Part shown: piece by piece, positions 1 to 60,670 of the stretch
Position numbering within the stretch: position 1 is the stretch's first letter
How the letters are laid out: every line of letters begins with the position of its first letter
Source: Dysosmobacter segnis
GTDB lineage: Bacteria > Bacillota > Clostridia > Oscillospirales > Oscillospiraceae
Length of the DNA: 60,670 nucleotides
Assembly: GCF_014297285.1 (NCBI RefSeq)
Contig: NZ_JACOQI010000019.1
Location: 1 to 60,670 of the forward strand
Direction: 5' to 3'
The notes under the pieces: model-generated
The model's database searches: none
Told to the model about the DNA's origin: nothing
Seen by the model: the letters and a program-made list of their open reading frames with translations, nothing else
Translations under genes and position numbers: made by a program

Positions 1-3000
1 GTCAGGGTGTCCAGCTCATAGCCGCTGTCGGGCTTGACGGTGATGGTCACGGTATCGCCCTTGGAGGCGCTCTTGGGGCTGACGGTCACATCGCCGTGCT
101 TGACAGAGGGCGCGGAGACATCATAGCGTCTGGAGGAAGAGCTGGAACCGCCGCCGGAGCTGGGCGCAGAGTAGCTGACCGTCCAGACACCGTTCGCGGT
201 GCTGCTCACATAGTAATTGTTTGCCAGAGCGCCGGAGGGGTTTGTCAGATACACGCCGGAGGTCAAGCCGGATTTTGCAAGAACCGTATAGGTATAAGCG
301 CCCTCGCTGCCAGCGCGCTTGACGATGTTGGTGTTGCCGTTGCCCACAACGTGAACGCTCGGGTCGCTGCTGAACGTGCCGCCGGTGATGGAGATGGTCT
401 CGCTGCCCGGGCCGCCGCCCTTCTGAATTTCGCCATTGAAAGAGCCATTTTTGATATTGATAACAGCTGTTGTGTCAGTTGTAGCATCAGCGCGAACAAC
501 ACCGGTAAATGTACCGTTCTCAATGTTGATCGTACCGCCGGAGTTGTAAACATAGGCAGCATACGGAGCGGTATAGGTGCCGCTCTTTACAGTGGCGGTG
601 CCGCCATACTGAACAGCCACCGCACAATTCAAGTACGTGCCATCTCCAGTTCTGATATCCGTAACTTTGATCTCGCAATTTTCCAATGTTGCATTGCTTC
701 CAACCTGCACGCAGCCGCCGTATTTTGCGGTCAGCTTCATGTCGGTGAACGATGCGGTCTTGGTTTCAAAAGCAGCGCCCAAGAATGCATTGATACCAGT
801 GATGTTATAGGTGCCGCCGGAGACAATGACCTCACCACAGCCGGAAGCCTTCACAACGCGCTCGTCCGTCTCGGCGCTGACATTGTTCAGGACCAACTTG
901 CTCTCACTGCCCACCGTAAACAATGCAGTGTAGTGGTAGTTGTCGCTTGCGCAGGTGCTTCCGGTGTAAGATCCGCCGTTAATCGTCACTGTAGAGCCGG
1001 CAGAACCTTCGCGAAGGTCAACAAATCCCCAGACTTTCGTCTCCCATTCGGTATTATGCGTGTCTCCCATCTTCATGCCGCTTCCTGCGGTCATGCCGTT
1101 GATGGTCAAGTTTACATTTTTAGCAGTGACCCAAATCGCACTGTTTTTCTCATCCTTAGATTCACTTCTATCCGATACCGTCGCAGCAGTCAGTACATGA
1201 CCGTTCAGATCAAGCGTCATGCTCTTCGTGACTTCAATCGGCTTTGTAACGGTCACATCCTTCAGCAGCGTGACGGTCGCGTTTTCGTCAGCGGCGGTGA
1301 TAGCGTCGGGGAGGGTGGTGTACTGCTTTGCCCCGATCATAGCGACCGTCTCCTCGTGCGGCTTCACCCAATGACCCTTCGAAACCTCCACAAGCACTTC
1401 GTTGGCGTTCTTGTTAACAATATCGCCGTAAGCAGTACCGGCGGCAACGACCTTGTTGTCAACGATCACAAGACCGGTATCGTTGACCGCGTCGCGGCCA
1501 AGAATTTTGTCGGACGCTTCCTCACTTGCACTGCTGTTCTGCTTCAGCGTATTGCCGCTGGCAGAAGAAGCAGCGTCAACGGTGATCTGCCCAACGTTCG
1601 CCGTGCCGACCAGCGTGCCGACATAGTTGCCACTATCCTTTGTGGACGTCAGCGTGCAGCCGCTCACGGTGCAGTCGGTGATGTCGTGGTAGGTGGCGGG
1701 ATTCGCACCGGCGTGACCGATCAGGCCGCCGACAGAGCCCTTCGCCTCAATCGTCACATTCTCGACGGAGCAGTTTGTAAGCGTGACCTTGGTATCGACC
1801 GGGCCGTCGTTCTGGTTGTTATAGCCGGATGTCCAGCCAATCAGACCGCCGACGCGCGCGCCGCCGGTGCTGACAATTTTGCTGTTCTTCAGATGGCAGT
1901 TATCCAGTTCGATTCGAGTCATGGAATCCACGCAGTTGATAAATGCGCCGATTCCCTGATTATTCGTTGTGTCGTTGATATCCGCACCAGCAATGGTCAG
2001 ATCCTTGATCACAATGCCGGATTTGCCCGCAAAGCCGCCCGCAAACAAGGGGGCGCTCAGGCCGGTGATGGTCTTGCCGTTGCCGTTCAGGGTGATGACG
2101 CCCTGACCATGGTATCCATCCACACCCACCGGCGTCCAGTTCTTACCGGTCATATTGATGTCATCCAGCAGCTCGATCACGGTGTCGCCGGTTTTGTCTG
2201 CGGCCGCAAAGGCGTCGGCGAGGGTGGCGTAATACGCATCGCCAATCTTTGCTTCGCATTCGGTTTTCAGCGTAAGAACATCGTCCTTTGTGCCCTTCCA
2301 CGCAAGCGCATCGGTGAGTTCGATCTCATTGCCGCTGCTGTCCTTCACCGTCGAGCCGGCGGGCAGGGATGTTGTTCCTTTGGGAATCGTGTAGAGCGCG
2401 GCGGTGCCTTTCGACTTGGTGTTGTTATCCGCCACAAGATGGAACTCGTTTTTATCCGTGTGAGCGCCGAGATACAGACCAACATTCTTGATGCTGGTAT
2501 CGCCAGGCTGTGCTGTGATATCAAATGTGTTGCTGGTCGCAGTAACAGTGCTCGTGATGTCCCACTGCGAAATGTACTCAAACTTCACCGGGCGGGTGCT
2601 GGTGACGGTGTTGCCGGTGAAGTTGATGGTGGTCAGAGACTTGAAGTTGTCACCCTGCCCCTCGTTGTCGTCCTTCTTCCAGTTGCCGTAGGCGGGACGG
2701 ATCCACGTCGGGTTGGAGTTGTTCGCAGAATCCGTGTTTTCGTAATTATTGAACGTGCAGCCGTTGAAGGTCAGCGTCTGCGCGGCGATCGCACCGACGA
2801 TGATGCCGTTGAAGGTGCAGCCGTCGAACTTCAGCTCGCCCAGCTGGCTCCACGGGCCGGTGTAGAGCTGGTAGTTGAAGCTCATGACGTTATTGAACGT
2901 GGTGCCCTTAAAGGTCACGTTGGTGTAGGCGGGGACAGCCAGCAGCAGGGACGTGCCGATGTTGTCGATGCTGGTGTAGCCGGTCGCGCCGCTGGTGATC

Positions 3001-3494
3001 TTGCCGCCGACAAAGACGATGTTCTTGCCGTTCGCACCGTCGTTCTTCTCGCCCAGATAGCCGTTGGAGTTGTAGCCGTTCAGGACGTTGCGATCCTCAA
3101 TCTGCCCCGTCGTGTCGTCTCTCTTACCGTTGCCGAGTACGCCGTTTTTGTCATAGCGGTAGTCGCCGACGGTGACGTACATCGTGCCACCGAGCGCTTT
3201 CTGCGCGGTGATGTACTGATCGCGGGTCATTTTGCTCAGCTGTTCGAGGGTGTAGGGATTGTTTTCGCTGCCGTCGCCAACCGCCGTTGCCGCGTTCGAA
3301 CTCGTCACGGTCGTGCTGTCGTTGAGCGTTTCGGTCGTGGCGGTCGTCTCGCCGACCTCGGCGACGACTTTTTCGGTTGAGGTACTACCCTCGGTCGTGC
3401 CCTCTGTCCCCTCTGCATACGCCGCGGGGATCATGCTCAGGAGCATGGCCAGCGTCAGCAGCAGAGACAAGAGCTTGCTTGTTATGTGTTTCAT
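1..3494 (-). CDS. Large secreted beta-helix surface protein, 3' end outside window
   Basis: The reading frame is open from an ATG at 3494 to the window edge (about 1164 codons, no stop). An AGGAGGG ribosome binding site lies just upstream of the ATG. The N-terminus is a clear signal peptide: MKH, a Leu-rich core, then an AYA cleavage site near residue 28. After it come long stretches of short beta-strand repeats (patterns such as ITGGTF, LTNCSVENV, TINGGSY) typical of right-handed parallel beta-helix and GLUG-like surface proteins. The last visible part, near 20-130, resembles a bacterial Ig-like repeat (VKHGDVTVSPKSASKGD). The product is probably exported and held at the cell surface, where it may act as an adhesin or glycan-binding protein. 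The anchor (SLH or sortase) would lie beyond the window. A long ORF on the opposite strand here is only its mirror. Confidence 0.85.
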   Translation of the reverse strand, partial: MKHITSKLLSLLLTLAMLLSMIPAAYAEGTEGTTEGSTSTEKVVAEVGETTATTETLNDSTTVTSSNAATAVGDGSENNPYTLEQLSKMTRDQYITAQKALGGTMYVTVGDYRYDKNGVLGNGKRDDTTGQIEDRNVLNGYNSNGYLGEKNDGANGKNIVFVGGKITSGATGYTSIDNIGTSLLLAVPAYTNVTFKGTTFNNVMSFNYQLYTGPWSQLGELKFDGCTFNGIIVGAIAAQTLTFNGCTFNNYENTDSANNSNPTWIRPAYGNWKKDDNEGQGDNFKSLTTINFTGNTVTSTRPVKFEYISQWDITSTVTATSNTFDITAQPGDTSIKNVGLYLGAHTDKNEFHLVADNNTKSKGTAALYTIPKGTTSLPAGSTVKDSSGNEIELTDALAWKGTKDDVLTLKTECEAKIGDAYYATLADAFAAADKTGDTVIELLDDINMTGKNWTPVGVDGYHGQGVITLNGNGKTITGLSAPLFAGGFAGKSGIVIKDLTIAGADINDTTNNQGIGAFINCVDSMTRIELDNCHLKNSKIVSTGGARVGGLIGWTSGYNNQNDGPVDTKVTLTNCSVENVTIEAKGSVGGLIGHAGANPATYHDITDCTVSGCTLTSTKDSGNYVGTLVGTANVGQITVDAASSASGNTLKQNSSASEEASDKILGRDAVNDTGLVIVDNKVVAAGTAYGDIVNKNANEVLVEVSKGHWVKPHEETVAMIGAKQYTTLPDAITAADENATVTLLKDVTVTKPIEVTKSMTLDLNGHVLTAATVSDRSESKDEKNSAIWVTAKNVNLTINGMTAGSGMKMGDTHNTEWETKVWGFVDLREGSAGSTVTINGGSYTGSTCASDNYHYTALFTVGSESKLVLNNVSAETDERVVKASGCGEVIVSGGTYNITGINAFLGAAFETKTASFTDMKLTAKYGGCVQVGSNATLENCEIKVTDIRTGDGTYLNCAVAVQYGGTATVKSGTYTAPYAAYVYNSGGTINIENGTFTGVVRADATTDTTAVINIKNGSFNGEIQKGGGPGSETISITGGTFSSDPSVHVVGNGNTNIVKRAGSEGAYTYTVLAKSGLTSGVYLTNPSGALANNYYVSSTANGVWTVSYSAPSSGGGSSSSSRRYDVSAPSVKHGDVTVSPKSASKGDTVTITVKPDSGYELDTL

Positions 3495-4561
3495 AGCTTC
3501 CCTCCTATAAGATTTTTGGGGTAATTATGTGAACCGGAATCATTCGAAAACGTTTCCGGTTGGCACGGGGAATATACGTCGCTCCGCATGGCAAGGGAAT
3601 CAGCTCTACTGTCCCCCAGCCTGCGGCGCACAACGTCCATGGCCGCGCCGAGATTCGGCGGTCTGGCCGATTGTTCAGTTAGAATCGCCGTACATTGGCT
3701 CAGCGGCCTGCCTGCGCAGACGGGGCAGCCGCAGCGCTGCTTTCCTGTACGGCTGCTGATAACCGATTTCCACGCGTGGCCGTTTTCACACAGCCACCAG
3801 GCCCTCCGGCTGCTGCCGGGCGTCACCTGCTGTGGCGTGAAACTGCCGTTAAGGGTCGGATGCCACTGCGATGCGATCACCGGCTCCTTGGTCTCCAGAT
3901 CATTAAATCCCGGCAGGACCTTGCGGTTGGTGCAATATGGACAATCGCTCCCCCTGTTCACACGGTGGGCAATGACCGCACAGAAGGAATGTCCTCTGTC
4001 ACAGAGCCACCACACGCGGCGATTGGAATATGCGCTCACCGCCTCCGGCGTCAGCGCACCGTTCTTTTTCCGATCCCACTGTTCAGCAAGCTGCGGATGC
4101 AGCGAAGCGAGATCATTGAATCCGGACAGGACCTTTTGTCCCGCGCAGAACGGACAGCCTGCGTTTGATGTGATGCGGCTGGCAACGCTCGCCTGCCAGC
4201 TATGTCCTTTCGGACACCTCCACCAGACCTTCCGGTGTGCTCCCGGCATGACCTGCGTCGGCAGCAGCGGAGAATTCTTTTCCGTGTCCCACTCCGAAAG
4301 CAGGTCAGGGAATTTTGCCGCCAGAGAGTTTTCCTCCGGCAGAACGATGCGGCCAGCGCAGACGGGACAGCCCGTTCCCCGCGCGCGGATTCTGACTTCG
4401 GAACGGTAGGAATGGCCTTGGGGGCATCGCCACCATACCTTTTGATGGCTTCCGTAGGTCACATCCTTCGGCGTGAGCGGCGCATTGCGTTCATCGTCCC
4501 ATTGTGCCAGCAGGTGAGCTTGTTCATGCCCGGCGCAGAAATCGTACAGAGACGGATGGAT
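3491..4561 (-). CDS. Zinc-ribbon repeat protein (DUF4379-like), start uncertain
   Basis: The protein is built from four tandem units, each with a VWW-C-x2-GH element followed by a CPxC zinc knuckle and a linker containing an EWD/QWD-type motif. This is the pattern of DUF4379 treble-clef zinc ribbons, often linked to nucleic-acid or mobile-element proteins; the function is unknown. The first ordinary start in frame is a GTG at 4462, but that cuts into the first unit. Homologous-looking sequence (SLYDFC...LLAQWDDE) continues upstream to 4561, where an ATC sits 7-8 bases after GGGAGGTGA and directly follows an in-frame TGA. Either a rare ATC start is used or the start codon has been lost. The last 70 or so residues do not look like a further unit and may be frame-shifted. 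The stop overlaps the ATG of the surface protein by 4 bp. Confidence 0.6.
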   Translation of the reverse strand: MHPSLYDFCAGHEQAHLLAQWDDERNAPLTPKDVTYGSHQKVWWRCPQGHSYRSEVRIRARGTGCPVCAGRIVLPEENSLAAKFPDLLSEWDTEKNSPLLPTQVMPGAHRKVWWRCPKGHSWQASVASRITSNAGCPFCAGQKVLSGFNDLASLHPQLAEQWDRKKNGALTPEAVSAYSNRRVWWLCDRGHSFCAVIAHRVNRGSDCPYCTNRKVLPGFNDLETKEPVIASQWHPTLNGSFTPQQVTPGSSRRAWWLCENGHAWKSVISSRTGKQRCGCPVCAGRPLSQCTAILTEQSARPPNLGAAMDVVRRRLGDSRADSLAMRSDVYSPCQPETFSNDSGSHNYPKNLIGGKL

Positions 4562-4588
4562 CGCTGCTCACCTCCCGCAGAATACTTG

Positions 4589-4609
4589 TCCGCCTGCAAT
4601 ACAGGCGGA
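4589..4609. repeat. Short hairpin (7-bp stem)
   Basis: CCGCCTG-CAATA-CAGGCGG forms a perfect stem. It lies just upstream of the zinc-ribbon gene, so it would be in that gene's leader on the minus strand. On the plus strand it is followed by a loose T-rich stretch. Its role is unclear. Confidence 0.4.
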
Positions 4610-4790
4610 AGGGTCTTTTATTGCGCATTGTGTATCTGGCACAGTGGATAAAAATGTACAGGTTGCCGACCACAGCGATATACACAAAACCTGCACCTTA
4701 ACCATAGCACTCCTCTAATAGAATATCAATAGGATAACAGCTTAAAACCGACTAAAAAAGCGTACTTTTTTATCCAGCCCTTTATACTTT

Positions 4791-5402
4791 TTACGTTTTC
4801 TTAACATTTTCTTTACACACGTCATCCTGAGCCCAGAGCAAAAAGCTCCGGTGGGTGACGCCCAGCAGTTTTCCTGCTGCCCGTGCGGACAGCTCGCCGC
4901 GCTCCCAACGTGCTTTGACTTCGCCAAACCCTTCCGGCAGCACCTTGCGGGGCCTGCCAAATTTCACGCCACGCGCCTTCGCTGCGGCGATCCCTTCCGC
5001 CTGCCGCTGGTGAATGAATTCGCGCTCTGTCTGCGCCACATAGGATAGCAGCTGCAGCACGATGTCCGCGATCAGCGTTCCGGTGAGATCCCGGTTCCGC
5101 CGTGTGTCAAGCAGAGGCATATCCAGCACGACAATGGCCGCACTCTTCTCCTTGGTGATAATGCGCCATTGCTCCAGGATCTCTTCATAGTTTCTTCCGA
5201 GACGGTCGATGCTCTTGATCACAAGTGTGTCGCCGTCTTTCAGTTTGCGCAGCAGCCGCTGGTAGCTGCGGCGGTCAAAATCCTTGCCAGACTGCTTGTC
5301 CACAAAAATCGCCCGGTCCGTTAACCCGAATTCCCGCAGGGCGATGAGCTGACGCAGTTCATTCTGCTCCTTGGTAGAAACTCTTGCATAACCGTATTCC
5401 AT
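4791..5402 (-). CDS. Small serine resolvase/invertase
   Basis: A 203-residue recombinase of the Hin/Gin/Tn3-resolvase size class. The catalytic domain opens with YARVST (nucleophile Ser9) and continues with the DRLGRN and YVAQTERE signatures of the family. The C-terminus (about residues 150-203) is a helix-turn-helix for site binding. The ATG at 5402 is chosen because GGGAGGT lies 8 bases upstream; a longer frame begins inside that ribosome binding site. It probably acts on local DNA inversion or resolution. It is transcribed away from the HTH gene at 5575, and the shared gap contains two matching operator dyads. Confidence 0.88.
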   Translation of the reverse strand: MEYGYARVSTKEQNELRQLIALREFGLTDRAIFVDKQSGKDFDRRSYQRLLRKLKDGDTLVIKSIDRLGRNYEEILEQWRIITKEKSAAIVVLDMPLLDTRRNRDLTGTLIADIVLQLLSYVAQTEREFIHQRQAEGIAAAKARGVKFGRPRKVLPEGFGEVKARWERGELSARAAGKLLGVTHRSFLLWAQDDVCKENVKKT

Positions 5403-5463
5403 GTGCTGACCTCCCAATTTATCGGTGGATAAATTGTAAGCCAGGTGCCGGCCACATGGGCAA

Positions 5464-5483
5464 TATAGTGCTATATCACTATA
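5464..5483. promoter_or_regulatory. Operator dyad 1 (TATAGTG-N6-CACTATA)
   Basis: A perfect 7-bp inverted repeat with a 6-bp spacer lies in the AT-rich gap between the divergent resolvase and repressor genes. It has the same geometry as the dyad at 5501-5520. It is inferred to be a binding site for the repressor encoded at 5575. Confidence 0.65.
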
Positions 5484-5500
5484 TTAGCACATATTTTTCA

Positions 5501-5520
5501 ATTAGTGAAGTATCACTAAT
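5501..5520. promoter_or_regulatory. Operator dyad 2 (ATTAGTG-N6-CACTAAT)
   Basis: A perfect 7-bp inverted repeat with a 6-bp spacer, 37 bp from dyad 1. It shares the TAGTG/CACTA core. A further half-site (ATAGTGA) is present at 5544-5550. Two equal sites plus a half-site fit cooperative autoregulation of the divergent pair. Confidence 0.65.
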
Positions 5521-5574
5521 AACCTTTTCTCAAATAATTTACCATAGTGATAAATCGTCATGGAGGTTTACACT

Positions 5575-5817
5575 ATGGATACTCGGGAAACTGTTGCACT
5601 TCGCATCCGCCAACTTTGCGCAGAACGAAAAATTACGCCGAATGGGTTAGCAAATCTATCTGCTGTTCCTCAGGCAACCATCAAGAGTATCCTTAATGAT
5701 GAAAGCAAAAATCCGGGCGTCGTGACGATTAAGAAGCTTTGTGATGGTCTTGACATTACCCTCGGCGAGTTCTTCTCCACACCTGAATTCGATATGCTGG
5801 AACAGGAAATCAAATGA
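5575..5817 (+). CDS. XRE/Cro-family HTH repressor
   Basis: An 80-residue protein that is almost all one helix-turn-helix domain: RIRQLCAERKIT, then NGLANLSAVPQATIKSIL, then TIKKLCDGLDITLGEFF. This small family is common on Clostridial genomic islands. The ATG at 5575 follows GGAGG by 7-8 bases; an upstream in-frame ATG at 5560 overlaps that site and is less likely. It probably represses its own promoter and that of the divergent resolvase through the dyads at 5464 and 5501. Confidence 0.85.
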   Translation: MDTRETVALRIRQLCAERKITPNGLANLSAVPQATIKSILNDESKNPGVVTIKKLCDGLDITLGEFFSTPEFDMLEQEIK

Positions 5818-5860
5818 AGCCTCTTTCTCAGCCTCTACCGCCAGCGCTCCTCCATTTTTT

Positions 5861-5895
5861 GCGTAGAGTACACGCATAGTGCGTGAACTCTACGC
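5861..5895. repeat. 35-bp nested inverted repeat
   Basis: The outer arms GCGTAGAGT and ACTCTACGC pair perfectly over 9 bp, and an inner CACGC/GCGTG pair fills most of the loop. No T-run follows on the plus strand, so it is not a standard terminator. It lies between the small repressor and the WYL regulator and could be an operator or a transcript end structure. Confidence 0.5.
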
Positions 5896-6004
5896 TCTAT
5901 AAGGGGTATTCTCTCTTTTTCGCGGAAAATCTTTCATCCGCTGCTGCGTTTGACGGTTACACATTGCCGCCGCGCCTTTTCTCATTTGAATGGAGGGCTG
6001 CTAC

Positions 6005-6964
6005 ATGAAAAATGAATCCCAATATGGTCTGCTGCTTTTACAGCGGTATCTGTATGAGCATACGGATGATCAGCATCCGGCTTCCGTAGCGGATATTCTT
6101 GCCTTCTGGCGGGAACATGGCATTCAGGCAGGGCGCAAGAGCGTATATTCCGCTATTGAAGTCTTGCAAAGCAACGGCATGGACATCGTCTGCGTCAAAA
6201 GCACCCAGAATCGATACTTCGTGGGCGAGAGGCGGTTTGAACTGCCGGAGTTGAAGCTACTGGTGGACGCGGTAGAATCCTCCCGCTTTATTACGGCCAA
6301 GAAAAGCGAACGGCTTATTGAAAAGCTGGGTAAGCTCACCAGTGAATCTCATGCCCGCCAGTTAGATCGGCATATCTATATGGAAGGTACCGCCAAACCG
6401 GAGAATGAGTGTATTTATTACAGCGTGGATGAGATCCATAACGCCATTCAGGAAAAACGGCAGATCACCTTTCAGTATTACGAATACACCCCGCAGAAAG
6501 AAAAGATACTCAAGCATAACGGCTACCGCTATCAGTTCAGCCCGTATGCCCTTATCTGGAGCCGGGATTGTTATTACACAGTGGGCTGGTCGGAAAAGCA
6601 CGGGAAGCTGGCACAGTTCCGGGTGGATCGAATGGTGGCTGTGGAATCATCCGACCAGGCGGCTGTTTGTATGCCGGACTTCGACCCGGCTGAGTATGTG
6701 CGGAAAATATTCGGAATGTACCCGGACAATCTGTGTACGGTGGAACTGCTGTGCGATAACGAGGTTATGCGCAGCGTGATAGACCGCTTTGGCGAAGAAG
6801 TCTCAACGGTGACAGCAGATGACGGCCACTTCAAGGCCATCGTGGAGGTAGCACCCAGTCCACCGTTTTTTGCATGGGTGTTCACCTTCTGCGGCAAGAT
6901 CCAAATCCTCGGCCCTGCAGAGGTGCTGGACGAAATGCGCGGCATGGCCGCATGGCTGCAGTGA
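6005..6964 (+). CDS. WYL-domain transcriptional regulator
   Basis: 319 residues. An N-terminal winged helix (about residues 5-65) is followed by a WYL domain (about 130-225; FQYYEY, FSPYALIWSRDCYYTVGW, FRVDRM) and a C-terminal WCX-like part. WYL regulators are frequent on mobile islands and next to defence genes, where the domain is thought to sense nucleic-acid ligands. The ATG at 6005 has GGAGGG 7 bases upstream. A strong terminator at 6968 ends the transcript. It may control the island genes that follow. Confidence 0.88.
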   Translation: MKNESQYGLLLLQRYLYEHTDDQHPASVADILAFWREHGIQAGRKSVYSAIEVLQSNGMDIVCVKSTQNRYFVGERRFELPELKLLVDAVESSRFITAKKSERLIEKLGKLTSESHARQLDRHIYMEGTAKPENECIYYSVDEIHNAIQEKRQITFQYYEYTPQKEKILKHNGYRYQFSPYALIWSRDCYYTVGWSEKHGKLAQFRVDRMVAVESSDQAAVCMPDFDPAEYVRKIFGMYPDNLCTVELLCDNEVMRSVIDRFGEEVSTVTADDGHFKAIVEVAPSPPFFAWVFTFCGKIQILGPAEVLDEMRGMAAWLQ

Positions 6965-6967
6965 TCC

Positions 6968-7006
6968 GGCAGAGGTGTTCCTTGCGGGGAACACCTCTGC
7001 CTTCTT
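6968..7006 (+). terminator. Rho-independent terminator after WYL gene
   Basis: A perfect 14-bp stem (GGCAGAGGTGTTCC with its complement, 6-base loop) followed by TTCTT, 3 bp after the WYL stop codon. Confidence 0.85.
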
Positions 7007-7009
7007 GAC

Positions 7010-7038
7010 TTGCTAATCGAACAAATGTTTGCTATACT
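7010..7038 (+). promoter_or_regulatory. Sigma-A type promoter for XRE/ImmA operon
   Basis: TTGCTA at 7010-7015, a 17-bp spacer and TATACT at 7033-7038. The promoter lies between the WYL terminator and the XRE start at 7082. Confidence 0.6.
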
Positions 7039-7081
7039 GGCACTGTTCCCAATCGAGAGAACGCACGAGGAGGTGAAATGC

Positions 7082-7480
7082 GTGGAACAGACCTTTGGCA
7101 GCTTCCTTCGGGAGAAGCGTATAGCGCGCGGCCTGACGCTCCGAGGCATGGCGGCAAAGCTGGACCTGTCGCCGGTCTATATGAGCAACATTGAGAATGA
7201 CCGCCGTGCGGCTCCTTCGCAGGAATATCTGGAACGGATGGCCCTGCTGCTGCAGTTGGACAAGCCAGAACGGGAATGGTTGCTTGACCTTGCGGCAAAA
7301 TCCAAGCAAAATCGGGTATCCGCAGACCTTCCGGACTACATCATGGATCGAGACATCGTCCGGGCTGCATTGCGCACAGCCAGGGAGGCAGACGCCACCG
7401 ACCAGGAGTGGCAGGATTTTATCGACCGGATCAACCGGCGCATGAGATCATCCGGAGAGGACAGTGATACCAAGGCATGA
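7082..7480 (+). CDS. XRE-family HTH regulator
   Basis: 132 residues. The N-terminal HTH (about residues 5-62; FLREKRIARGLTLRGMAAKL, PVYMSNIEN) is followed by a short alpha-helical tail. The GTG start at 7082 is chosen because AGGAGGTG lies 6 bases upstream; the frame is open further 5' but without a binding site. Its stop overlaps the ATG of the ImmA-like protease by 4 bp, so the two are translationally coupled. This is the usual arrangement of a repressor and the protease that removes it. Confidence 0.85.
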   Translation: MEQTFGSFLREKRIARGLTLRGMAAKLDLSPVYMSNIENDRRAAPSQEYLERMALLLQLDKPEREWLLDLAAKSKQNRVSADLPDYIMDRDIVRAALRTAREADATDQEWQDFIDRINRRMRSSGEDSDTKA

Positions 7481-8094
7481 GAACACCATATTACAGGGAA
7501 CAGGCTCTGGAGGGGATCGCCCGCGAAGTCATCACCGCCTATGATCCGAATCTCTATTATGGCGTTCCCAGAATGATCCCTATCGAGGACATCATCGAAG
7601 CACAGGGGATCACGCTGGAATATCAGTGCCTGCGGAAAACCGGGTGTGTCTTGGGCGAAACGGTTTTTGATGATGGCGGCGCCATTATCTATGATTACGA
7701 TATCCCAGGATATACCGTCATTGCGGTCAAGGGCGGCACCATACTCATCGATAGCTCCCTCTGCAGAGAGGATGCCTCCACAGGCCGACTGCGCTTTACC
7801 TGCGCTCATGAGCTGGCACACTGGCTGCTGCATAAGAGACTGTACAGCGGAACCGGCGAGAGTGCAGCCATGATGACAGGAACAAACATCGTCAGAACGC
7901 AGAACAGCGCATTGGAAATGCAGGCGAATCTGCTGGGGTCCATCCTTCTGATGCCGCTGCCCCAAGTAAAGCGATGCTTTTACCAGCTCCAACCTGGCAG
8001 GGATCGCCAACAATTGGTCGCGGATATGGCCGACATTTTTCAAGTCTCCAAGCAAGCCATGCGTATCCGGCTGGAGAACCATCATCTGCTGTGA
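7477..8094 (+). CDS. ImmA/IrrE-family metallopeptidase
   Basis: 205 residues with a zinc-protease HELAH motif at 111-115 and a downstream EMQAN glutamate (near 148) that fits the third ligand. In ICEBs1 and related elements such proteases cleave the XRE-type repressor encoded next to them and so induce the element. By analogy the substrate here is probably the product of 7082-7480. The start codon overlaps that gene. Confidence 0.88.
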   Translation: MRTPYYREQALEGIAREVITAYDPNLYYGVPRMIPIEDIIEAQGITLEYQCLRKTGCVLGETVFDDGGAIIYDYDIPGYTVIAVKGGTILIDSSLCREDASTGRLRFTCAHELAHWLLHKRLYSGTGESAAMMTGTNIVRTQNSALEMQANLLGSILLMPLPQVKRCFYQLQPGRDRQQLVADMADIFQVSKQAMRIRLENHHLL

Positions 8095-8109
8095 AAAAAT
8101 TTTAGGAAG

Positions 8110-8131
8110 CTGTTCTCAAAAAAGAGAACAG
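8110..8131. repeat. Perfect inverted repeat CTGTTCTC-A6-GAGAACAG
   Basis: An 8-bp palindrome with an A6 spacer lies between the protease and the next gene. With no T-run after it on the plus strand it looks more like an operator or processing hairpin than a terminator. Confidence 0.5.
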
Positions 8132-8146
8132 AGAAAGCGAGGCGCC

Positions 8147-8386
8147 ATGGAACAAGAAATACGCAAGATCCTTCGCTGTCCCATCTGCGAGAAGGGACGG
8201 ATCGCGGATGCCCCAGCGGGGGCGGCCCTTTCCCAATATCGGCTGTTTGCCATGGTAGGGGATGAACCAGCTGATATTATCGCAAAGTGTCCAAGGTGCG
8301 GTATGCAGGTGGGGATCACCGTGCGGCACAGGACCGAGCCGTCGATTATCGTGCCCACTCTCTGCAGAGATACGGCATGGGCCTGA
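8147..8386 (+). CDS. Small zinc-ribbon protein, function unknown
   Basis: 79 residues with two CPxC knuckles (Cys11/14 and Cys48/51) forming a likely zinc ribbon. Nothing else is recognisable. Such proteins are commonly annotated as hypothetical in Clostridial islands next to ImmA-type proteases. A weak GAGGCG lies before the ATG. It probably shares the upstream promoter and ends at the terminator at 8476. Confidence 0.65.
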   Translation: MEQEIRKILRCPICEKGRIADAPAGAALSQYRLFAMVGDEPADIIAKCPRCGMQVGITVRHRTEPSIIVPTLCRDTAWA

Positions 8387-8475
8387 ATTAAGAAAAGACA
8401 AAACAATATATAACTTCGTCAAGCGCACCAACCACCCAGCGTCGAATCAGACGTAAGAGGGAAGTATTGAGTTAG

Positions 8476-8520
8476 GAGCCTTACAAGTAGCTTTTCAGCT
8501 ATGCGTAAGGCTCTTTTTTT
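8476..8520 (+). terminator. Rho-independent terminator
   Basis: GAGCCTTAC pairs with GTAAGGCTC (9 bp) and seven T's follow. It ends the XRE-ImmA-zinc-ribbon transcript. Confidence 0.85.
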
Positions 8521-8597
8521 GCGCCCTTTTCGCATTGTTGAATGGCGGAAAGGACTTGTATGCTCCATCGTTGGCAGCCCTATGTCGCCAGATACCC

Positions 8598-8643
8598 GTG
8601 ACCCGATCTCAGAACTTTCAAAAAAATCTGAGATTGGAGTCAC
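8598..8643 (+). promoter_or_regulatory. Hairpin enclosing the ribosome binding site of the sigma-like gene
   Basis: GTGAC plus an 11-base arm (8598-8613) pairs with an 11-base arm, one bulged A and GTCAC (8627-8643). This gives a 16-bp stem with one G-U pair. The only Shine-Dalgarno-like bases before the ATG at 8649 (TTGGAG) are inside the 3' arm, so translation would be blocked when the stem forms. Confidence 0.6.
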
Positions 8644-8648
8644 GAAAA

Positions 8649-9143
8649 ATGAAAAAATGGCAGGAAGAACGCAATTATAGACGCATTTACAACGAAGCTG
8701 GTGAAGTGATCGCCAATATCATCACCGTGGATGGTGTGGATGTGGAAGTGGCGGAGGATGTGTATCTGGCCTACTCCCAGGCGGACCGCCGGGAGCGGTA
8801 TGTACGGGAGGAACAGTTTTCCGGGAAACTCCTCTCACTGGAACAGATGGCGGAGGACGACCTGCTTTCGGACTATGTCGGCGCGGAAACAGCCCCAAGC
8901 GCGGAGGAAGAAGCACTGGAACGGGAGCAGGCACAGAGCCTTGCGGAACGAAAGGAGATGTTGCTGTTGGCCATGCTGTCTCTGAATGACGCGGATCGGG
9001 AGTTGATCAACGCATTGTTCTTCGACGGCGCATCCACCAGAGACTACGCGGCGCGGATCGGAATTACCCAGAGGGCGGTCATCAAACGCCGGGACCGTAT
9101 TCTGCGGGATCTGAAAAAATATTTTGAGAATTTTTCAAATTAA
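8649..9143 (+). CDS. Sigma-70 region 4-like protein
   Basis: 164 residues. The middle is acidic. The C-terminal 60 residues form a sigma region 4 type HTH (LSLNDADRELINALFF, then STRDYAARIGITQRAVIKRR). This resembles the small YvrI/phage-type sigma-like proteins found on Clostridial elements, which may switch on element genes. The ATG at 8649 begins the conserved part (MKKWQEERNYRR); the frame is open to 8535 upstream but that part overlaps the leader hairpin. A structured non-coding stretch follows directly. Confidence 0.75.
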   Translation: MKKWQEERNYRRIYNEAGEVIANIITVDGVDVEVAEDVYLAYSQADRRERYVREEQFSGKLLSLEQMAEDDLLSDYVGAETAPSAEEEALEREQAQSLAERKEMLLLAMLSLNDADRELINALFFDGASTRDYAARIGITQRAVIKRRDRILRDLKKYFENFSN

Positions 9144-9523
9144 GGGTATTCACCCGTAGCCTTTTTCGGGAGGACAGTGAGGGACCCAAAAGGAGATCCC
9201 TCGCTGTTCCTTGAAAAGTGCATACCAGCAGTACGGGCAACCGCCCGGACGGATGAGCGTTCGCGCAGTGTGCGCCATGACCCGGAGGAGATATCTTCGG
9301 CGAGCGATAAAACCTGTGACGGGCCGACTTTGGCAAAGTCGGCTGGCATTGACTCTGTTCGGGCTGATAATGAGACACAAAGCACTGGCCAGCATGATGA
9401 GGCTGGGCTGCCCTGGGGTTGAAAGCAGTAGAGACCCCAGGAATACGCCCGTGAGAAGGTAGCCGCCTTCTGTCCGTACTGTTCCCTTTATCCACCGGGG
9501 CGCGAGCTGCAAATACGGTGAAA
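9144..9523 (+). ncRNA. Candidate large structured RNA
   Basis: This 424-bp gap between the sigma-like gene and the helicase gene has no convincing ORF but very dense pairing. A 13-bp long-range helix joins 9227-9239 to 9471-9483. Outer arms 9149-9158 and 9514-9522 pair with one bulge. A long hairpin is formed by 9170-9184 with 9197-9212, extended by 9161-9165 with 9214-9218. Inside are a perfect 9-bp stem (9323-9331/9335-9343), an 8-bp stem (9412-9419/9434-9441), a 5-bp stem (9389-9393/9402-9406) and another (9455-9459/9466-9470) abutting the long-range helix. I do not recognise the family. Strand is inferred from the G-U pairs and neighbours. Confidence 0.5.
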
Positions 9524-9567
9524 CGAATGACAAAAATACTTTTTATCATGATAGGGGAAATCCACGG

Positions 9568-11493
9568 ATGAATACAAATGATACAAACAGGCAGAAAGCC
9601 CACGCCATGATCGACCATATTTTCAAAGACCTGCTGCCTGCCCAGGGCATGGTGGAGCGTTCCGAGCAGATCAAGCTCAGCCACCGAATGTTGGATACCA
9701 TGCTGAACGGCGGCATCGCCCTGTGCGACGCAGGCACCGGCATCGGCAAGACCTACGCTTATCTGGCAGCTGCCGCAGCGGCCAACCGATCCGGCACGGA
9801 GGCACTGCACAAGCCCATCATTATCTCCACCTCCAGCATCGCCTTGCAGAACGCCGTGCAGACAGAATACCTTCCGCTGCTGTCCTGCACCCTGCTGGCA
9901 GACAGACAGATCGACCGCCCACTACTCTCTGTGATCCGCAAAGGCAAAGGCCATTATGTTTGCGACGAACGCCTGCAAAGACGGCTTCGTCAGGTGAACT
10001 TTCAAAAGAAAGATCCGGCAGCCGCCGACGCCCTTCGCGCGCTGAAAGGAACGCTGGACATGGACAATGTCCCCCATCTCAGCGGTTATGACTGGGAACG
10101 TGTCTGCGTTCCGCAGTTCTGCGACTGCGACCATCAGGACTGTCGGTACAAGCGCTTTCTGAAACGCTGCGACGCGGATCGATATGTGTTCCAGATCTGT
10201 AACCATAATCTTTTGCTGGCGGACGCCATCCACCGCAGTCAGGGGAAACGCCCCATTTTCCCGGAGCATAGCGTCATCATCGTAGATGAGGCCCATAAAC
10301 TGCCGGAAGCGGCGCGGGAGATGTTTGGTATGACGCTGACTGCCGGTGACATCCAGAGCGTGATCAACCAGCTCTGCGCGGAACGATATCTGCTGGCAGC
10401 AGATGTGCTGGCAGGCACGATGGGGCCGCTGCTCCGCCAGCTCACGCAGCCCAGAGAGGAAACCGAACCCGTGGATGCGTACCTTCATTTGCTGACGATC
10501 CCCAGCCGCTCTCTTCTTGTTATTGAGAAGCAGGTCGGCAGGCTGCTGTCGGCGCAGGGGCGCAGGCAGCTGGAAAAGCTGCGCGGCACGGTGTCTCTCT
10601 TTAGCAGTCCGAGAACGAATATGATCCTCTACACAGCGGATGACGGCGATGGCGGAACCATGCTGTGCGCCACCGTTTCAGATTTGACAGAACAGATGCG
10701 CCAGGTCCTGTGGAGGCCGGAACACGCTTTTGTGCTGGCCTCTGGGACTTTGGCTGTGGGGGATGACTTTCACCGTTTTCGTTCGCAGACTGGACTGATG
10801 GACGGGCGGCGCGTAACGGAGTCTGTTTCACTTTCTCCTTTTGACTATAAGCAGAATTGCCTGCTGTACTTGCCGCAGCTTCCACCGAGTCAAAGCTCGG
10901 AAACGTACTATGATGAATTGGCAGATGAAATCGCGGAACTCATCCGCGCGGCCTGGGGCCATGCGCTGGTGCTGTTCACCTCCTACGCCGCCATGTCAGC
11001 AGTAAAGGATAGGCTGCGGGAGCGGGAACTCAGCTTCCCGTTATTTACCCTGGGCAGAAACGCCATGCACATGACGGAGCGGTTTCGGCAAACGCCGGGG
11101 GCTGTGCTGCTGGCCACAGGCGCTGCATGGGAAGGCTTTGATTTCCCCGGCGACTGCGTATCCCTGCTGGTGATCCCCCGCCTGCCTTTCGCCTATCCGG
11201 ACGCACTGAAGGAAAAAGAGCGGGAGGAATACGCATCCCTTCGCCAGTTTATTCAGAATGTGGCCGTGCCTGAGATGCAGATTAAGCTGCGTCAGGGCTT
11301 TGGACGGGCCATCCGCACAGAGACCGACACCTGCGTCATTGCCATTCTGGATGAGCGCGCAGGCCGCGGACACCGATACAACAAAGCCATGCTGGACGCC
11401 CTGCCGGAAATGCGTGTCACAGGCAGTTCACGAGCAGTAACAAAGTTTCTGCGGGAGCGAAAGCCGGAAAGCTATTTTGAGGTGTGCGCATGA
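9568..11493 (+). CDS. DinG/XPD-type DNA helicase (Fe-S, superfamily 2)
   Basis: 641 residues. Walker A AGTGIGKT at 55-62, DEAH at 240-243, and the four cysteines of an XPD-type Fe-S cluster between them (Cys180, 185, 187, 192). The C-terminal motifs ATGAAWEGFDFPG and QGFGRAIRTETD complete a helicase core. It is a 5'-3' DNA helicase by family. In this setting it probably supports replication or processing of the island. The ATG at 9568 follows AGGGG. The stop overlaps the start of the 49-residue ORF by 4 bp. Confidence 0.88.
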   Translation: MNTNDTNRQKAHAMIDHIFKDLLPAQGMVERSEQIKLSHRMLDTMLNGGIALCDAGTGIGKTYAYLAAAAAANRSGTEALHKPIIISTSSIALQNAVQTEYLPLLSCTLLADRQIDRPLLSVIRKGKGHYVCDERLQRRLRQVNFQKKDPAAADALRALKGTLDMDNVPHLSGYDWERVCVPQFCDCDHQDCRYKRFLKRCDADRYVFQICNHNLLLADAIHRSQGKRPIFPEHSVIIVDEAHKLPEAAREMFGMTLTAGDIQSVINQLCAERYLLAADVLAGTMGPLLRQLTQPREETEPVDAYLHLLTIPSRSLLVIEKQVGRLLSAQGRRQLEKLRGTVSLFSSPRTNMILYTADDGDGGTMLCATVSDLTEQMRQVLWRPEHAFVLASGTLAVGDDFHRFRSQTGLMDGRRVTESVSLSPFDYKQNCLLYLPQLPPSQSSETYYDELADEIAELIRAAWGHALVLFTSYAAMSAVKDRLRERELSFPLFTLGRNAMHMTERFRQTPGAVLLATGAAWEGFDFPGDCVSLLVIPRLPFAYPDALKEKEREEYASLRQFIQNVAVPEMQIKLRQGFGRAIRTETDTCVIAILDERAGRGHRYNKAMLDALPEMRVTGSSRAVTKFLRERKPESYFEVCA

Positions 11494-11639
11494 TCGACGC
11501 CAAGAAGGAATTGCAGTACCGGCTGGCCGTTCGGATGCTGGAACACTTATCCGAAAAGGGCTTTCTGACAGCAAAGGAACTGGCTTATGCCAAGGGACTT
11601 GCCAGAGAAAAATACGCCTCGCAGACTGTTCGGGAATAG
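11490..11639 (+). CDS. Small conserved-looking ORF coupled to helicase (49 aa)
   Basis: ATG at 11490 overlaps the helicase stop (ATGA). The 49 residues (MIDAKKELQYRLAVRMLEHL..., ending YASQTVRE) are highly charged and helical. The KGFLTAKELAYAKGL part looks like a small DNA-binding or coupling helix pair. It lies between the helicase and the recombinases. I cannot assign a family. Overlap, length and codon usage support it being real. Confidence 0.6.
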   Translation: MIDAKKELQYRLAVRMLEHLSEKGFLTAKELAYAKGLAREKYASQTVRE

Positions 11640-11706
11640 TGCTGGATATTCCGCGGATAGTGTGGTAGCTTGTGTGTTGCCAAAAAAGATACAGGAAGTG
11701 AATGAA

Positions 11707-13260
11707 ATGGCAAATGTAAAAATGATCGCGCCCCAGACATTCCAACCGGAACACATGCGGGTGGCGGCCTACTGCCGGGTCAGTTCGGACTCCAAGGATC
11801 AGCTGCATTCCTACGCCGCCCAGATCCGCAGCTACACGGAGGAGATCGCCCAGCATGACGGCTGGGAGCTGGTAGACGTATACGCGGACGAGGGACTCAC
11901 CGGTACCCGGATGGACAAACGGGAGGACTTCAACCGTATGATGCGGGATTGCCGGAAGGGTAAGATCGACCGCATTCTGGTGAAGTCCGTATCCCGCTTC
12001 GCCCGAAATACCAAGGATTGCCTCTCCACTCTGCGGGAACTGTCCGCTCTGGGTGTCTCTGTCCAATTTGAAAAAGAAAATATCGACACGAAAACGCTCA
12101 CCACCGAACTGATGGTGAGCGTTTCCGGTTCTCTGGCCCAGCAGGAATCCATTTCCATCTCGGCTAATCAGAAAATAAGTTATCAGCGAAGAATGGAAAG
12201 AGGGGAATTTATCACCTGCTCGGCACCTTACGGCTATCGGATCATAGACAAGAAAAACCTTGAAATCATCCCGGAGGAAGCGACCACGGTACAATGGATA
12301 TTCGATGCCTATTTGAATGGCCGCAGTGCGGAATGGATTGCAGACCAACTCACAAGAAGGGGCATTGAAAATACCAACACACGCAAACCGTGGACTGCTT
12401 ATGGAATCCGGTACATTTTACGCAATGAAAAATATATCGGGGACGCACTGGGGCAAAAGAAATTCACAAAAGGTTTTCCCTTTTTTAGAAAACGCAACCA
12501 CGGAGAGCAAGAGCAGTATTACGTAGAAAATACACATTTGCCCATCATCGAGCGTGAGCGGTTTGAAAAAGTGCAGAATCTTCTGCAGCAGAAAGCGAAA
12601 AGGAAGAAACCAACGAGAAGTCAATATCCACTTACCAGAAAAATAATTTGTGAGAAATGCGGGACGCCATTTATCCGGCGAGAAACTGCGAAAGGCTTGG
12701 TGACATGGGCCTGCCGAACCCATGACCGGAATGCTGCGGACTGCCCCGTGGGGCGTATCCCAGAAACGGAGATCCATGCGGCATTTATCCGGATGTATCG
12801 GAAACTCAAAGAGAACGCGGATATGATCCTGAATCCAGCTATGGATCAGCTGAACGCCTTGGAAACCATCCTGCGGCAGAATAATCCCAAAATGCTGATG
12901 ATTAACAAGGCGATTGCGGAAGCAACGGAAGAAAGCCATAAAATCAGCACCCTGCGGGCTAACGGCTTGCTGGATGCCGATGCCTGCGCCGTCCGCATGA
13001 ATGCCATCAGCGCCAAACTGACTCAGCTCCGGGGAGAACGCCGCCGGTTGTCGGAAAACGAGGCTTTGGATGAAACCATGGATGCCATTCGCAAGATGAC
13101 AGATGTCATAAAGAATGGGCCGGAACAGATGAACATCTTCGATGAGGACTTGTTCGACAGCTTAGTGGAAAAGGTCATCGCAGAATCCCAGACACGCATC
13201 CGCTTCCGGCTTTATGGCGGTTTAAAACTGGCAGAACAATTGGAGGTGGCGGCAAGATGA
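11707..13260 (+). CDS. Large serine recombinase 1
   Basis: 517 residues from the ATG at 11707 (AGGAAG upstream). The resolvase catalytic domain (about residues 18-160) has the nucleophile Ser26 in YCRVSSD and SVSRFARN. A recombinase domain (about 180-280; APYGYR, IRYILRNEKYIGD), a zinc beta-ribbon (CEKCGTPF...CRTHDRN) and a C-terminal coiled coil follow. It belongs to the TnpX/TndX/Ccr class that excises and integrates elements. It overlaps the next gene by 4 bp, so the cassette is one operon. Confidence 0.92.
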   Translation: MANVKMIAPQTFQPEHMRVAAYCRVSSDSKDQLHSYAAQIRSYTEEIAQHDGWELVDVYADEGLTGTRMDKREDFNRMMRDCRKGKIDRILVKSVSRFARNTKDCLSTLRELSALGVSVQFEKENIDTKTLTTELMVSVSGSLAQQESISISANQKISYQRRMERGEFITCSAPYGYRIIDKKNLEIIPEEATTVQWIFDAYLNGRSAEWIADQLTRRGIENTNTRKPWTAYGIRYILRNEKYIGDALGQKKFTKGFPFFRKRNHGEQEQYYVENTHLPIIERERFEKVQNLLQQKAKRKKPTRSQYPLTRKIICEKCGTPFIRRETAKGLVTWACRTHDRNAADCPVGRIPETEIHAAFIRMYRKLKENADMILNPAMDQLNALETILRQNNPKMLMINKAIAEATEESHKISTLRANGLLDADACAVRMNAISAKLTQLRGERRRLSENEALDETMDAIRKMTDVIKNGPEQMNIFDEDLFDSLVEKVIAESQTRIRFRLYGGLKLAEQLEVAAR

Positions 13261-14060
13261 TAAACCGAAAGATTTTATATGGGTATCAGATTCGTGACGG
13301 CGCATTGGTGATTGTGCCGGAGGAACAGCAGACCATCCGCATGGCCTTTACACTCTACATCGCCGGCACTTCCTATCAAGCTGTTGCGGATGCTTTGAAT
13401 CACCAGAATATCCCGTATTGCCCGGAAGCGCCGCTTTGGGACAAGCACAAGGTAAAACGCCTTTTGGAAAATCCCCGCTACACTGGCAAGGATGGCTTTC
13501 CTGCGGCGGTAGATGCGGATACTTTCCAAGCGGCGCGGAAAAAAGCGGAAGAAAAGAACGCCCTACGGCAGCCTCGCGGGGGAAAATCCCCCATTGCGCG
13601 GCTGACTCCCTATTTCCGCTGCACCTGCGGTGGAAAGCTCATCCGCATTGGCGGTAAATGGTTGGATAGCAGCGAGCTGCACCTCAAATGTGGGTCCTGC
13701 GGCAGTACCATCACCACAGATACGGATACAGTGCTGACAGAGGCAAATCGACAGATTTATGCACACGAACACCCCAAACAGCCTGCTTATGCCCCCTCTG
13801 CGGAAGTCATTCGACTGAGCAATGCCATCAACCGTGGCTTAGAGCAGCCGGACTCTCCAGAAGCGGTGATGGCGCTGATTCTACAAGGGGTAGCTGCACG
13901 ATACGATTGCTGTCCGGAGCCAATTTCTGAATATGAAAATTTTGACCACCTACCGAAAGCAGATTGGAATCACTTTCGGCGGGTGGTTTCTTATATCACG
14001 ATCACACAGGAGCATATCATAACAGTTCAGTTTACAGATCAGGCAGGAAAGGACGAATGA
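13257..14060 (+). CDS. Catalytic-domain-less recombinase partner
   Basis: 267 residues that begin directly in the recombinase DNA-binding domain (GYQIRDGALVIVPEEQQTIRMAF, KVKRLLENPRYTGKDGF) and contain a zinc beta-ribbon (CTCGGKL...CGSCGS). The N-terminal serine resolvase domain and its nucleophile are absent, and the start codon overlap shows this is not a simple truncation of the preceding gene. It is likely a DNA-binding accessory protein for one or both flanking recombinases. Confidence 0.85.
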   Translation: MINRKILYGYQIRDGALVIVPEEQQTIRMAFTLYIAGTSYQAVADALNHQNIPYCPEAPLWDKHKVKRLLENPRYTGKDGFPAAVDADTFQAARKKAEEKNALRQPRGGKSPIARLTPYFRCTCGGKLIRIGGKWLDSSELHLKCGSCGSTITTDTDTVLTEANRQIYAHEHPKQPAYAPSAEVIRLSNAINRGLEQPDSPEAVMALILQGVAARYDCCPEPISEYENFDHLPKADWNHFRRVVSYITITQEHIITVQFTDQAGKDE

Positions 14061-14063
14061 TAC

Positions 14064-15701
14064 ATGGAAGCGACAACGATTTTAGATAGGCGGGTGCGGG
14101 TGATTCCCGCTACAAAAACGCAGGGAGCCATTCACAGCACCCATAATGGGAAAAAGCGGGTGGCGGCCTACTGCCGGGTATCTACCGACAGTGAAGAACA
14201 GCTCAACAGCTATGAAGCCCAAAAGTCCTACTACACACAGAAAATCGAGGACAGTCCGGATTGGGAAATGGCGGGGATCTATGCCGACGAGGGCATCACG
14301 GGTACCAGTCTCAAAAAGCGAACAGAGTTCAAAAAGATGATCACTGCCTGCAAACGAGGCCATATCGACCTCATCATCACAAAATCTCTCTCCCGCTTCG
14401 CCAGAAACACCGTGGACTGCTTGGAAACAGTGCGCCTGCTAAAAGCCAACGGCATCGGTGTGTACTTCGAAAAAGAGAACATCAATACGCTGACGGAATC
14501 CAGCGAGTTCCTGATCACCCTGTTCAGCGGTTTCGCCCAGGCGGAATCCGAATCCCTGAGCAAGAATGTCGCTTGGGGCAAAGCAAAAAGCGCGGAAGCC
14601 GGAAAAGTGACCTTCCAATACAAAAAGATGCTGGGATACCGCAGGGGCGCAGATGGACAGCCGGAGATCGTCCCGGAGGAAGCCGAGGTCATCAAGCGGA
14701 TTTATCACCGGTATCTGGATGGCTGTACGCTGGGGCAGATCAAGCGAGAATTAGACGAGGACAAGGTCCCGACCGCACAGGGGGTAGACTCCTGGTCGCC
14801 TGCCATCATCCACAACATCCTGACGAATGAAAAATACATCGGAGACGCCTTGCTGCAAAAGACCTATATCACGGACTGCATCTCCAAGAAGGTGAAGAAA
14901 AACCAGGGCGAGCGCGCCATGTACTATGTGGAGAACAACCATCCTGCCATCATCTCCAGAGAGGTGTTCGATCAGGTGAGAAACGAGATGACGCGTCGCT
15001 CCAGCAAGCGCAAAGTGCTGCAAAAGAGTGGCAAAACAGAGCTGGGGAAATACTCCGGTAAATACGCCCTGACAGAACTGCTGGTATGCGGTGAGTGCGG
15101 TTCCCCGTACAAACGAGTGACTTGGGCAAGAAACGGGAAAAAGCGGATCGTATGGCGCTGCGTGTCCAGATTGGAGTTCGGCACGAAATACTGTCACAAC
15201 TCCCCGACACTGGATGAGAGCAAGCTCCACAGTGCAATCCTCGCCGCCATGAACGAGTTTGCCGCCATCCGGCAGGAGGTCTGCCCCGATGTACTGGCGA
15301 TGGCAGAGGAAGCCAAGCAGGCATTATCGCAGGCTGGCGCAAAGCTGCTGGAACTGAAGAAACACCTGGAAGCGGTGAGTCGGGAGCAAAGCGATCTGCT
15401 GGACCGGCTGCTGGAGAACATGGGCGATGCCGAACTGAATGCCAAAATGAAGGCCCTGACGGACGAGAAAGAATCCCTCAAAGCACAGATCCTGGACACC
15501 CAACAGATGGAAGTCAGCTTGGAGGAACAGGCCGCCCGCCATCAGCAAATGTGGGACAGCATCATGGAGTGCAGCGCGGGCTACACGGAGTTCGACGATG
15601 AGTTCGTCCGTCAGATCATCCAGAAGATCACGGTAGAGGACGAGGAGACTATTCGCATCCACTTCCGGGATTCGGAGATGGTGATGGAACAAGAATTATA
15701 A
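14064..15701 (+). CDS. Large serine recombinase 2
   Basis: 545 residues. Nucleophile Ser40 in YCRVST, then DEGITGTS, SLSRFARN and FAQAESES of the catalytic domain. Next come the recombinase domain (YKKMLGYRRG, IIHNILTNEKYIGD), a zinc ribbon (CGECGSPYKR...CVSRLEFGTKYC) and a coiled-coil C-terminus. It is the third member of the cassette, 3 bp after the partner gene. Its sequence clearly differs from recombinase 1, so the two probably bind different half-sites or act together. Confidence 0.92.
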   Translation: MEATTILDRRVRVIPATKTQGAIHSTHNGKKRVAAYCRVSTDSEEQLNSYEAQKSYYTQKIEDSPDWEMAGIYADEGITGTSLKKRTEFKKMITACKRGHIDLIITKSLSRFARNTVDCLETVRLLKANGIGVYFEKENINTLTESSEFLITLFSGFAQAESESLSKNVAWGKAKSAEAGKVTFQYKKMLGYRRGADGQPEIVPEEAEVIKRIYHRYLDGCTLGQIKRELDEDKVPTAQGVDSWSPAIIHNILTNEKYIGDALLQKTYITDCISKKVKKNQGERAMYYVENNHPAIISREVFDQVRNEMTRRSSKRKVLQKSGKTELGKYSGKYALTELLVCGECGSPYKRVTWARNGKKRIVWRCVSRLEFGTKYCHNSPTLDESKLHSAILAAMNEFAAIRQEVCPDVLAMAEEAKQALSQAGAKLLELKKHLEAVSREQSDLLDRLLENMGDAELNAKMKALTDEKESLKAQILDTQQMEVSLEEQAARHQQMWDSIMECSAGYTEFDDEFVRQIIQKITVEDEETIRIHFRDSEMVMEQEL

Positions 15702-15721
15702 GAAGAAATGGAGTAAAGAAT

Positions 15722-16471
15722 ATGGCAATTTTTATGACTGGCGATACACATGGTGATTTCAGCAGACTTCGCCCCGCGGCCTTTTATGAGCAGGTGCAGC
15801 TGACGAAAGCAGATTACCTGGTCATTTGCGGCGACTTCGGCGGCATCTGGGATGGCAGCAATACCGAACAGCAATGGCTGGACTGGTTGGAAAACAGGCC
15901 GTTCACGACGCTGTTTGTGAGTGGGAATCACGAAAATTTCGACCTGCTCTGCAGTTACCCGATCAATCAGTGGCACGGCGGACTCGTACAGGTGATTCGC
16001 CCCAGCGTCCTGCACCTGATGCGGGGACAGCTTTATGAGATCAGCGGAAAGCGGATCTTCACAATGGGTGGCGCAAGCAGTCACGATATCCAAGACGGCA
16101 TTTTAGAGCCGGACGATCCGAACTTTGAACGAAAGCTCCGGCAGCTTAATGCCGCAGGAGCGCTGTTCCGTGTCGATCACCACTCCTGGTGGAAAGAGGA
16201 ACTGCCCGACGATGCGGAATACCAGACCGCGCGAGAAACGCTGGACAAGGCTGGCTGGAATGTAGACTACATCATCACCCACTGCTGCCCCAGCAGCATT
16301 CAAGACACATTCAGCGGCGGGTTGTTCCAACGGGATGCCCTGACAGACTTTCTCGATGAGGTTCGAGAGCGATGCCGATTCCAATACTGGTTTTTCGGAC
16401 ACTACCACGAAAACATGGTGGTAGCGAAAGAGTTCGTAATGCTCTATAAGCAGATTATCCGACTGAAATAA
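15722..16471 (+). CDS. Calcineurin-like metallophosphoesterase
   Basis: 249 residues with the full metallophosphoesterase motif set: GDTHGD (7-12), GDFGG, GNHE, THCCPS and GHYHEN. The substrate is unknown; relatives act on nucleotides, RNA 2',3'-cyclic phosphates or proteins. It starts 20 bp after recombinase 2 and ends at a strong terminator, so it is cotranscribed with the recombinase operon as cargo or accessory. Confidence 0.85.
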   Translation: MAIFMTGDTHGDFSRLRPAAFYEQVQLTKADYLVICGDFGGIWDGSNTEQQWLDWLENRPFTTLFVSGNHENFDLLCSYPINQWHGGLVQVIRPSVLHLMRGQLYEISGKRIFTMGGASSHDIQDGILEPDDPNFERKLRQLNAAGALFRVDHHSWWKEELPDDAEYQTARETLDKAGWNVDYIITHCCPSSIQDTFSGGLFQRDALTDFLDEVRERCRFQYWFFGHYHENMVVAKEFVMLYKQIIRLK

Positions 16472-16522
16472 CAAGAGTAGCCAGGGGAATGACGGTTTTA
16501 CGTCATTCCCCTGGCTATTCTT
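16472..16522. terminator. Bidirectional-type terminator hairpin
   Basis: A very long stem (TAGCCAGGGGAATGACG and its complement, extended by CAAGAG/TTCTTG with a G-U pair) around a 4-6 base loop. It closes the recombinase-phosphoesterase operon. Confidence 0.8.
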
Positions 16523-16551
16523 GTTTGAGAAAGAAGGAAATACTATCATTT

Positions 16552-16580
16552 TTGCGTAAGTGTTGCTCTTGTGATAAAAT
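16552..16580 (+). promoter_or_regulatory. Promoter for the DUF4209 gene
   Basis: TTGCGT at 16552-16557, a 17-bp spacer and TAAAAT at 16575-16580, about 45 bp before the ATG. Confidence 0.6.
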
Positions 16581-16626
16581 ATAATTGCAAGGTAACGCAG
16601 ATGCCAATTGCATGGGAGGGGTAAAG

Positions 16627-18390
16627 ATGCTGTCTCAATTTGTTATAAAGTGTTTGGATGAATTTGACCAGGGCACGGGGGACATTCAGTTTTCTGCTGT
16701 TCGATACTTCGAAATCGCCAGCGAGAATGCCAAAGAGGAAGAGGATAAGAAAGCCCTTAATGTTCTTAGTGGAGCCCTCTCCATGGGCTACAGCGACGAG
16801 AATGACAACTATGTTCCTCAAGCTGTTATGGCTGATGGACGAAGAACCTTTGCAATGGAGGACTTAGATGATAGTGGTATCGAAACCTTGAAGGAGACTC
16901 TTCCCCACTTTACATCAGCCTGGGTCAAGGCACAGCTCTCAGACATTATATGGGTCAGGACATGTGAGCAACCATTCGCGCAAACGGCGGTGGAAGAAAA
17001 TCTGCGGTTGTTTAATGAATCTTTTGATCCGAATGAATGGGTTGTTTGTTATCATGCAGTCAGAAGGGCTTTTCAGATTGCCCTAAAGCCTAAAATTAAA
17101 AATAATAGCTTTTCAACCGTGCTTCAACAGATCGATTCGGCAATACAGAAAATGGAGAATTGCAATGGTAGTTTTTTGCCATTAAAGTTGATAGAAATAG
17201 CTGTGCCGTATATATCGGAAGAGAAACAAAATCAGTATCTTATCTCGTGTCGAAAAATTTTTGATAAATCCATAGTGGATGCCACAACCGAACCTATTGT
17301 TAGATATTCTGTTGCCATTCAGTGTGAATTGCTCAAAAAGCTAAAGCGGCAAGGTGAGATTCACCCATTGCAATTAGAGTTGGCAAGGTACTACGAAAAA
17401 ATAGCAACAGAGTCGGCAAGACATCCTTACCAGGCAATTCAAATGCTGCTATGTGCGTACAGGCTGTATGACAGTAGACTAGATCGTGAAAAACGTCTTG
17501 ATTTACACGAAAAAATTGAAGAATTACAACACGCGGGATTGCATACAATGTCATCCATTCCCATTAAGTATGATCTTACCCCTATTCGCAGCCAGTTGGA
17601 TAGGCTTTTCCATGGACTTTCCCGTCAGGAGATGATTGTAGAATACGGGAGAATAGCCCTAATTTATAACATTGCAGATGTACGGCGAGGCGTTTTGGAA
17701 GACCGACGAAAAAATATGTTTTTGAACCTGTTGTCTAAGCGGATAATGGATGAAGAGGGGCGAGTCATAAAAATTATTCCCCCATTAGATTTTCATGAAC
17801 CCGAAAAGGATCCTAATTTGTTTCATGAACACATGGTAGCTTATGTGACAGACTGCAGGAATTTGGGAGAATCAATTTCACTTAGAATCGCCTATAGCTA
17901 CATTCAAAAGCAAGGCGGCATTGAAACTGGCGATCTGGATTTTTTGATTGACAATAATGCTATTATCCCAGATGACAGAAAAGAAATAATTAAACTGGGA
18001 TTGAGTATGGGGTTGAATAACGAAGTGTATGCAGCAATGCATATTCTCCTCCCGCAGACTGAAAATATAATTAGAAACTTGGCAAAGATGTGTGGAGACC
18101 CAATTACATATTTGAAAGAAGATGGGACAGAAGAATTTAAACCACTATCACAGCTATTAAATGCAGAAAATCTTAGAGAATCTTACGATGAAAATGTCCT
18201 TTTCACATTTGAAACCCTTCTGGATGAGCGAGGTGGACCAAATCTGCGTAATGAAAACGCCCATGGTATCCTATCACCTGCAAAGGGGAGTAGTGGTGCT
18301 GCCCTCTGCTTTCTTAGTCTACTGATTCGGTTTTTATCTTTATATTCCTGTGAATCTGCAGAGGTTCTTCATAAATTGCTGCAGAGGTAA
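16627..18390 (+). CDS. DUF4209/HEPN-like protein, candidate defence effector
   Basis: 587 residues from the ATG at 16627 (GGAGGGG upstream). The N-terminal 500 residues are helical with no motif I recognise, resembling the N-terminal domain usually paired with DUF4209. Near the C-terminus is LRNENAHG, with Arg541 and His546. This is the conserved RNxxxHG of DUF4209 and also fits the R-x4-H motif of HEPN ribonucleases. The gene is markedly more AT-rich than its neighbours and has its own promoter. It sits at the recombinase end of the island, the usual place for cargo. A role as an RNA-cleaving abortive-infection or toxin-like protein is inferred, not shown. Confidence 0.75.
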   Translation: MLSQFVIKCLDEFDQGTGDIQFSAVRYFEIASENAKEEEDKKALNVLSGALSMGYSDENDNYVPQAVMADGRRTFAMEDLDDSGIETLKETLPHFTSAWVKAQLSDIIWVRTCEQPFAQTAVEENLRLFNESFDPNEWVVCYHAVRRAFQIALKPKIKNNSFSTVLQQIDSAIQKMENCNGSFLPLKLIEIAVPYISEEKQNQYLISCRKIFDKSIVDATTEPIVRYSVAIQCELLKKLKRQGEIHPLQLELARYYEKIATESARHPYQAIQMLLCAYRLYDSRLDREKRLDLHEKIEELQHAGLHTMSSIPIKYDLTPIRSQLDRLFHGLSRQEMIVEYGRIALIYNIADVRRGVLEDRRKNMFLNLLSKRIMDEEGRVIKIIPPLDFHEPEKDPNLFHEHMVAYVTDCRNLGESISLRIAYSYIQKQGGIETGDLDFLIDNNAIIPDDRKEIIKLGLSMGLNNEVYAAMHILLPQTENIIRNLAKMCGDPITYLKEDGTEEFKPLSQLLNAENLRESYDENVLFTFETLLDERGGPNLRNENAHGILSPAKGSSGAALCFLSLLIRFLSLYSCESAEVLHKLLQR

Positions 18391-18517
18391 AGATTCAGTA
18401 TAGGTCTGTTTTGAATGTGCAAGTGGACTTTTCAATGAGACTGGAATGTACAACTTAAAATTTAAAAACCGTTGTAACACAAGACTTTCACCCTGCATCT
18501 TTTTCGTCAACACAAGG
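18391..18517. other. AT-rich gap at island edge
   Basis: 127 bp between the DUF4209 stop and the first repeat unit. I see no gene or clear signal. The right boundary of the recombinase island probably lies here or within the repeat that follows. Confidence 0.35.
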
Positions 18518-18695
18518 CAGAGTAAATCAGGACATCCGATTTGGATGCCCTGATTTTTTTATTAGACGAAAAGAACTCGATACCGACACTCATGCGCGAA
18601 GTGCATTTTAATCAGAGGTGAGGTAGGGTTCCTGCGAATTGCGGAACGCAATTCGCGGGATGCCGGGAAGCGGGTTCGAGCCTCGTAGCCCGCTC
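18518..18695 (+). repeat. 178-bp structured direct repeat, copy 1
   Basis: The unit begins with a rho-independent terminator (18525-18560). Then come a 6-bp stem with a GAA loop (18592-18606), a 13-bp stem with a GAA loop (18631-18659), and a T-arm-like stem-loop (GCGGG-TTCGAGC-CTCGT) ending in CCCGCTCCA. It reads like a small RNA gene closed by the terminator that opens copy 2. Only the 3' third resembles a tRNA; no acceptor 5' strand or anticodon arm could be found. Confidence 0.6.
18525..18560 (+). terminator. Terminator in repeat copy 1
   Basis: AATCAGG/CCTGATT and CATCC/GGATG stems with one internal mismatch, followed by a T-run. Confidence 0.75.
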
Positions 18696-18871
18696 CAGAG
18701 TAAATCAGGACATCCGATTTGGATGCCCTGATTTTTTGTCAGACGAAAAGAACTCGATACCGACACCCATGCGCGAAGCGCATTTCAAACAGAGGTGAGG
18801 CAGGGTTTCTGCGAATTGCGGAACGCAATTCGTGGGATGCCGGGAAGCGAGTTCGAGCCTCGTAGCCCGCT
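18696..18871 (+). repeat. 178-bp structured direct repeat, copy 2
   Basis: Nearly identical to copy 1 and directly adjoining it. The differences preserve pairing: the first GAA-loop stem changes G-U to G-C, the long GAA-loop stem changes G-C to G-U, and the T-arm-like stem changes G-U to A-U. A terminator (18703-18737) opens this copy, but the 3' end continues into unrelated sequence with no third terminator. Confidence 0.6.
18703..18737 (+). terminator. Terminator in repeat copy 2
   Basis: Same stem as in copy 1 with six T's. It would end an RNA of about 140-180 nt starting in copy 1. Confidence 0.75.
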
Positions 18872-18912
18872 AGCGGCGGTTCGTGTTGAAAAACGAAAGG
18901 AAACCCGCAAAG

Positions 18913-19027
18913 GTGTCCTCAGCAAATACCCCCTTCCCTGCGAAGGGAGATTCTACGTTTTTGCCGGAGCAAGGCAGCGAAAAATGCGTAATACGCTGAG
19001 GACCCCCGGCAGAGCCGGAGGTCCTCA
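18913..19027. other. Overlapping inverted repeats downstream of metQ
   Basis: GTCCTCAGC near 18915 can pair with GCTGAGGAC near 18994. The same GAGGACC also starts a compact hairpin with GGTCCTC (about 18997-19025, CCGGC/GCCGG core). On the minus strand the compact hairpin followed by GCGT-ATT-ACGC and ATTTTT can serve as the metQ terminator. No gene is present between 18872 and 19045. Confidence 0.45.
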
Positions 19028-19045
19028 TGATATAGGCTGGAAGAT

Positions 19046-19906
19046 TTAGTCAACGGCGATGACGGCACCGTCAAAGTTTTCGGCGATGTAGTTCTTCACG
19101 GCATCGGAGTGCAGGGCCTCGGCCAGAGCCTGGATGGCGGCGTTGTTCTCGTTGCCCTCTTTGCAGACCAGCACGTTCACATAGGGGGAGTCGGAGGATT
19201 CCAGAGCCAGAGCGTCCTCAACGGGGTTCAGACCGGCGCCCAGCGCATAGTTGGAGTTGATGACGGCGAGATCCACCTCGCTGGCGATGCTGGGGATGGT
19301 AGCGGCTTCCACCTCGGTGAAGGTCAGGTTCTTGGGATTCTCCACGATGTCCTTGGGGGTAGAGGAGAGGTTGGAGTCGTCAGCCAGCTTGATGAGACCC
19401 TGAGCTTCCAGCAGCAGAAGGGCACGGCCTTCGTTGGTGGCATCATTGGGGACGGCCACGGATGCGCCGTCAGGCAGGTTGTCCAGAGAGTCGGACTTGC
19501 CGGCGTAGATGCCCATGGGCTCGATGTGGACGCCGGTGACGCTCACCAGATGGGTGCCGCGGGTGGTGTTGAAGTCATCCAGATAAGGGACGTGCTGGAA
19601 GTAGTTGGCGTCCTCATCGCCGTCCTCCACGGCGGTATTGGGCACCACATAGTCGCTGTACTCGTGGATCTGCAGGTCGATGCCCTGCTCGGCCAGAATG
19701 GGTACGCACTGCTTCAGGATCTCGGCGTGGGGGGTGGGAGAGGCAGCTACGTTCAGAGTGACGGTCTCCTGGGGCTCCGCAGGCTGCTCGGTCTGCGCGT
19801 CATCGGTGGTGTCGGCCTTGGCAGAGTCATCGGACTTGCTGCCGCAGGCGGTGAGGGACAGGGCCAGCGTCAGGGCCAGCAGAGTGGCAAAAATCTTGTT
19901 TTTCAT
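19046..19906 (-). CDS. metQ: Methionine ABC transporter substrate-binding lipoprotein
   Basis: 286 residues. The signal peptide ends in a lipobox, SLTAC, with Cys21 as the lipid anchor. The body matches the NlpA/MetQ family (LNVAASPTPHAEIL, NYFQHVPYLDDF, AVPNDATNEGRALLLLE). It binds methionine outside the membrane and delivers it to MetI/MetN. The ATG at 19906 follows GGAGG by 8 bases. It is last in the metN-metI-metQ order, after a 115-bp gap. Confidence 0.92.
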   Translation of the reverse strand: MKNKIFATLLALTLALSLTACGSKSDDSAKADTTDDAQTEQPAEPQETVTLNVAASPTPHAEILKQCVPILAEQGIDLQIHEYSDYVVPNTAVEDGDEDANYFQHVPYLDDFNTTRGTHLVSVTGVHIEPMGIYAGKSDSLDNLPDGASVAVPNDATNEGRALLLLEAQGLIKLADDSNLSSTPKDIVENPKNLTFTEVEAATIPSIASEVDLAVINSNYALGAGLNPVEDALALESSDSPYVNVLVCKEGNENNAAIQALAEALHSDAVKNYIAENFDGAVIAVD

Positions 19907-20021
19907 GTTCTTTTCCTCCAATGAATATCAGAATTGATGAATTTTATATTTCAAGCGCTTGCCGGAATACCCTTGTGCACATAGGGGGACAGGCGATGAA
20001 AACAAATGAAATGCGGGGGAC

Positions 20022-20759
20022 TTACTTGGTGTGGGCCAGACGGGAGAGCAGGTCGAAGGCGGTGAGTTTGCCTGCGCCGGTATCCAGCCGTTTGTCGATC
20101 TTCTTGGACAGCCAGCCGAACAGGGACTGAACAATCTGCACCATGATGATCAGGATGACCACCGTTACCCACATCACCGAGGTGATGAACCGCTGGTGAC
20201 CGTACCGCACGGCGATATCGCCCAGACCGCCGGCGCCTACGGTACCGGCAATGGCGGTGTAGCCCAAAATAGTTACGATGGAAATGGCTCCGCCTAATAC
20301 CAGAGAGGGCTTGGCCTCCGGCAGATAGACCTTCCGGATGATCTGGCAGGTGGACGCGCCCATGGACTGAGCGGCCTCCACCACGCCGGCGTCTACCTCT
20401 GCCAGAGAGGTTTCCACCATGCGGGCGATGAAGGGGGCGGCGGAGACCACCAGAGGCACGATGGCGCCCTTGACGCCAATCTTGGTACCCACCACCAGCT
20501 TGGTGAAGGGCATGATGGCCACCATCAGGATGATAAAGGGCACGGAGCGGCCGATGTTGACGATCCAGCCTAAGATCTGATTCACGGTTTTGCTGGGGCA
20601 GATGCCGTGGGGCTGGGTAACGGTGAGGGCAACGCCCAGAGGCAATCCCAGCAGATAGGCGAACAGGGTGGAGATCAGCACCATCACCAGCGTATCCCGG
20701 GTGCCGGTGAGCAGGATGCCGCCGTATTCCGACCAGAATGCAGAAATGACCTCAAGCAT
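20022..20759 (-). CDS. metI: Methionine ABC transporter permease
   Basis: 245 residues with about five membrane segments and the EAA-type cytoplasmic loop (EVDAGVVEAAQSMGASTCQIIRKVYLPEA). It forms the channel of the MetNIQ importer. The ATG at 20759 has GGAGGTGG upstream and lies 8 bp inside the 3' end of metN, so the two are translationally coupled. Confidence 0.92.
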   Translation of the reverse strand: MLEVISAFWSEYGGILLTGTRDTLVMVLISTLFAYLLGLPLGVALTVTQPHGICPSKTVNQILGWIVNIGRSVPFIILMVAIMPFTKLVVGTKIGVKGAIVPLVVSAAPFIARMVETSLAEVDAGVVEAAQSMGASTCQIIRKVYLPEAKPSLVLGGAISIVTILGYTAIAGTVGAGGLGDIAVRYGHQRFITSVMWVTVVILIIMVQIVQSLFGWLSKKIDKRLDTGAGKLTAFDLLSRLAHTK

Positions 20760-21795
20760 GATACTCCACCTCCTCTGCGGTGATATTGGGTTGGGAACGG
20801 ATGTAGCTCAGAGCCTTGGCAGCCTCGTTGGGATCGTCCGGCAAAAGCAGGAGCATGGTGCCGAAGGCCTTGCCGTCGATATTCCGGGTGTCAGCGCCCA
20901 GAATGTTGACTTTGACGCCGCACTCGATCGCCAGCGAGGCGATAAGGGGATCGTAGACCGTGCCGCCGTTGAAGGAGACCCGGACGGCCCGGGTGCCTGC
21001 GGGGTACTGCTTAGCGCTGACGCCGCCGGGATACACCAGACGGCGGGCCGCGTCGGTGGCGGGATGGGCGAAGATGTCCTCCACCCGGCCTTCCTCGGCC
21101 ACCTCGCCGCCGTCCAAAATGGCGACGCGGGTGCAGATCTCCTCGATAACGCTCATCTGGTGGGTGATGATGACCACCGTGACCCCCAGTTTTTGGTTCA
21201 GCTCCTTCAAAAGCGCGAGGATGGAATTGGTGGTGGTGGGGTCCAGAGCGGAGGTGGCCTCATCGCAGAGAAGCACCTTCGGGTCCGTAGCCAGCGCCCG
21301 GGCGATGGCCACCCGCTGCTTCTGACCGCCGGAGAGCTGGGCGGGATAGGCACTTGCCTTTTCCTTCAGACCCACCAGATCCAGCAGTTCCAGCGCCTTT
21401 TTCTCGGCCTGAGCCTTGGGTACACCGGAAAGCTCCATGGGGAAGCAGACATTTTTCAGACAGGTCCGCTGCATCAGCAGGTTGAAGCCCTGAAAGATCA
21501 TGCTGATCTTTTTCCGGGCCTGCCGCAGCTCTTGGGGGGAGACGGTACGCATACAGGACTTGCCGTCCGCCTGCTTCTCCATCCAAGTCAGCTTCTGACC
21601 GTTGACGGTGATGCTGCCGCTGGTAGGCCGCTCTAAAAGGTTGATGCAGCGGACCAGCGTGGACTTTCCCGCACCGGAGAAGCCGATAATGCCGAAGATC
21701 TCGCCGTCTCCGATTTCAAGGGAGACGTCCTTGACGGCGTGGACCCCATCGCCGGTATCTCCAAAGGTCTTGCTGATATGTTCCAGCTTGATCAT
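20752..21795 (-). CDS. metN: Methionine ABC transporter ATP-binding protein
   Basis: 347 residues. Walker A GFSGAGKST (38-46), signature LSGGQKQR, Walker B LLCDEATSALD, and a C-terminal NIL domain (about 270-345) that binds methionine and inhibits transport in the E. coli homologue. The ATG at 21795 has AAGGA upstream; longer frames run back into the leader terminator. It is preceded by a methionine-rich leader peptide and an intrinsic terminator, which implies control by methionine supply. Confidence 0.93.
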   Translation of the reverse strand: MIKLEHISKTFGDTGDGVHAVKDVSLEIGDGEIFGIIGFSGAGKSTLVRCINLLERPTSGSITVNGQKLTWMEKQADGKSCMRTVSPQELRQARKKISMIFQGFNLLMQRTCLKNVCFPMELSGVPKAQAEKKALELLDLVGLKEKASAYPAQLSGGQKQRVAIARALATDPKVLLCDEATSALDPTTTNSILALLKELNQKLGVTVVIITHQMSVIEEICTRVAILDGGEVAEEGRVEDIFAHPATDAARRLVYPGGVSAKQYPAGTRAVRVSFNGGTVYDPLIASLAIECGVKVNILGADTRNIDGKAFGTMLLLLPDDPNEAAKALSYIRSQPNITAEEVEYHA

Positions 21796-21819
21796 AATAT
21801 CCTTCTTTCGTTGCTGCGA

Positions 21820-21858
21820 AAATAAAGAGGGCGGAAAGCGTCGCCGCTTTCCGCCCTT
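21820..21858 (-). terminator. Attenuator terminator upstream of metN
   Basis: On the minus strand GGGCGGAAAGCG pairs perfectly with CGCTTTCCGCCC (12 bp, 4-base loop) and is followed by TCTTTATTTT. It lies between the leader peptide stop (21875) and the metN start (21795), so readthrough is needed for expression. Confidence 0.85.
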
Positions 21859-21874
21859 CTGAACAGCATAACTG

Positions 21875-21979
21875 TTACACACAGGAGAGGTTTTTCGCGG
21901 AGGCGCACAAAGGCTTGGGCATGGTCATCATCCCCATGTCCATCATGCACATCATCATACCAAAGCGAGTTACAATCAT
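21875..21979 (-). CDS. Methionine-rich leader peptide of metNIQ
   Basis: 34 codons beginning ATG at 21979 with AAGGAG upstream. Ten codons are Met, nine of them within codons 8-20 (pattern MMMCMMDMGMMTM). The stop is 17 bp before the attenuator stem. The position between a good promoter and an intrinsic terminator is that of a classical amino-acid attenuator peptide: scarcity of charged Met-tRNA would stall ribosomes over the Met codons and alter RNA folding. The Shine-Dalgarno region (GGAGACGCAC) can pair at nine of ten positions with codons 25-28 (plus-strand 21899-21908), an alternative fold that a moving ribosome would break. Confidence 0.8.
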   Translation of the reverse strand: MIVTRFGMMMCMMDMGMMTMPKPLCASAKNLSCV

Positions 21980-22033
21980 GTTGGTGCGTCTCCTTTCCGT
22001 CCCCGGTGTTCGGGTTCCGTTTTCGATGGGCAT

Positions 22034-22062
22034 AGCGTAGCACTGTTGACCGTCCCTGTCAA
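22034..22062 (-). promoter_or_regulatory. Promoter of the metNIQ operon
   Basis: On the minus strand TTGACA (22062-22057), a 17-bp spacer and TACGCT (22039-22034). Transcription would start near 22027, giving a leader of about 230 nt. Confidence 0.75.
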
Positions 22063-22159
22063 CGGGGAAAATTATTTTTGGAAAAACCGCAGAAAATCGG
22101 CAGGGTCAGCAAAAAATGTTTTGTGCAAATATCAGCTATACTTTGAACTGGCATAGCGA

Positions 22160-22213
22160 ATATGAGATAATTGAACGGGAACAGACCGGGACGCTGTCAG
22201 CAGTCCCGGCCTG
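22160..22213. terminator. Hairpin with T-run
   Basis: CCGGGAC pairs with GTCCCGG and is followed by CCTGTTTTTC on the plus strand. No plus-strand gene precedes it; it may shield metNIQ from antisense transcription. Confidence 0.5.
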
Positions 22214-22240
22214 TTTTTCGATTAAGACAAAATGGCATTT

Positions 22241-22300
22241 GCACTCCGGACCGGCCCCATCCGGTCCGGAGTGCGGCGGAGACCTGCGGATCTCCGGCGG
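22241..22300. terminator. Strong hairpin downstream of flavodoxin gene
   Basis: GCACTCCGGACCGG and its exact complement (14 bp) enclose a 6-base loop, with a second small stem (CGGAGA/TCTCCG) beside it. On the minus strand it lies beyond the flavodoxin stop and probably ends that transcript. Confidence 0.6.
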
Positions 22301-22304
22301 GGAA

Positions 22305-22385
22305 AAAGGAAAGATAGGAAAGATAAAAATAGGAAGATAAGGTTTCAGGAAAGATTAGGAAATAAGGAAAGATATAAAAATAGAG
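22305..22385. repeat. Polypurine tract with repeated GGAAAGAT
   Basis: About 80 bp almost free of C on the plus strand, with AGGAAAGAT/AGGAAGAT repeated several times. On the minus strand it is a pyrimidine-rich 3' untranslated stretch just after the flavodoxin stop. Confidence 0.5.
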
Positions 22386-22398
22386 GTGTGTTGAAGGT

Positions 22399-22824
22399 TC
22401 ATTCCGCCAGCAGCTTGCCCATGGCGCGGCAGGCTTCCAGTGTATCGCCGTCAGGGGCTTCCTGACAGATGATGCTTTCACAGACCAAGTTGATTCCGGC
22501 GTCATCACAGTCCTTTTCCCAGGACCGCATCCATTCGCCGTCGCCCCAGCCGTAGGAGCCGAACAGCGCCACCTTCTTGCCGCTTAAGTGGCTCTTGCAG
22601 GCGGAGAACATAGGCTCAAACTCCATTTCCTCCAGTACCTCAGAACCCATAGCGGGGCATCCGAAGGCCACGGCATCCACGCCGCTGAAGGTGGAAGCGT
22701 CCACCTGTGCGGCTTCTAACAGGGCGGCTTCGGCTCCGGCACTCTTCATGCCCTCCAGAACGGCCTCCGCCATCTGCTTGGTGTTGCCGGTGCCGCTCCA
22801 ATAAATCACTGCGGTTTTCTTCAT
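22399..22824 (-). CDS. Short-chain flavodoxin
   Basis: 141 residues. The FMN phosphate-binding loop SGTGNTKQM is at 10-18, and the family continues with FGCPAMGSEVLEE and FGSYGWGDGEWM. It is an electron carrier that replaces ferredoxin, classically under low iron. The ATG at 22824 follows AAGGAG. It is downstream of a DUF3793 gene and an AraC regulator whose leaders share a GGTTAGATA motif. Confidence 0.9.
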   Translation of the reverse strand: MKKTAVIYWSGTGNTKQMAEAVLEGMKSAGAEAALLEAAQVDASTFSGVDAVAFGCPAMGSEVLEEMEFEPMFSACKSHLSGKKVALFGSYGWGDGEWMRSWEKDCDDAGINLVCESIICQEAPDGDTLEACRAMGKLLAE

Positions 22825-22871
22825 CGTAAAAATCTCCTTTCTTGCGGGATCGGTCATTGACCGTTGGTATA

Positions 22872-23423
22872 TCAGACTGCGACGGCCAACTGGTCAATGC
22901 CGGAACCGGCACGCCAGAGGGCGCAGTAGATATCGGTGCATTTGCGGAACTTATCAAACAACCGCCGGGCCAGCGCCTCGTCACCGTAAACCTTCCAGAG
23001 ACCGGCGCACTTGTAATTGACGGCGTGATTTTCGATGAAGCCCCGCACATCCTGAGGCGGATAGCTGAGAAACAGCCCTACCTCGTGGGGAAATTCGCCC
23101 CCGGAGCGGAAGCGCTTGGCCAGATAGGCCACGCACTGCTCACTGCTTTTACCGGAATACCCGGCATCTGCCAGCAGTGCTTCCGCCAACTGGTCCTTCA
23201 GGTCCACCCGCAGCTCAGCGGGACGGTAGAGGTACAGCAGCGCGGTGTGGCCCTGATAGCGCAGAGGCAGCAGCCGCAGGCCCTTTGGGACCAGAATTCG
23301 ATTCAACTCCCTGATCTCCGCCGTCAGCTCTGACAGAGAGGTGAACGGCGCGGGGAAGATGGTGCCGGTTTTGATCCCGGCCAGAGTCGGTGCGCATTGC
23401 CGCACCAGATTTTCCTCAGACAT
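22872..23423 (-). CDS. DUF3793 family protein
   Basis: 183 residues matching the DUF3793 layout: an N-terminal CAPTLAGIKTGTIF, then LYLYRP, LAKRF, FPHEVGLFLSYPPQDVRGFI, and YKCAGLWKVYGDE. The function is unknown, but the family is typical of Clostridia and often sits next to flavodoxin genes linked to iron or heme status. The ATG at 23423 follows AAGGAGG. It is 47 bp upstream of the flavodoxin and probably in one operon with it. Confidence 0.85.
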   Translation of the reverse strand: MSEENLVRQCAPTLAGIKTGTIFPAPFTSLSELTAEIRELNRILVPKGLRLLPLRYQGHTALLYLYRPAELRVDLKDQLAEALLADAGYSGKSSEQCVAYLAKRFRSGGEFPHEVGLFLSYPPQDVRGFIENHAVNYKCAGLWKVYGDEALARRLFDKFRKCTDIYCALWRAGSGIDQLAVAV

Positions 23424-23521
23424 ACCGTGACCTCCTTGCTTGCTCGGACTGCTAACGGCGGTTCTCACGGCACAAGCGGCACGCCGGTGTGAGAAGCGTC
23501 CGCCTGTGCGGTGATGATTGT

Positions 23522-23538
23522 GGTTAGATAACCTTAAC
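23522..23538 (-). promoter_or_regulatory. Candidate operator GGTTAGATAACC upstream of DUF3793-flavodoxin
   Basis: The near-perfect palindrome GGTTA-GA-TAACC is followed by TTAAC, about 100 bp before the DUF3793 start. It shares GGTTAGATA with the site before the AraC gene at 24750 and recalls the GGTTAG half-site of DtxR/IdeR-type iron boxes. Confidence 0.45.
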
Positions 23539-23592
23539 TGCTGGGGAAGGAAAAGTGAAGCTTGACCCCTGTGACTGTATCTTATCAAAAGC

Positions 23593-23633
23593 TTGGAGCC
23601 GTATCCGCTCCAAAACGTCGGGTACGGCTCCAA
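23593..23633. repeat. 11-bp inverted repeat with 19-bp loop
   Basis: TTGGAGCCGTA and TACGGCTCCAA pair perfectly. The stem lies in the leader of the DUF3793-flavodoxin operon. Its role is unknown. Confidence 0.5.
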
Positions 23634-23667
23634 AACAGTGAATGTGGCAAAATAATCCTGAACAGAA

Positions 23668-23698
23668 GAAGCGGAAGTCCATGTCAGACTTCCGCTCC
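23668..23698 (-). terminator. Terminator of the AraC-family gene
   Basis: A perfect 9-bp stem (GCGGAAGTC/GACTTCCGC) with a T-rich tail (TTCTTCTG) on the minus strand, 14 bp after the AraC stop codon. Confidence 0.75.
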
Positions 23699-23711
23699 TG
23701 TATGATTGCGG

Positions 23712-24731
23712 TCAAATCCGCCTTTCCACGTCAGCATCCGAGAGGGAAACCGGTTTTTCGCCCAATCGGGGCGCGCAGCTGTCATATTCCGCACCGGCCC
23801 GGTACTCCCGGGGAGAAACGCCGATCACATCCCGGAAGGCTCTGGCGAATTTGCTGGCATTGTCATAGCCAAACTGACAGGCGATGTCCAGCACCGTCCG
23901 CTCGGTTTCCCGCAACAGCGCCGCCGCGCCGTGCATCCGCTGTGAGCGGGCGTAGGATGCCGGAGACATACCGTAGACTCCGGTGAAGCTGCTTTTGATC
24001 TGCGCCTCGGAGACGTTGAACTGCTGGGATAAGCTTTTGAGGGTCAAGGTCCGGTCTGGTTCTGCCAACAGACAGGCCTTGACCTGCTCCGCCAGAGTGA
24101 CCTGTGCGGCGGTGCAGCCGTGGGGAGTCTGCCCATCCTCCGGGGATAGGGTGCTGAGAAATAGGAGAAGCTCCAGAAGCTTTACCTTAAAATATCCCTT
24201 GCGGATGTCCTCCGGGACGGCGTACAACTCAGAAAACACGTGCTTTACCCGCCGGGAGGACCGGGCGGTGAAAACCGTCCTGCCGGGGCACAGCTTTTCC
24301 ATCAGGGTGGCCGGCCGCACTTCCACATCGCTGAGAATACAGGAAAGGCACTCCGGCGCGGCAGCGGGATCAATGGTGACGGTGATTCCGTGGTAATGAC
24401 CGGTGGGGAAGCGGCTGTCCGGAGGCAGGGAAGAGGTGCGGGCTACCGCCAGATCTCCCGGAGACAGATAGAAATAGCGGCCGTTCTGCCGGTATTCCAC
24501 CCGTCCTTCCAGACAGTGATGGATCTCCAGCCGTTCCCCGGAACCATCCCGCAGTTCCCGGCAGGCACGGGCATGAACATCCCGGTAGTCCAGCTCCATA
24601 CCGGGGAATACCCGGTACCGGGTCACAGCGGCTTCACCGCCGGAGGCGTCCGGATAGAGGCGCAGAGGATCGGCCTCGCAGGGGTTGGGGGATGCGCAGG
24701 CGGGCGCGAAAGCAGAAGCGGAAAAACGCAT
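23712..24731 (-). CDS. AraC-family transcriptional regulator
   Basis: 339 residues. The N-terminal cupin-like sensor part (about 30-150; HHCLEGRVEYRQNGRYFYLSPGD) is followed by two AraC HTH units (about 215-310; LKSLSQQFNVSEAQIKSSF and VLDIACQFGYDNASKFARAF). It resembles regulators of siderophore or iron genes (PchR-like). The ATG at 24731 follows AAGGAG by 6 bases. A palindrome overlaps its promoter region, and a related sequence lies before the downstream DUF3793-flavodoxin operon, its likely target. Confidence 0.88.
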   Translation of the reverse strand: MRFSASAFAPACASPNPCEADPLRLYPDASGGEAAVTRYRVFPGMELDYRDVHARACRELRDGSGERLEIHHCLEGRVEYRQNGRYFYLSPGDLAVARTSSLPPDSRFPTGHYHGITVTIDPAAAPECLSCILSDVEVRPATLMEKLCPGRTVFTARSSRRVKHVFSELYAVPEDIRKGYFKVKLLELLLFLSTLSPEDGQTPHGCTAAQVTLAEQVKACLLAEPDRTLTLKSLSQQFNVSEAQIKSSFTGVYGMSPASYARSQRMHGAAALLRETERTVLDIACQFGYDNASKFARAFRDVIGVSPREYRAGAEYDSCAPRLGEKPVSLSDADVERRI

Positions 24732-24749
24732 AGAATACTCCTTTACGCC

Positions 24750-24766
24750 GGTTAGATAGATCTAAC
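24750..24766 (-). promoter_or_regulatory. Operator GTTAGA-N4-TCTAAC with AraC promoter
   Basis: The perfect dyad GTTAGA-TAGA-TCTAAC lies just downstream of a minus-strand promoter (TTGCGC, 17-bp spacer, TATTAT, about 24798-24770). It lies immediately 5' of the AraC ribosome binding site, a position that allows repression. It matches the GGTTAGATA of the site at 23522. Confidence 0.55.
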
Positions 24767-24824
24767 TGATAATAGCATACGAACAGCAGAAGCGCAAGCG
24801 GTCTGTTGAAAAATGTGTTTTCAG

Positions 24825-24853
24825 TTGCCTTTCAGCTATTCAGATGCTATAAT
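24825..24853 (+). promoter_or_regulatory. Promoter of brnQ
   Basis: TTGCCT at 24825-24830, a 17-bp spacer and a consensus TATAAT at 24848-24853. A leader of about 105 nt follows; I saw no T-box signature in it. Confidence 0.75.
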
Positions 24854-24963
24854 GAAGCGATTGCTGTCGAACGGAAGGCGGCAAAGCAGCTTCCCAACCG
24901 GCAGAGCTGTTTTAGGGTTTACAGTGTTCTGAGGGAAGAAACACGAGGAGGAGAAATCGATCC

Positions 24964-26316
24964 ATGAAGCAAAAACTGAGTTTTAAAGAATACATCTATG
25001 TGGCCAGTATGCTGTTCGGCATGTTCTTCGGCGCAGGAAACCTGATTTTCCCGGTTTATATGGGACAGGTGGCTGGCCGGAATATGTGGGCGGCCGTTCT
25101 TGGCTTCCTGATCACCGGCGTGGGCCTGCCTCTGCTGGGCGTGGCTGCCTTGGGCATCAGCCGCAGCAACGGCCTTTTTGACCTCAGTCATAAGGTGGGC
25201 CGTCCCTATGCGTTCTTCTTTACCTGCGCTCTTTATCTGACCATCGGGCCGTTTTTCGCCATTCCCCGGTGCGCAACGACTTCCTTCACCGTGGGTCTGG
25301 AGCAGATCCTGCCCCACGATGACAAAAGCTGGCTCTACCTGCTGCTGTTCTCTCTGCTGTTTTTCGCTGTGACGTTGGTCCTTTCTCTGCGGCCGGGCAA
25401 GATCCTTACTTATGTAGGCAAGGTCCTGACGCCATGCTTCTTGGTGTTCCTGGCAATCATGGTGTTCGTGACGATCCTGCATCCCACCACCAGCATCGGC
25501 GCGGTGGAGCCTCAGGGTGCTTATGCCGCACAGCCCTTCTTCACCGGCTTTCTGGAGGGCTATAACACCATGGACGCCCTGGCAAGCCTTGCCTTCGGCA
25601 TCGTGGTGGTGCAGGTGATTCAGGGGTTGGGTGTGGAAAAGGCGGAATCCGTGGCCATGACCACCGTCCGCTCCGGTATTCTTAGCTGCCTGCTGATGGG
25701 CGTGATCTATCTGCTGGTGACGCTGATGGGCGTCTGGAGCCGGGGCGCGCTGGAAGCCGCTCCCAACGGCGGCACGGCGCTGGCACAGATCGCCCAGCAC
25801 TATCTGGGCAAGGCGGGCTTGTTGGTGCTGGCTGCCACCGTGACGCTGGCCTGCCTGAAAACGGCGGTGGGCCTTATCACCAGCTGCGCGGAGACCTTCG
25901 TGGGGATGTTCCCCAAGGGCCTGTCCTATCGGAATTGGGTGTTCGTGTTCACGGGCATTTCCTTCCTACTGGCCAACGTGGGCCTGACCGCCATCATCAC
26001 CTACGCTGTGCCGGTGCTGATGTTCCTGTATCCTCTGGCCATCACCCTGATCCTGCTGGCGCTGCTGGGCCACTTCTTTGACCATGACCGGGCTGTGTAC
26101 GCCTGGGTCACCGGCCTGACTCTGGTGGCGGCTTTCTACGATCTGCTGCGGACGCTGCCGGATCATCTCCGTGCGGTGCTCCATGTGAATGGCTTGGTCG
26201 ACACTGTGGGCAAGGCGCTGCCCTTTGCCACCATCGGCCTGGGCTGGATCTGCCCCGCGATCCTGGGGCTGGTTATTGGCCTGATTTTCCGGGCCGTCCG
26301 TCCGAAGAAAGCATAA
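24964..26316 (+). CDS. brnQ: Branched-chain amino acid transporter
   Basis: 450 residues with about 12 membrane segments. It opens with the BrnQ signature FGMFFGAGNLIFPVYMGQ and continues with YLTIGPFFAIPR and GYNTMDALASLAFG. It imports Leu, Ile and Val with a cation. The ATG at 24964 follows GAGGAGGAG. It has its own promoter and terminator, so it is a single-gene unit divergent from the AraC gene. Confidence 0.93.
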   Translation: MKQKLSFKEYIYVASMLFGMFFGAGNLIFPVYMGQVAGRNMWAAVLGFLITGVGLPLLGVAALGISRSNGLFDLSHKVGRPYAFFFTCALYLTIGPFFAIPRCATTSFTVGLEQILPHDDKSWLYLLLFSLLFFAVTLVLSLRPGKILTYVGKVLTPCFLVFLAIMVFVTILHPTTSIGAVEPQGAYAAQPFFTGFLEGYNTMDALASLAFGIVVVQVIQGLGVEKAESVAMTTVRSGILSCLLMGVIYLLVTLMGVWSRGALEAAPNGGTALAQIAQHYLGKAGLLVLAATVTLACLKTAVGLITSCAETFVGMFPKGLSYRNWVFVFTGISFLLANVGLTAIITYAVPVLMFLYPLAITLILLALLGHFFDHDRAVYAWVTGLTLVAAFYDLLRTLPDHLRAVLHVNGLVDTVGKALPFATIGLGWICPAILGLVIGLIFRAVRPKKA

Positions 26317-26330
26317 CATTATAAAATGTA

Positions 26331-26365
26331 AAAGGAACAGACCTTTGCGGGTCTGTTCCTTTTTT
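26331..26365 (+). terminator. Terminator of brnQ
   Basis: AAAGGAACAGAC pairs with GTCTGTTCCTTT (12 bp) and continues into T's, 14 bp after the stop codon. Confidence 0.85.
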
Positions 26366-26417
26366 GCCATAAAATTTGATTCCCGGCACATACTACCTCC
26401 AGAAACGGAGGGATCGC

Positions 26418-27836
26418 ATGGAAAAAATCTCGAATGATTACCGGGAAAACGTCCGGGTGCTGGACGGCCTTTTAGGCGTGGGCCGCAGCTGCGACATGGT
26501 GAGCCGGGATTACCTGATCGGCGGACGGCGGGCCCGGCTGTGGGTGGTGGACGGCTTTGGCAGTGACAGCATCCTTGAGCGGATGGGGGCTTTCTGGCTG
26601 ACACTGAAGCCGGAAAACGTGATGAGTCTCACCGAAATGCAGGACTTTCTGGACCGGTATATCACTTTTTCGGAATCCAACGTCACCTTTGACATATCCG
26701 ACGCCGTGACCTCCGTATTTTTGGGAAAATCCCTGCTGGCGGTGGAGGGACTGGCGGGGGTGGCGCTGATGGACGCCAAGGGCTACCCCAGCCGGAGCGT
26801 ACACGAGCCGCCGGACGGCAAGGTGCTCCGGGGCAGCCACGACGGCTTTGTAGAGGCAGTGGTGCCCAATATGGCGCTGCTGCGCCGCCGCATCCGGGAC
26901 CCGCACCTCACTATGGAGGGGCACAAGGTTGGTTCCCGCACCCATAATGACGCGGTCCTCTGCTATCTGGATGACAAGGTGGATCAGGACCTGCTGCGGA
27001 AGCTCCGGGGCAAGCTGCTGGGACTGGATGTCCGCTCCCTCTCCATGGCCCAGGAAAGTCTGGCGGAGGCCATCCGGCCTAAACAATGGTATAATCCATT
27101 TCCGAAAGTGCGCTATACAGAGCGACCCGACGCGGCGGCGGCCAGTATCATGGAGGGCAGCATCGTCCTGATGGTGGACAATTCCCCCTCTGTGATGATT
27201 TTGCCCACCGGTTTTTTCGATTTCACACAGGAATCCAACGACTATTACTTCCCGCCGCTGGTTGGCACCTATCTCCGGGTCCTGCGGGTAACGGTATTTC
27301 TCCTTTCTTTATTTATTACCCCGGCGTGGTATCTCATGGTCAGCGAACCGAACCGTTTGCCGGGGTGGCTGAACTTCCTGTCTTCCCCGGAGCCGGTGTC
27401 TTTGAGCCTGCTGAGTCAGCTTCTGGTGGTGGAATTTCTCATCGACGTATTAAAGCTGGCGTCCCTGAACACACCGGACAGTCTTTCCAATTCCTTTTCC
27501 ATGCTGGGAGCCTTGGTTCTGGGGGATTTTGCCGTGCAGGCCGGATGGCTGGGGCCGGAGGTGCTGGTGTATATGGCCTTCGTGTCCGTGGCGGGGTTCG
27601 CCCAGCCCAGCTATGAACTGGGCTACGCCTTCAAACTGCTGCGGGTGGCGCTGCTGCTGGTGACGGCGGCCTTTGACGTCTGGGGATTTTGCCTGGGCGT
27701 AGTGGGGATCTTCGTTCTGCTGTGCACCACAAAGCCGCTGGTTGGGAAAGGGTATCTCTATCCACTGGTTCCCTTCAACGGCAAGGCGCTGCTGCGGCTG
27801 CTGGTCCGGGAACCTATCAGCCGGGACAATACCTGA
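26418..27836 (+). CDS. spoVAF: SpoVAF/GerA-family spore germination protein
   Basis: 472 residues. The N-terminal soluble domain (about 1-280; LGVGRSCDMVSRDYLIGGRRARLWVVDGF, MEGSIVLMVDNSPSVMILPTGFFDF) and the membrane part with about five segments (FLLSLFITPAWYLMV onwards) match SpoVAF, a GerA A-subunit homologue. That family acts in the inner spore membrane with SpoVA proteins and germinant receptors. The ATG at 26418 follows GGAGGG. Other spoVA genes are absent nearby. Its presence marks an endospore former. Confidence 0.82.
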   Translation: MEKISNDYRENVRVLDGLLGVGRSCDMVSRDYLIGGRRARLWVVDGFGSDSILERMGAFWLTLKPENVMSLTEMQDFLDRYITFSESNVTFDISDAVTSVFLGKSLLAVEGLAGVALMDAKGYPSRSVHEPPDGKVLRGSHDGFVEAVVPNMALLRRRIRDPHLTMEGHKVGSRTHNDAVLCYLDDKVDQDLLRKLRGKLLGLDVRSLSMAQESLAEAIRPKQWYNPFPKVRYTERPDAAAASIMEGSIVLMVDNSPSVMILPTGFFDFTQESNDYYFPPLVGTYLRVLRVTVFLLSLFITPAWYLMVSEPNRLPGWLNFLSSPEPVSLSLLSQLLVVEFLIDVLKLASLNTPDSLSNSFSMLGALVLGDFAVQAGWLGPEVLVYMAFVSVAGFAQPSYELGYAFKLLRVALLLVTAAFDVWGFCLGVVGIFVLLCTTKPLVGKGYLYPLVPFNGKALLRLLVREPISRDNT

Positions 27837-28191
27837 GAGCCTGTCAATAGAGCGGTGAGCTTTCCGCAGCGGGCAGAAAGGGCTTTTTCAATATGTTAAG
27901 CAGCCGTTTTCTCAATGAAGGCGGCTGTTTCTTCATTTGCGGGAGTGGGGGATAGGCCTGCGGGCTTGGAAACGCCCGTGTCGAAACATGTTGATTGGAA
28001 TTTTTTACAATTGCCGCAATCGATTACGTCGAAAATTCTATGAAAATACCAAGAAGTCCATGAGTTTTTTCCTATATCAGCGAAGTTTTTTCTATCGCTT
28101 TTTCAGGGGAGAGCCGATACAATAGCATCATAACGGCGAGGCGGCCTGACCGCCTTGAACGGATGATCAATGATCTTGAGGAGGAACTAAG
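27837..28191. other. 355-bp gap: terminator and mglB leader
   Basis: It contains the terminator at 27901 and an AT-rich upstream region of mglB with a TACAAT -10-like box near 28119. No close -35 match was found, so activation by the downstream response regulator is plausible. An ATTG-CCG-CAAT dyad near 28010 could be a regulator site. Confidence 0.4.
27901..27935 (+). terminator. Terminator after spoVAF
   Basis: CAGCCG pairs with CGGCTG across a 15-base loop and is followed by TTTCTTC. Confidence 0.55.
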
Positions 28192-29298
28192 ATGAAAAAG
28201 ACACTTGCAATTCTCCTGTCTGCTGTCATGATGCTGGGCCTGTTGGCCGGCTGCGGCAGCAAGACCACGGAGCAGCCCTCTACCTCTGGCACTGAGAACA
28301 CGGAGACCGCCGCGCTGAACGTGGGCGTGTTCTACTATGACTACTCTGACGTGTACATCTCCAGCGTCCGCAGCTCCATGGATGAGCAGCTCAAGGCTAT
28401 GGGCGTGAACTACACCAACTATGACGGTGCTGGCAACCAGGCCCAGCAGACCGACCAGATCAACACCGCCATCTCCAACGGCGCCAACCTGCTGATCGTC
28501 AACATCGTTGAGACTTCCTCTCCCGATGCCGCTCAGAACGCTGTTGAGGCCGCTAAGACCGCCGGTATCCCCATCATCTTCTTCAACCGTGAGGTTTCTG
28601 ACGATGTTGTGAACAGCTATGAGAAGTGCGCCTTCGTCGGCACCAACGCTCCCGAGGCCGGTCACATGCAGGGCCAGATGGTCGGCGAGTATCTGCTGGA
28701 GAACTATGACACCGTGGACCTGAACGGCGACGGCGTCATCTCCTACGTGATGTTCAAGGGCCAGGAAGGCAACGCTGAGGCTGAGGCCCGTACTCAGTTC
28801 GGCGTGGAGGACGCCAACGCTGTCCTGACTGCCGCTGGCAAGCCCGAACTGGCTTACTACAACGCTTCCGCTACCGATAAGTACCTGGTCGATCAGGGCG
28901 GCAAGTGGTCCGCTCAGGCTGCTAACGACTACATGGCCACCATCCTCCCCGAGTATTCCGAGGCTAACGGCAACATGGTCGAGCTGATCATCTGCAACAA
29001 TGACGGCATGGCCGAGGGCGCTGTCTCTGCTCTGCAGGGCGCCGGCTACAACACCGGCGACGGCAAGACCATCCCCGTGTTCGGCGTTGACGCTACCGAT
29101 TCTGCCAAGCAGCTCATCAACGAGGGCAAGATGACCGGCACCATCAAGCAGGATGCCGAGGGCATGGCTTCCACCATTCTGAACCTGGTCAGCAGCGTTC
29201 AGGGCGGCGGTAACCTGATGGATAACACCTCCTCCTTCAACGTGGACGAGGGTGTTGCCAAGATCCGTGTGCCTTACGCCACCTACACCGGCGAATAA
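28192..29298 (+). CDS. mglB: Galactose/glucose-binding lipoprotein
   Basis: 368 residues. Signal peptide with a LLAGC lipobox (Cys21), then a periplasmic-binding fold of the MglB type with the EF-hand-like calcium loop DLNGDGVISY also found in the E. coli galactose-binding protein. It captures galactose or glucose for MglA/MglC. Codon usage is strongly biased to a few C-ending codons, more than in neighbours, which fits very high expression. GAGGAGG precedes the ATG. Confidence 0.92.
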   Translation: MKKTLAILLSAVMMLGLLAGCGSKTTEQPSTSGTENTETAALNVGVFYYDYSDVYISSVRSSMDEQLKAMGVNYTNYDGAGNQAQQTDQINTAISNGANLLIVNIVETSSPDAAQNAVEAAKTAGIPIIFFNREVSDDVVNSYEKCAFVGTNAPEAGHMQGQMVGEYLLENYDTVDLNGDGVISYVMFKGQEGNAEAEARTQFGVEDANAVLTAAGKPELAYYNASATDKYLVDQGGKWSAQAANDYMATILPEYSEANGNMVELIICNNDGMAEGAVSALQGAGYNTGDGKTIPVFGVDATDSAKQLINEGKMTGTIKQDAEGMASTILNLVSSVQGGGNLMDNTSSFNVDEGVAKIRVPYATYTGE

Positions 29299-29339
29299 GC
29301 CAGACCATCGCTTCTCTCGCCCCATTAAACAGTAAGGAT

Positions 29340-29372
29340 AAGCGGGGCTGTCGGTTCGACAGCCCCGCTTTA
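29340..29372 (+). terminator. Hairpin between mglB and mglA
   Basis: A 14-bp perfect stem (AGCGGGGCTGTCG and complement, GTT loop) with only a short T-tail. A leaky terminator or 3' stabiliser here would keep mglB mRNA in excess over mglAC. Confidence 0.7.
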
Positions 29373-29493
29373 CAATTCAAGCGGTTCCGGTTCGGGCCGC
29401 TTTTCAACCCGCAGTGGAACGAACCCCGGGACGGACGGAACGTGCCGTAAGGGGTCTGCCGCGGGAATCACGCAGATAGGAGGTAAACGCAAT

Positions 29494-30993
29494 ATGGAGC
29501 AGCCGGCATTGCTGGAAATGCGGAATATCACAAAGGAATTCCCTGGTGTCAAGGCGCTGGATGGCGTTTCCCTTACCGTCCGGCCCGGCACCGTCCACGC
29601 CCTGATGGGTGAGAACGGCGCAGGAAAGTCCACCCTGATGAAATGTCTGTTCGGCATTTATGCCAAGAATGCAGGTACCATCGTTCTGGACGGTAAGGAA
29701 GTTGATTTCAAAAGTTCAAAAGAGGCGCTGGAAAACGGCGTGGCCATGGTCCATCAGGAACTGAATCAGGCCCTGACCCGCAGCGTCATGGATAACCTGT
29801 GGCTGGGCCGCTATCCCAAGGTGGCGGGTCTCATGGTCAGCGAGTCTGTCATGCGCAAGCGCACCCGGGAGATCTTTGAGGAGCTGGATGTCCATGTGGA
29901 CCCCAAGGCCATCATGTCCACCCTGCCCGTTTCCCAGCGGCAGATGGTGGAGATCGCCAAGGCGGTCAGCTATAACGCGAAGATCATCGTATTCGATGAG
30001 CCTACCTCCTCTCTGACGGAGGCGGAGGTCGAGCACCTGTTCCGCATCATCAATATGCTGAAGGAGCGGGGCTGCGGCATCATTTACATCAGCCACAAGA
30101 TGGACGAGATCCTCCGCATCAGTGACGAGGTCACCATCATGCGTGACGGTCAGTGGGTGGCAACGCGCCACGCCAAGGACCTGACCATGGAGGAGATCAT
30201 CAAGCTGATGGTGGGCCGCGAACTGACCAACCGTTTCCCGCCCAAGGACAATAAGCCCGGCGAGGTGATTCTGGAAGTGGAGCATCTGGCGGGCAAATAC
30301 ACCCGCCTGAAGGACGCCAGCTTCCAGCTGCGCAAGGGTGAGGTGCTGGGTATCGCCGGACTGGACGGCTCCGGACGCACGGAGGTGCTGGAGAATCTGT
30401 TCGGCGCCATGACCAAGGAGAGCGGCACCATCCGCCTCCACGGTAAGGAGATCAAGAACAAGACCCCCCGGGAAGCCATTAAAAACGGCTTCGCCCTGCT
30501 GACGGAGGAACGCCGGGCCACGGGTATCTTCGGGATCCGTGATATCAAGGAAAACACCGTCATTTCTAACCTGAAAAGCTATCTGGCAGGCGGTTTCTGC
30601 CTCAGCGATAAGAAAATGAAAGAAGATACCGACTGGGCGATCCAGGCCATGCACATCAAAACGCCCAGTCAATCCACACAGATCCGCTCGCTCTCCGGCG
30701 GAAACCAGCAGAAGGTCATCATCGGCCGCTGGCTTCTGACTAAGCCTGAGGTCCTGCTGCTGGACGAGCCGACCCGCGGTATCGACGTGGGCGCGAAATA
30801 CGAGATCTACCAGCTGATCCTCGACCTTGCCAAGGAGGGGAAGGGTGTCATCATGGTGTCCTCCGAAATGCCGGAGCTGTTGGGCATTTGTGACCGTATT
30901 CTGGTCATGTCCGGCGGTGTTCTGGCCGGCGAGGTGGATGCCCGGAACACCAGCCAGGAGGAGATTCTGACGCTGGCAGCCAAATATGTGTAA
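29494..30993 (+). CDS. mglA: Sugar ABC transporter ATP-binding protein
   Basis: 499 residues with two fused ABC domains. The first has Walker [10 protein letters not shown] (39-47) and [10 protein letters not shown]. The second has a degenerate loop [11 protein letters not shown] but intact SGGNQQK and [15 protein letters not shown]. This is the RbsA/MglA layout. AGGAGG precedes the ATG. Confidence 0.93.
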
Positions 30994-31006
30994 GGAGGAG
31001 CGCACT

Positions 31007-32071
31007 GTGAATCAAGAAACGAACGTACAGGAAAAGGAAGCCCGTGTCCGGCAGCCGTGGACGGCCCAGCGGGTGGGAGATATCCTTTTAAATAACGCAT
31101 TGCTCATCATCATGGCCATTGCGGTCGTTTACATCGCCATCAAGAACCCCAACTTCATCAAACCCGCATCACTCATCAACATCCTCTCCCAGACGGCGGC
31201 CTATCTGCCTGCCGCATTGGGCATCGGCGGCTGTATCGTGCTGACCGGTACCGACCTGTCCGCAGGCCGTGCCGTGGGCATCACCGCCTGTATCTCTGCA
31301 TCTCTGCTGCAGAACGCCGCTAACATGGCCAACAAGATGTGGCCGCAGATCGGTACTCTGCCCATTCCCGTGGTCATTGTGCTTGCCATGCTCATCGGCG
31401 CGGCGATCGGCTGCTTCAACGGCTTTTTCGTGGCGAAATTCAAGCTGCACCCCTTCATCGTGACGCTGGGCACCCAGCTGATCCTCTACACCGTGCTGCT
31501 TTTGTATGTCCAGCAGGGCAACAACAAGGGCATGGCTATCTCCAACCTTGACCCGTCCTACACCGGCTTTGTCAAGGGCAGCCTGTTCAGCATCGGCGGC
31601 ACCCCCATCCCCAACTATGTGCTGTTCGCCATTGTGCTGACGGCGGTCATGTGGTTCGTGTGGAACAAGACCACCTTCGGCAAGAATATGTTCGCTCTCG
31701 GCTCCAACGAGGAGGCCGCCAGAGTTTCCGGCGTCAATGTGTTCGGCGTGACGGTGGGCGTTTTCGCCCTGGCCGGCGCTATGTATGGTTTTACCGGCTT
31801 CATCGAGGGCGCACGTATCGGCTCCAACACGGCCAACACCGGCCTGAACTATGAGTTGGACGCAATCGCGGCCTGCGTCATCGGCGGCGTGTCCTTCGTG
31901 GGCGGCATCGGTAAGATCAGAGGTATCGTTATCGGCGTTGTCATGCTGCGGCTGATCTTCGTGGGTCTGACCATGGTGGGTGTGCCGCAGGATCTGCAAT
32001 ACCTCATCAAGGGCGCTATCATCCTGTTTGCCTGCGCACTGGATATGCGGAAATACCTTGTGAAAAAATGA
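31007..32071 (+). CDS. mglC: Galactose ABC transporter permease
   Basis: 354 residues from a GTG at 31007, chosen because AAGGAGGAG lies upstream within the end of mglA. About ten membrane segments and the family motifs GIGGCIVLTGTDLSAGR, NGFFVAKFKLHPFIVTLGTQ and ALGSNEEAARVSGVNV identify an MglC/RbsC permease. It is the last gene of the transport operon and is closed by a terminator. Confidence 0.92.
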   Translation: MNQETNVQEKEARVRQPWTAQRVGDILLNNALLIIMAIAVVYIAIKNPNFIKPASLINILSQTAAYLPAALGIGGCIVLTGTDLSAGRAVGITACISASLLQNAANMANKMWPQIGTLPIPVVIVLAMLIGAAIGCFNGFFVAKFKLHPFIVTLGTQLILYTVLLLYVQQGNNKGMAISNLDPSYTGFVKGSLFSIGGTPIPNYVLFAIVLTAVMWFVWNKTTFGKNMFALGSNEEAARVSGVNVFGVTVGVFALAGAMYGFTGFIEGARIGSNTANTGLNYELDAIAACVIGGVSFVGGIGKIRGIVIGVVMLRLIFVGLTMVGVPQDLQYLIKGAIILFACALDMRKYLVKK

Positions 32072-32078
32072 TCTGCGA

Positions 32079-32116
32079 CAAAGATGGCCCGCCTTTGCGA
32101 GCCATCTTTGCTTTAT
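32079..32116 (+). terminator. Terminator of mglBAC
   Basis: CAAAGATGGC pairs with GCCATCTTTG (10 bp) and is followed by CTTTAT. Confidence 0.7.
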
Positions 32117-32222
32117 CTGGAACTTTTTGCGGCGAAACGGCGGCAAAAACCGCCGTTCTTCCTGCAATCCAGCCAATTCACGTTCGGACTACCCCTTGAA
32201 CTCGAAAAACATGGACATACCG

Positions 32223-32251
32223 TTTCGCTTCGCTTCACTTCGTGGTATAAT
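32223..32251 (+). promoter_or_regulatory. Promoter of the sensor/galactose catabolic operon
   Basis: TTTCGC at 32223-32228, a 17-bp spacer and TATAAT at 32246-32251. A leader of about 95 nt with a small TCCGGC/GCCGGA stem at 32291-32305 precedes the response regulator gene. All genes to galM could be read from here. Confidence 0.6.
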
Positions 32252-32351
32252 AGCCGCAAAAGAGGCTGCTATCGGATCGCTGCTTTTCCATCCGGCAAAG
32301 CCGGAGGACCGGGCGGCGGAGGTGCCGTAGACAAGAAAGAAGGTCGGAGCC

Positions 32352-33932
32352 ATGGAACTGTACCGGGTGCTGTTGGTAGATGACGAGGAGGATATCCGCG
32401 AGGGTATTAGCCGGAAAATGGACTGGCTGGGGCTGGGATTCTCTCTGGTGGGGGAGGCCGCCAACGGTCAGGACGCTTTGGAACTGGCGGAGAGTCTGCG
32501 GCCTGACGTGATCCTGACGGACATCAAGATGCCGTTTATGGATGGGCTGGAGCTGTGCCGCATTTTGACAGACCGGCTCCCGGCGGCCCGGTTCGTGGTC
32601 TTTTCCGGTTTTGATGCGTTCGAGTACGCCAAGCAGGCCATCCAGATGAACGTGGTGGAGTACATCCTGAAGCCCATCAACGCCGATGAACTGTCCGCCG
32701 TGCTGCGGCGGCTGAAGGACCAGCTGGACCGGGAGCGGGCGGAGCGGCGGAACGTGGAGCTTCTCCGCAGCCGCTATATGGAAAACCTGCCCATCCTGCG
32801 GGAATTATTCTACGCCAATCTGCTGGACGGCCGCATCGAGCCGGGAACGGAGCGGGAGCGGGCGGCGCGTCTGGACATCGACCTTCAGGGCGAGGAATGG
32901 GCGGTGGGCCTTGCCTACATCGGCAGCGACCGGAGAGACGCCCTGTCCACATTGTCCGTCCAAAAGCTGCTGGAGGAATCCCTGACGGCGGATCGCTGCA
33001 AGCTCTCCCTGTATAATGACTGGGTAGCGGTGATCGTCAGCCTGACGGAATCGTTTACCATCTATGACCTGATCCGTGTTCTGGACCGGGTCTGTACATT
33101 GGCGGCATCCTATCTGAGCCTGACGCTGACGGTGGGCGTGGGCGCCCCCTGCAAAGAGCTTTCCGGGATGGCGCGGTCCGCAGCTGAAGCGAGAACGGCG
33201 CTGGAATACCGCTCCATGGTGGGCCGTGGACAGGTCATCTACATCGGAGACCTGGAGCCGGACGGCGGTCAGGTGCTCACCTTTGAAGAAGCGGACGAGC
33301 GGACCCTGACTGCGGCGGTGAGACTGGGCAGCGAACAGGAGGTCCGGGACGCGGCGGCGGCTCTGGCGGGCAAGATCCGGGAGGCGAACCCCTCCGCCGG
33401 ACAGTACAACCTGTTCCTTATGGAACTGGTGACGCACCTGATGAAAATGACCCGGCGCTCCGGCGTGGGCGTGGAGGAGGTTTTCGGCACGGGCTTTTCC
33501 TTACCCATTCAGGACTCCGCGCTGCCCAGTCTGGAGGAACTGGAGGGCTGGTGTGCGGAGCGCTATCTGCGGCTCCGCACGCTGATCCGCCGCCGTCAGA
33601 CGGATTCGGCGGGACAGACGGTGGAAGCGGCCAAGGAGTATATCCGGCAGCATTACGCGGAGAGCGACCTGTCGGTGGAAAAGCTGTGCGCGTATCTGCA
33701 TTTAAGTTCCACCTATTTTTCCACGCTGTTCAAACGGGAAACGGGGACCAGCTTCACAGCCTATGTTACCACGGTGCGGATGGAGGCGGCTGCGGAAGCG
33801 ATCCGCGGCACAGAGGAGAAAACGTATCTCATCGCCCAGCGGTGCGGCTATGAGGACCCCAACTATTTCAGCTATGTGTTCAAGCGGCATTTCGGCGTGA
33901 CACCGACGAAGTACCGCAGCGAGGGTAAGTGA
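32352..33932 (+). CDS. Response regulator, AraC-type output (YesN-like)
   Basis: 526 residues. Receiver domain 1-120 with the phospho-acceptor Asp57 (DVILTDIKMP) and ILKPINADE. A middle linker follows, then a C-terminal AraC HTH pair (about 420-526; LSVEKLCAYLHLSSTYFSTLFKRE and CGYEDPNYFSYVFKRHFGVTP). It pairs with the next gene's kinase. The likely targets are the mgl and gal genes around it. Confidence 0.92.
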   Translation: MELYRVLLVDDEEDIREGISRKMDWLGLGFSLVGEAANGQDALELAESLRPDVILTDIKMPFMDGLELCRILTDRLPAARFVVFSGFDAFEYAKQAIQMNVVEYILKPINADELSAVLRRLKDQLDRERAERRNVELLRSRYMENLPILRELFYANLLDGRIEPGTERERAARLDIDLQGEEWAVGLAYIGSDRRDALSTLSVQKLLEESLTADRCKLSLYNDWVAVIVSLTESFTIYDLIRVLDRVCTLAASYLSLTLTVGVGAPCKELSGMARSAAEARTALEYRSMVGRGQVIYIGDLEPDGGQVLTFEEADERTLTAAVRLGSEQEVRDAAAALAGKIREANPSAGQYNLFLMELVTHLMKMTRRSGVGVEEVFGTGFSLPIQDSALPSLEELEGWCAERYLRLRTLIRRRQTDSAGQTVEAAKEYIRQHYAESDLSVEKLCAYLHLSSTYFSTLFKRETGTSFTAYVTTVRMEAAAEAIRGTEEKTYLIAQRCGYEDPNYFSYVFKRHFGVTPTKYRSEGK

Positions 33933-33954
33933 CGGACGGAGAGAGGAGCCACCT

Positions 33955-35793
33955 GTGGATAAGAAACCTTCCGGCTTTAAAGCAAGGTGGAAAGCGCGGT
34001 ATCACCATGCCAGTATTCAGTTGATCCTGTCCATCGCCTTTACGGCGGTGGCCGTGATTGGAATGCTGTTTCTGGGGATGGCGCTGCTGCTGCGCTTTTC
34101 CTCCTCCGCCAACGAGATGGCGGCGGAGAGCAGCCAGCGTGTGCTGGCACAGGTGAACTGGAATCTGGACAGCTATCTGCGGAACATGATGCGGGTATCC
34201 GACACGGTGTACTACCGGGTCATCAAGAGCGCGGATCTGGAGCAGAGCGATACGGCGCAGGAGCTGCGTGATGCTTTGAAGCTGCTGTACGCCAAGGACC
34301 GGGATGTACTGGTGTCTCTGGCGGTGTTTGATGGGAACGGCGAGCTGATCTCCGCCACGCCCCTGACAGAATTGAAAAACAGTGTGACGCCCAGCCGTGA
34401 GGGGTGGTTCACCGCCGCCATGGAGCGCATTGAAAACCTGCATTTTTCCACGCCTCATGTGCAGCACCTGTTTGAGGACCCCGACGCGCGGTATCATTGG
34501 GTGGTGTCCCTCAGCCGCCATGTGGAGTTGACCCGGGGCGGCGTGATCCAAAGCGGCGTGCTGCTGGTGGATATGAACTTCAGCGGCATTGAGCAGATCT
34601 GCAAGGATGTATCCTTTTTCGACGGACAGGGTTATCTCTACCTGATCGACGGAAACGGAGAGATCATCTACCACCCCCGTCAGCAGCTTCTCTATGCGGG
34701 CTTGCAGGAGGAAAACAACCTGACGGCCGCCGGATACGCTGACGGGACGCATACGGAGATCTTTCAGTCCCAGCGCCGGCAGGTAACGGTGAAAACAGTG
34801 GGCTACACCGGCTGGAAGCTGGTGGGCGTGGTGCCGGCGGAGACGCTGCGGGACAATTACAGTCAGCTTTTGCTGTTTGCCCTGTTTATAGTGTCCTTCT
34901 CCATCTTTTTGCTGGTATTCGTGAACCTGCGGCTTTCGGAATGGATCACAGCACCTATGAAAAAGCTGGATCATGCGGTGAGAGAGTTGGAAAAGGGCGT
35001 GGAGTCCGTTGACTTCAATGTGGACGGTCCCTACGAGGTGGAGCATCTGAGCCATTCCGTGCAATCCATGATCTCCACCATGCGGCACCTGATGGAGGAT
35101 GTTCTCCGTCAGGAGGAGGAAAAGCGCCGCAGCGAGCTGGACGTGCTGCAATCCCAGATCAATCCCCATTTCCTGTACAATACGCTGGACAGCGTGGTGT
35201 GGATGACGGAGAACGGCCGGACACAGGAGGCTGTGGTCATGCTGACGGCGCTGGCCCGGTTTTTCCGGATTTCTCTCAGCAAGGGCAGCAACATCATTCC
35301 CATCGGGGACGAGATCGAACACGCCCGGAATTATCTGACCATCCAGAAAATGCGTTATAAGAATAAGTTCTCTGCCGACATTTCCGTGGAGCCGGGGGTG
35401 GAGAAGCTGTATACCATCAAGCTCATCATCCAGCCGATTTTGGAAAACGCCATCTATCACGGTATGGAGTATGCCGACGGTGACGGCGAGATCCACATCC
35501 GGGCCTTCCGCGAGGGAGAAACGGTGGTCATCGAGGTGGAAGACAACGGGCCGGGTATGTCGGAGGAAATCGTGGAGCAGCTTTTGAAGCCCACCAGGGA
35601 TGTGAGTGTCCCGAAGGCAAAGGGCTCCGGTATCGGCTTCCGCAATGTTCACCAGCGGATCCAGCTGACCTTTGGCAGCGCTTATGGCCTGACCATCCGC
35701 AGCGAGCCGGATAACGGGACGGTGGTGCGGATCTGCCTGCCTGTCTTGGAGGAAGAGGACGCCCGGAAGTACCGGAAGGAGGGGGAGCGATGA
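33955..35793 (+). CDS. Sensor histidine kinase (YesM-like)
   Basis: 612 residues from a GTG at 33955 with GAGAGGAG upstream. Two membrane segments (about 20-45 and 305-325) flank a large extracellular dCache-like sensor. A HAMP region, a His_kinase domain (QSQINPHFLYNTLDS, with the phospho-His in NPHF) and an ATPase domain (DNGPGMSEE, GSGIGFRNV) follow. The two downstream binding-protein genes suggest it senses sugar through them. Confidence 0.92.
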   Translation: MDKKPSGFKARWKARYHHASIQLILSIAFTAVAVIGMLFLGMALLLRFSSSANEMAAESSQRVLAQVNWNLDSYLRNMMRVSDTVYYRVIKSADLEQSDTAQELRDALKLLYAKDRDVLVSLAVFDGNGELISATPLTELKNSVTPSREGWFTAAMERIENLHFSTPHVQHLFEDPDARYHWVVSLSRHVELTRGGVIQSGVLLVDMNFSGIEQICKDVSFFDGQGYLYLIDGNGEIIYHPRQQLLYAGLQEENNLTAAGYADGTHTEIFQSQRRQVTVKTVGYTGWKLVGVVPAETLRDNYSQLLLFALFIVSFSIFLLVFVNLRLSEWITAPMKKLDHAVRELEKGVESVDFNVDGPYEVEHLSHSVQSMISTMRHLMEDVLRQEEEKRRSELDVLQSQINPHFLYNTLDSVVWMTENGRTQEAVVMLTALARFFRISLSKGSNIIPIGDEIEHARNYLTIQKMRYKNKFSADISVEPGVEKLYTIKLIIQPILENAIYHGMEYADGDGEIHIRAFREGETVVIEVEDNGPGMSEEIVEQLLKPTRDVSVPKAKGSGIGFRNVHQRIQLTFGSAYGLTIRSEPDNGTVVRICLPVLEEEDARKYRKEGER

Positions 35794-36734
35794 GCCGGAA
35801 AGTATTATTGCAGCTGGTGCTTCCCCTGATTGGATTGAGCGTGCTGTTCTGGCTGCTGGCCTTCGCTCCCGGTGATAAGCATCACCAGCCAGCCCTGTTG
35901 GAAATGTCCGTTATTCTGCGGGATGGAGACGGCAATGTTTCCGCCATGCGAAAGGGCATGGAGCAGGCGGCCAAGGATCTGAACGTGGAGTTGCGTTTCC
36001 TGACCCCGGCGGAGGACAACAGTGCCGTTGAACAGGTGCAGTTGCTGGAACATGAGGTGTCGGGAGCGGCTCCGGCTGTTCTGCTGGTACCGGCGGACCG
36101 GGAGGCGCTGGGCGAGGCGGTATCCGCCGCTGCGGGGAAGACGACCCTTGTGACGGTGGAGACCGATATGACCGCATGGGGGGCTGATGCCTCTATCAGC
36201 ATGGACCACCAGGCATTGGGCGAGGCGCTGGGCAAAGCGGCGATGAACGGTGTGCCCTTCGGCGGCACGGTGCTGCTGCTGGACAGCCTGCCCGGGGACA
36301 ACGGGATCCGGGAGAGGATGGAAGCGACCAAGGCACTTTTGGAAGAAAAGGGCCGGCAGGTGCGCATTTGCCGGTGGACCTCCGACAGTACAGCCTTCGC
36401 CAATATTTTGCGGATCGAGCGCCCGAAGGCCGTGATCGCCTTTGAAGCAGCGGCGCTGACGGAAATGGCGGAGCTGTCACGGGGAGAGGAAGCCTTCCCG
36501 CTGCTCTACGGCTGCGGCTCTACCGCCAGCATCGCCGCTGCGCTGGAAAAGGGCCGTGTGACGGCCATTGCGGCAGTCAACGTGTTCTCCGCCGGGTATC
36601 TGGCAGTGGAGGCTGCGGCAAAGCTGGCCCGGCATGAAAGCTGGACGGGGGCCTCATCTGTGGGCTTTTCCGTCGTCCGGCAGGAAACGATGTACAGCAG
36701 CGATAATCAGAAGCTGTTGTTCCCTGTGACCTGA
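35790..36734 (+). CDS. Membrane-anchored periplasmic-binding-like protein
   Basis: 314 residues. A single N-terminal membrane segment (LVLPLIGLSVLFWLLAFA) without a lipobox is followed by a LacI/RbsB-type type I binding fold (MSVILRDGDGNVSAMRKGMEQAAKDL). It overlaps the kinase gene by 4 bp, implying a physical partnership. It is likely an extracellular sugar co-sensor rather than a transport protein. Confidence 0.82.
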   Translation: MSRKVLLQLVLPLIGLSVLFWLLAFAPGDKHHQPALLEMSVILRDGDGNVSAMRKGMEQAAKDLNVELRFLTPAEDNSAVEQVQLLEHEVSGAAPAVLLVPADREALGEAVSAAAGKTTLVTVETDMTAWGADASISMDHQALGEALGKAAMNGVPFGGTVLLLDSLPGDNGIRERMEATKALLEEKGRQVRICRWTSDSTAFANILRIERPKAVIAFEAAALTEMAELSRGEEAFPLLYGCGSTASIAAALEKGRVTAIAAVNVFSAGYLAVEAAAKLARHESWTGASSVGFSVVRQETMYSSDNQKLLFPVT

Positions 36735-36755
36735 GACAGGAAGGAGAGAAGACGG

Positions 36756-37787
36756 ATGAAAAGGATCGGTTGTCTGATCGCCGCACTGTCTCTGCTGATG
36801 ACGCTCTCTGCCTGTCATACAGGCGGGGAAGCCGAGCAAACGCTTCGGATCGGCGTGGCGCTGTATCAGCAGGAGGACACGTTCATTGAGACCGTGACCA
36901 GAGAATTGCAGCGGGTAGCCCTGGAGAAAGAACAGGCGCAGAACTGCAAAATCAACTTATATATCACCGACGGCAAGGAGAGCCAGACCAGCCAGAATGA
37001 GCAGGTGGACCGCTTCCTGGAGAGGGGATATGACGTGATCTGCGTCAACATCGTGGATCGCACGGCGGCGGCGGTGATCGTCGACAAGGCACAGGCTGCG
37101 GGGGTGCCGGTGATCTTTTTCAACCGGGAACCGGTGGAGGAGGATCTGCGCCGCTGGAAACACGCCTACTATGTGGGCCTTCCAGCGGGAGATGCCGGAG
37201 TTTTACAGGGTGAGCTGGTACTGGACGCATGGCGGACCCAAAGAGACACGCTGGACCGTAACGGCGACGGCGTGATCCAGTATGTGATGCTGGAGGGAGA
37301 ACCGGGACATCAGGACGCCCTGCTCCGGACGGAATACTGTATCTCCACCCTGGCAAACGCAGGTGTCTCTGCAGAAAAGCTGGCCAGCGATGCTGCCAAC
37401 TGGCAGCGGGGTCAGGCCAGCGTCAGTATGCGCCAATGGCTGCAGGAGTTCGGAGAGAACATCGAGGTAGTCTTTGCCAATAATGACGACATGGCATTGG
37501 GAGCGATTGACGCCTGCGCGGAGGCCGGCTTGGACAAGCGCTCCATGCCCTTCATTGTAGGCGTAGACGCCACGCCGCCAGCCTTGGAGGCACTGCGGGA
37601 GGGAACGCTGAAGGGGACTGTCCGCAATGACGCTGTCGGATTAGCAGAGAGCATGATGGAGCTGGCCGTTTCCCTATCCGTGGATGGAGAGCCTTCTCAG
37701 GATCTGGAATTGACGGATGAGCGGTATGTGTGGCTGCGGTATGAGGCGGTCACAGCGGAGAGCTTAGAAGATCAGGCCGTTTCATAA
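36756..37787 (+). CDS. Second MglB-like galactose-binding lipoprotein
   Basis: 343 residues. Lipobox LSAC with Cys20, a type I binding fold, the NFN-like ligand segment IFFNREPVEEDL, and the calcium loop DRNGDGVIQY shared with MglB. It is clearly an MglB paralogue but lies inside the sensor operon. It probably presents galactose to the kinase. Confidence 0.85.
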   Translation: MKRIGCLIAALSLLMTLSACHTGGEAEQTLRIGVALYQQEDTFIETVTRELQRVALEKEQAQNCKINLYITDGKESQTSQNEQVDRFLERGYDVICVNIVDRTAAAVIVDKAQAAGVPVIFFNREPVEEDLRRWKHAYYVGLPAGDAGVLQGELVLDAWRTQRDTLDRNGDGVIQYVMLEGEPGHQDALLRTEYCISTLANAGVSAEKLASDAANWQRGQASVSMRQWLQEFGENIEVVFANNDDMALGAIDACAEAGLDKRSMPFIVGVDATPPALEALREGTLKGTVRNDAVGLAESMMELAVSLSVDGEPSQDLELTDERYVWLRYEAVTAESLEDQAVS

Positions 37788-37855
37788 GAACGGCGGACAT
37801 AGAATAGAAGCCCGCAGAGGGTTGGATGTACGAAGAAAGCAAGGAGGCGCGAGGT

Positions 37856-39136
37856 ATGACATATACAGGGCTGGAGACCTATGTGCAGCAGGCTGCATTT
37901 CATAAAACACTCACTCGGCTTTATGGTGCGGAGGGGGCAGAAAAGGCCCATTCCCGCTGCATGGAGGTCATGGAAGAGTTTTATAAGACCTTTGACCGTC
38001 CGGCGCAGGCGCTGTTCAGCGCACCCGGCCGTACGGAGATCGGAGGAAACCACACCGATCATCAGAAGGGCTGCGTACTGGCCGCTTCTGTTGATCTGGA
38101 TATTCTGGCGGCCGTGGCGCCTACGCAGAGCGGGATCATCCGGGTGCTGTCTCAGGGATATCCCATGATCGAGGTGGATCTCCGCGAGCTTGACCCGAAG
38201 GAGGAAGAGATCAATACCTCAGCGGCGCTGATCCGGGGCGTAGCGTCCTGCATGAGCGCCATGGGCTGTGATCTGCAGGAGCGGGGACTGGATGTGTACA
38301 TGACCTCCACCGTCCCCAAGGGCAGCGGTTTGAGTTCTTCCGCTGCCTATGAGGTGCTGATGGGGACCATGCTCAACGAGCTTTTCTGGGAGGGGCGCTG
38401 CACGGCGGTGGAGCTGGCCCAGATCGGCCAGTACGCGGAGAATGTGTTCTTCGGAAAGCCCTGTGGTCTGATGGATCAGATGGCCTCCTCCGTGGGCGGC
38501 GTGGTATCTATTGATTTCGAGAATACGGCCCACCCGGCGGTGGAGCAGCTGGATGTGGATCTCCATGCCTACGGCTACGCCCTGTGTATTCTGGATTCCG
38601 GCGCGGGCCACGAGGATCTGACCAATGAATACAGCGCCATCACCAACGAGCTGCGGGCGGTCTGCCGCGTTTTTGACAAAGAGGTGCTGCGTGAGGTGCC
38701 GGAGGAAGCGTTCCTTGCGGAACTGCCCAAGGTCAGAGCAGCGGCAGGGGACCGGGCGGTAAACCGGGCCTTCCATGTCTACGCGGAAAACCGCCGGGCA
38801 CTGGCGGAAAAAGAGGCGCTCCGTCAGGGGGATTTCGACAAGTTCCTTGCATTGGTGCGGGAGTCTGGTCGGTCCTCCGCCATGTATTTGCAGAATGTCA
38901 TTCCCACCGGAAGCACGGCGGCGCAGGAACTGATGGTGACCATCGCCCTGTGCGAGCGTATTCTGGAGGGGCGGGGCGCTGTCCGTGTCCACGGCGGTGG
39001 CTTCGGTGGTACCGCCCAGGCCTTTGTGCCGCTGGATATGTTGGACACCTTCAAGAAAGCGACGGAGGCGGCGCTGGGTCAGGACTGCTGCCATGTGGTG
39101 ATGATCCGGCCAGCTGGCGGCGTCAGATTGGGATAA
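37856..39136 (+). CDS. galK: Galactokinase
   Basis: 426 residues. GHMP-kinase motifs: substrate loop APGRTEIGGNHTDH, ATP loop GSGLSSSAAYE, and a C-terminal GGGFGGTAQAFV. It phosphorylates galactose at C1, the first Leloir step. The ATG at 37856 follows AAGGAGG; an in-frame ATG at 37826 has a poorer site. Confidence 0.94.
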   Translation: MTYTGLETYVQQAAFHKTLTRLYGAEGAEKAHSRCMEVMEEFYKTFDRPAQALFSAPGRTEIGGNHTDHQKGCVLAASVDLDILAAVAPTQSGIIRVLSQGYPMIEVDLRELDPKEEEINTSAALIRGVASCMSAMGCDLQERGLDVYMTSTVPKGSGLSSSAAYEVLMGTMLNELFWEGRCTAVELAQIGQYAENVFFGKPCGLMDQMASSVGGVVSIDFENTAHPAVEQLDVDLHAYGYALCILDSGAGHEDLTNEYSAITNELRAVCRVFDKEVLREVPEEAFLAELPKVRAAAGDRAVNRAFHVYAENRRALAEKEALRQGDFDKFLALVRESGRSSAMYLQNVIPTGSTAAQELMVTIALCERILEGRGAVRVHGGGFGGTAQAFVPLDMLDTFKKATEAALGQDCCHVVMIRPAGGVRLG

Positions 39137-39149
39137 GGAGAACAGACGC

Positions 39150-40634
39150 ATGAGTTACCAAGCCATCAAGGACCTGGTGGGCTACGCCCTCCGCACGGGA
39201 CTGATCGATGAATATGACCGCCCTTGGGCGGTGAACGAGCTGCTGCAGGCTATGGGGATGGATGCATGGGAGGAGCCGGCGGAAACGCATGAGCGCCCCT
39301 TGGAGGACATCCTGAAGGAGCTGCTGGATGACGCGGCGGCCCGGGGACGGATCGAGGATGATACCACGAACCGGGATCTCTTTGACACGGAGCTGATGGG
39401 GCGGCTGACGCCCCGGCCCTCTCAGGTCATCAGCGAGTTCCGGCGGCGGTATCAAGCTGGCCCGAAGGACGCTACGGACTGGTTTTACCGTTTCAGTCAG
39501 GACACGGACTACATCCGGCGCTATCGCATCGCCAAGGATGTGAAGTGGAAGGCAACCACCCCCTACGGGGAGCTGGACATCACCATTAACCTCTCCAAGC
39601 CGGAGAAGGACCCCAAGGCCATCGCGGCGGCAAAGGCGGCACCTCAGACCAGTTATCCCAAGTGCCAGCTTTGCCGGGAAAACGAGGGCTACGCGGGACG
39701 GCTCAACCATCCCGCCCGGCAGAACCACCGGATCATCCCCATTACCATCAATCAGGAGGACTGGTTCCTCCAGTACAGCCCCTACGTCTACTATAACGAG
39801 CACTGCATCGTTCTGAACGGGCATCATACCCCTATGAAGATCGACAAAGCTACCTTCCGCAAGCTGCTGGACTTCGTTAAGCAGTTCCCCCACTATTTTG
39901 TGGGCAGCAACGCAGATCTTCCCATCGTGGGCGGCTCCATTCTGAGCCATGACCATTTCCAGGGCGGCTGCTACACCTTTGCCATGGAGAAGGCCCCCAT
40001 TGAGCGGCCCATCGCCTTCCGGGGCTTTGAGGATGTGGAGGCGGGCATCGCCAAGTGGCCTATGTCCGTGATCCGGCTCCGCTGCGGAGACGATCAGCGT
40101 CTTGTGGAGCTGGCAGACCGCATCCTCACCGCATGGCGGAGCTATACGGACGAGGCGGCCTTTGTGTTCGCGGAGACCGACGGTGAGCCCCACAACACCA
40201 TCACCCCCATCGCCCGGATGCGGGACGGGAAGTTCGAACTGGATCTGGTGCTGCGGAACAACATCACCACGGAGGAATACCCGCTGGGCGTGTATCACCC
40301 CCATCAGGAGCTGCACCACATCAAGAAGGAGAACATCGGCCTCATCGAGGTCATGGGCCTTGCAGTGCTTCCCGCCCGGCTGAAAGCCGAGCTGAACGGC
40401 GTGGCCCGGGCACTGGCCCGTGGCGAGGACCTGCGGGCCGATGAGACGCTGGCAAAGCACGCGGACTGGACCGAGGAGCTGAAAGCCCGCTATACGTTTA
40501 CCGAGGAAAACGCGGAGGAGATCCTGCGGCGGGAGGTCGGCGTGGTGTTCGCCACGGTTTTGGAGCACGCCGGCGTTTACAAGTGTACACCAGAGGGCAG
40601 GGAAGCCTTCTTAAGATTTGTTCAGAGCGTGTAA
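39150..40634 (+). CDS. galT: UDP-glucose-hexose-1-phosphate uridylyltransferase (class II)
   Basis: 494 residues, the length of the Firmicutes-type GalT rather than the shorter enterobacterial class. It has the active-site SHDHFQGG (HxH-x-Q) and the family segments NHPARQNHRIIP and EHCIVLNGHHTPM. It exchanges UMP between UDP-glucose and galactose-1-phosphate. It starts 13 bp after galK. Confidence 0.94.
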   Translation: MSYQAIKDLVGYALRTGLIDEYDRPWAVNELLQAMGMDAWEEPAETHERPLEDILKELLDDAAARGRIEDDTTNRDLFDTELMGRLTPRPSQVISEFRRRYQAGPKDATDWFYRFSQDTDYIRRYRIAKDVKWKATTPYGELDITINLSKPEKDPKAIAAAKAAPQTSYPKCQLCRENEGYAGRLNHPARQNHRIIPITINQEDWFLQYSPYVYYNEHCIVLNGHHTPMKIDKATFRKLLDFVKQFPHYFVGSNADLPIVGGSILSHDHFQGGCYTFAMEKAPIERPIAFRGFEDVEAGIAKWPMSVIRLRCGDDQRLVELADRILTAWRSYTDEAAFVFAETDGEPHNTITPIARMRDGKFELDLVLRNNITTEEYPLGVYHPHQELHHIKKENIGLIEVMGLAVLPARLKAELNGVARALARGEDLRADETLAKHADWTEELKARYTFTEENAEEILRREVGVVFATVLEHAGVYKCTPEGREAFLRFVQSV

Positions 40635-40672
40635 GCTGGATATAGACGTGAAAAAATAAGGAGGACGTGTAT

Positions 40673-41662
40673 ATGAAAACCATTCTGGTGGCCGGCGGAG
40701 CCGGCTATATCGGCAGCCACATGGTAGCGCTGCTGGTCAAGCGGGGCTACGAAGTTGTGGTGGCGGACAATCTGCGCACCGGACACTGGCAGGCCGTCAA
40801 GGGCGCGCGGAAGATGTATGTGGGTGACTTGCGGGACGGCGCGTTCCTACATCAGATCTTCACGGAAAACAAAATCGACGGCGTCATCAACTTCGCGGCA
40901 TTTTCGCTGGTGGGCGAGAGCGTGACCAACCCGCTGAAGTACTACGGCAACAACGTGGAGGGCGCGGTGTCCCTGCTGTCGGCCATGCAGGCTCACGGCG
41001 TGGACAAGATCGTATTTTCTTCCACGGCGGCGGCCTACGGCGAGCCGGAGAAGCAGCCCATTGAGGAAGGGGACCGCACGGAACCCACCAATCCCTACGG
41101 CGCGACGAAACTGGCCATTGAAAATATGCTGAAGTGGTGCGACTGCGCCTACAACATCCGCTATGTGGCGCTGCGCTACTTCAACGCCGCTGGTTCCGAC
41201 ACGGAGGCAGGCATCGGCGAGGATCACAACCCCGAATCCCACCTGATCCCGCTGGTGATGAAAACGGCTCTGGGTCAGCGGGATCACATCGGCATCTTCG
41301 GCGAGGACTACCCCACGCCGGACGGCACCTGCGTGCGGGACTACATCCATGTGAAGGACTTGGCAGAGGCTCATCTGCTGGCGCTGGAGTATCTGGAGCG
41401 GGGCGGCAGCAGTGACGTGTTCAATCTGGGCAATGGCGCCGGTTATTCCGTGCGGGAGATCATCGAAACGGCCCGCCGGATCACCGGCAAGGAGATCAAG
41501 GCCGTTGTGGAGCCCCGCCGGGGCGGGGACCCCTCTGTCCTGATCGCCTCCAACAAGAAGGCTGCCGAGGTTCTTGGTTGGAAGCCTGTTCTGGGGCTGG
41601 ATCAGATCGTTTCCGACGCATGGGCGTGGCACAGCGGCCATCCCAACGGCTATGAGGGATAA
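40673..41662 (+). CDS. galE: UDP-glucose 4-epimerase
   Basis: 329 residues. NAD-binding GGAGYIGSH near the N-terminus and the catalytic NPYGATK (Tyr-x3-Lys) of the extended SDR family. It regenerates UDP-glucose from UDP-galactose. The ATG at 40673 follows AAGGAGG. Confidence 0.94.
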   Translation: MKTILVAGGAGYIGSHMVALLVKRGYEVVVADNLRTGHWQAVKGARKMYVGDLRDGAFLHQIFTENKIDGVINFAAFSLVGESVTNPLKYYGNNVEGAVSLLSAMQAHGVDKIVFSSTAAAYGEPEKQPIEEGDRTEPTNPYGATKLAIENMLKWCDCAYNIRYVALRYFNAAGSDTEAGIGEDHNPESHLIPLVMKTALGQRDHIGIFGEDYPTPDGTCVRDYIHVKDLAEAHLLALEYLERGGSSDVFNLGNGAGYSVREIIETARRITGKEIKAVVEPRRGGDPSVLIASNKKAAEVLGWKPVLGLDQIVSDAWAWHSGHPNGYEG

Positions 41663-41665
41663 GGG

Positions 41666-42682
41666 ATGTATCGACTGAAGCCGTTTGGCGTGCTGAATGG
41701 CAGAGAGGTGCCCGTCATTGAGTTGTTCAATGACAAATTCGCCGTAGAGCTGCTGCCCTACGGTGCGGCTGTCCGGGCCATCCGCGTGCCGGACCGAACC
41801 GGCAAGCTGACGGACATCTGCCTTGGATATGACGAACTGGAGAGCTACCGGACGCTGGACGCCTGCTTTGGCGGAACCATCGGCCGCTGCGCCAACCGCA
41901 TCGGCGGGGCACGGTTCACCATCGACGGCAGGTCGTACCGCGTCACGGCCAACGAAGGGGAAAACTGCCTTCACGGCGGAATCGAGGGCTTCCACAAGAA
42001 ACTGTGGGAATTTACCTGCGAGGAAAACGCGGTCACCTTCTCCTACACCTCTCCCGACGGTGAGGAGGGTTTTCCCGGCGCTGTCCGGGTGGAGGTCACC
42101 TATCGCCTGATCGACAATCAGCTCACCATCGCCTACAAGGCGGCGGCGGAGCAGAGCACGGTGGTGAATCTCACCAACCATACCTACTTCAATTTGGGCG
42201 GCCACAGCAGCGGCACAGTGGAGGATCATGTGCTGACCCTGCGGGCCAGCCGGTATACGCCCATGGATAGCGGGAATATTCCCGTGGGGACGCTGGCGCC
42301 GGTGGAGGGAACGCCGCTGGATTTCCGGACACCTGCGGCATTTGGGAGCCGTCTCCACGATAAAGCCTTTAACGGCGGGCGGGGATACGACCACAACTAT
42401 GTCCTCGATGGCGAAGAGGGCCCTGCGGCGGAGCTGTGGTGCCCCGCCACCGGCATCGGTCTGGAAATGACCACCTCGATAGAGGGAATGCAGCTCTACA
42501 CGGCGGGTTGGCTGACGGAGCGCAAGGGAAAGGGCGGTGCGGTCTACGGTCAGGCCCACGGCGTCTGTCTGGAGACGCAGCATTTTCCCAACGCGGTGAA
42601 CTGCCCAGCGTTCCCGTCGCCGATCCTGCGCAAGGGAGAGACGCTGCAACAGTGGACGGCTTTCCGCTTCTTTGCACGATAA
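41666..42682 (+). CDS. galM: Aldose 1-epimerase (galactose mutarotase)
   Basis: 338 residues with the GalM motifs GRCANRIGGARF, LHGGIEGFHKK, NLTNHTYFNL (catalytic His) and YDHNYVLD. It interconverts alpha and beta galactose. It begins 3 bp after galE and completes the Leloir set. Confidence 0.93.
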   Translation: MYRLKPFGVLNGREVPVIELFNDKFAVELLPYGAAVRAIRVPDRTGKLTDICLGYDELESYRTLDACFGGTIGRCANRIGGARFTIDGRSYRVTANEGENCLHGGIEGFHKKLWEFTCEENAVTFSYTSPDGEEGFPGAVRVEVTYRLIDNQLTIAYKAAAEQSTVVNLTNHTYFNLGGHSSGTVEDHVLTLRASRYTPMDSGNIPVGTLAPVEGTPLDFRTPAAFGSRLHDKAFNGGRGYDHNYVLDGEEGPAAELWCPATGIGLEMTTSIEGMQLYTAGWLTERKGKGGAVYGQAHGVCLETQHFPNAVNCPAFPSPILRKGETLQQWTAFRFFAR

Positions 42683-42700
42683 AATAATGACATGGCGAAA

Positions 42701-42729
42701 GAGGACAGTGCTTAAAAAGCACTGTCCTC
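42701..42729. terminator. Hairpin after galM
   Basis: GAGGACAGTGCTT pairs perfectly with AAGCACTGTCCTC (13 bp, AAA loop), 18 bp after galM. There is no strong T-run, so termination may be partial. Confidence 0.65.
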
Positions 42730-42733
42730 AGCG

Positions 42734-42974
42734 TGTCGAAAAAGCCTTTTCTCCCCCGCGCGGGGCAGAAATACACCGTCGGCCCAGCCGGTTTCCGTGC
42801 GCTTTGCGCCCGGAAATCGGGGCCTTCCTCGAAACGGACTCGCTTTCTCCGCCGCTGGCGGCGCATCGCCCGTTTCCCCTTCTTGGGTTTCCCGCGCACA
42901 CCCTTCCTTACCGGTACGGAGGATTTACCACTTTATCGACAGTTTCAGGCCGAAAATATACACCGTCGGCCCAG
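42734..42974. repeat. Intergenic repeat element with short inverted and direct repeats
   Basis: TGTCGAAAAAG at 42734 and CTTTATCGACA at 42931 form an 11-bp inverted repeat with one mismatch. A 17-bp direct repeat starting ATACACCGTCGG occurs at 42771-42787 and 42958-42974. The interior is palindrome-rich. No gene is supported between galM and the carbonic anhydrase; the layout looks like a dispersed intergenic repeat. Confidence 0.45.
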
Positions 42975-42999
42975 TTGGGATCGGAGCCTGCTGCGGATT

Positions 43000-43542
43000 T
43001 TACTCCTGCGGGGTCAACTCGCCGGTTTCGGTGTTGATGACGTAGCCTCGGATGGTGACATCGGCGGGCATAAGGGGATGGTTGCGCAGCAGGTCCACGG
43101 TCTCCGCCACGGAGTTCTCCACGCAGTCGAAGCCTCGGAGCCACGCCTCAAAGTCAATGCCGCAGTAGCGCATCATGTCGATATGGTCCTGAGAAACGCC
43201 CCGCTGGATCAGGTGGCGGATCATCATGTCGGCATTGATGTGGGCTACGCCGCAGTCCGTGTGGCCGATGACCATGACCTCCTCCACACCCAGCTCGATG
43301 ATACCCACCAGCAGGCTGCGCACGGCGCTGTCAAAGGGGCCGGTGATCATGCCGCCGGCGTTTTTGATCAGCTTCACATCACCGTTGCGGATGCCCAGCG
43401 CTGCGGGGAGCAACTCCACCAGACGGGTATCCATGCAGGTGAGGATGGCGATTTTCTTGTCTGGGAACTTACTGGTCTGGAACTTTTCATAGCCCCTGGA
43501 CCGGACAAATTCGCGGTTATATGCCAGCATTTCTTCGATCAT
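43000..43542 (-). CDS. Beta-class carbonic anhydrase
   Basis: 180 residues. Zinc ligands in CMDTR (Cys-x-Asp-x-Arg dyad) and HTDCG (His-x2-Cys), with IKNAGG between them. It is of the compact beta-carbonic anhydrase type. It interconverts CO2 and bicarbonate. The ATG at 43542 follows AAGGAG by 7 bases. It is monocistronic and convergent with the gal operon. Confidence 0.92.
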   Translation of the reverse strand: MIEEMLAYNREFVRSRGYEKFQTSKFPDKKIAILTCMDTRLVELLPAALGIRNGDVKLIKNAGGMITGPFDSAVRSLLVGIIELGVEEVMVIGHTDCGVAHINADMMIRHLIQRGVSQDHIDMMRYCGIDFEAWLRGFDCVENSVAETVDLLRNHPLMPADVTIRGYVINTETGELTPQE

Positions 43543-43637
43543 GGCAGTTCTCCTTTTCACTTTTTTTCTATCATACCGGATTTTGCCACCCCGCGCAACC
43601 GGAATCTTTCGGAAATTGCAGCATGGCAAATGGCGTA

Positions 43638-43666
43638 TTGACAACATAAAACTTTTTTGATAAAAT
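43638..43666 (+). promoter_or_regulatory. Strong promoter for the LysM protein gene
   Basis: Consensus TTGACA at 43638-43643, a 17-bp spacer and TAAAAT at 43661-43666. Confidence 0.75.
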
Positions 43667-43671
43667 TTTTC

Positions 43672-43843
43672 CGTCAGCACAAGCTGGCAAAGTTGGCACA
43701 AGCTGACATTTTTCGCATATGTTTTTATACGCTCAGGCAATACAGATATTACGAAGGTATCAGTGTCCTCCCAAGGAGGGTATTGGTGCCTTTTTTGTTT
43801 GATGCTGCGGAAAATGCCTGAAAACTCATTTTAGGAGGAAGCT
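43672..43843 (+). promoter_or_regulatory. Structured 5' leader with internal terminator
   Basis: The leader starts with a palindromic pair of small hairpins (GTCAGC-ACAA-GCTGGC, AAA, GTTGGC-ACAA-GCTGAC). Further on, a 16-bp stem with several G-U pairs and a CAA loop (about 43755-43791) is followed by six T's, like an intrinsic terminator. TCAGGCA near 43735 can pair with TGCCTGA near 43816, enclosing that stem. This is the form of a riboswitch or attenuator, but I recognise no known class. Confidence 0.5.
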
Positions 43844-44929
43844 ATGAAAAAACTGAACAGATTTATCAGCCTTGCGCTGACGCTGGGGCTTGCACTCAGC
43901 GTGATGGCCACGTCCGTGTCCGCATCCAAGTTCGTGGATGCCCACGGGAATGAGGTGGAACTGGATGACACGCTGGAGGCTTACAGCAGCGTGGTGCTGT
44001 CCGGCGCGGACAACGCGGCCCGTAAGGCGGAGACCAATTTGGGCGATCTGTGGACCGACGCGCTGCGGTGGTTCGCCGTGTCCGGCAAGATCAATGCGTA
44101 TTTTGACGAGGACGATGTGACCGCCGGCAACACCAAGGTAGATGTGGACGCCGATCACATTGTTGCCCTCTGGAACGGCGGCAATCTGCGCGCCGACATT
44201 GCTGCCGGCAAGTTCGGCGCGGCGGAGCTGGCAGCCGTCCTGCCCTATCCCAACAAGGTGGCTGTGATCTATATGAGCGGCGCTCAGCTGCTGGAAGCTC
44301 TGGAGGCGGCTGCTCAGGCGCTGCCCTACGGCGATGCATCCGCCGATGCCTGCGCTTCCTTTATGCAGGCTGCGGGCCTGACTTACAGCGTCAACGCGGA
44401 TCGGGCCTATGACAAGGGAGAAGCTTACGGCAAGTACTGGTTCAAGGCAAATTCCGTCAGCCGTGTGACGATCACCGATGTAAACGGCAAGGCGTTCGAC
44501 CCGAACGCTACCTATGCGGTCATCACCCACAACGCAAACTTTAACGGCATGGACTCCTCTTATGTGTTTAAGGCGGCTGCGGAGGCTAACGAGAAGTCTG
44601 CCATCACCAAGGCCGTTGTGCGGGATGTGGTGTGGATGTACATCAGCGAAGAGCTGGGGAATGTGGTGGGCGACGCCTATGCCGCCCCTCAGGGCCGCAT
44701 CACGGTAACGGCCACCGCGGCGCCGGCTGAGTCTGCGAAGCCCGGCCAGTCCGCGACCACGACAGAGAATGGAACCTACACCGTTGTGTCCGGCGACTCC
44801 CTCTGGAAGATCGCATCTAAGGTCTACGGCAGCGGCAAGCTGTGGAGCAAGATCTTCTCTGCCAATCCCCAGATCAAGAATGCATCTATGATCTATGTGG
44901 GTCAGACGCTGACCGTTCCCGCAAAGTAA
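43844..44929 (+). CDS. Secreted 5'-nucleotidase C-terminal domain protein with LysM
   Basis: 361 residues. Signal peptide ending SVSA. A 5'-nucleotidase C-terminal-like domain (about 35-290; NLGDLWTDALRWF, LWNGGNLRADI, VIYMSGAQLLEALE) comes without the metallophosphatase half. A short Ala/Thr linker and one LysM domain (about 315-358; YTVVSGDSLWKIA) bind peptidoglycan. It is cell-wall attached; substrate binding rather than catalysis is likely. GGAGGA precedes the ATG. Confidence 0.85.
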   Translation: MKKLNRFISLALTLGLALSVMATSVSASKFVDAHGNEVELDDTLEAYSSVVLSGADNAARKAETNLGDLWTDALRWFAVSGKINAYFDEDDVTAGNTKVDVDADHIVALWNGGNLRADIAAGKFGAAELAAVLPYPNKVAVIYMSGAQLLEALEAAAQALPYGDASADACASFMQAAGLTYSVNADRAYDKGEAYGKYWFKANSVSRVTITDVNGKAFDPNATYAVITHNANFNGMDSSYVFKAAAEANEKSAITKAVVRDVVWMYISEELGNVVGDAYAAPQGRITVTATAAPAESAKPGQSATTTENGTYTVVSGDSLWKIASKVYGSGKLWSKIFSANPQIKNASMIYVGQTLTVPAK

Positions 44930-44954
44930 ATCACGAGGCACAAGCCGCAGGAGA

Positions 44955-45000
44955 CCTGCACATCCGTCACAAGACGGATGTGCGGGCATCCTTATTGCTT
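44955..45000 (+). terminator. Terminator of the LysM protein gene
   Basis: A 14-bp stem around GCACATCCGTC-ACAA-GACGGATGTGC, followed by a T-rich stretch. Confidence 0.75.
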
Positions 45001-45052
45001 TAGAACAGAGCGGACCACTTGGGACTGCTGTGTTGTACGGCAATCAAAACCA

Positions 45053-45239
45053 TACCATCGCTCGACAAGGGCAAACACGCCTGACAGCGCGTCTTTCCGG
45101 CGCTTTTTGCTCTTTTCGCCTTGGTGGGCGCCAGCCCGCCTGCATCTCAAAAAAACAAAAATCACTCGAAAATCCATCCCTGTCAGGTGCAGACATTTTT
45201 GCCCGTCAAAACCGTGTCTGCCCTTGTCAAGCGATGGTA
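45053..45239. mobile_element. 187-bp MITE-like element with 27-bp terminal inverted repeats
   Basis: The left end 45053-45079 (TACCATCGCT...) and right end 45213-45239 are inverted copies differing at two positions, both compatible with G-U pairing. A second, inner pair CCTGACAG/CTGTCAGG lies at about 45080-45087 and 45179-45186. There is no ORF inside. No clear target-site duplication was seen. It occupies the whole leader of the MoxR operon and could equally act as a long RNA hairpin. Confidence 0.5.
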
Positions 45240-45258
45240 GAAAATGAGGACTTATCGT

Positions 45259-46200
45259 ATGAACCGTGAATTGCAAACGATCATTGTTGAAGTGGAAAAG
45301 GCCGTGGTGGGCAAGCGTGAAGTCATAGAAAAGATCCTGATGGCGCTGTTGGCCGACGGACATGTTCTGCTGGACGATATCCCCGGCGTCGGCAAAACAA
45401 CGCTGGCGGTGGCCCTGAGCCGCACACTGGGCCTGACCTATAACCGCATCCAGTTCACGCCGGATGTGCTGCCGTCCGATATTGTGGGCTTTTCCATTTA
45501 CAACAAGGACAGCGGCTGCTTTGAGTACAAGAGCGGCGTGGTGAGCAATACCAACCTGCTGCTTGGGGACGAGATCAACCGGACGTCCAGCAAAACCCAG
45601 TCCGCCCTGCTGGAAGCGATGGAAGAACGTCAGGTCACGGTGGACGGCACAACTTATCCGCTGCAAAAGCCCTTTGCGGTGATCGCGACCCAGAACAATG
45701 TAGGAACCGCAGGCACCCAGTTGCTGCCCTATGCCCAGATGGACCGGTTCCTTGTCCGGCTTTCCATCGGTTATCCCGATTATGAGGCCCAGATGTCCAT
45801 CCTCCGGGACCGCCAGAGCACAGATCCCATTGGTTCCGTGGCGCAGGTGGTCACCCGTGACGATGTGCTGCGGATGCAGGCGGAGGTGCGGGCCGTCACA
45901 GCAAAGGACAGTATTCTGGACTATATTACCCGTCTGGCCATGGCGTCCCGGGAGCATCCCATGGTGGAGGTAGGCATCAGCCCCCGCGGTACCCTGTTCC
46001 TTGACCGTATGGCCAAGGCCCATGCTTATCTGGAGGGCCGGGATTATGTGACAGGCGGCGATGTGCAGGCGATTTTCCATGATGTCTGTGCCCATCGTGC
46101 GATCCTTAACCAGAAATCACGGCTGTCCGGCGGAACGGTTACGCAGGTACTGAACGAACTGCTGGAAACGGTGGAAGTTCCGGACCGCAGACAGGCATGA
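45259..46200 (+). CDS. MoxR-family AAA+ ATPase
   Basis: 313 residues. Walker A GVGKTT, Walker B LLGDEINR, sensor region ATQNNVGTAGTQLLPYAQMDRF. MoxR ATPases act as chaperones for VWA or DUF58 partners, and a DUF58 gene follows with a 4-bp overlap. The ATG at 45259 is preferred (GAGGAC upstream) over an in-frame ATG at 45244. Confidence 0.9.
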   Translation: MNRELQTIIVEVEKAVVGKREVIEKILMALLADGHVLLDDIPGVGKTTLAVALSRTLGLTYNRIQFTPDVLPSDIVGFSIYNKDSGCFEYKSGVVSNTNLLLGDEINRTSSKTQSALLEAMEERQVTVDGTTYPLQKPFAVIATQNNVGTAGTQLLPYAQMDRFLVRLSIGYPDYEAQMSILRDRQSTDPIGSVAQVVTRDDVLRMQAEVRAVTAKDSILDYITRLAMASREHPMVEVGISPRGTLFLDRMAKAHAYLEGRDYVTGGDVQAIFHDVCAHRAILNQKSRLSGGTVTQVLNELLETVEVPDRRQA

Positions 46201-47336
46201 TGCGGAAACGGAGATTTGCTTACGGCGCATGGCTGCTGTTTGCCATGTTGCTGTATTTCTTTGAGAACAATACCGGCACCCGGACGATTTTGGCCGCTTC
46301 AGTTTTCCTGCCGGCTGCGTCGGTCCTCTGCGTGGTGCGTTCAGTCAGACGGGTAACGGTTCATCTATCTGCGCCGGACTGCTGCAAACAGGGAGATGCC
46401 GCGGAATGCTCCGTGCGGGCAGAGGGCCTTCTGCTCGGAGCGGTGCTGACGGCAGTGCTTCGGGGCCGCAGCCGCCTGACCGGGGAGGAAACGGCGGTGA
46501 AACTCTCGGCCTCGCGGTTTGCGCCTGACGCGGCAGGTACGCTGCGTACCGCCCATTGCGGTACGGTCATGCTTTCTCTCAGCGACGCGGCTGTGCAGGA
46601 TTGGTTTGGCTTGTACCGCTGTGCCCTGACAGTTCGGAGCACCCGCTTCGTGACCGTCGAACCGCTGCTGTTTGACATGCAGATCTCCCTTGCGGAAAAT
46701 GAAACGGTCACGGCGGACAGCGAGCGCTGGTCTTCCAACCATCCGGGGCACGATCCCAGTGAGACCTTCGGATTCCGTACATACGTTCCCGGCGATCCCA
46801 TCCGGCAGATCCACTGGAAGCTTTCCCAAAAGACAGACTCCCTGATGGTGCGGGAACTGGGGCTTCCGGTAGCGGAGGAGGTCCTGCTGCTGTTGGATAC
46901 CTCCACCACTGGGAAGGAAGATGCCGCGGATGCGCTGGACGCGGCCATGACGGCGCTGCTGTCCTTGTCCCGGTCCTTGACAGAACAGGGGATCACCCAT
47001 TCTGTTGGCTGGAAAAACAGGGAATTAGCGGAACTCTCTCTGTGCACGGTACAGGATCAGCAGGACTGTACAGCGGTGCGTGAGCAGATTTTGACTGCCG
47101 CTGCCGCACCGGATGCGGAAAGCATCTGCGACTGCTTCCGCAAATGGTCCGGGGATGTCTATGCGCATACCGTTGTCTGCGCGCCGTCCTTGCCCCGGGG
47201 CCTTTCCCTGCTGCAGGCGGGCAACCGTGTGACCGTGCTGCTGTCTGACGGCGGCACACAGAGCTGCGGCGGGGTGACAGTTGTACCCTTTTCGCGGAAG
47301 AATATGGCGCAGGAATTGGAATATCTTGAGATTTAA
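46197..47336 (+). CDS. DUF58 domain protein
   Basis: 379 residues. Two N-terminal membrane segments and the DUF58 core (FRTYVPGDPIRQIHWKLSQKTDSLMVREL) with a VWA-like remainder (LLLLDTSTTGKEDAADALDAA). It is the standard partner of MoxR ATPases. The start overlaps the moxR-type gene. Confidence 0.9.
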   Translation: MMRKRRFAYGAWLLFAMLLYFFENNTGTRTILAASVFLPAASVLCVVRSVRRVTVHLSAPDCCKQGDAAECSVRAEGLLLGAVLTAVLRGRSRLTGEETAVKLSASRFAPDAAGTLRTAHCGTVMLSLSDAAVQDWFGLYRCALTVRSTRFVTVEPLLFDMQISLAENETVTADSERWSSNHPGHDPSETFGFRTYVPGDPIRQIHWKLSQKTDSLMVRELGLPVAEEVLLLLDTSTTGKEDAADALDAAMTALLSLSRSLTEQGITHSVGWKNRELAELSLCTVQDQQDCTAVREQILTAAAAPDAESICDCFRKWSGDVYAHTVVCAPSLPRGLSLLQAGNRVTVLLSDGGTQSCGGVTVVPFSRKNMAQELEYLEI

Positions 47337-47345
47337 GGAATGTTC

Positions 47346-48527
47346 ATGAAACATCAGACGGTTGGGTTACAATTTGATTTTCAAAAAAGTGAGCGGGCAA
47401 AACCATGGAAAACAGCACTCCCCATTGTCGGTGTGCCGCTGCTTGCGGCAGTGCTGCTTCTGGCCCTCAAGCCTGCCAGAGAAAGCCTGAAGTGCTTGTG
47501 CAATCTGATGTTTGCGGCCAGTGAGACGGTCAATGCCTATGCCTACGATTATTTTGAGGTTTCGGACGCGGCCAGCCCGGTTCTGGCATTGGGCCTGCTG
47601 GTGACGGCAGCGGCCGGTGTTCTCCTGCTTGCATACCTGCGCGGCAGCAAGATCGTTCCGCTTCTGGCGGCGTTGGCCCTGACCGGCGGGGAGATCTGGT
47701 TCGGACTGACTCCTCCGGCGGCTGTCAATGTGCTGATTTTTGCGCTGCTGGCGCTGTTGGCCCTGCCTGTGGATACCCTGCGGGGCAGACTGGTATTTCT
47801 GCTGGCAGTCATGGCCGTTTTTCTGACGGTACAGCTCTTGGCTCCCGGTGTTCGCATGGGGGTGGAAGAAGCCTCTGAGCATGTGCGGGATCGGCTGGAT
47901 GCTGCCGAACAGCTTGTTTCCGGCGCAGACTATACGCCGCAGCAGGAACCGCCCCAGACCGCCCGTGAGGAAAACCGGCTGGATACGGAAACCGCCGGAG
48001 AGATGTCCGGAGATACGCAGAATACGCAGGACTATCAGCATATTTATGAACAGGAACAGGAAATCAGCCGTCCCAAGCGCATCGACTATCTAAAAATCGC
48101 CGTACTGACGATTCTGATTTTGGCTCTGCTGACGTTGCCCTTCCTACCGTTCGTCCTGTTTGACGCCCGGCGGCGCAAGGCAATGGAACGGCGGGCGGCG
48201 TTTGATTCCCCTGACTGCGGGGAAGCGATCCGCGCCATGTTTCTACATCTGGCTGCCTATCTGGATCGATGTGGAAAAGGCGTTGGGAATCGCCCCTTCT
48301 CCCAATGGGACGCTGCGCTGGCCCAAACCGTTTCTCCGGAATACGCCGCGCAGTTCCGTCATGCCGCTGCACTTTTTGAGGAGTCTGCATACAGTACCCA
48401 TGCCATGGGGGAGGAACAGCGGGCCGAACTGCAAAGTCTTTTAACCGAAACGGAGCGGCTGCTGTATGACAATGCAGACCGGAGAACAAAATTTCGCTTG
48501 AAGTATGTGGAGTGTCTCCACGCCTGA
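47346..48527 (+). CDS. Membrane protein with DUF4129-like C-terminus
   Basis: About 393 residues. A block of N-terminal membrane segments (residues 20-170), an extracytoplasmic acidic stretch, one more membrane helix (about 250-275), then a cytoplasmic helical tail. The tail (IRAMFLHLAAYLDRCGKG, FEESAYSTHAM) resembles the DUF4129 tail of transglutaminase partners in MoxR-DUF58 loci. No catalytic transglutaminase triad is visible. The ATG at 47346 follows AAGGA; an ATG at 47340 is also possible. Confidence 0.72.
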   Translation: MKHQTVGLQFDFQKSERAKPWKTALPIVGVPLLAAVLLLALKPARESLKCLCNLMFAASETVNAYAYDYFEVSDAASPVLALGLLVTAAAGVLLLAYLRGSKIVPLLAALALTGGEIWFGLTPPAAVNVLIFALLALLALPVDTLRGRLVFLLAVMAVFLTVQLLAPGVRMGVEEASEHVRDRLDAAEQLVSGADYTPQQEPPQTAREENRLDTETAGEMSGDTQNTQDYQHIYEQEQEISRPKRIDYLKIAVLTILILALLTLPFLPFVLFDARRRKAMERRAAFDSPDCGEAIRAMFLHLAAYLDRCGKGVGNRPFSQWDAALAQTVSPEYAAQFRHAAALFEESAYSTHAMGEEQRAELQSLLTETERLLYDNADRRTKFRLKYVECLHA

Positions 48528-48539
48528 GAGGAAGCAAGA

Positions 48540-49532
48540 ATGAAAAACGCAAAGCTTTTATTGTTGACTGTGGTGCTGCTGCTGACCCTGACGGGTTGCC
48601 GTACCCGGACCACCGTGCCTGTGGATCCGATCCCCGATGAGAACGGCGAGGCAGCGGAGGACCAACTGGGACAGGCCGAACAGATTGAGGACGCGGAAGA
48701 CGATCCTGCGGCAGAAGAGGATGTCAGACCGGATGCGGATGCCCCGACCGCAACGGACCCGGATTCCGACCGAAAGACGTATGCGGAGGACGCAGACGCT
48801 GAGATCGTTCCCGGTGCGGACAAAACCCTCACGCAGCAGGGGGACGGCGGAAAAACACCGGAGCATGATGCCAATGGGGGAGCTACCGGCGCAAAGGATG
48901 CGACCACCGGTGAGCTGACCGCAACGGAAACCGTTCCCGCTGACCAGGCAGAAAACACCGGCGCGGATGAAAGCGGCCAAACGGCAGAAACTGCGCTGCT
49001 CTACTATCAAACACTGCTGGAGGACCGTTTGAGCGGACTCTTTGAGTGCCAGCGCTTCTATATTTACTGGGAGACGGCGGAGGACTACCACACTGTCCAT
49101 AAATCATCTGACGAGCATCAGATCATCTTGAATGCCGGGGCGTATGACGTGTCCGCAAAGCTGCAAAATGACGCACTGATTGTGGATGACGGCTGGATCC
49201 AGCGTAAAGATCCCGGTGTGATCGTCAAGGTCGTGGAGCGCTCCGTCCTTGGCAGCGGAGTGTCGTCCACCCGACAGGCGGAAACGGTTTGCGGTGCGTT
49301 GAAAGCACGGGAGGGCTGGTCCGGGCTGGATGCCGTCCGGAATGGCCGGGTCATTTTGCTCTCCGAGGAGCTGCTTTCCGGTCAGGCCAGACGGACCGGC
49401 GCAGCGGTTTTGCTTGCCAAGGCCATGTATCCGAGCCTATTCAGTGATACAGACGCGGAAGAGGCACTCCGTGCACTCACTCAGGAAGCATACGGCGCGC
49501 CTGCGTCCGGTACGTTTATTTATGTGGGATGA
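48540..49532 (+). CDS. Lipoprotein with acidic linker and BtuF-like half domain
   Basis: 330 residues. Lipobox LTGC (Cys20), then about 130 residues rich in Asp, Glu, Ala and Thr, then a C-terminal domain. That domain resembles only the C-terminal lobe of cobalamin/siderophore-binding proteins (DPGVIVKVVERSVLG, REGWSGLDAVRNGRVILLSEELLS, AVLLAKAMYPSLF). Whether it binds a ligand is unclear. It lies 12 bp after the membrane protein gene. Confidence 0.72.
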   Translation: MKNAKLLLLTVVLLLTLTGCRTRTTVPVDPIPDENGEAAEDQLGQAEQIEDAEDDPAAEEDVRPDADAPTATDPDSDRKTYAEDADAEIVPGADKTLTQQGDGGKTPEHDANGGATGAKDATTGELTATETVPADQAENTGADESGQTAETALLYYQTLLEDRLSGLFECQRFYIYWETAEDYHTVHKSSDEHQIILNAGAYDVSAKLQNDALIVDDGWIQRKDPGVIVKVVERSVLGSGVSSTRQAETVCGALKAREGWSGLDAVRNGRVILLSEELLSGQARRTGAAVLLAKAMYPSLFSDTDAEEALRALTQEAYGAPASGTFIYVG

Positions 49533-49548
49533 AAGGAATGGTTTTGAT

Positions 49549-49977
49549 ATGACGATCCTTGTAATTGACGGTCAGGGCGGAAAGCTCGGAAAACGGCTGG
49601 TGGAAAGCATCAAAAAATCCTTCCCGCAAGTGGAGGTCATGGCCGTCGGGACCAACAGCGCCGCGTCAGAGAGCATGATGCGTGCCGGTGCGGACCGGGT
49701 GGCGACCGGTGAAAACCCGGTCATTGTTGCCAGCCGGACTGCCCAGATCATCGTTGGCCCTATGGGGATAGCCCTTGCCGACGCGCTGATGGGAGAGATC
49801 TCTCCGGCAATGGCCAATGCCGTTGCTGCCAGCGCGGCCTACCGGGTGTTGATCCCCATGAATCTCTGCGACACCTATGTGGCAGGCGTCAGCCAGAAAT
49901 CTTCTGCCATCATGGATGACGCGATGGAGCATATTCGCCAACTGCTGACGGAGATGGGAGATACTGCATGCCTATGA
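49549..49977 (+). CDS. DUF3842 family protein
   Basis: 142 residues starting MTILVIDGQGGKLG, with a nucleotide-loop-like glycine motif and the conserved GENPVIVASRTAQIIVGPMGI. This matches DUF3842, a Clostridial family of unknown function that is typically encoded beside ECF transporter S components. The next gene overlaps by 10 bp and is one. Confidence 0.85.
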   Translation: MTILVIDGQGGKLGKRLVESIKKSFPQVEVMAVGTNSAASESMMRAGADRVATGENPVIVASRTAQIIVGPMGIALADALMGEISPAMANAVAASAAYRVLIPMNLCDTYVAGVSQKSSAIMDDAMEHIRQLLTEMGDTACL

Positions 49978-50528
49978 CCCGGAACGATGCACGTTCTTCT
50001 GTGCAGATCAGAAAGCTTACCTACTCGGCGCTGTATCTTGCCATTGCATTGGTCCTGCCGTTTCTGACGGGACAGATCCCTGAGATTGGATCCATGCTCT
50101 GCCCAATGCACATTCCGGCATTGCTGTGCGGCTTTGTTTGCGGCTGGCCGTGGGGACTGGCGGTGGGATTTGTTTCCCCGCTGCTGCGGTCCCTTCTCTT
50201 TGGGATGCCTACGGCTTATACGGCAGTGGCCATGGCGTTTGAACTGGCCGCCTATGGCGCGGTTTCCGGGATCTTATACCGCATTTTCCCCCGCAGAAAT
50301 TGGTCTGTATATGTCACTTTGATCGCCGCTATGATCGTGGGCCGCCTGGTGTGGGGCGGTGTACAGTTTATGATGGCGGGCTTGCAGCATACCGTGTTTG
50401 ACCGCTCTCTTTTTCTTGCGGGCGCAGTGACCAATGCGCTTCCCGGCATCCTTGTACAGATCATCCTGATCCCCATTCTTGTCATCACAATGGAGAAAGC
50501 CAAGCTGACGCTGAATGGGACGAGATAA
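49968..50528 (+). CDS. ECF transporter S component
   Basis: 186 residues with about five or six membrane segments and the S-component motif ALYLAIALVLPFLTGQIPEIG...LCPMHIPALLCGFVCG. It binds a vitamin or related cofactor for import via a shared EcfAAT module, which is not encoded here. The substrate cannot be told from sequence. An in-frame ATG at 49974 is an alternative start. Confidence 0.88.
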   Translation: MPMTRNDARSSVQIRKLTYSALYLAIALVLPFLTGQIPEIGSMLCPMHIPALLCGFVCGWPWGLAVGFVSPLLRSLLFGMPTAYTAVAMAFELAAYGAVSGILYRIFPRRNWSVYVTLIAAMIVGRLVWGGVQFMMAGLQHTVFDRSLFLAGAVTNALPGILVQIILIPILVITMEKAKLTLNGTR

Positions 50529-50590
50529 TGACAGAAGATCGAATCGGCAAAGAAATCAGCGGCAGTATGCACCGGCGATTCCCGTCGCGC

Positions 50591-50627
50591 AAAAGAGGAC
50601 CCATCCAATACGGATGGGTCCTCTTTT
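50591..50627. terminator. Bidirectional terminator
   Basis: AAAAGAGGACCCATCC pairs with GGATGGGTCCTCTTTT (16 bp). A's on one side and T's on the other serve both the ECF-S gene and the converging remnant. Confidence 0.88.
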
Positions 50628-50637
50628 CAAATAGCTG

Positions 50638-51149
50638 TCAGCGGAAGGCCGTCTGCGAAATGTTCACTTCCCGTCCGCAGCGGTTGTCAATGTCGGTATC
50701 GTTGTCCTCGAACACGCTGCCGGGGAAGGACAGGGGGCTTTCGGCGGGTACGCTCTCCAGCAGAACGGCGGTGCCGTTGTGGAAGAACTCGTTGTTCGCA
50801 TACTGGGTGTGGGTGACGACGGTACCCTCGGCGTTGAAGCGGAATCCCACCTGATTGTCCTCGAAGCGGCAGTCCATGGCGTTGACCCAGGTGGTGCCGT
50901 AGGCCAGCACGCCGGTTTTCCAGCCGGAAACAGTACAGCTTGTCAGGTGCAGCTGGCGATCACGGCCAGCGCTGTCACCAGTGCGGCAATGTGCAGGAAC
51001 TTCTTTTGCAGTGGCTTGGGGGCCTTTTGCCGTGTCCAGGGCTTGATACTGCGGGCGCAGTGGGGACAGAAGGATGCGCCATCCGGGAGGGGAACTCTGC
51101 AAAGCGGGCAGAGATTTTGCTTTTCCGGGGTGATTCTGGACTCTTTCAT
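50638..51149 (-). pseudogene. Decayed zinc-ribbon/beta-helix protein gene
   Basis: From the ATG at 51149 a frame encodes a zinc ribbon (CPLCRVPLPDGASFCPHCARS) and one membrane segment, then stops at 50943 after 68 residues. In an overlapping frame the 3' part continues to 50638 with beta-helix-like repeats (TSCTVSGWKTGVLAYG, NNEFFHNGTAVLLE). A whole gene would join them through a longer helix region, so a deletion plus frameshift is inferred. Confidence 0.65.
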
Positions 51150-51191
51150 CTTTAAAATGCCTCCATCAGACGAAGAACGTTTTTATACCGC

Positions 51192-51512
51192 TTGGCGGGG
51201 CTGACGCGACTTTACGAAATGAAGGATCTGACCAAAGCGGAGCTGGCCCGCCGGTCCGGCATCAGCGAGGTCTATCTGCATCAGGTGTTTGCGGGGCGGC
51301 GGAATCCTTCCAGGGATCGGCTGCTGTGCATCTGCGTCGGTCTTGGCATCACGCTGGATGAGACCCAGCGGATGCTGACGCAGGGGGGCTACGCCCAACT
51401 GTATCCCCGCACCAGACGGGACGCCATTATCAGCTATGGCGTGGTCCATCAGCTACCCCTGGGGGAGATCAATGACAAGCTGTTTGCGGAGCAGGAAAAA
51501 ACCTTGTTTTGA
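51192..51512 (+). CDS. HTH regulator, N-terminus probably frame-shifted
   Basis: About 106 residues. The HTH core is clear (LTKAELARRSGISEVYLHQVFAGRRNPSRDRLLCICVGLGI) with the usual family tail (YPRTRRDAIISYGVVHQLPLGEINDKLF). No good ribosome binding site precedes the TTG at 51192. A frame from an ATG at 51157 (MPPSDEERFYTAWRG) would join it if the G-run at 51197-51200 had one more G. It is either a pseudogene or starts internally near the ATG at 51219. Confidence 0.6.
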   Translation: MAGLTRLYEMKDLTKAELARRSGISEVYLHQVFAGRRNPSRDRLLCICVGLGITLDETQRMLTQGGYAQLYPRTRRDAIISYGVVHQLPLGEINDKLFAEQEKTLF

Positions 51513-51585
51513 CCGGGCGCTGGGAAGGATTTGCCTGTGCGGAAAACGCACTGCAAATATAAAGACAACGAAAGGGAGACAGAAG

Positions 51586-52344
51586 ATGAAAAAGTTGACA
51601 ACAATTTTGCTTGCGGTGGCAATGACGCTGCCTCTGGTGGCTTGCAGAGGCGGGAACGCCGGAAATACCAATGGCGGAAATACCAACAGCGGAAGCACCG
51701 ACAAGCATACCCATGTGGAGGAAGTTATACCGGCAGTGGAACCCACCTGCACGAAGACCGGGCTGACAGAGGGCAAGCGCTGCTCCGAGTGCGGCGAGGT
51801 TCTGGTGGCACAGGAAACCGTTCCCGCTCTGGGCCGCACGACCGAAAGCGGTACCTGCGAAAGATGCGGACAGTCATTCGGCGATTGGCGCATCGACTAT
51901 TATGTGGATGACTTCAATCAGCCAACAGATGAATGGTATATTACGGAAGACGAATATCTCGTAGGTACTTTTAGCAACAGCGCAACAACAAATTCAAAAT
52001 TGTATGCGAATGTAATGGTGGATCTGGACGATAATGTTATGATATTCCTCTATGAATATGGCAGCAGACAGGTCAAAAACAGCTCTGAGCGCTATTGGGA
52101 TGAATATAACATCACCATGAGAACGCCCGATGGTGCAGACCACAAGATAACAGGTACTATGTATTGTGGTGATGATAGAGTTAATATTGATGATGCTTAT
52201 ATCGATGAGGTGCTGACAGCATTAAAGGGAGAGGGAAACGTCATGTTCCGCATTGAAAATGCTGACAGAACGGTTGAGAGCTACTTGATTGAGGTTGCCA
52301 CCTCCAACTTTGCGGAGCTGTATAACGCGCAGACCGGACAGTAA
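51586..52344 (+). CDS. Lipoprotein of unknown function
   Basis: 252 residues from the ATG at 51586 (GGGAGAC upstream). A lipobox (LVAC) is followed by a Gly/Asn/Ser linker. Two CxxC pairs sit in a KRCSECGEVL...GTCERCGQSF segment, a repeat seen in many Clostridial surface lipoproteins. The remainder is a beta-rich domain (DWRIDYYVDDFNQPTDEWYI) with no known function. The 3' half is more AT-rich than the flanks. Confidence 0.8.
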   Translation: MKKLTTILLAVAMTLPLVACRGGNAGNTNGGNTNSGSTDKHTHVEEVIPAVEPTCTKTGLTEGKRCSECGEVLVAQETVPALGRTTESGTCERCGQSFGDWRIDYYVDDFNQPTDEWYITEDEYLVGTFSNSATTNSKLYANVMVDLDDNVMIFLYEYGSRQVKNSSERYWDEYNITMRTPDGADHKITGTMYCGDDRVNIDDAYIDEVLTALKGEGNVMFRIENADRTVESYLIEVATSNFAELYNAQTGQ

Positions 52345-52649
52345 AGGGGCTGTCATTCGAAAACTCTCAGAAAGCGGGAACACTCTTTTGGAAACGCTGC
52401 TAAAGGAACAGGTGGCTCCCTGTGGGATCGCACCCTTGCTCCGTGACGGACAGCGACAAAGCGGCGATCCGGGAAGCTCTGACCGCCTGTGAGGCACTGA
52501 AGTAATTCGCTTTTTGACAACAAAGCAAGTAATAGGCGCAAACAGCCGCAAGCCATGTTCTGATGGCTTGCGGCTGTTTTTCATTCGTGCCATGCCTTGC
52601 GGCAGTTTCGGCACGGATAAAGCGGAGGAGCGCATGCAGCAACCTCCGC
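52345..52649. other. Gene-poor gap with coding remnant
   Basis: A short frame ending at about 52504 (TDSDKAAIREALTACEALK, then stop) looks like the 3' end of a lost gene. Otherwise there is a terminator at 52540 and an 8-bp inverted repeat AGCGGAGG/CCTCCGCT at 52621-52650. Confidence 0.4.
52540..52582 (+). terminator. Rho-independent terminator
   Basis: AAACAGCCGCAAGCCAT pairs with ATGGCTTGCGGCTGTTT (17 bp) followed by T's. Confidence 0.85.
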
Positions 52650-52678
52650 TTGAAAAAAAGCTGTCCGGTTGCTATAAT
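52650..52678 (+). promoter_or_regulatory. Promoter of yqzL-recO
   Basis: TTGAAA at 52650-52655, a 17-bp spacer and consensus TATAAT at 52673-52678. Confidence 0.75.
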
Positions 52679-52753
52679 TGGGTCTGTACGAAGCATTTTC
52701 CAGCTATAAGCGGGACTTTTCGACACAGACTATCCATCAGGGAGGGCTGTACG

Positions 52754-52843
52754 ATGAAAGAACCTTCGCTTTGGACGTTGTTTTCGGATACCGGAGATCC
52801 GTTGGCCTATCTGCTTTACCGCGCCGGGTCTGCCGGACGCTGA
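52754..52843 (+). CDS. yqzL: YqzL-like microprotein (29 aa)
   Basis: ATG at 52754 with GGAGGG 7 bases upstream, 29 codons. The sequence (EPSLWTLFSDTGDPLAYLLY) matches the YqzL pattern of an aromatic N-terminus, FSxTGD and xxYLLY. YqzL is encoded just before recO in Bacillus, as here. Its function is unknown. It is short and easily missed by gene callers. Confidence 0.75.
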   Translation: MKEPSLWTLFSDTGDPLAYLLYRAGSAGR

Positions 52844-52886
52844 TTTTCTTTCGGAGGCGGGGCCTCCGTACATAGGTGGTGAATTG

Positions 52887-53654
52887 ATGGCGTTGTCGCC
52901 GTACATTGTGACAAAGGGCGTAGTCCTCCGGGAGACGGAGACAAGGGACGCCGATAAGATCCTAACCCTCCTGACAGCGGAGCGGGGCAAGCTCTCTGTC
53001 ATCGCCCGGGGCGTCTGCCGCAAGGGGTGCAAATTCGCCGCCTGCGCCCAGCCGTTGGCCTACTCCGAGTGGACGCTTTACAAAAAGGGCGACTGGTACT
53101 ACGCCAACGAGGGGGCCACTCTGGAACTGTTCAACGGTTTGCGGGCGGATCTGGACGCAATGGCGCTGGGGTTTTATCTGGCGGAGCTGACGGAGGCCGT
53201 CACCACGGAGGACGCGCCCCATCAGGGGCTTTTGAGCCACCTGCTCAACGGGCTGTACGCCGTTTCCATTCTGCGAAAGCCTTTGCCGCTGGTGAAAGCG
53301 GCGTTTGAGATCAAGCTGCTGTGTCTGGCTGGCTACGAGCCTCTGGCGGACGCCTGCGCCTACTGCGGTTGCCCCGATCCCCAACAGCCGTATTTCGACG
53401 TTTTGCAGGGCGTTCTCCGCTGCGGGACCTGCGGAGAGGGGCGCCGAGGGTTTCCCCTGTGTCGGGATTCACTGGCCGCCCTGCGGCACATCGTTTACGG
53501 CGACCCCAAGCGGCTTTATTCCTTCACACTGGGACCGGAGGCCCAAAAGCGGCTGTCCGCTGCCGCCGAAGCCTTTGTCTCCGCCCAGTTGGAGCGGGGA
53601 TTCCGGACGCTGGACTTCTATAAGAGTGTCCGGTGCATGAATGAGCCATCCTGA
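52887..53654 (+). CDS. recO: DNA repair protein RecO
   Basis: 255 residues. N-terminal OB fold (VTKGVVLRETETRDADKILTLLTAERGKLSVIARGVCRKGC), a helical middle, and a zinc site (CAYCG...CGTCGEG). RecO loads RecA with RecR in recombinational repair. The ATG at 52887 follows AGGTGGTGA; the frame is open two codons upstream. It is 43 bp after yqzL and 50 bp before mutS2. Confidence 0.92.
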   Translation: MALSPYIVTKGVVLRETETRDADKILTLLTAERGKLSVIARGVCRKGCKFAACAQPLAYSEWTLYKKGDWYYANEGATLELFNGLRADLDAMALGFYLAELTEAVTTEDAPHQGLLSHLLNGLYAVSILRKPLPLVKAAFEIKLLCLAGYEPLADACAYCGCPDPQQPYFDVLQGVLRCGTCGEGRRGFPLCRDSLAALRHIVYGDPKRLYSFTLGPEAQKRLSAAAEAFVSAQLERGFRTLDFYKSVRCMNEPS

Positions 53655-53704
53655 TTGATTACATTTTGTATGATACCGTGCCTTTTATACGGTAAGGAGC
53701 GATT

Positions 53705-56095
53705 ATGAGCGAATTATTTGATAAATCCATCCGCACCTTGGAGTTGCCGCGGGTCCTTCAACTACTGTCTGAGCAGGCGGTCAGCCCGGAGGCCAAGGAG
53801 CTGGCACTGGCGGTCCGGCCGGAAACAGATTATGAGGACGTGCTGCGCCTGCTGGATCAGACCGACGGCGCACGGGCCATGATCGTCCTGCGGGGGGCGC
53901 CGGGTTTTTCCGGTGTCAAGCCGGTAAAGGACCTGCTGGACCGGGCGGACCGGGGCGGCAGCCTCAACATCCCGGAGCTGATCCGGATCGGCGATCTGCT
54001 GTACGCTGCCCGCCGGGCCAAGGAGTATTTCAATGCCGACGCGGCAGAGCCTACCGCTCTCGACCAGATTTTTCTGTCCATCCACGGCAACCGGTTCTTG
54101 GAGGATAAGATCCGGCGGTGCATCAGCGACGAGAACACCGTGGCCGACGCCGCCAGCCCGGAGCTGGCGGACATTCGCCGTCACATGCGGGCGGCGCTGG
54201 CAAAAAGCCGGCAGATTTTGCAGAAGATCATCTCTTCCCCCAGCTATTCCAAGGTTTTGCAGGACAACATCATCACCCAGCGGGATGGGCGCTTTGTGGT
54301 CCCCGTAAGGGCGGATCAGAAGGGCAATCTGCCGGGACTGATCCACGATGTTTCCTCCACTGGCGCTACGGTGTTCGTGGAGCCGATGGGGGTGGTGCAG
54401 GCCAACAACGAATACGCGGAATTACAGGCCAAGGAACAGGCGGAGATCGACCGCATTTTGGCGGAGCTGTCCGCCGATGCCGCCGCCCACCGGCGGGACA
54501 TTCAGTGGGATCATGACGCGCTGGTGCAGCTGGATCTGATCTTCGCCCGGGGCGAATTGAGCTATAAGATGGACGCGATCCGCCCCCAGGTGCGGCGGGA
54601 CGGCTTGATCCGTCTGCGGAAGGCGCGGCATCCCCTGCTGGACAAAAAAACAGCGGTACCCATCGACATTGAACTGGGCGGTGCGTTTGATACCCTGGTC
54701 ATCACCGGCCCCAACACCGGCGGTAAGACTGTTTCTCTGAAAACACTGGGTCTGCTGACCCTGATGACCCAATGCGGCCTGCATATCCCCGCCGGGGACC
54801 GCAGCGAGGTGTCCGTTTACGAACGGGTGCTGGCGGACATCGGCGATGAGCAAAGCATCGAGCAGAGCTTGTCCACCTTCTCCGCTCACATGAAAACCAT
54901 TGTAGAGATTTTACAGGAGGCGGACCGGGATAGTCTGATCCTGTTCGACGAGCTGGGAGCCGGTACCGACCCGGTGGAGGGTGCGGCGCTGGCCATTGCC
55001 ATCATTCAGCACGTCCGGGCACTGGGGGCCAGAGCTGCCGCCACCACCCACTACGCAGAGCTGAAAACCTTTGCCATGACCACGCCGGGAGTGGAGAACG
55101 CCTCCTGCGAGTTCAATGTGGAGACCCTCAGCCCTACTTATCGACTGCTGATCGGCATCCCCGGCAAGTCCAATGCCTTTGCCATCTCTCGGCGGCTGGG
55201 CCTGCCCGATGAAGTTATCACCAACGCCCAATCGCAGATGAGCAAGGACAGCGTTCGGTTTGAGGACGTGCTGACCCAACTGGAGGCCAAGCGGCAGGCG
55301 TTGGAAAAGCGAGAGCAGGAGACTGACCGGCTGTACCGCCAGCGGGAGGAGGACGCCCGGAAAGCCCGGGAATTCCGGGAACAGATGCAGCGGGCCAAGG
55401 AAAATGCCCGCAGCCGGGGCGAGGCCGAAGCCAAGCGCATCCTGCGGGACGCCCGCTCCGCCTCTGACGCGGTGTTTGCCGAACTGGAACGGATGCGGAA
55501 GGAGCAGGCCAAGGCAGACCGGGCCATCAACGCCAATGAAGCCAGAGCCGAACTGCGCCGCCAGCTGAACGAGGCGGAGGACGCCATCGACAAGCGGGAT
55601 GCCCGCTCCGAGCCGATCCCCAAACCCAGCCGTCCCATTCAGAAGGGGGATCTGGTGGAGATCCCTGGTGTTTCCACACCGGCAGAGGTGGTGGGCGTGG
55701 GCAGCGACGGCACCTTGCAGCTAAAGGCCGGTATTTTGAAAATGAAGGCCAAGGCCGACGAAGTACGTCTCATTGAGGACGATGAGCGGGCCGCCATGAA
55801 GAAAAAAGCCCCCAAGCCCACCCGGACCGCTGTGACCGGTCTCCGCACTGCCGCCAGCCGGGAGCTGGACATCCGGGGCATGGAGACGCTGGAGGCGGAG
55901 AGCGTGGTGGAGACCTTCCTCTCCACTGCCGTCATGGGCCATTTGGAAACCGTCACCATCATCCACGGCAAGGGCACCGGCGCACTGCGGAATGCGGTGC
56001 ATGATATCCTGCGGCGGAACAAAAATGTGAAGTCTTTCCGTCTGGGCGTCTACGGTGAGGGCGAAAACGGCGTCACCGTGGTGACCATGAAGTAA
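53705..56095 (+). CDS. mutS2: MutS2 ATPase/endonuclease
   Basis: 796 residues. MutS core and lever domains, Walker A GPNTGGKT, LFDELGAGTDPVEGAALA, a long coiled-coil connector (about 520-640), a KOW-like segment and a C-terminal Smr domain (LDIRGMETLEAE, HGKGTGALR). MutS2 acts on recombination intermediates and, in Bacillus, on collided ribosomes. AAGGAG precedes the ATG. Confidence 0.95.
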   Translation: MSELFDKSIRTLELPRVLQLLSEQAVSPEAKELALAVRPETDYEDVLRLLDQTDGARAMIVLRGAPGFSGVKPVKDLLDRADRGGSLNIPELIRIGDLLYAARRAKEYFNADAAEPTALDQIFLSIHGNRFLEDKIRRCISDENTVADAASPELADIRRHMRAALAKSRQILQKIISSPSYSKVLQDNIITQRDGRFVVPVRADQKGNLPGLIHDVSSTGATVFVEPMGVVQANNEYAELQAKEQAEIDRILAELSADAAAHRRDIQWDHDALVQLDLIFARGELSYKMDAIRPQVRRDGLIRLRKARHPLLDKKTAVPIDIELGGAFDTLVITGPNTGGKTVSLKTLGLLTLMTQCGLHIPAGDRSEVSVYERVLADIGDEQSIEQSLSTFSAHMKTIVEILQEADRDSLILFDELGAGTDPVEGAALAIAIIQHVRALGARAAATTHYAELKTFAMTTPGVENASCEFNVETLSPTYRLLIGIPGKSNAFAISRRLGLPDEVITNAQSQMSKDSVRFEDVLTQLEAKRQALEKREQETDRLYRQREEDARKAREFREQMQRAKENARSRGEAEAKRILRDARSASDAVFAELERMRKEQAKADRAINANEARAELRRQLNEAEDAIDKRDARSEPIPKPSRPIQKGDLVEIPGVSTPAEVVGVGSDGTLQLKAGILKMKAKADEVRLIEDDERAAMKKKAPKPTRTAVTGLRTAASRELDIRGMETLEAESVVETFLSTAVMGHLETVTIIHGKGTGALRNAVHDILRRNKNVKSFRLGVYGEGENGVTVVTMK

Positions 56096-56120
56096 TACGA
56101 AATATTGGCACAAAAGAATC

Positions 56121-56162
56121 AAACAAACACGCCATACCTCCCGGTATGGCGTGTTTGTTTGT
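56121..56162. terminator. Bidirectional terminator
   Basis: CAAACAAACACGCCATACC and its perfect 19-bp complement enclose TCCC, between convergent mutS2 and the VWA gene. Confidence 0.88.
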
Positions 56163-56166
56163 TTAT

Positions 56167-57918
56167 TCAGCCGGACAGCTCCCGGATCTCCGTTTGGATC
56201 AGCCGTCCCGCCGCGGCGGAGAGCTGGTCCATCCGGCGAATGGGAGCCAGATCCTGCCCGTAGATAGCACGGGCGTTGGGAACGTTGGCGTTCTCCCCCA
56301 TAAAGACGGCGGCCACCCGGACACCCTTCCGCCGCAAGGCCCGGACCTCGTCCGCCGTGTCCTCTACACCTACTTGACCGTCATAGTCCCTGCTGAGGGG
56401 GACCTTGCCGGTAGGGAGAATCTTGTGGCTGTCGTCGGGACTGGCATCCGTCAACAGGATCAGCAGGTGCTTGTCTGCCGGGGCGGTGTTCAGCAGCTCC
56501 GCTGCCATCCGCAGCGCCAGTCCGTCCCGGTTCCAGCCGGCGGCGAAGTAGTCAAAAATCTTCCGTTCTCCGTTTTTCTCACCGAAATCCTTCAGCACCC
56601 GCAGCACCGTATAGCCCCGGAGACTGCAAAAGCTGCTGACGCGGACGGGAATGCCGCAGTCCGCAAGGCTTTTTGCCAGAATATACCCTTGGGCGGCGAT
56701 GGTTTCCTGACAGTGAAGCCGGGAGGCAGAGCCGTCCAGCAGCAGGTCCACCGTAAAGCCGGGGGTGCTTTCCTCGTCGCTGCGCAAAAACACCTTATCG
56801 TCTCCCAGCACTGGCAGCCGCCAGACCCGCCGGCTGTCCAGATGGCCCTGTCGGGCGGAGACGGCGTCCGGCTGCTGGTGGATCAGCATGCAGTTGCGGA
56901 TCTGCTCCGTCAGCCGCAGGAGGGCGCTTTGATAGAGGTCGCTGTTTTTGACGTAAGCGGCCCGGTTTCGCTTGGCCTGCTCCTCTGCCTGTTGAAAAAG
57001 CCGCTGGGCATCGGCGCTGACCGGTTTGTCGGGCGACGGCTCCCCACGGGTGAACCAGAGGTGGCAGCCCAGATGGTTTCCGGTGCAGTCCCGCTGCTCC
57101 ATCAGCGCCAATTCCTTGGGAGCGTACAGACTGCGGCCGAAGCAGCGTTCCACATAGTCCCGGTCCTCGGTTTCCCGCTCATTGGAACGTAAATGGGAGC
57201 GCAGGGCATTGGACGCCCGCACCATGCCGTTTTCTCCCACCGCCGCAGATCGGCCGATGGCCAGATCGTCGGTGCGGACCATCTCCGTGGAGAACAGCTT
57301 CGTCAGCAGCGGCGCCCACCGCTCTCCGAAATGGAGGGTAAGGGGCGTTTTGGCGTGGGCGGTGCCGTCAAAGCGGAGATATTTTTGGAAGGCGGCCCGG
57401 ATCGCCGCCGCTACCTCCTCTCCACTCATGGTACCGGGACAGGCAAGAGCCTCCGACAGTCCCTTTTCCCAAGGGGTCAGCACAGGCAGTCTCTGCCCAA
57501 GCACGGTTTTCCATCTGGCGGACTGTATGGCGTACACCAGCTGGTTTTTCTCCATCCACTCCTGCCGGGAAAGCTGATATTCCGATTCAAAAAACGCGGA
57601 AGCATGGGCCTGCCGCAGTGCTGCTAAAGCGGGACGCTTCGGTAATTCCTTCTCATAAACGGCGTTTTCCAGAGCCAGCCACGCAAGGTCATCGTACACG
57701 GCCTGCCGTGCGTCCCCCGCCCAAGCGGCGAACAACTGCTTGGGAAGCTCATCCCCAAACCATTTGTGGACCAACCCAATGACGCAGTTCATATAAAGAT
57801 CAGGCTGGCCGTCAGACTGCATGGCCAGAAACTGCGGTTCAAATTTGTAGTCCCCGCAGGCAGTCCACACCTGATTGATGGCCCGCCGCTGGCGGGCGCT
57901 GTAACCGGAGGCTTCCAT
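56167..57918 (-). CDS. VWA-domain protein (CobT/CoxE-like)
   Basis: 583 residues. The C-terminal third is a von Willebrand A domain with the MIDAS motif DGSAS and a LLILLTDASPDD strand. The N-terminal part is helical and unassigned. The ATG at 57918 lies 2 bp beyond the stop of the AAA+ gene with no ribosome binding site of its own, so it is translationally coupled. With the ATPase it forms a MoxR-VWA type chaperone pair that could activate or insert a cofactor in a partner enzyme. Confidence 0.87.
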   Translation of the reverse strand: MEASGYSARQRRAINQVWTACGDYKFEPQFLAMQSDGQPDLYMNCVIGLVHKWFGDELPKQLFAAWAGDARQAVYDDLAWLALENAVYEKELPKRPALAALRQAHASAFFESEYQLSRQEWMEKNQLVYAIQSARWKTVLGQRLPVLTPWEKGLSEALACPGTMSGEEVAAAIRAAFQKYLRFDGTAHAKTPLTLHFGERWAPLLTKLFSTEMVRTDDLAIGRSAAVGENGMVRASNALRSHLRSNERETEDRDYVERCFGRSLYAPKELALMEQRDCTGNHLGCHLWFTRGEPSPDKPVSADAQRLFQQAEEQAKRNRAAYVKNSDLYQSALLRLTEQIRNCMLIHQQPDAVSARQGHLDSRRVWRLPVLGDDKVFLRSDEESTPGFTVDLLLDGSASRLHCQETIAAQGYILAKSLADCGIPVRVSSFCSLRGYTVLRVLKDFGEKNGERKIFDYFAAGWNRDGLALRMAAELLNTAPADKHLLILLTDASPDDSHKILPTGKVPLSRDYDGQVGVEDTADEVRALRRKGVRVAAVFMGENANVPNARAIYGQDLAPIRRMDQLSAAAGRLIQTEIRELSG

Positions 57919-57919
57919 A

Positions 57920-58834
57920 TCAGTCGGTAAACAGTCGGCTGCGGTCCAGCTTCGCCGGGATCCGGGCGGCAATAACATCCCGGATGAGACCCTGCTCGTA
58001 GCTGTCAAAGGCCTTATTGGTGATACCCATGTCCAGCGCCGTTCCGGCGCTGATCCCCCGGCGGATCAGCCGCAGAGCGTCCAGCATACCCCGGAGGTCC
58101 AGCGCCTTAGAGGAGATCTCGGCGCTTTCGCACTTTTTTTGCAGGTCGAGGAAAAGCTGCACGAACTGTCCCCGGTATTTCTTCTCCAGCGAGGGGAATT
58201 CCTCTCCCAAAAGCCGGTCCAGACCGTCCCCGTCAATGGCGGGCATCTGAATCACCGCGAACCGGCTGGTCAGGGCCTCATTCAGCTCTCGTGTTCCGGC
58301 GTAGCCGTAGTTCATGGTGCCAATGAAGCGGGCGGCTGGATCCACCTCCACCCGATCATAACCGGGTACATCAATGGCGCGGCGAAAGTCCAGCGTGGCG
58401 TGGAGCACAGCCAATGCCTCGTTTTTCGCCATGTTGATCTCGTCCAAGATCCCGAAGCCGCCATGCTGCGCGCAGAGATACACCGGGCCGGGACGGAAGG
58501 TCACCTGCCCGTTTTCAAAGGTATCCATGCCGATGAGACTGGCGGCGTCCATGTTCACATGAAAGGATACATCCCAGCTTGGCCGTGCAAAGACTTGGGC
58601 CAGATTTTCCGCCAACACATTTTTACCTGTAGCCTTGCTGCCGGCCAGCAGCAGATTTTCCCCGCACAGGAGGGCGGCAATAGAGGCTTCCCAGACCTCC
58701 TTTCCGTAGTAATGGTAGCGGGGCTTGGGGATCCGGTTTTGCAGCTCCGGAGGGGTGGGATAGGCGTTCCGGTATTCCTGGATGCCCTCCAATAACTCCT
58801 TGCTGATTTGTTCCTGCTCTAAAAAATCCAACAA
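57920..58834 (-). CDS. AAA+ ATPase, MoxR/CobS-like
   Basis: About 304 residues. Walker A-like loop GSKATGKN (a variant with Asn after Lys), Walker B GILDEINMAKNEAL, sensor IGTMNYGYAGTRELNEALTSRF. The frame is open to a GTG at 58873, but the only good ribosome binding site (AAAGGAAG) lies before a TTG at 58834, which is chosen. It is the operon partner of the VWA protein. Confidence 0.87.
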   Translation of the reverse strand: MLDFLEQEQISKELLEGIQEYRNAYPTPPELQNRIPKPRYHYYGKEVWEASIAALLCGENLLLAGSKATGKNVLAENLAQVFARPSWDVSFHVNMDAASLIGMDTFENGQVTFRPGPVYLCAQHGGFGILDEINMAKNEALAVLHATLDFRRAIDVPGYDRVEVDPAARFIGTMNYGYAGTRELNEALTSRFAVIQMPAIDGDGLDRLLGEEFPSLEKKYRGQFVQLFLDLQKKCESAEISSKALDLRGMLDALRLIRRGISAGTALDMGITNKAFDSYEQGLIRDVIAARIPAKLDRSRLFTD

Positions 58835-58962
58835 AATCGTTTGCTTCCTTTCTGTTGGGGGCGCCGCGGACACGCGCCGTCTTTTTTCGGCCCCATCATA
58901 GCACGATGATTTCTGAAAATCAACGGGATATCAACGTTTTTTGAATTCTGTGGAAATAGCGG

Positions 58963-58992
58963 TTGATTTACCTACAAAACTGGTGGTATAAT
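58963..58992 (+). promoter_or_regulatory. Promoter of the Rrf2 gene
   Basis: TTGATT at 58963-58968, an 18-bp spacer and TATAAT at 58987-58992, 34 bp before the ATG. Confidence 0.7.
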
Positions 58993-59025
58993 AAAGACAA
59001 AAATACGGAGCAAGGAGGATATACT

Positions 59026-59451
59026 ATGATCTCAACAAAGGGGCGGTATTCTATCCGGATCCTGCTGGACTTGGCCGAACACCGCAACGGAAGCTACATT
59101 CCCATGAAGGATGTTGCTGCCCGCCAAAACATTTCTCTGAAATATATCGAGCGGCTGATGCCGGCCCTGAAGGCGGCCGGTCTGGTGGACAGCGTTCACG
59201 GGATCGGCGGCGGTTACCGGCTGACCCGGGAGCCGGACCAGTATACCCTGTGGGAAATTCTACGGCTGGCGGAAGGGGATCTGGCTCCGGTAGCCTGCCT
59301 GCAAAGTGGCGCGGCCCCCTGTGCCCGGGCTGCGGACTGCCGTACCCTGTCGGTGTGGGACGGCTATTATAAGCTGAGCCGGGACTACTTTTCCGGTATC
59401 ACGCTGGCGGACCTGATGCGCGAGCCGCGGACAAGTGACTATGTAATTTGA
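59026..59451 (+). CDS. Rrf2-family transcriptional regulator
   Basis: 141 residues. Winged helix (MISTKGRYSIRILLDLAEH, ISLKYIERLMPALKAAGLVDSVHGIGGGYRL) and three cysteines in a C-x8-C-x5-C loop (ACLQSGAAPCARAADC) that probably holds an Fe-S cluster as in IscR. No isc genes are adjacent in the window. The ATG at 59026 follows AAGGAGG; the frame begins upstream without a binding site. Confidence 0.9.
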   Translation: MISTKGRYSIRILLDLAEHRNGSYIPMKDVAARQNISLKYIERLMPALKAAGLVDSVHGIGGGYRLTREPDQYTLWEILRLAEGDLAPVACLQSGAAPCARAADCRTLSVWDGYYKLSRDYFSGITLADLMREPRTSDYVI

Positions 59452-59456
59452 ACAGG

Positions 59457-59488
59457 CGGGACCGGACGGAAGTCTGGTCCCGTTTTTT
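59457..59488 (+). terminator. Terminator of the Rrf2 gene
   Basis: CGGGACCGGAC pairs with GTCTGGTCCCG (11 bp, one G-U) followed by TTTTTT. Confidence 0.85.
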
Positions 59489-59942
59489 CGGCTAAAATCG
59501 ACCGCTGTCAAGGGAGAAAGCCTTGCGTGTACGTAGAAAAGGGCAAATACAGAACGGTTATGTAAAGTGATTTTTGCTTTTTCATTTGGTTGAAAATAGG
59601 GTTTGCGGTTTTGCGGATATTTGGAGATATTTGTCTGAATACGTTGATAATACTAAAGAAAAACGATGTTGATAACTCTGTGGAAAATGTGAATAACTCC
59701 TTGTAGATAAAAATTATTGTCATTTTTATGTAAACACTAACGCTTCCCGGCGAAACCGGACGCTGGCTGCGGTTTTTGTCAAATTATGAACTTTTTACAG
59801 AAAGTTACATGCGGAACGCGAATCCGGCGTTTGTAAAGATGGCAAATCGCCCATTTTTTAGAAGCCTCGGAAAATCCATAATATACAATTCGTATTATCC
59901 TTGTTCAGCAGAAGAAAAAGTTCGTTTTCCTGTGAAAATAGG
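59489..59942. other. AT-rich gap without genes
   Basis: No supported ORF. One match to the DnaA-box pattern TGTGNATAA (59688-59696) directly follows a one-mismatch copy (59679-59687), within an AT-rich stretch. This is too little to call an origin. Confidence 0.4.
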
Positions 59943-59971
59943 TTGACGCTCCAGCAAAAGTATGGTATCAT
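59943..59971 (+). promoter_or_regulatory. Promoter of the tRNA-Thr gene
   Basis: TTGACG at 59943-59948, a 17-bp spacer and TATCAT at 59966-59971. Confidence 0.65.
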
Positions 59972-60002
59972 GTTTTCTGCTTAAATTATCTCATCGTTCC
60001 CT

Positions 60003-60051
60003 ATGCTGACGTAGAGCAGCTGATTCGTAAGAATCAGGTCTGCGACCCCAA
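60003..60051 (+). pseudogene. Decayed tRNA-Thr copy
   Basis: The TATGCT-A-GTAG start and a 20-base run (60011-60030) are shared with the intact tRNA (60080-60099). The D-arm is deleted and the 3' half is degenerate. It may be a remnant of tandem tRNA duplication or of earlier integration at this tRNA. Confidence 0.6.
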
Positions 60052-60061
60052 AAGTGAATAT

Positions 60062-60137
60062 GCTAATGTAGCTCAGTCGGTAGAGCAGCTGATTCGTAAT
60101 CAGCAGGTCGTGTGTTCGAGTCACATCATTAGCTCCA
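60062..60137 (+). tRNA. tRNA-Thr (anticodon CGT)
   Basis: Full cloverleaf: acceptor GCTAATG/CATTAGC, D-arm GCTC/GAGC, anticodon stem GCTGA/TCAGC with loop TTCGTAA, T-arm GTGTG-TTCGAGT-CACAT, and an encoded CCA end. It decodes ACG. Confidence 0.95.
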
Positions 60138-60175
60138 GAAAACAGCGGAAATCGAATGATTTCCGCTGTTTTCAT
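60137..60175 (+). terminator. Hairpin after tRNA-Thr
   Basis: GAAAACAGCGGAAATC pairs perfectly with GATTTCCGCTGTTTTC around GAAT. Confidence 0.7.
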
Positions 60176-60193
60176 GACTTTTAAGAAAAGTCT

Positions 60194-60301
60194 TGACCCA
60201 CACAAATTGCGGTTATTCCTCACGCCGAAGGCATTTTTCTTCGACGCTTTTCAAAAATTACCGTCTGGAAACACCGGCTTGACCCACACCGTGACCCACA
60301 C
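60194..60301. repeat. Three direct repeats of TGACCCACAC
   Basis: Copies at 60194-60203, 60280-60289 and 60292-60301, with an inverted GACCCACA at 60372-60379. Position beside a tyrosine integrase suggests arm-type integrase or excisionase sites. Confidence 0.55.
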
Positions 60302-60325
60302 AACGAAATGCGCAGAAAGATTCAA

Positions 60326-60364
60326 AGAGCACCGGAGAGGAAACCGTTTCCTTTCCGGTGCTCT
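60326..60364 (-). terminator. Terminator of the integrase gene
   Basis: A 19-bp stem with one G-U pair (AGAGCACCGGAGAGGAAAC and complement) 15 bp beyond the integrase stop. Confidence 0.75.
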
Positions 60365-60379
60365 GCTTGCCTGTGGGTC

Positions 60380-60670
60380 TTATCGAATCTGTGCCATGAA
60401 ACTGCCCATTTTCTCCGCAGCCTTTTGCTGCATCTGCCGAGTGGCGTGGGTGTAGGTGCGGAGTGTGAATCCGGCGTCATAGTGGCCGAGCATACTGCTG
60501 ACGGTTTTGACGTCCACGCCATTTTGCAGTGCCAGCGTTGCGAAGGTATGTCGGAGATCATGAAAGCGGATATGCTCCAGTCCCGCGTCCTTGAGGATTT
60601 TCTTATGAAGGTTTACCACCGAGTCTGGGTGGTACATTTCTCCTGTTCTGCTGGACGGGAACATCCACGG
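60380..60670 (-). CDS. Tyrosine recombinase/integrase, 5' part outside window
   Basis: The last 97 or so codons are visible. They contain the catalytic box HDLRHTFATLALQNG (His-x2-Arg), LGHYDAGFTLRTYTH (second His and the Tyr nucleophile) and a helical tail. This is the phage/ICE integrase class of Firmicutes. It lies next to tRNA-Thr, so the element beyond the window edge is probably integrated at this tRNA. Confidence 0.92.
   Translation of the reverse strand, partial: PWMFPSSRTGEMYHPDSVVNLHKKILKDAGLEHIRFHDLRHTFATLALQNGVDVKTVSSMLGHYDAGFTLRTYTHATRQMQQKAAEKMGSFMAQIR

Follow-up and report, generated by a model that had tools for sequence, protein, structure and literature searches.

Methionine genes of Bacillota are known chiefly for control by S-box and T-box leader RNAs, and Staphylococcus aureus reportedly has a Leu-rich attenuator. 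In attenuators of the trp and his type, an open reading frame (ORF) with control codons, competing RNA pairings and a terminator stand before amino-acid genes, an arrangement that recurs in the locus described here, where the competing pairings are putative. Unlike in that type, however, the control codon of this locus, Met, doubles as start codon, Cys codons are interspersed, and the ribosome binding site (RBS) of the leader may, as judged from predicted folds, join the competing pairings. For his genes of Firmicutes, among them those of bacilli, leader peptides are described as T-box replacements in the sections of the source drawn on here (PMC2965389).

Leaders with Met codons have been proposed in Campylobacter and Streptomyces, and the leader described below joins this already proposed class. 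In Campylobacter jejuni, the Met leader MetL was proposed as an attenuator of metBA (PMC3847290); in excerpts of a later study, a Ribo-seq initiation signal is given for the Met leader, and CJsORF19 (MMYQMR) precedes a gene for a D-methionine transport binding protein (PMC11955535). Both are Met-codon ORFs proposed as attenuator leaders of methionine genes, as is ours, but MetL has 20 residues with three Met and CJsORF19 has six residues, against 6–12 Met in 25–38 residues in the Bacillota leaders, and MetL is reported, in the cited part of these papers, only from C. jejuni, C. coli and C. doylei. In Streptomyces lividans, the Met leader metL was proposed for metNIQ, the operon considered here, and likewise interleaves Met and Cys (CMCRRMC; PMC8079986); it differs in its leaderless transcript, its few Met, its non-start Met near the C-terminus and, in the passages cited, the lack of a clear terminator. 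In Actinobacteria, methionine operons were reported to be devoid of conserved RNA elements, and Cys leaders were proposed, according to the portion cited of PMC1262725. Attenuation theory, in the part of the treatment used here, has transcription terminate when leader initiation stops (PMC1183508), and Met as a leader start codon therefore poses a real question.

We analysed a stretch of 60,670 nt from Dysosmobacter segnis (GCF_014297285.1, NZ_JACOQI010000019.1, positions 1 to 60,670), hereafter the window. An original prediction for this DNA had called Met attenuation uncommon for a Met importer. After the proposals for C. jejuni metBA and S. lividans metNIQ, a leader of Met codons cannot be called unique. 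The search for a Met-codon attenuator in Bacillota found none in the titles and abstract openings among the matches listed, subscription papers and preprints aside.

Anatomy of the leader

A promoter-like site, a Met-rich ORF with its RBS and an intrinsic terminator precede, in this order, metN, metI and metQ, all on the minus strand (Table 1). The TTGACA element lies 78–83 nt upstream of the leader start in the window and in five related loci (L054, L058, L062, L068 and L072). The promoter had been predicted as consensus-like; TACGCT, however, does not match TATAAT closely, and the site is missing from those reported by a promoter consensus scan. The ORF itself is as predicted, with its own RBS and ten Met codons, at codons 1, 8–10, 12, 13, 15, 17, 18 and 20. 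Because Met makes up only 2.07% of residues in long ORFs, nine Met in 13 codons are no chance cluster. The terminator was also correctly foreseen, but with a 12-bp stem; the stem, 21857–21845 paired with 21840–21828, has 13 bp and a 4-nt loop, and is followed by CTTTATTTT.

Among the downstream products, MetI scores above its curated cut-off; for MetN and MetQ, methionine-transporter models score best, yet under the cut-offs. Upstream of the leader promoter, a GC-rich inverted repeat without clear role lies at window positions 22180–22215, and imperfect purine-rich repeats (aggaaagata/aggaagataagg) occupy 22300–22390, between the promoter and a flavodoxin gene.

Table 1. Features of the metNIQ leader region and operon, in window coordinates
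Feature	Position	Strand	Basis
Promoter-like site: TTGACA 22062–22057, 17-nt spacer, TACGCT 22039–22034	22034..22062	-	sequence
Leader RBS, AAAGGAG	21990..21996	-	sequence
Met-rich leader ORF, 34 codons plus TAA, MIVTRFGMMMCMMDMGMMTMPKPLCASAKNLSCV	21875..21979	-	sequence, related leaders
Control-codon block, codons 8–20, nine Met and one Cys; proposed segment 1	21920..21958	-	sequence, predicted fold
Putative segment 2, codons 24–28	21896..21910	-	predicted fold
Putative segment 3, terminator 5′ arm	21845..21857	-	predicted fold
Intrinsic terminator including U-rich tail	21819..21857	-	sequence scan
metN, methionine ABC transporter ATPase, 347 aa, ATG at 21795	20752..21795	-	best match TIGR02314, 346.7 bits, curated cut-off 499.7
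metI, permease	20022..20759	-	NF008049, 213.3 bits, cut-off 212
metQ, substrate-binding lipoprotein	19046..19906	-	TIGR00363, 204.1 bits, cut-off 228.85

T-box and SAM riboswitch searches

Neither a T-box nor a SAM riboswitch matched in the window at Rfam gathering thresholds, and the seven Rfam matches at E values up to 10 include no T-box or SAM element and none in the leader; a T-box consensus was likewise not found upstream of the window's metN. These searches uphold the remark of the original prediction that no S-box or T-box element is visible, and they include the SAM riboswitch search that it had named as a test against itself. Two relatives (L198 and L206) have a T-box consensus before metN, yet fall below the Rfam gathering threshold. 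This threshold is thus strict, and the absence of T-boxes therefore rests on the consensus search, backed for the window itself by the Rfam search at E up to 10. The T-box consensus occurs in none of the 26 Met-leader loci of relatives, and no SAM riboswitch reached the gathering threshold in the 40 loci scanned.

T-boxes are found before metN in close relatives. Genome contigs, one genome per species, were scanned for MetN and the best 80 of 344 loci kept; their upstream regions hold a T-box consensus in 63 cases, a Met-rich ORF in five (L054, L058, L062, L068 and L072) and neither in 12, three of the latter having at most 515 bases of upstream sequence. At the gathering threshold, Rfam recognised T-boxes in two sets of 20 loci, at 12 loci of one set and at four of the other. 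MetN was sought in 99 genomes related to the Dysosmobacter genome that contains L001, and 50 matched at E 1e-90; the 30 best of these loci (74–81% identical), from the closest relatives examined, all have a T-box consensus, not a Met leader. The T-box leaders of Oscillibacter and Dysosmobacter metN resemble the window's leader in being leader RNA before metN, but they read the tRNA directly, without a leader peptide.

Met-rich leaders in relatives

Counting the window's own, we collected 27 distinct leaders that are rich in Met and precede a terminator, 17 before metN, three before metQ, six before metA and one before metY; L231 (four Met) and L213 (MKRFVTTMMMR) are excluded from this count. 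Such leaders are scattered over Oscillospiraceae: L054–L072 are labelled as this family, and the others come from genomes that share with the L058 genome the family or, for L139, the order and, for L275, the class. The Met codon block, whose conservation had been proposed as a check, recurs in divergent leaders before methionine genes. Outside L054, L058, L062, L068 and L072, the leader nearest to the window's is that of L211 (MTHGYGMMMEMMDMAMMPMPTLSRATNSIVSL versus GMMMCMMDMGMMTMPKP). The window's leader had no match in a phage collection.

The 20 best MetN loci (L196–L215) of 60 relatives of G357 comprise 11 leaders with terminator (eight before metN and three before metQ), two with a T-box consensus and seven with neither, among them L213 and also L210, whose sequence starts inside metN; L216–L225, with less than 50% identity over the ATPase part, are left out of this tally. 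Seven of 30 MetA loci have a leader and terminator, one of them weak (L231), as does one of 30 MetY loci. In the G291 group of metA genes (L226–L231), five of six have a leader with at least eight Met in 16 codons, the other residues differing. Among 99 relatives of the L058 genome, 29 of 30 MetN loci were tallied, with 12 leaders (L298 and L300 new, ten known already), six T-boxes and 11 with neither; the thirtieth locus is the known leader L208. The searches of relatives overlap in genomes, so these fractions are not additive.

Pattern searches extended the set. A one-mismatch pattern matched at least 130 of 400 family genomes, including five known leader genomes, and 30 new loci taken from these matches gave two Met leaders (L089 and L094). 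The pattern MxMMxMxM matched 74 of 394 order genomes, with one leader (L139) in 30 loci examined; twenty further regions, chosen by eye among the matches listed for both patterns, added one (L148). In an independent check on 391 class genomes, MMMCM gave 21 matches in 20 genomes, the sole match followed by a terminator being the metN leader L275.

The association with methionine genes was assessed with a detector (at least six Met in 16 codons, an RBS, a terminator and a downstream gene) applied to both strands of 335 loci (1,377,622 bases), a biased set in that many were fetched for methionine genes or Met-codon patterns. For Met it gave 23 distinct detections, 22 of them before metN, metQ, metA or metY and the remaining one (L143) before another kind of gene. 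The same detector gave zero for His, Trp, Phe, Cys, Tyr, Gln, Asn and Lys and one for Ile, controls confined to residues of lower abundance than, for instance, Leu, Ala, Gly, Arg and Ser. Since the leaders were selected by Met count, the Met enrichment is itself no evidence, whereas the gene association is. We note that L213, an 11-codon ORF with a terminator upstream of metN, lies under the detector threshold, so shorter Met leaders may be missed.

The 866 residues that follow the start codons of the 27 leaders include 212 Met and 66 Cys, the background in long ORFs of the loci being 2.07% Met and 1.43% Cys. The Cys content of 7.6% is a fivefold excess (p = 3e-27, binomial, ignoring kinship), and Cys was a selection criterion only in the five-codon pattern that yielded L275. 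It occurs in 24 of the 27 leaders, two or more times in 21, and 44 of the 66 Cys adjoin Met. The leaders have 25–38 codons and, in 22 of 27, 10–15 codons separate the last Met from the stop codon, a gap to be expected if the ribosome has to cover these codons when at the stop, not when stalled.

A second type of leader

Short ORFs with an RBS that end in Arg-Met-UGA (ATGTGA) also stand before methionine or lipoprotein (possibly metQ) genes: upstream of metN at L060, L070 and L074, and elsewhere at L239 (metA), L139 and L167 (metY), and L079 and L205 (lipoprotein genes). The ORF of L070 and L074 is MGIRTRRSRSHERM, inside which the L060 sequence begins; the others are METVVVTRRWLTACAFGLWRM, MTDIFEELVRRNFRFGRM, MKNWLYILRHNWRNGRM, MNLLKLTHANWQFARM and MKTSPKCRQPGVRM. 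At L070 and L074, a predicted hairpin right 3′ of the stop codon would mask the metN RBS, and the Arg-Met-UGA ORF is possibly an arrest peptide. At L139, metY is preceded by two leaders in tandem, a Met-rich one with its terminator and then one of the Arg-Met-UGA type. A scan for such ORF ends gave seven rows in total; L146 ends in Asp-Met and L066 in Arg-Met-UAG, both before other genes.

RNA folding

The RBS region, GGAGACGCAC (21993–21984), is complementary to GTGCGCCTCC (21908–21899) at nine of ten positions, as predicted, although the partner begins at the third position of codon 24 and ends in codon 27 rather than covering codons 25–28. In the predicted fold of the free leader, the RBS prefers codons 31–33 (21888–21883), in the centroid, over codons 24–27, and codons 24–28 (21910–21896) pair within codons 8–13 of the Met block (21957–21943). 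The predicted alternatives for segment 2 are the Met block, the leader RBS or the terminator 5′ arm. Modelling of the stalled form yields a candidate antiterminator in which codons 26–28 and 32–33 would pair with the terminator 5′ arm (21904–21903/21846–21847, 21901–21897/21850–21854 and 21885–21883/21855–21857).

Across 24 leaders, pairing of the RBS-side segment with the stretch after the Met block beats dinucleotide shuffles (Fisher p = 1.3e-9). The duplex energy of the antiterminator is not above shuffles (median p = 0.48, Fisher p = 0.29), and a single antiterminator defined by duplex energy was dropped for want of such an excess; L240, which has no terminator by the rule of the duplex-energy test, was omitted from it. 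With the transcript folded only as far as the terminator 5′ arm, this arm has a predicted pairing, across 25 leaders, of 0.65 for a ribosome stalled mid-block, of 0.51 for free RNA and of 0.32 once the ribosome has reached the stop, the contrast between stalled and stop being partly trivial because an upstream ribosome leaves more RNA free. Compared with shuffled sequences, the leaders pair more in the stalled form (0.65 against 0.57, p = 0.002) and less in free RNA (0.51 against 0.59, p = 0.008); the combined p values, here and for the duplexes, count related leaders as independent. For the window alone, the 5′-arm fold tests are not significant against shuffles (p = 0.27 and 0.09), and the duplex tests gave p = 0.19 for RBS-side pairing and p = 0.70 for the antiterminator. 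The statistical support for the predicted antiterminator is collective and modest.

History of MetN

The top database match of the window's MetN is 99% identical, and a 93% identical protein is labelled Dysosmobacter sp. Three 99% identical relatives (P0001–P0003) are annotated as 376-aa proteins; these gene calls extend into the leader, because the metN start ATG reads as I, K, L. A tree of MetN groups the first five leader loci in one clade (100/100), apart from the window, which sits on a long branch (0.4) in an unresolved fork with mostly T-box Oscillibacter. Residues 1–30 of the window's MetN are nonetheless 57–63% identical to the leader clade, against 40–43% to five Oscillibacter-type sequences; from about residue 121 the protein is nearer to the latter than to the leader clade. 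To judge by this short stretch, the leader and the 5′ end of metN may have arrived jointly, displacing a T-box. At residues ~68–86, the window's MetN is 13 residues longer than P0029 (Dysosmobacter), and an insertion of similar length near this place is present in L001, L002 and L005 and absent from L012, L015 and the leader clade.

A model for attenuation and its rivals

The window combines a leader ORF with RBS, a recurrent cluster of codons for the pathway residue and a terminator before the first gene, as attenuators do. We conclude that the leader is very probably a ribosome-mediated transcription attenuator sensing charged elongator Met-tRNA, possibly also Cys-tRNA. The original prediction of such attenuation is supported at the level of sequence, by the recurrence of divergent Met-codon leaders and the lack of a SAM riboswitch. 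With ample methionine, the ribosome would reach the stop codon and cover the codons after the Met block, letting the terminator (3:4) form. With elongator Met-tRNA scarce, it would stall inside the block and free codons 26–28 and 32–33, which could then pair with the terminator 5′ arm, so that RNA polymerase would enter metNIQ. In an untranslated leader, these codons would be sequestered by the Met block and the RBS, and the terminator would form again. A wider proposal is that the leaders are joint Met and Cys sensors of a regulon that comprises metN, metQ, metA and metY in Oscillospiraceae and replaces T-boxes, elongator Met-tRNA being sensed and initiator Met-tRNA remaining sufficiently charged for translation of the leader to begin; this we regard as possible rather than probable.

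The window and the first five leaders share G at codon 7 and an MGM-containing Met pattern, and within this window type Gly and Pro recur at fixed places (GMMM..MGMM.MPT). Such fixed residues would suit a nascent Met-rich peptide that arrests the ribosome in response to Met, to SAM or to a metal liganded by Met and Cys, in which case the stall itself, not hungry codons, would drive antitermination; Cu(I) is indeed bound by Met and Cys side chains. Arrest peptides usually retain a defined motif, however, and between leader groups, compared by eye, no residue except Met and Cys appears to keep its place, and the number and spacing of Met vary. We consider an arrest peptide improbable.

The weak folding statistics for the window alone would agree with a terminator that is constitutive, or run by an RNA-binding protein or an undescribed riboswitch, the Met ORF merely tuning basal expression. 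Yet the window leader is without an Rfam match, and the leaders of the different groups look unrelated by eye save for their Met codons and terminator, which makes control of this kind very improbable. It is scarcely credible that the ORF yields a small protein with a function of its own, such as a metal or redox buffer, and stands before metNIQ by chance: its composition is rich in Met and Cys, but the sequences diverge widely and the ORF with terminator recurs before four different methionine genes.

Implications

If this lineage uses stalling at Met codons, as the attenuation model holds, one sensing device would have been exchanged for another on orthologous genes. Methionine shortage should also impair initiation of the leader itself, so that the switch must rely on elongator Met-tRNA falling first, which makes a testable puzzle. 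If the model is true, a function could be assigned to the small ORFs that precede methionine genes in gut genomes.
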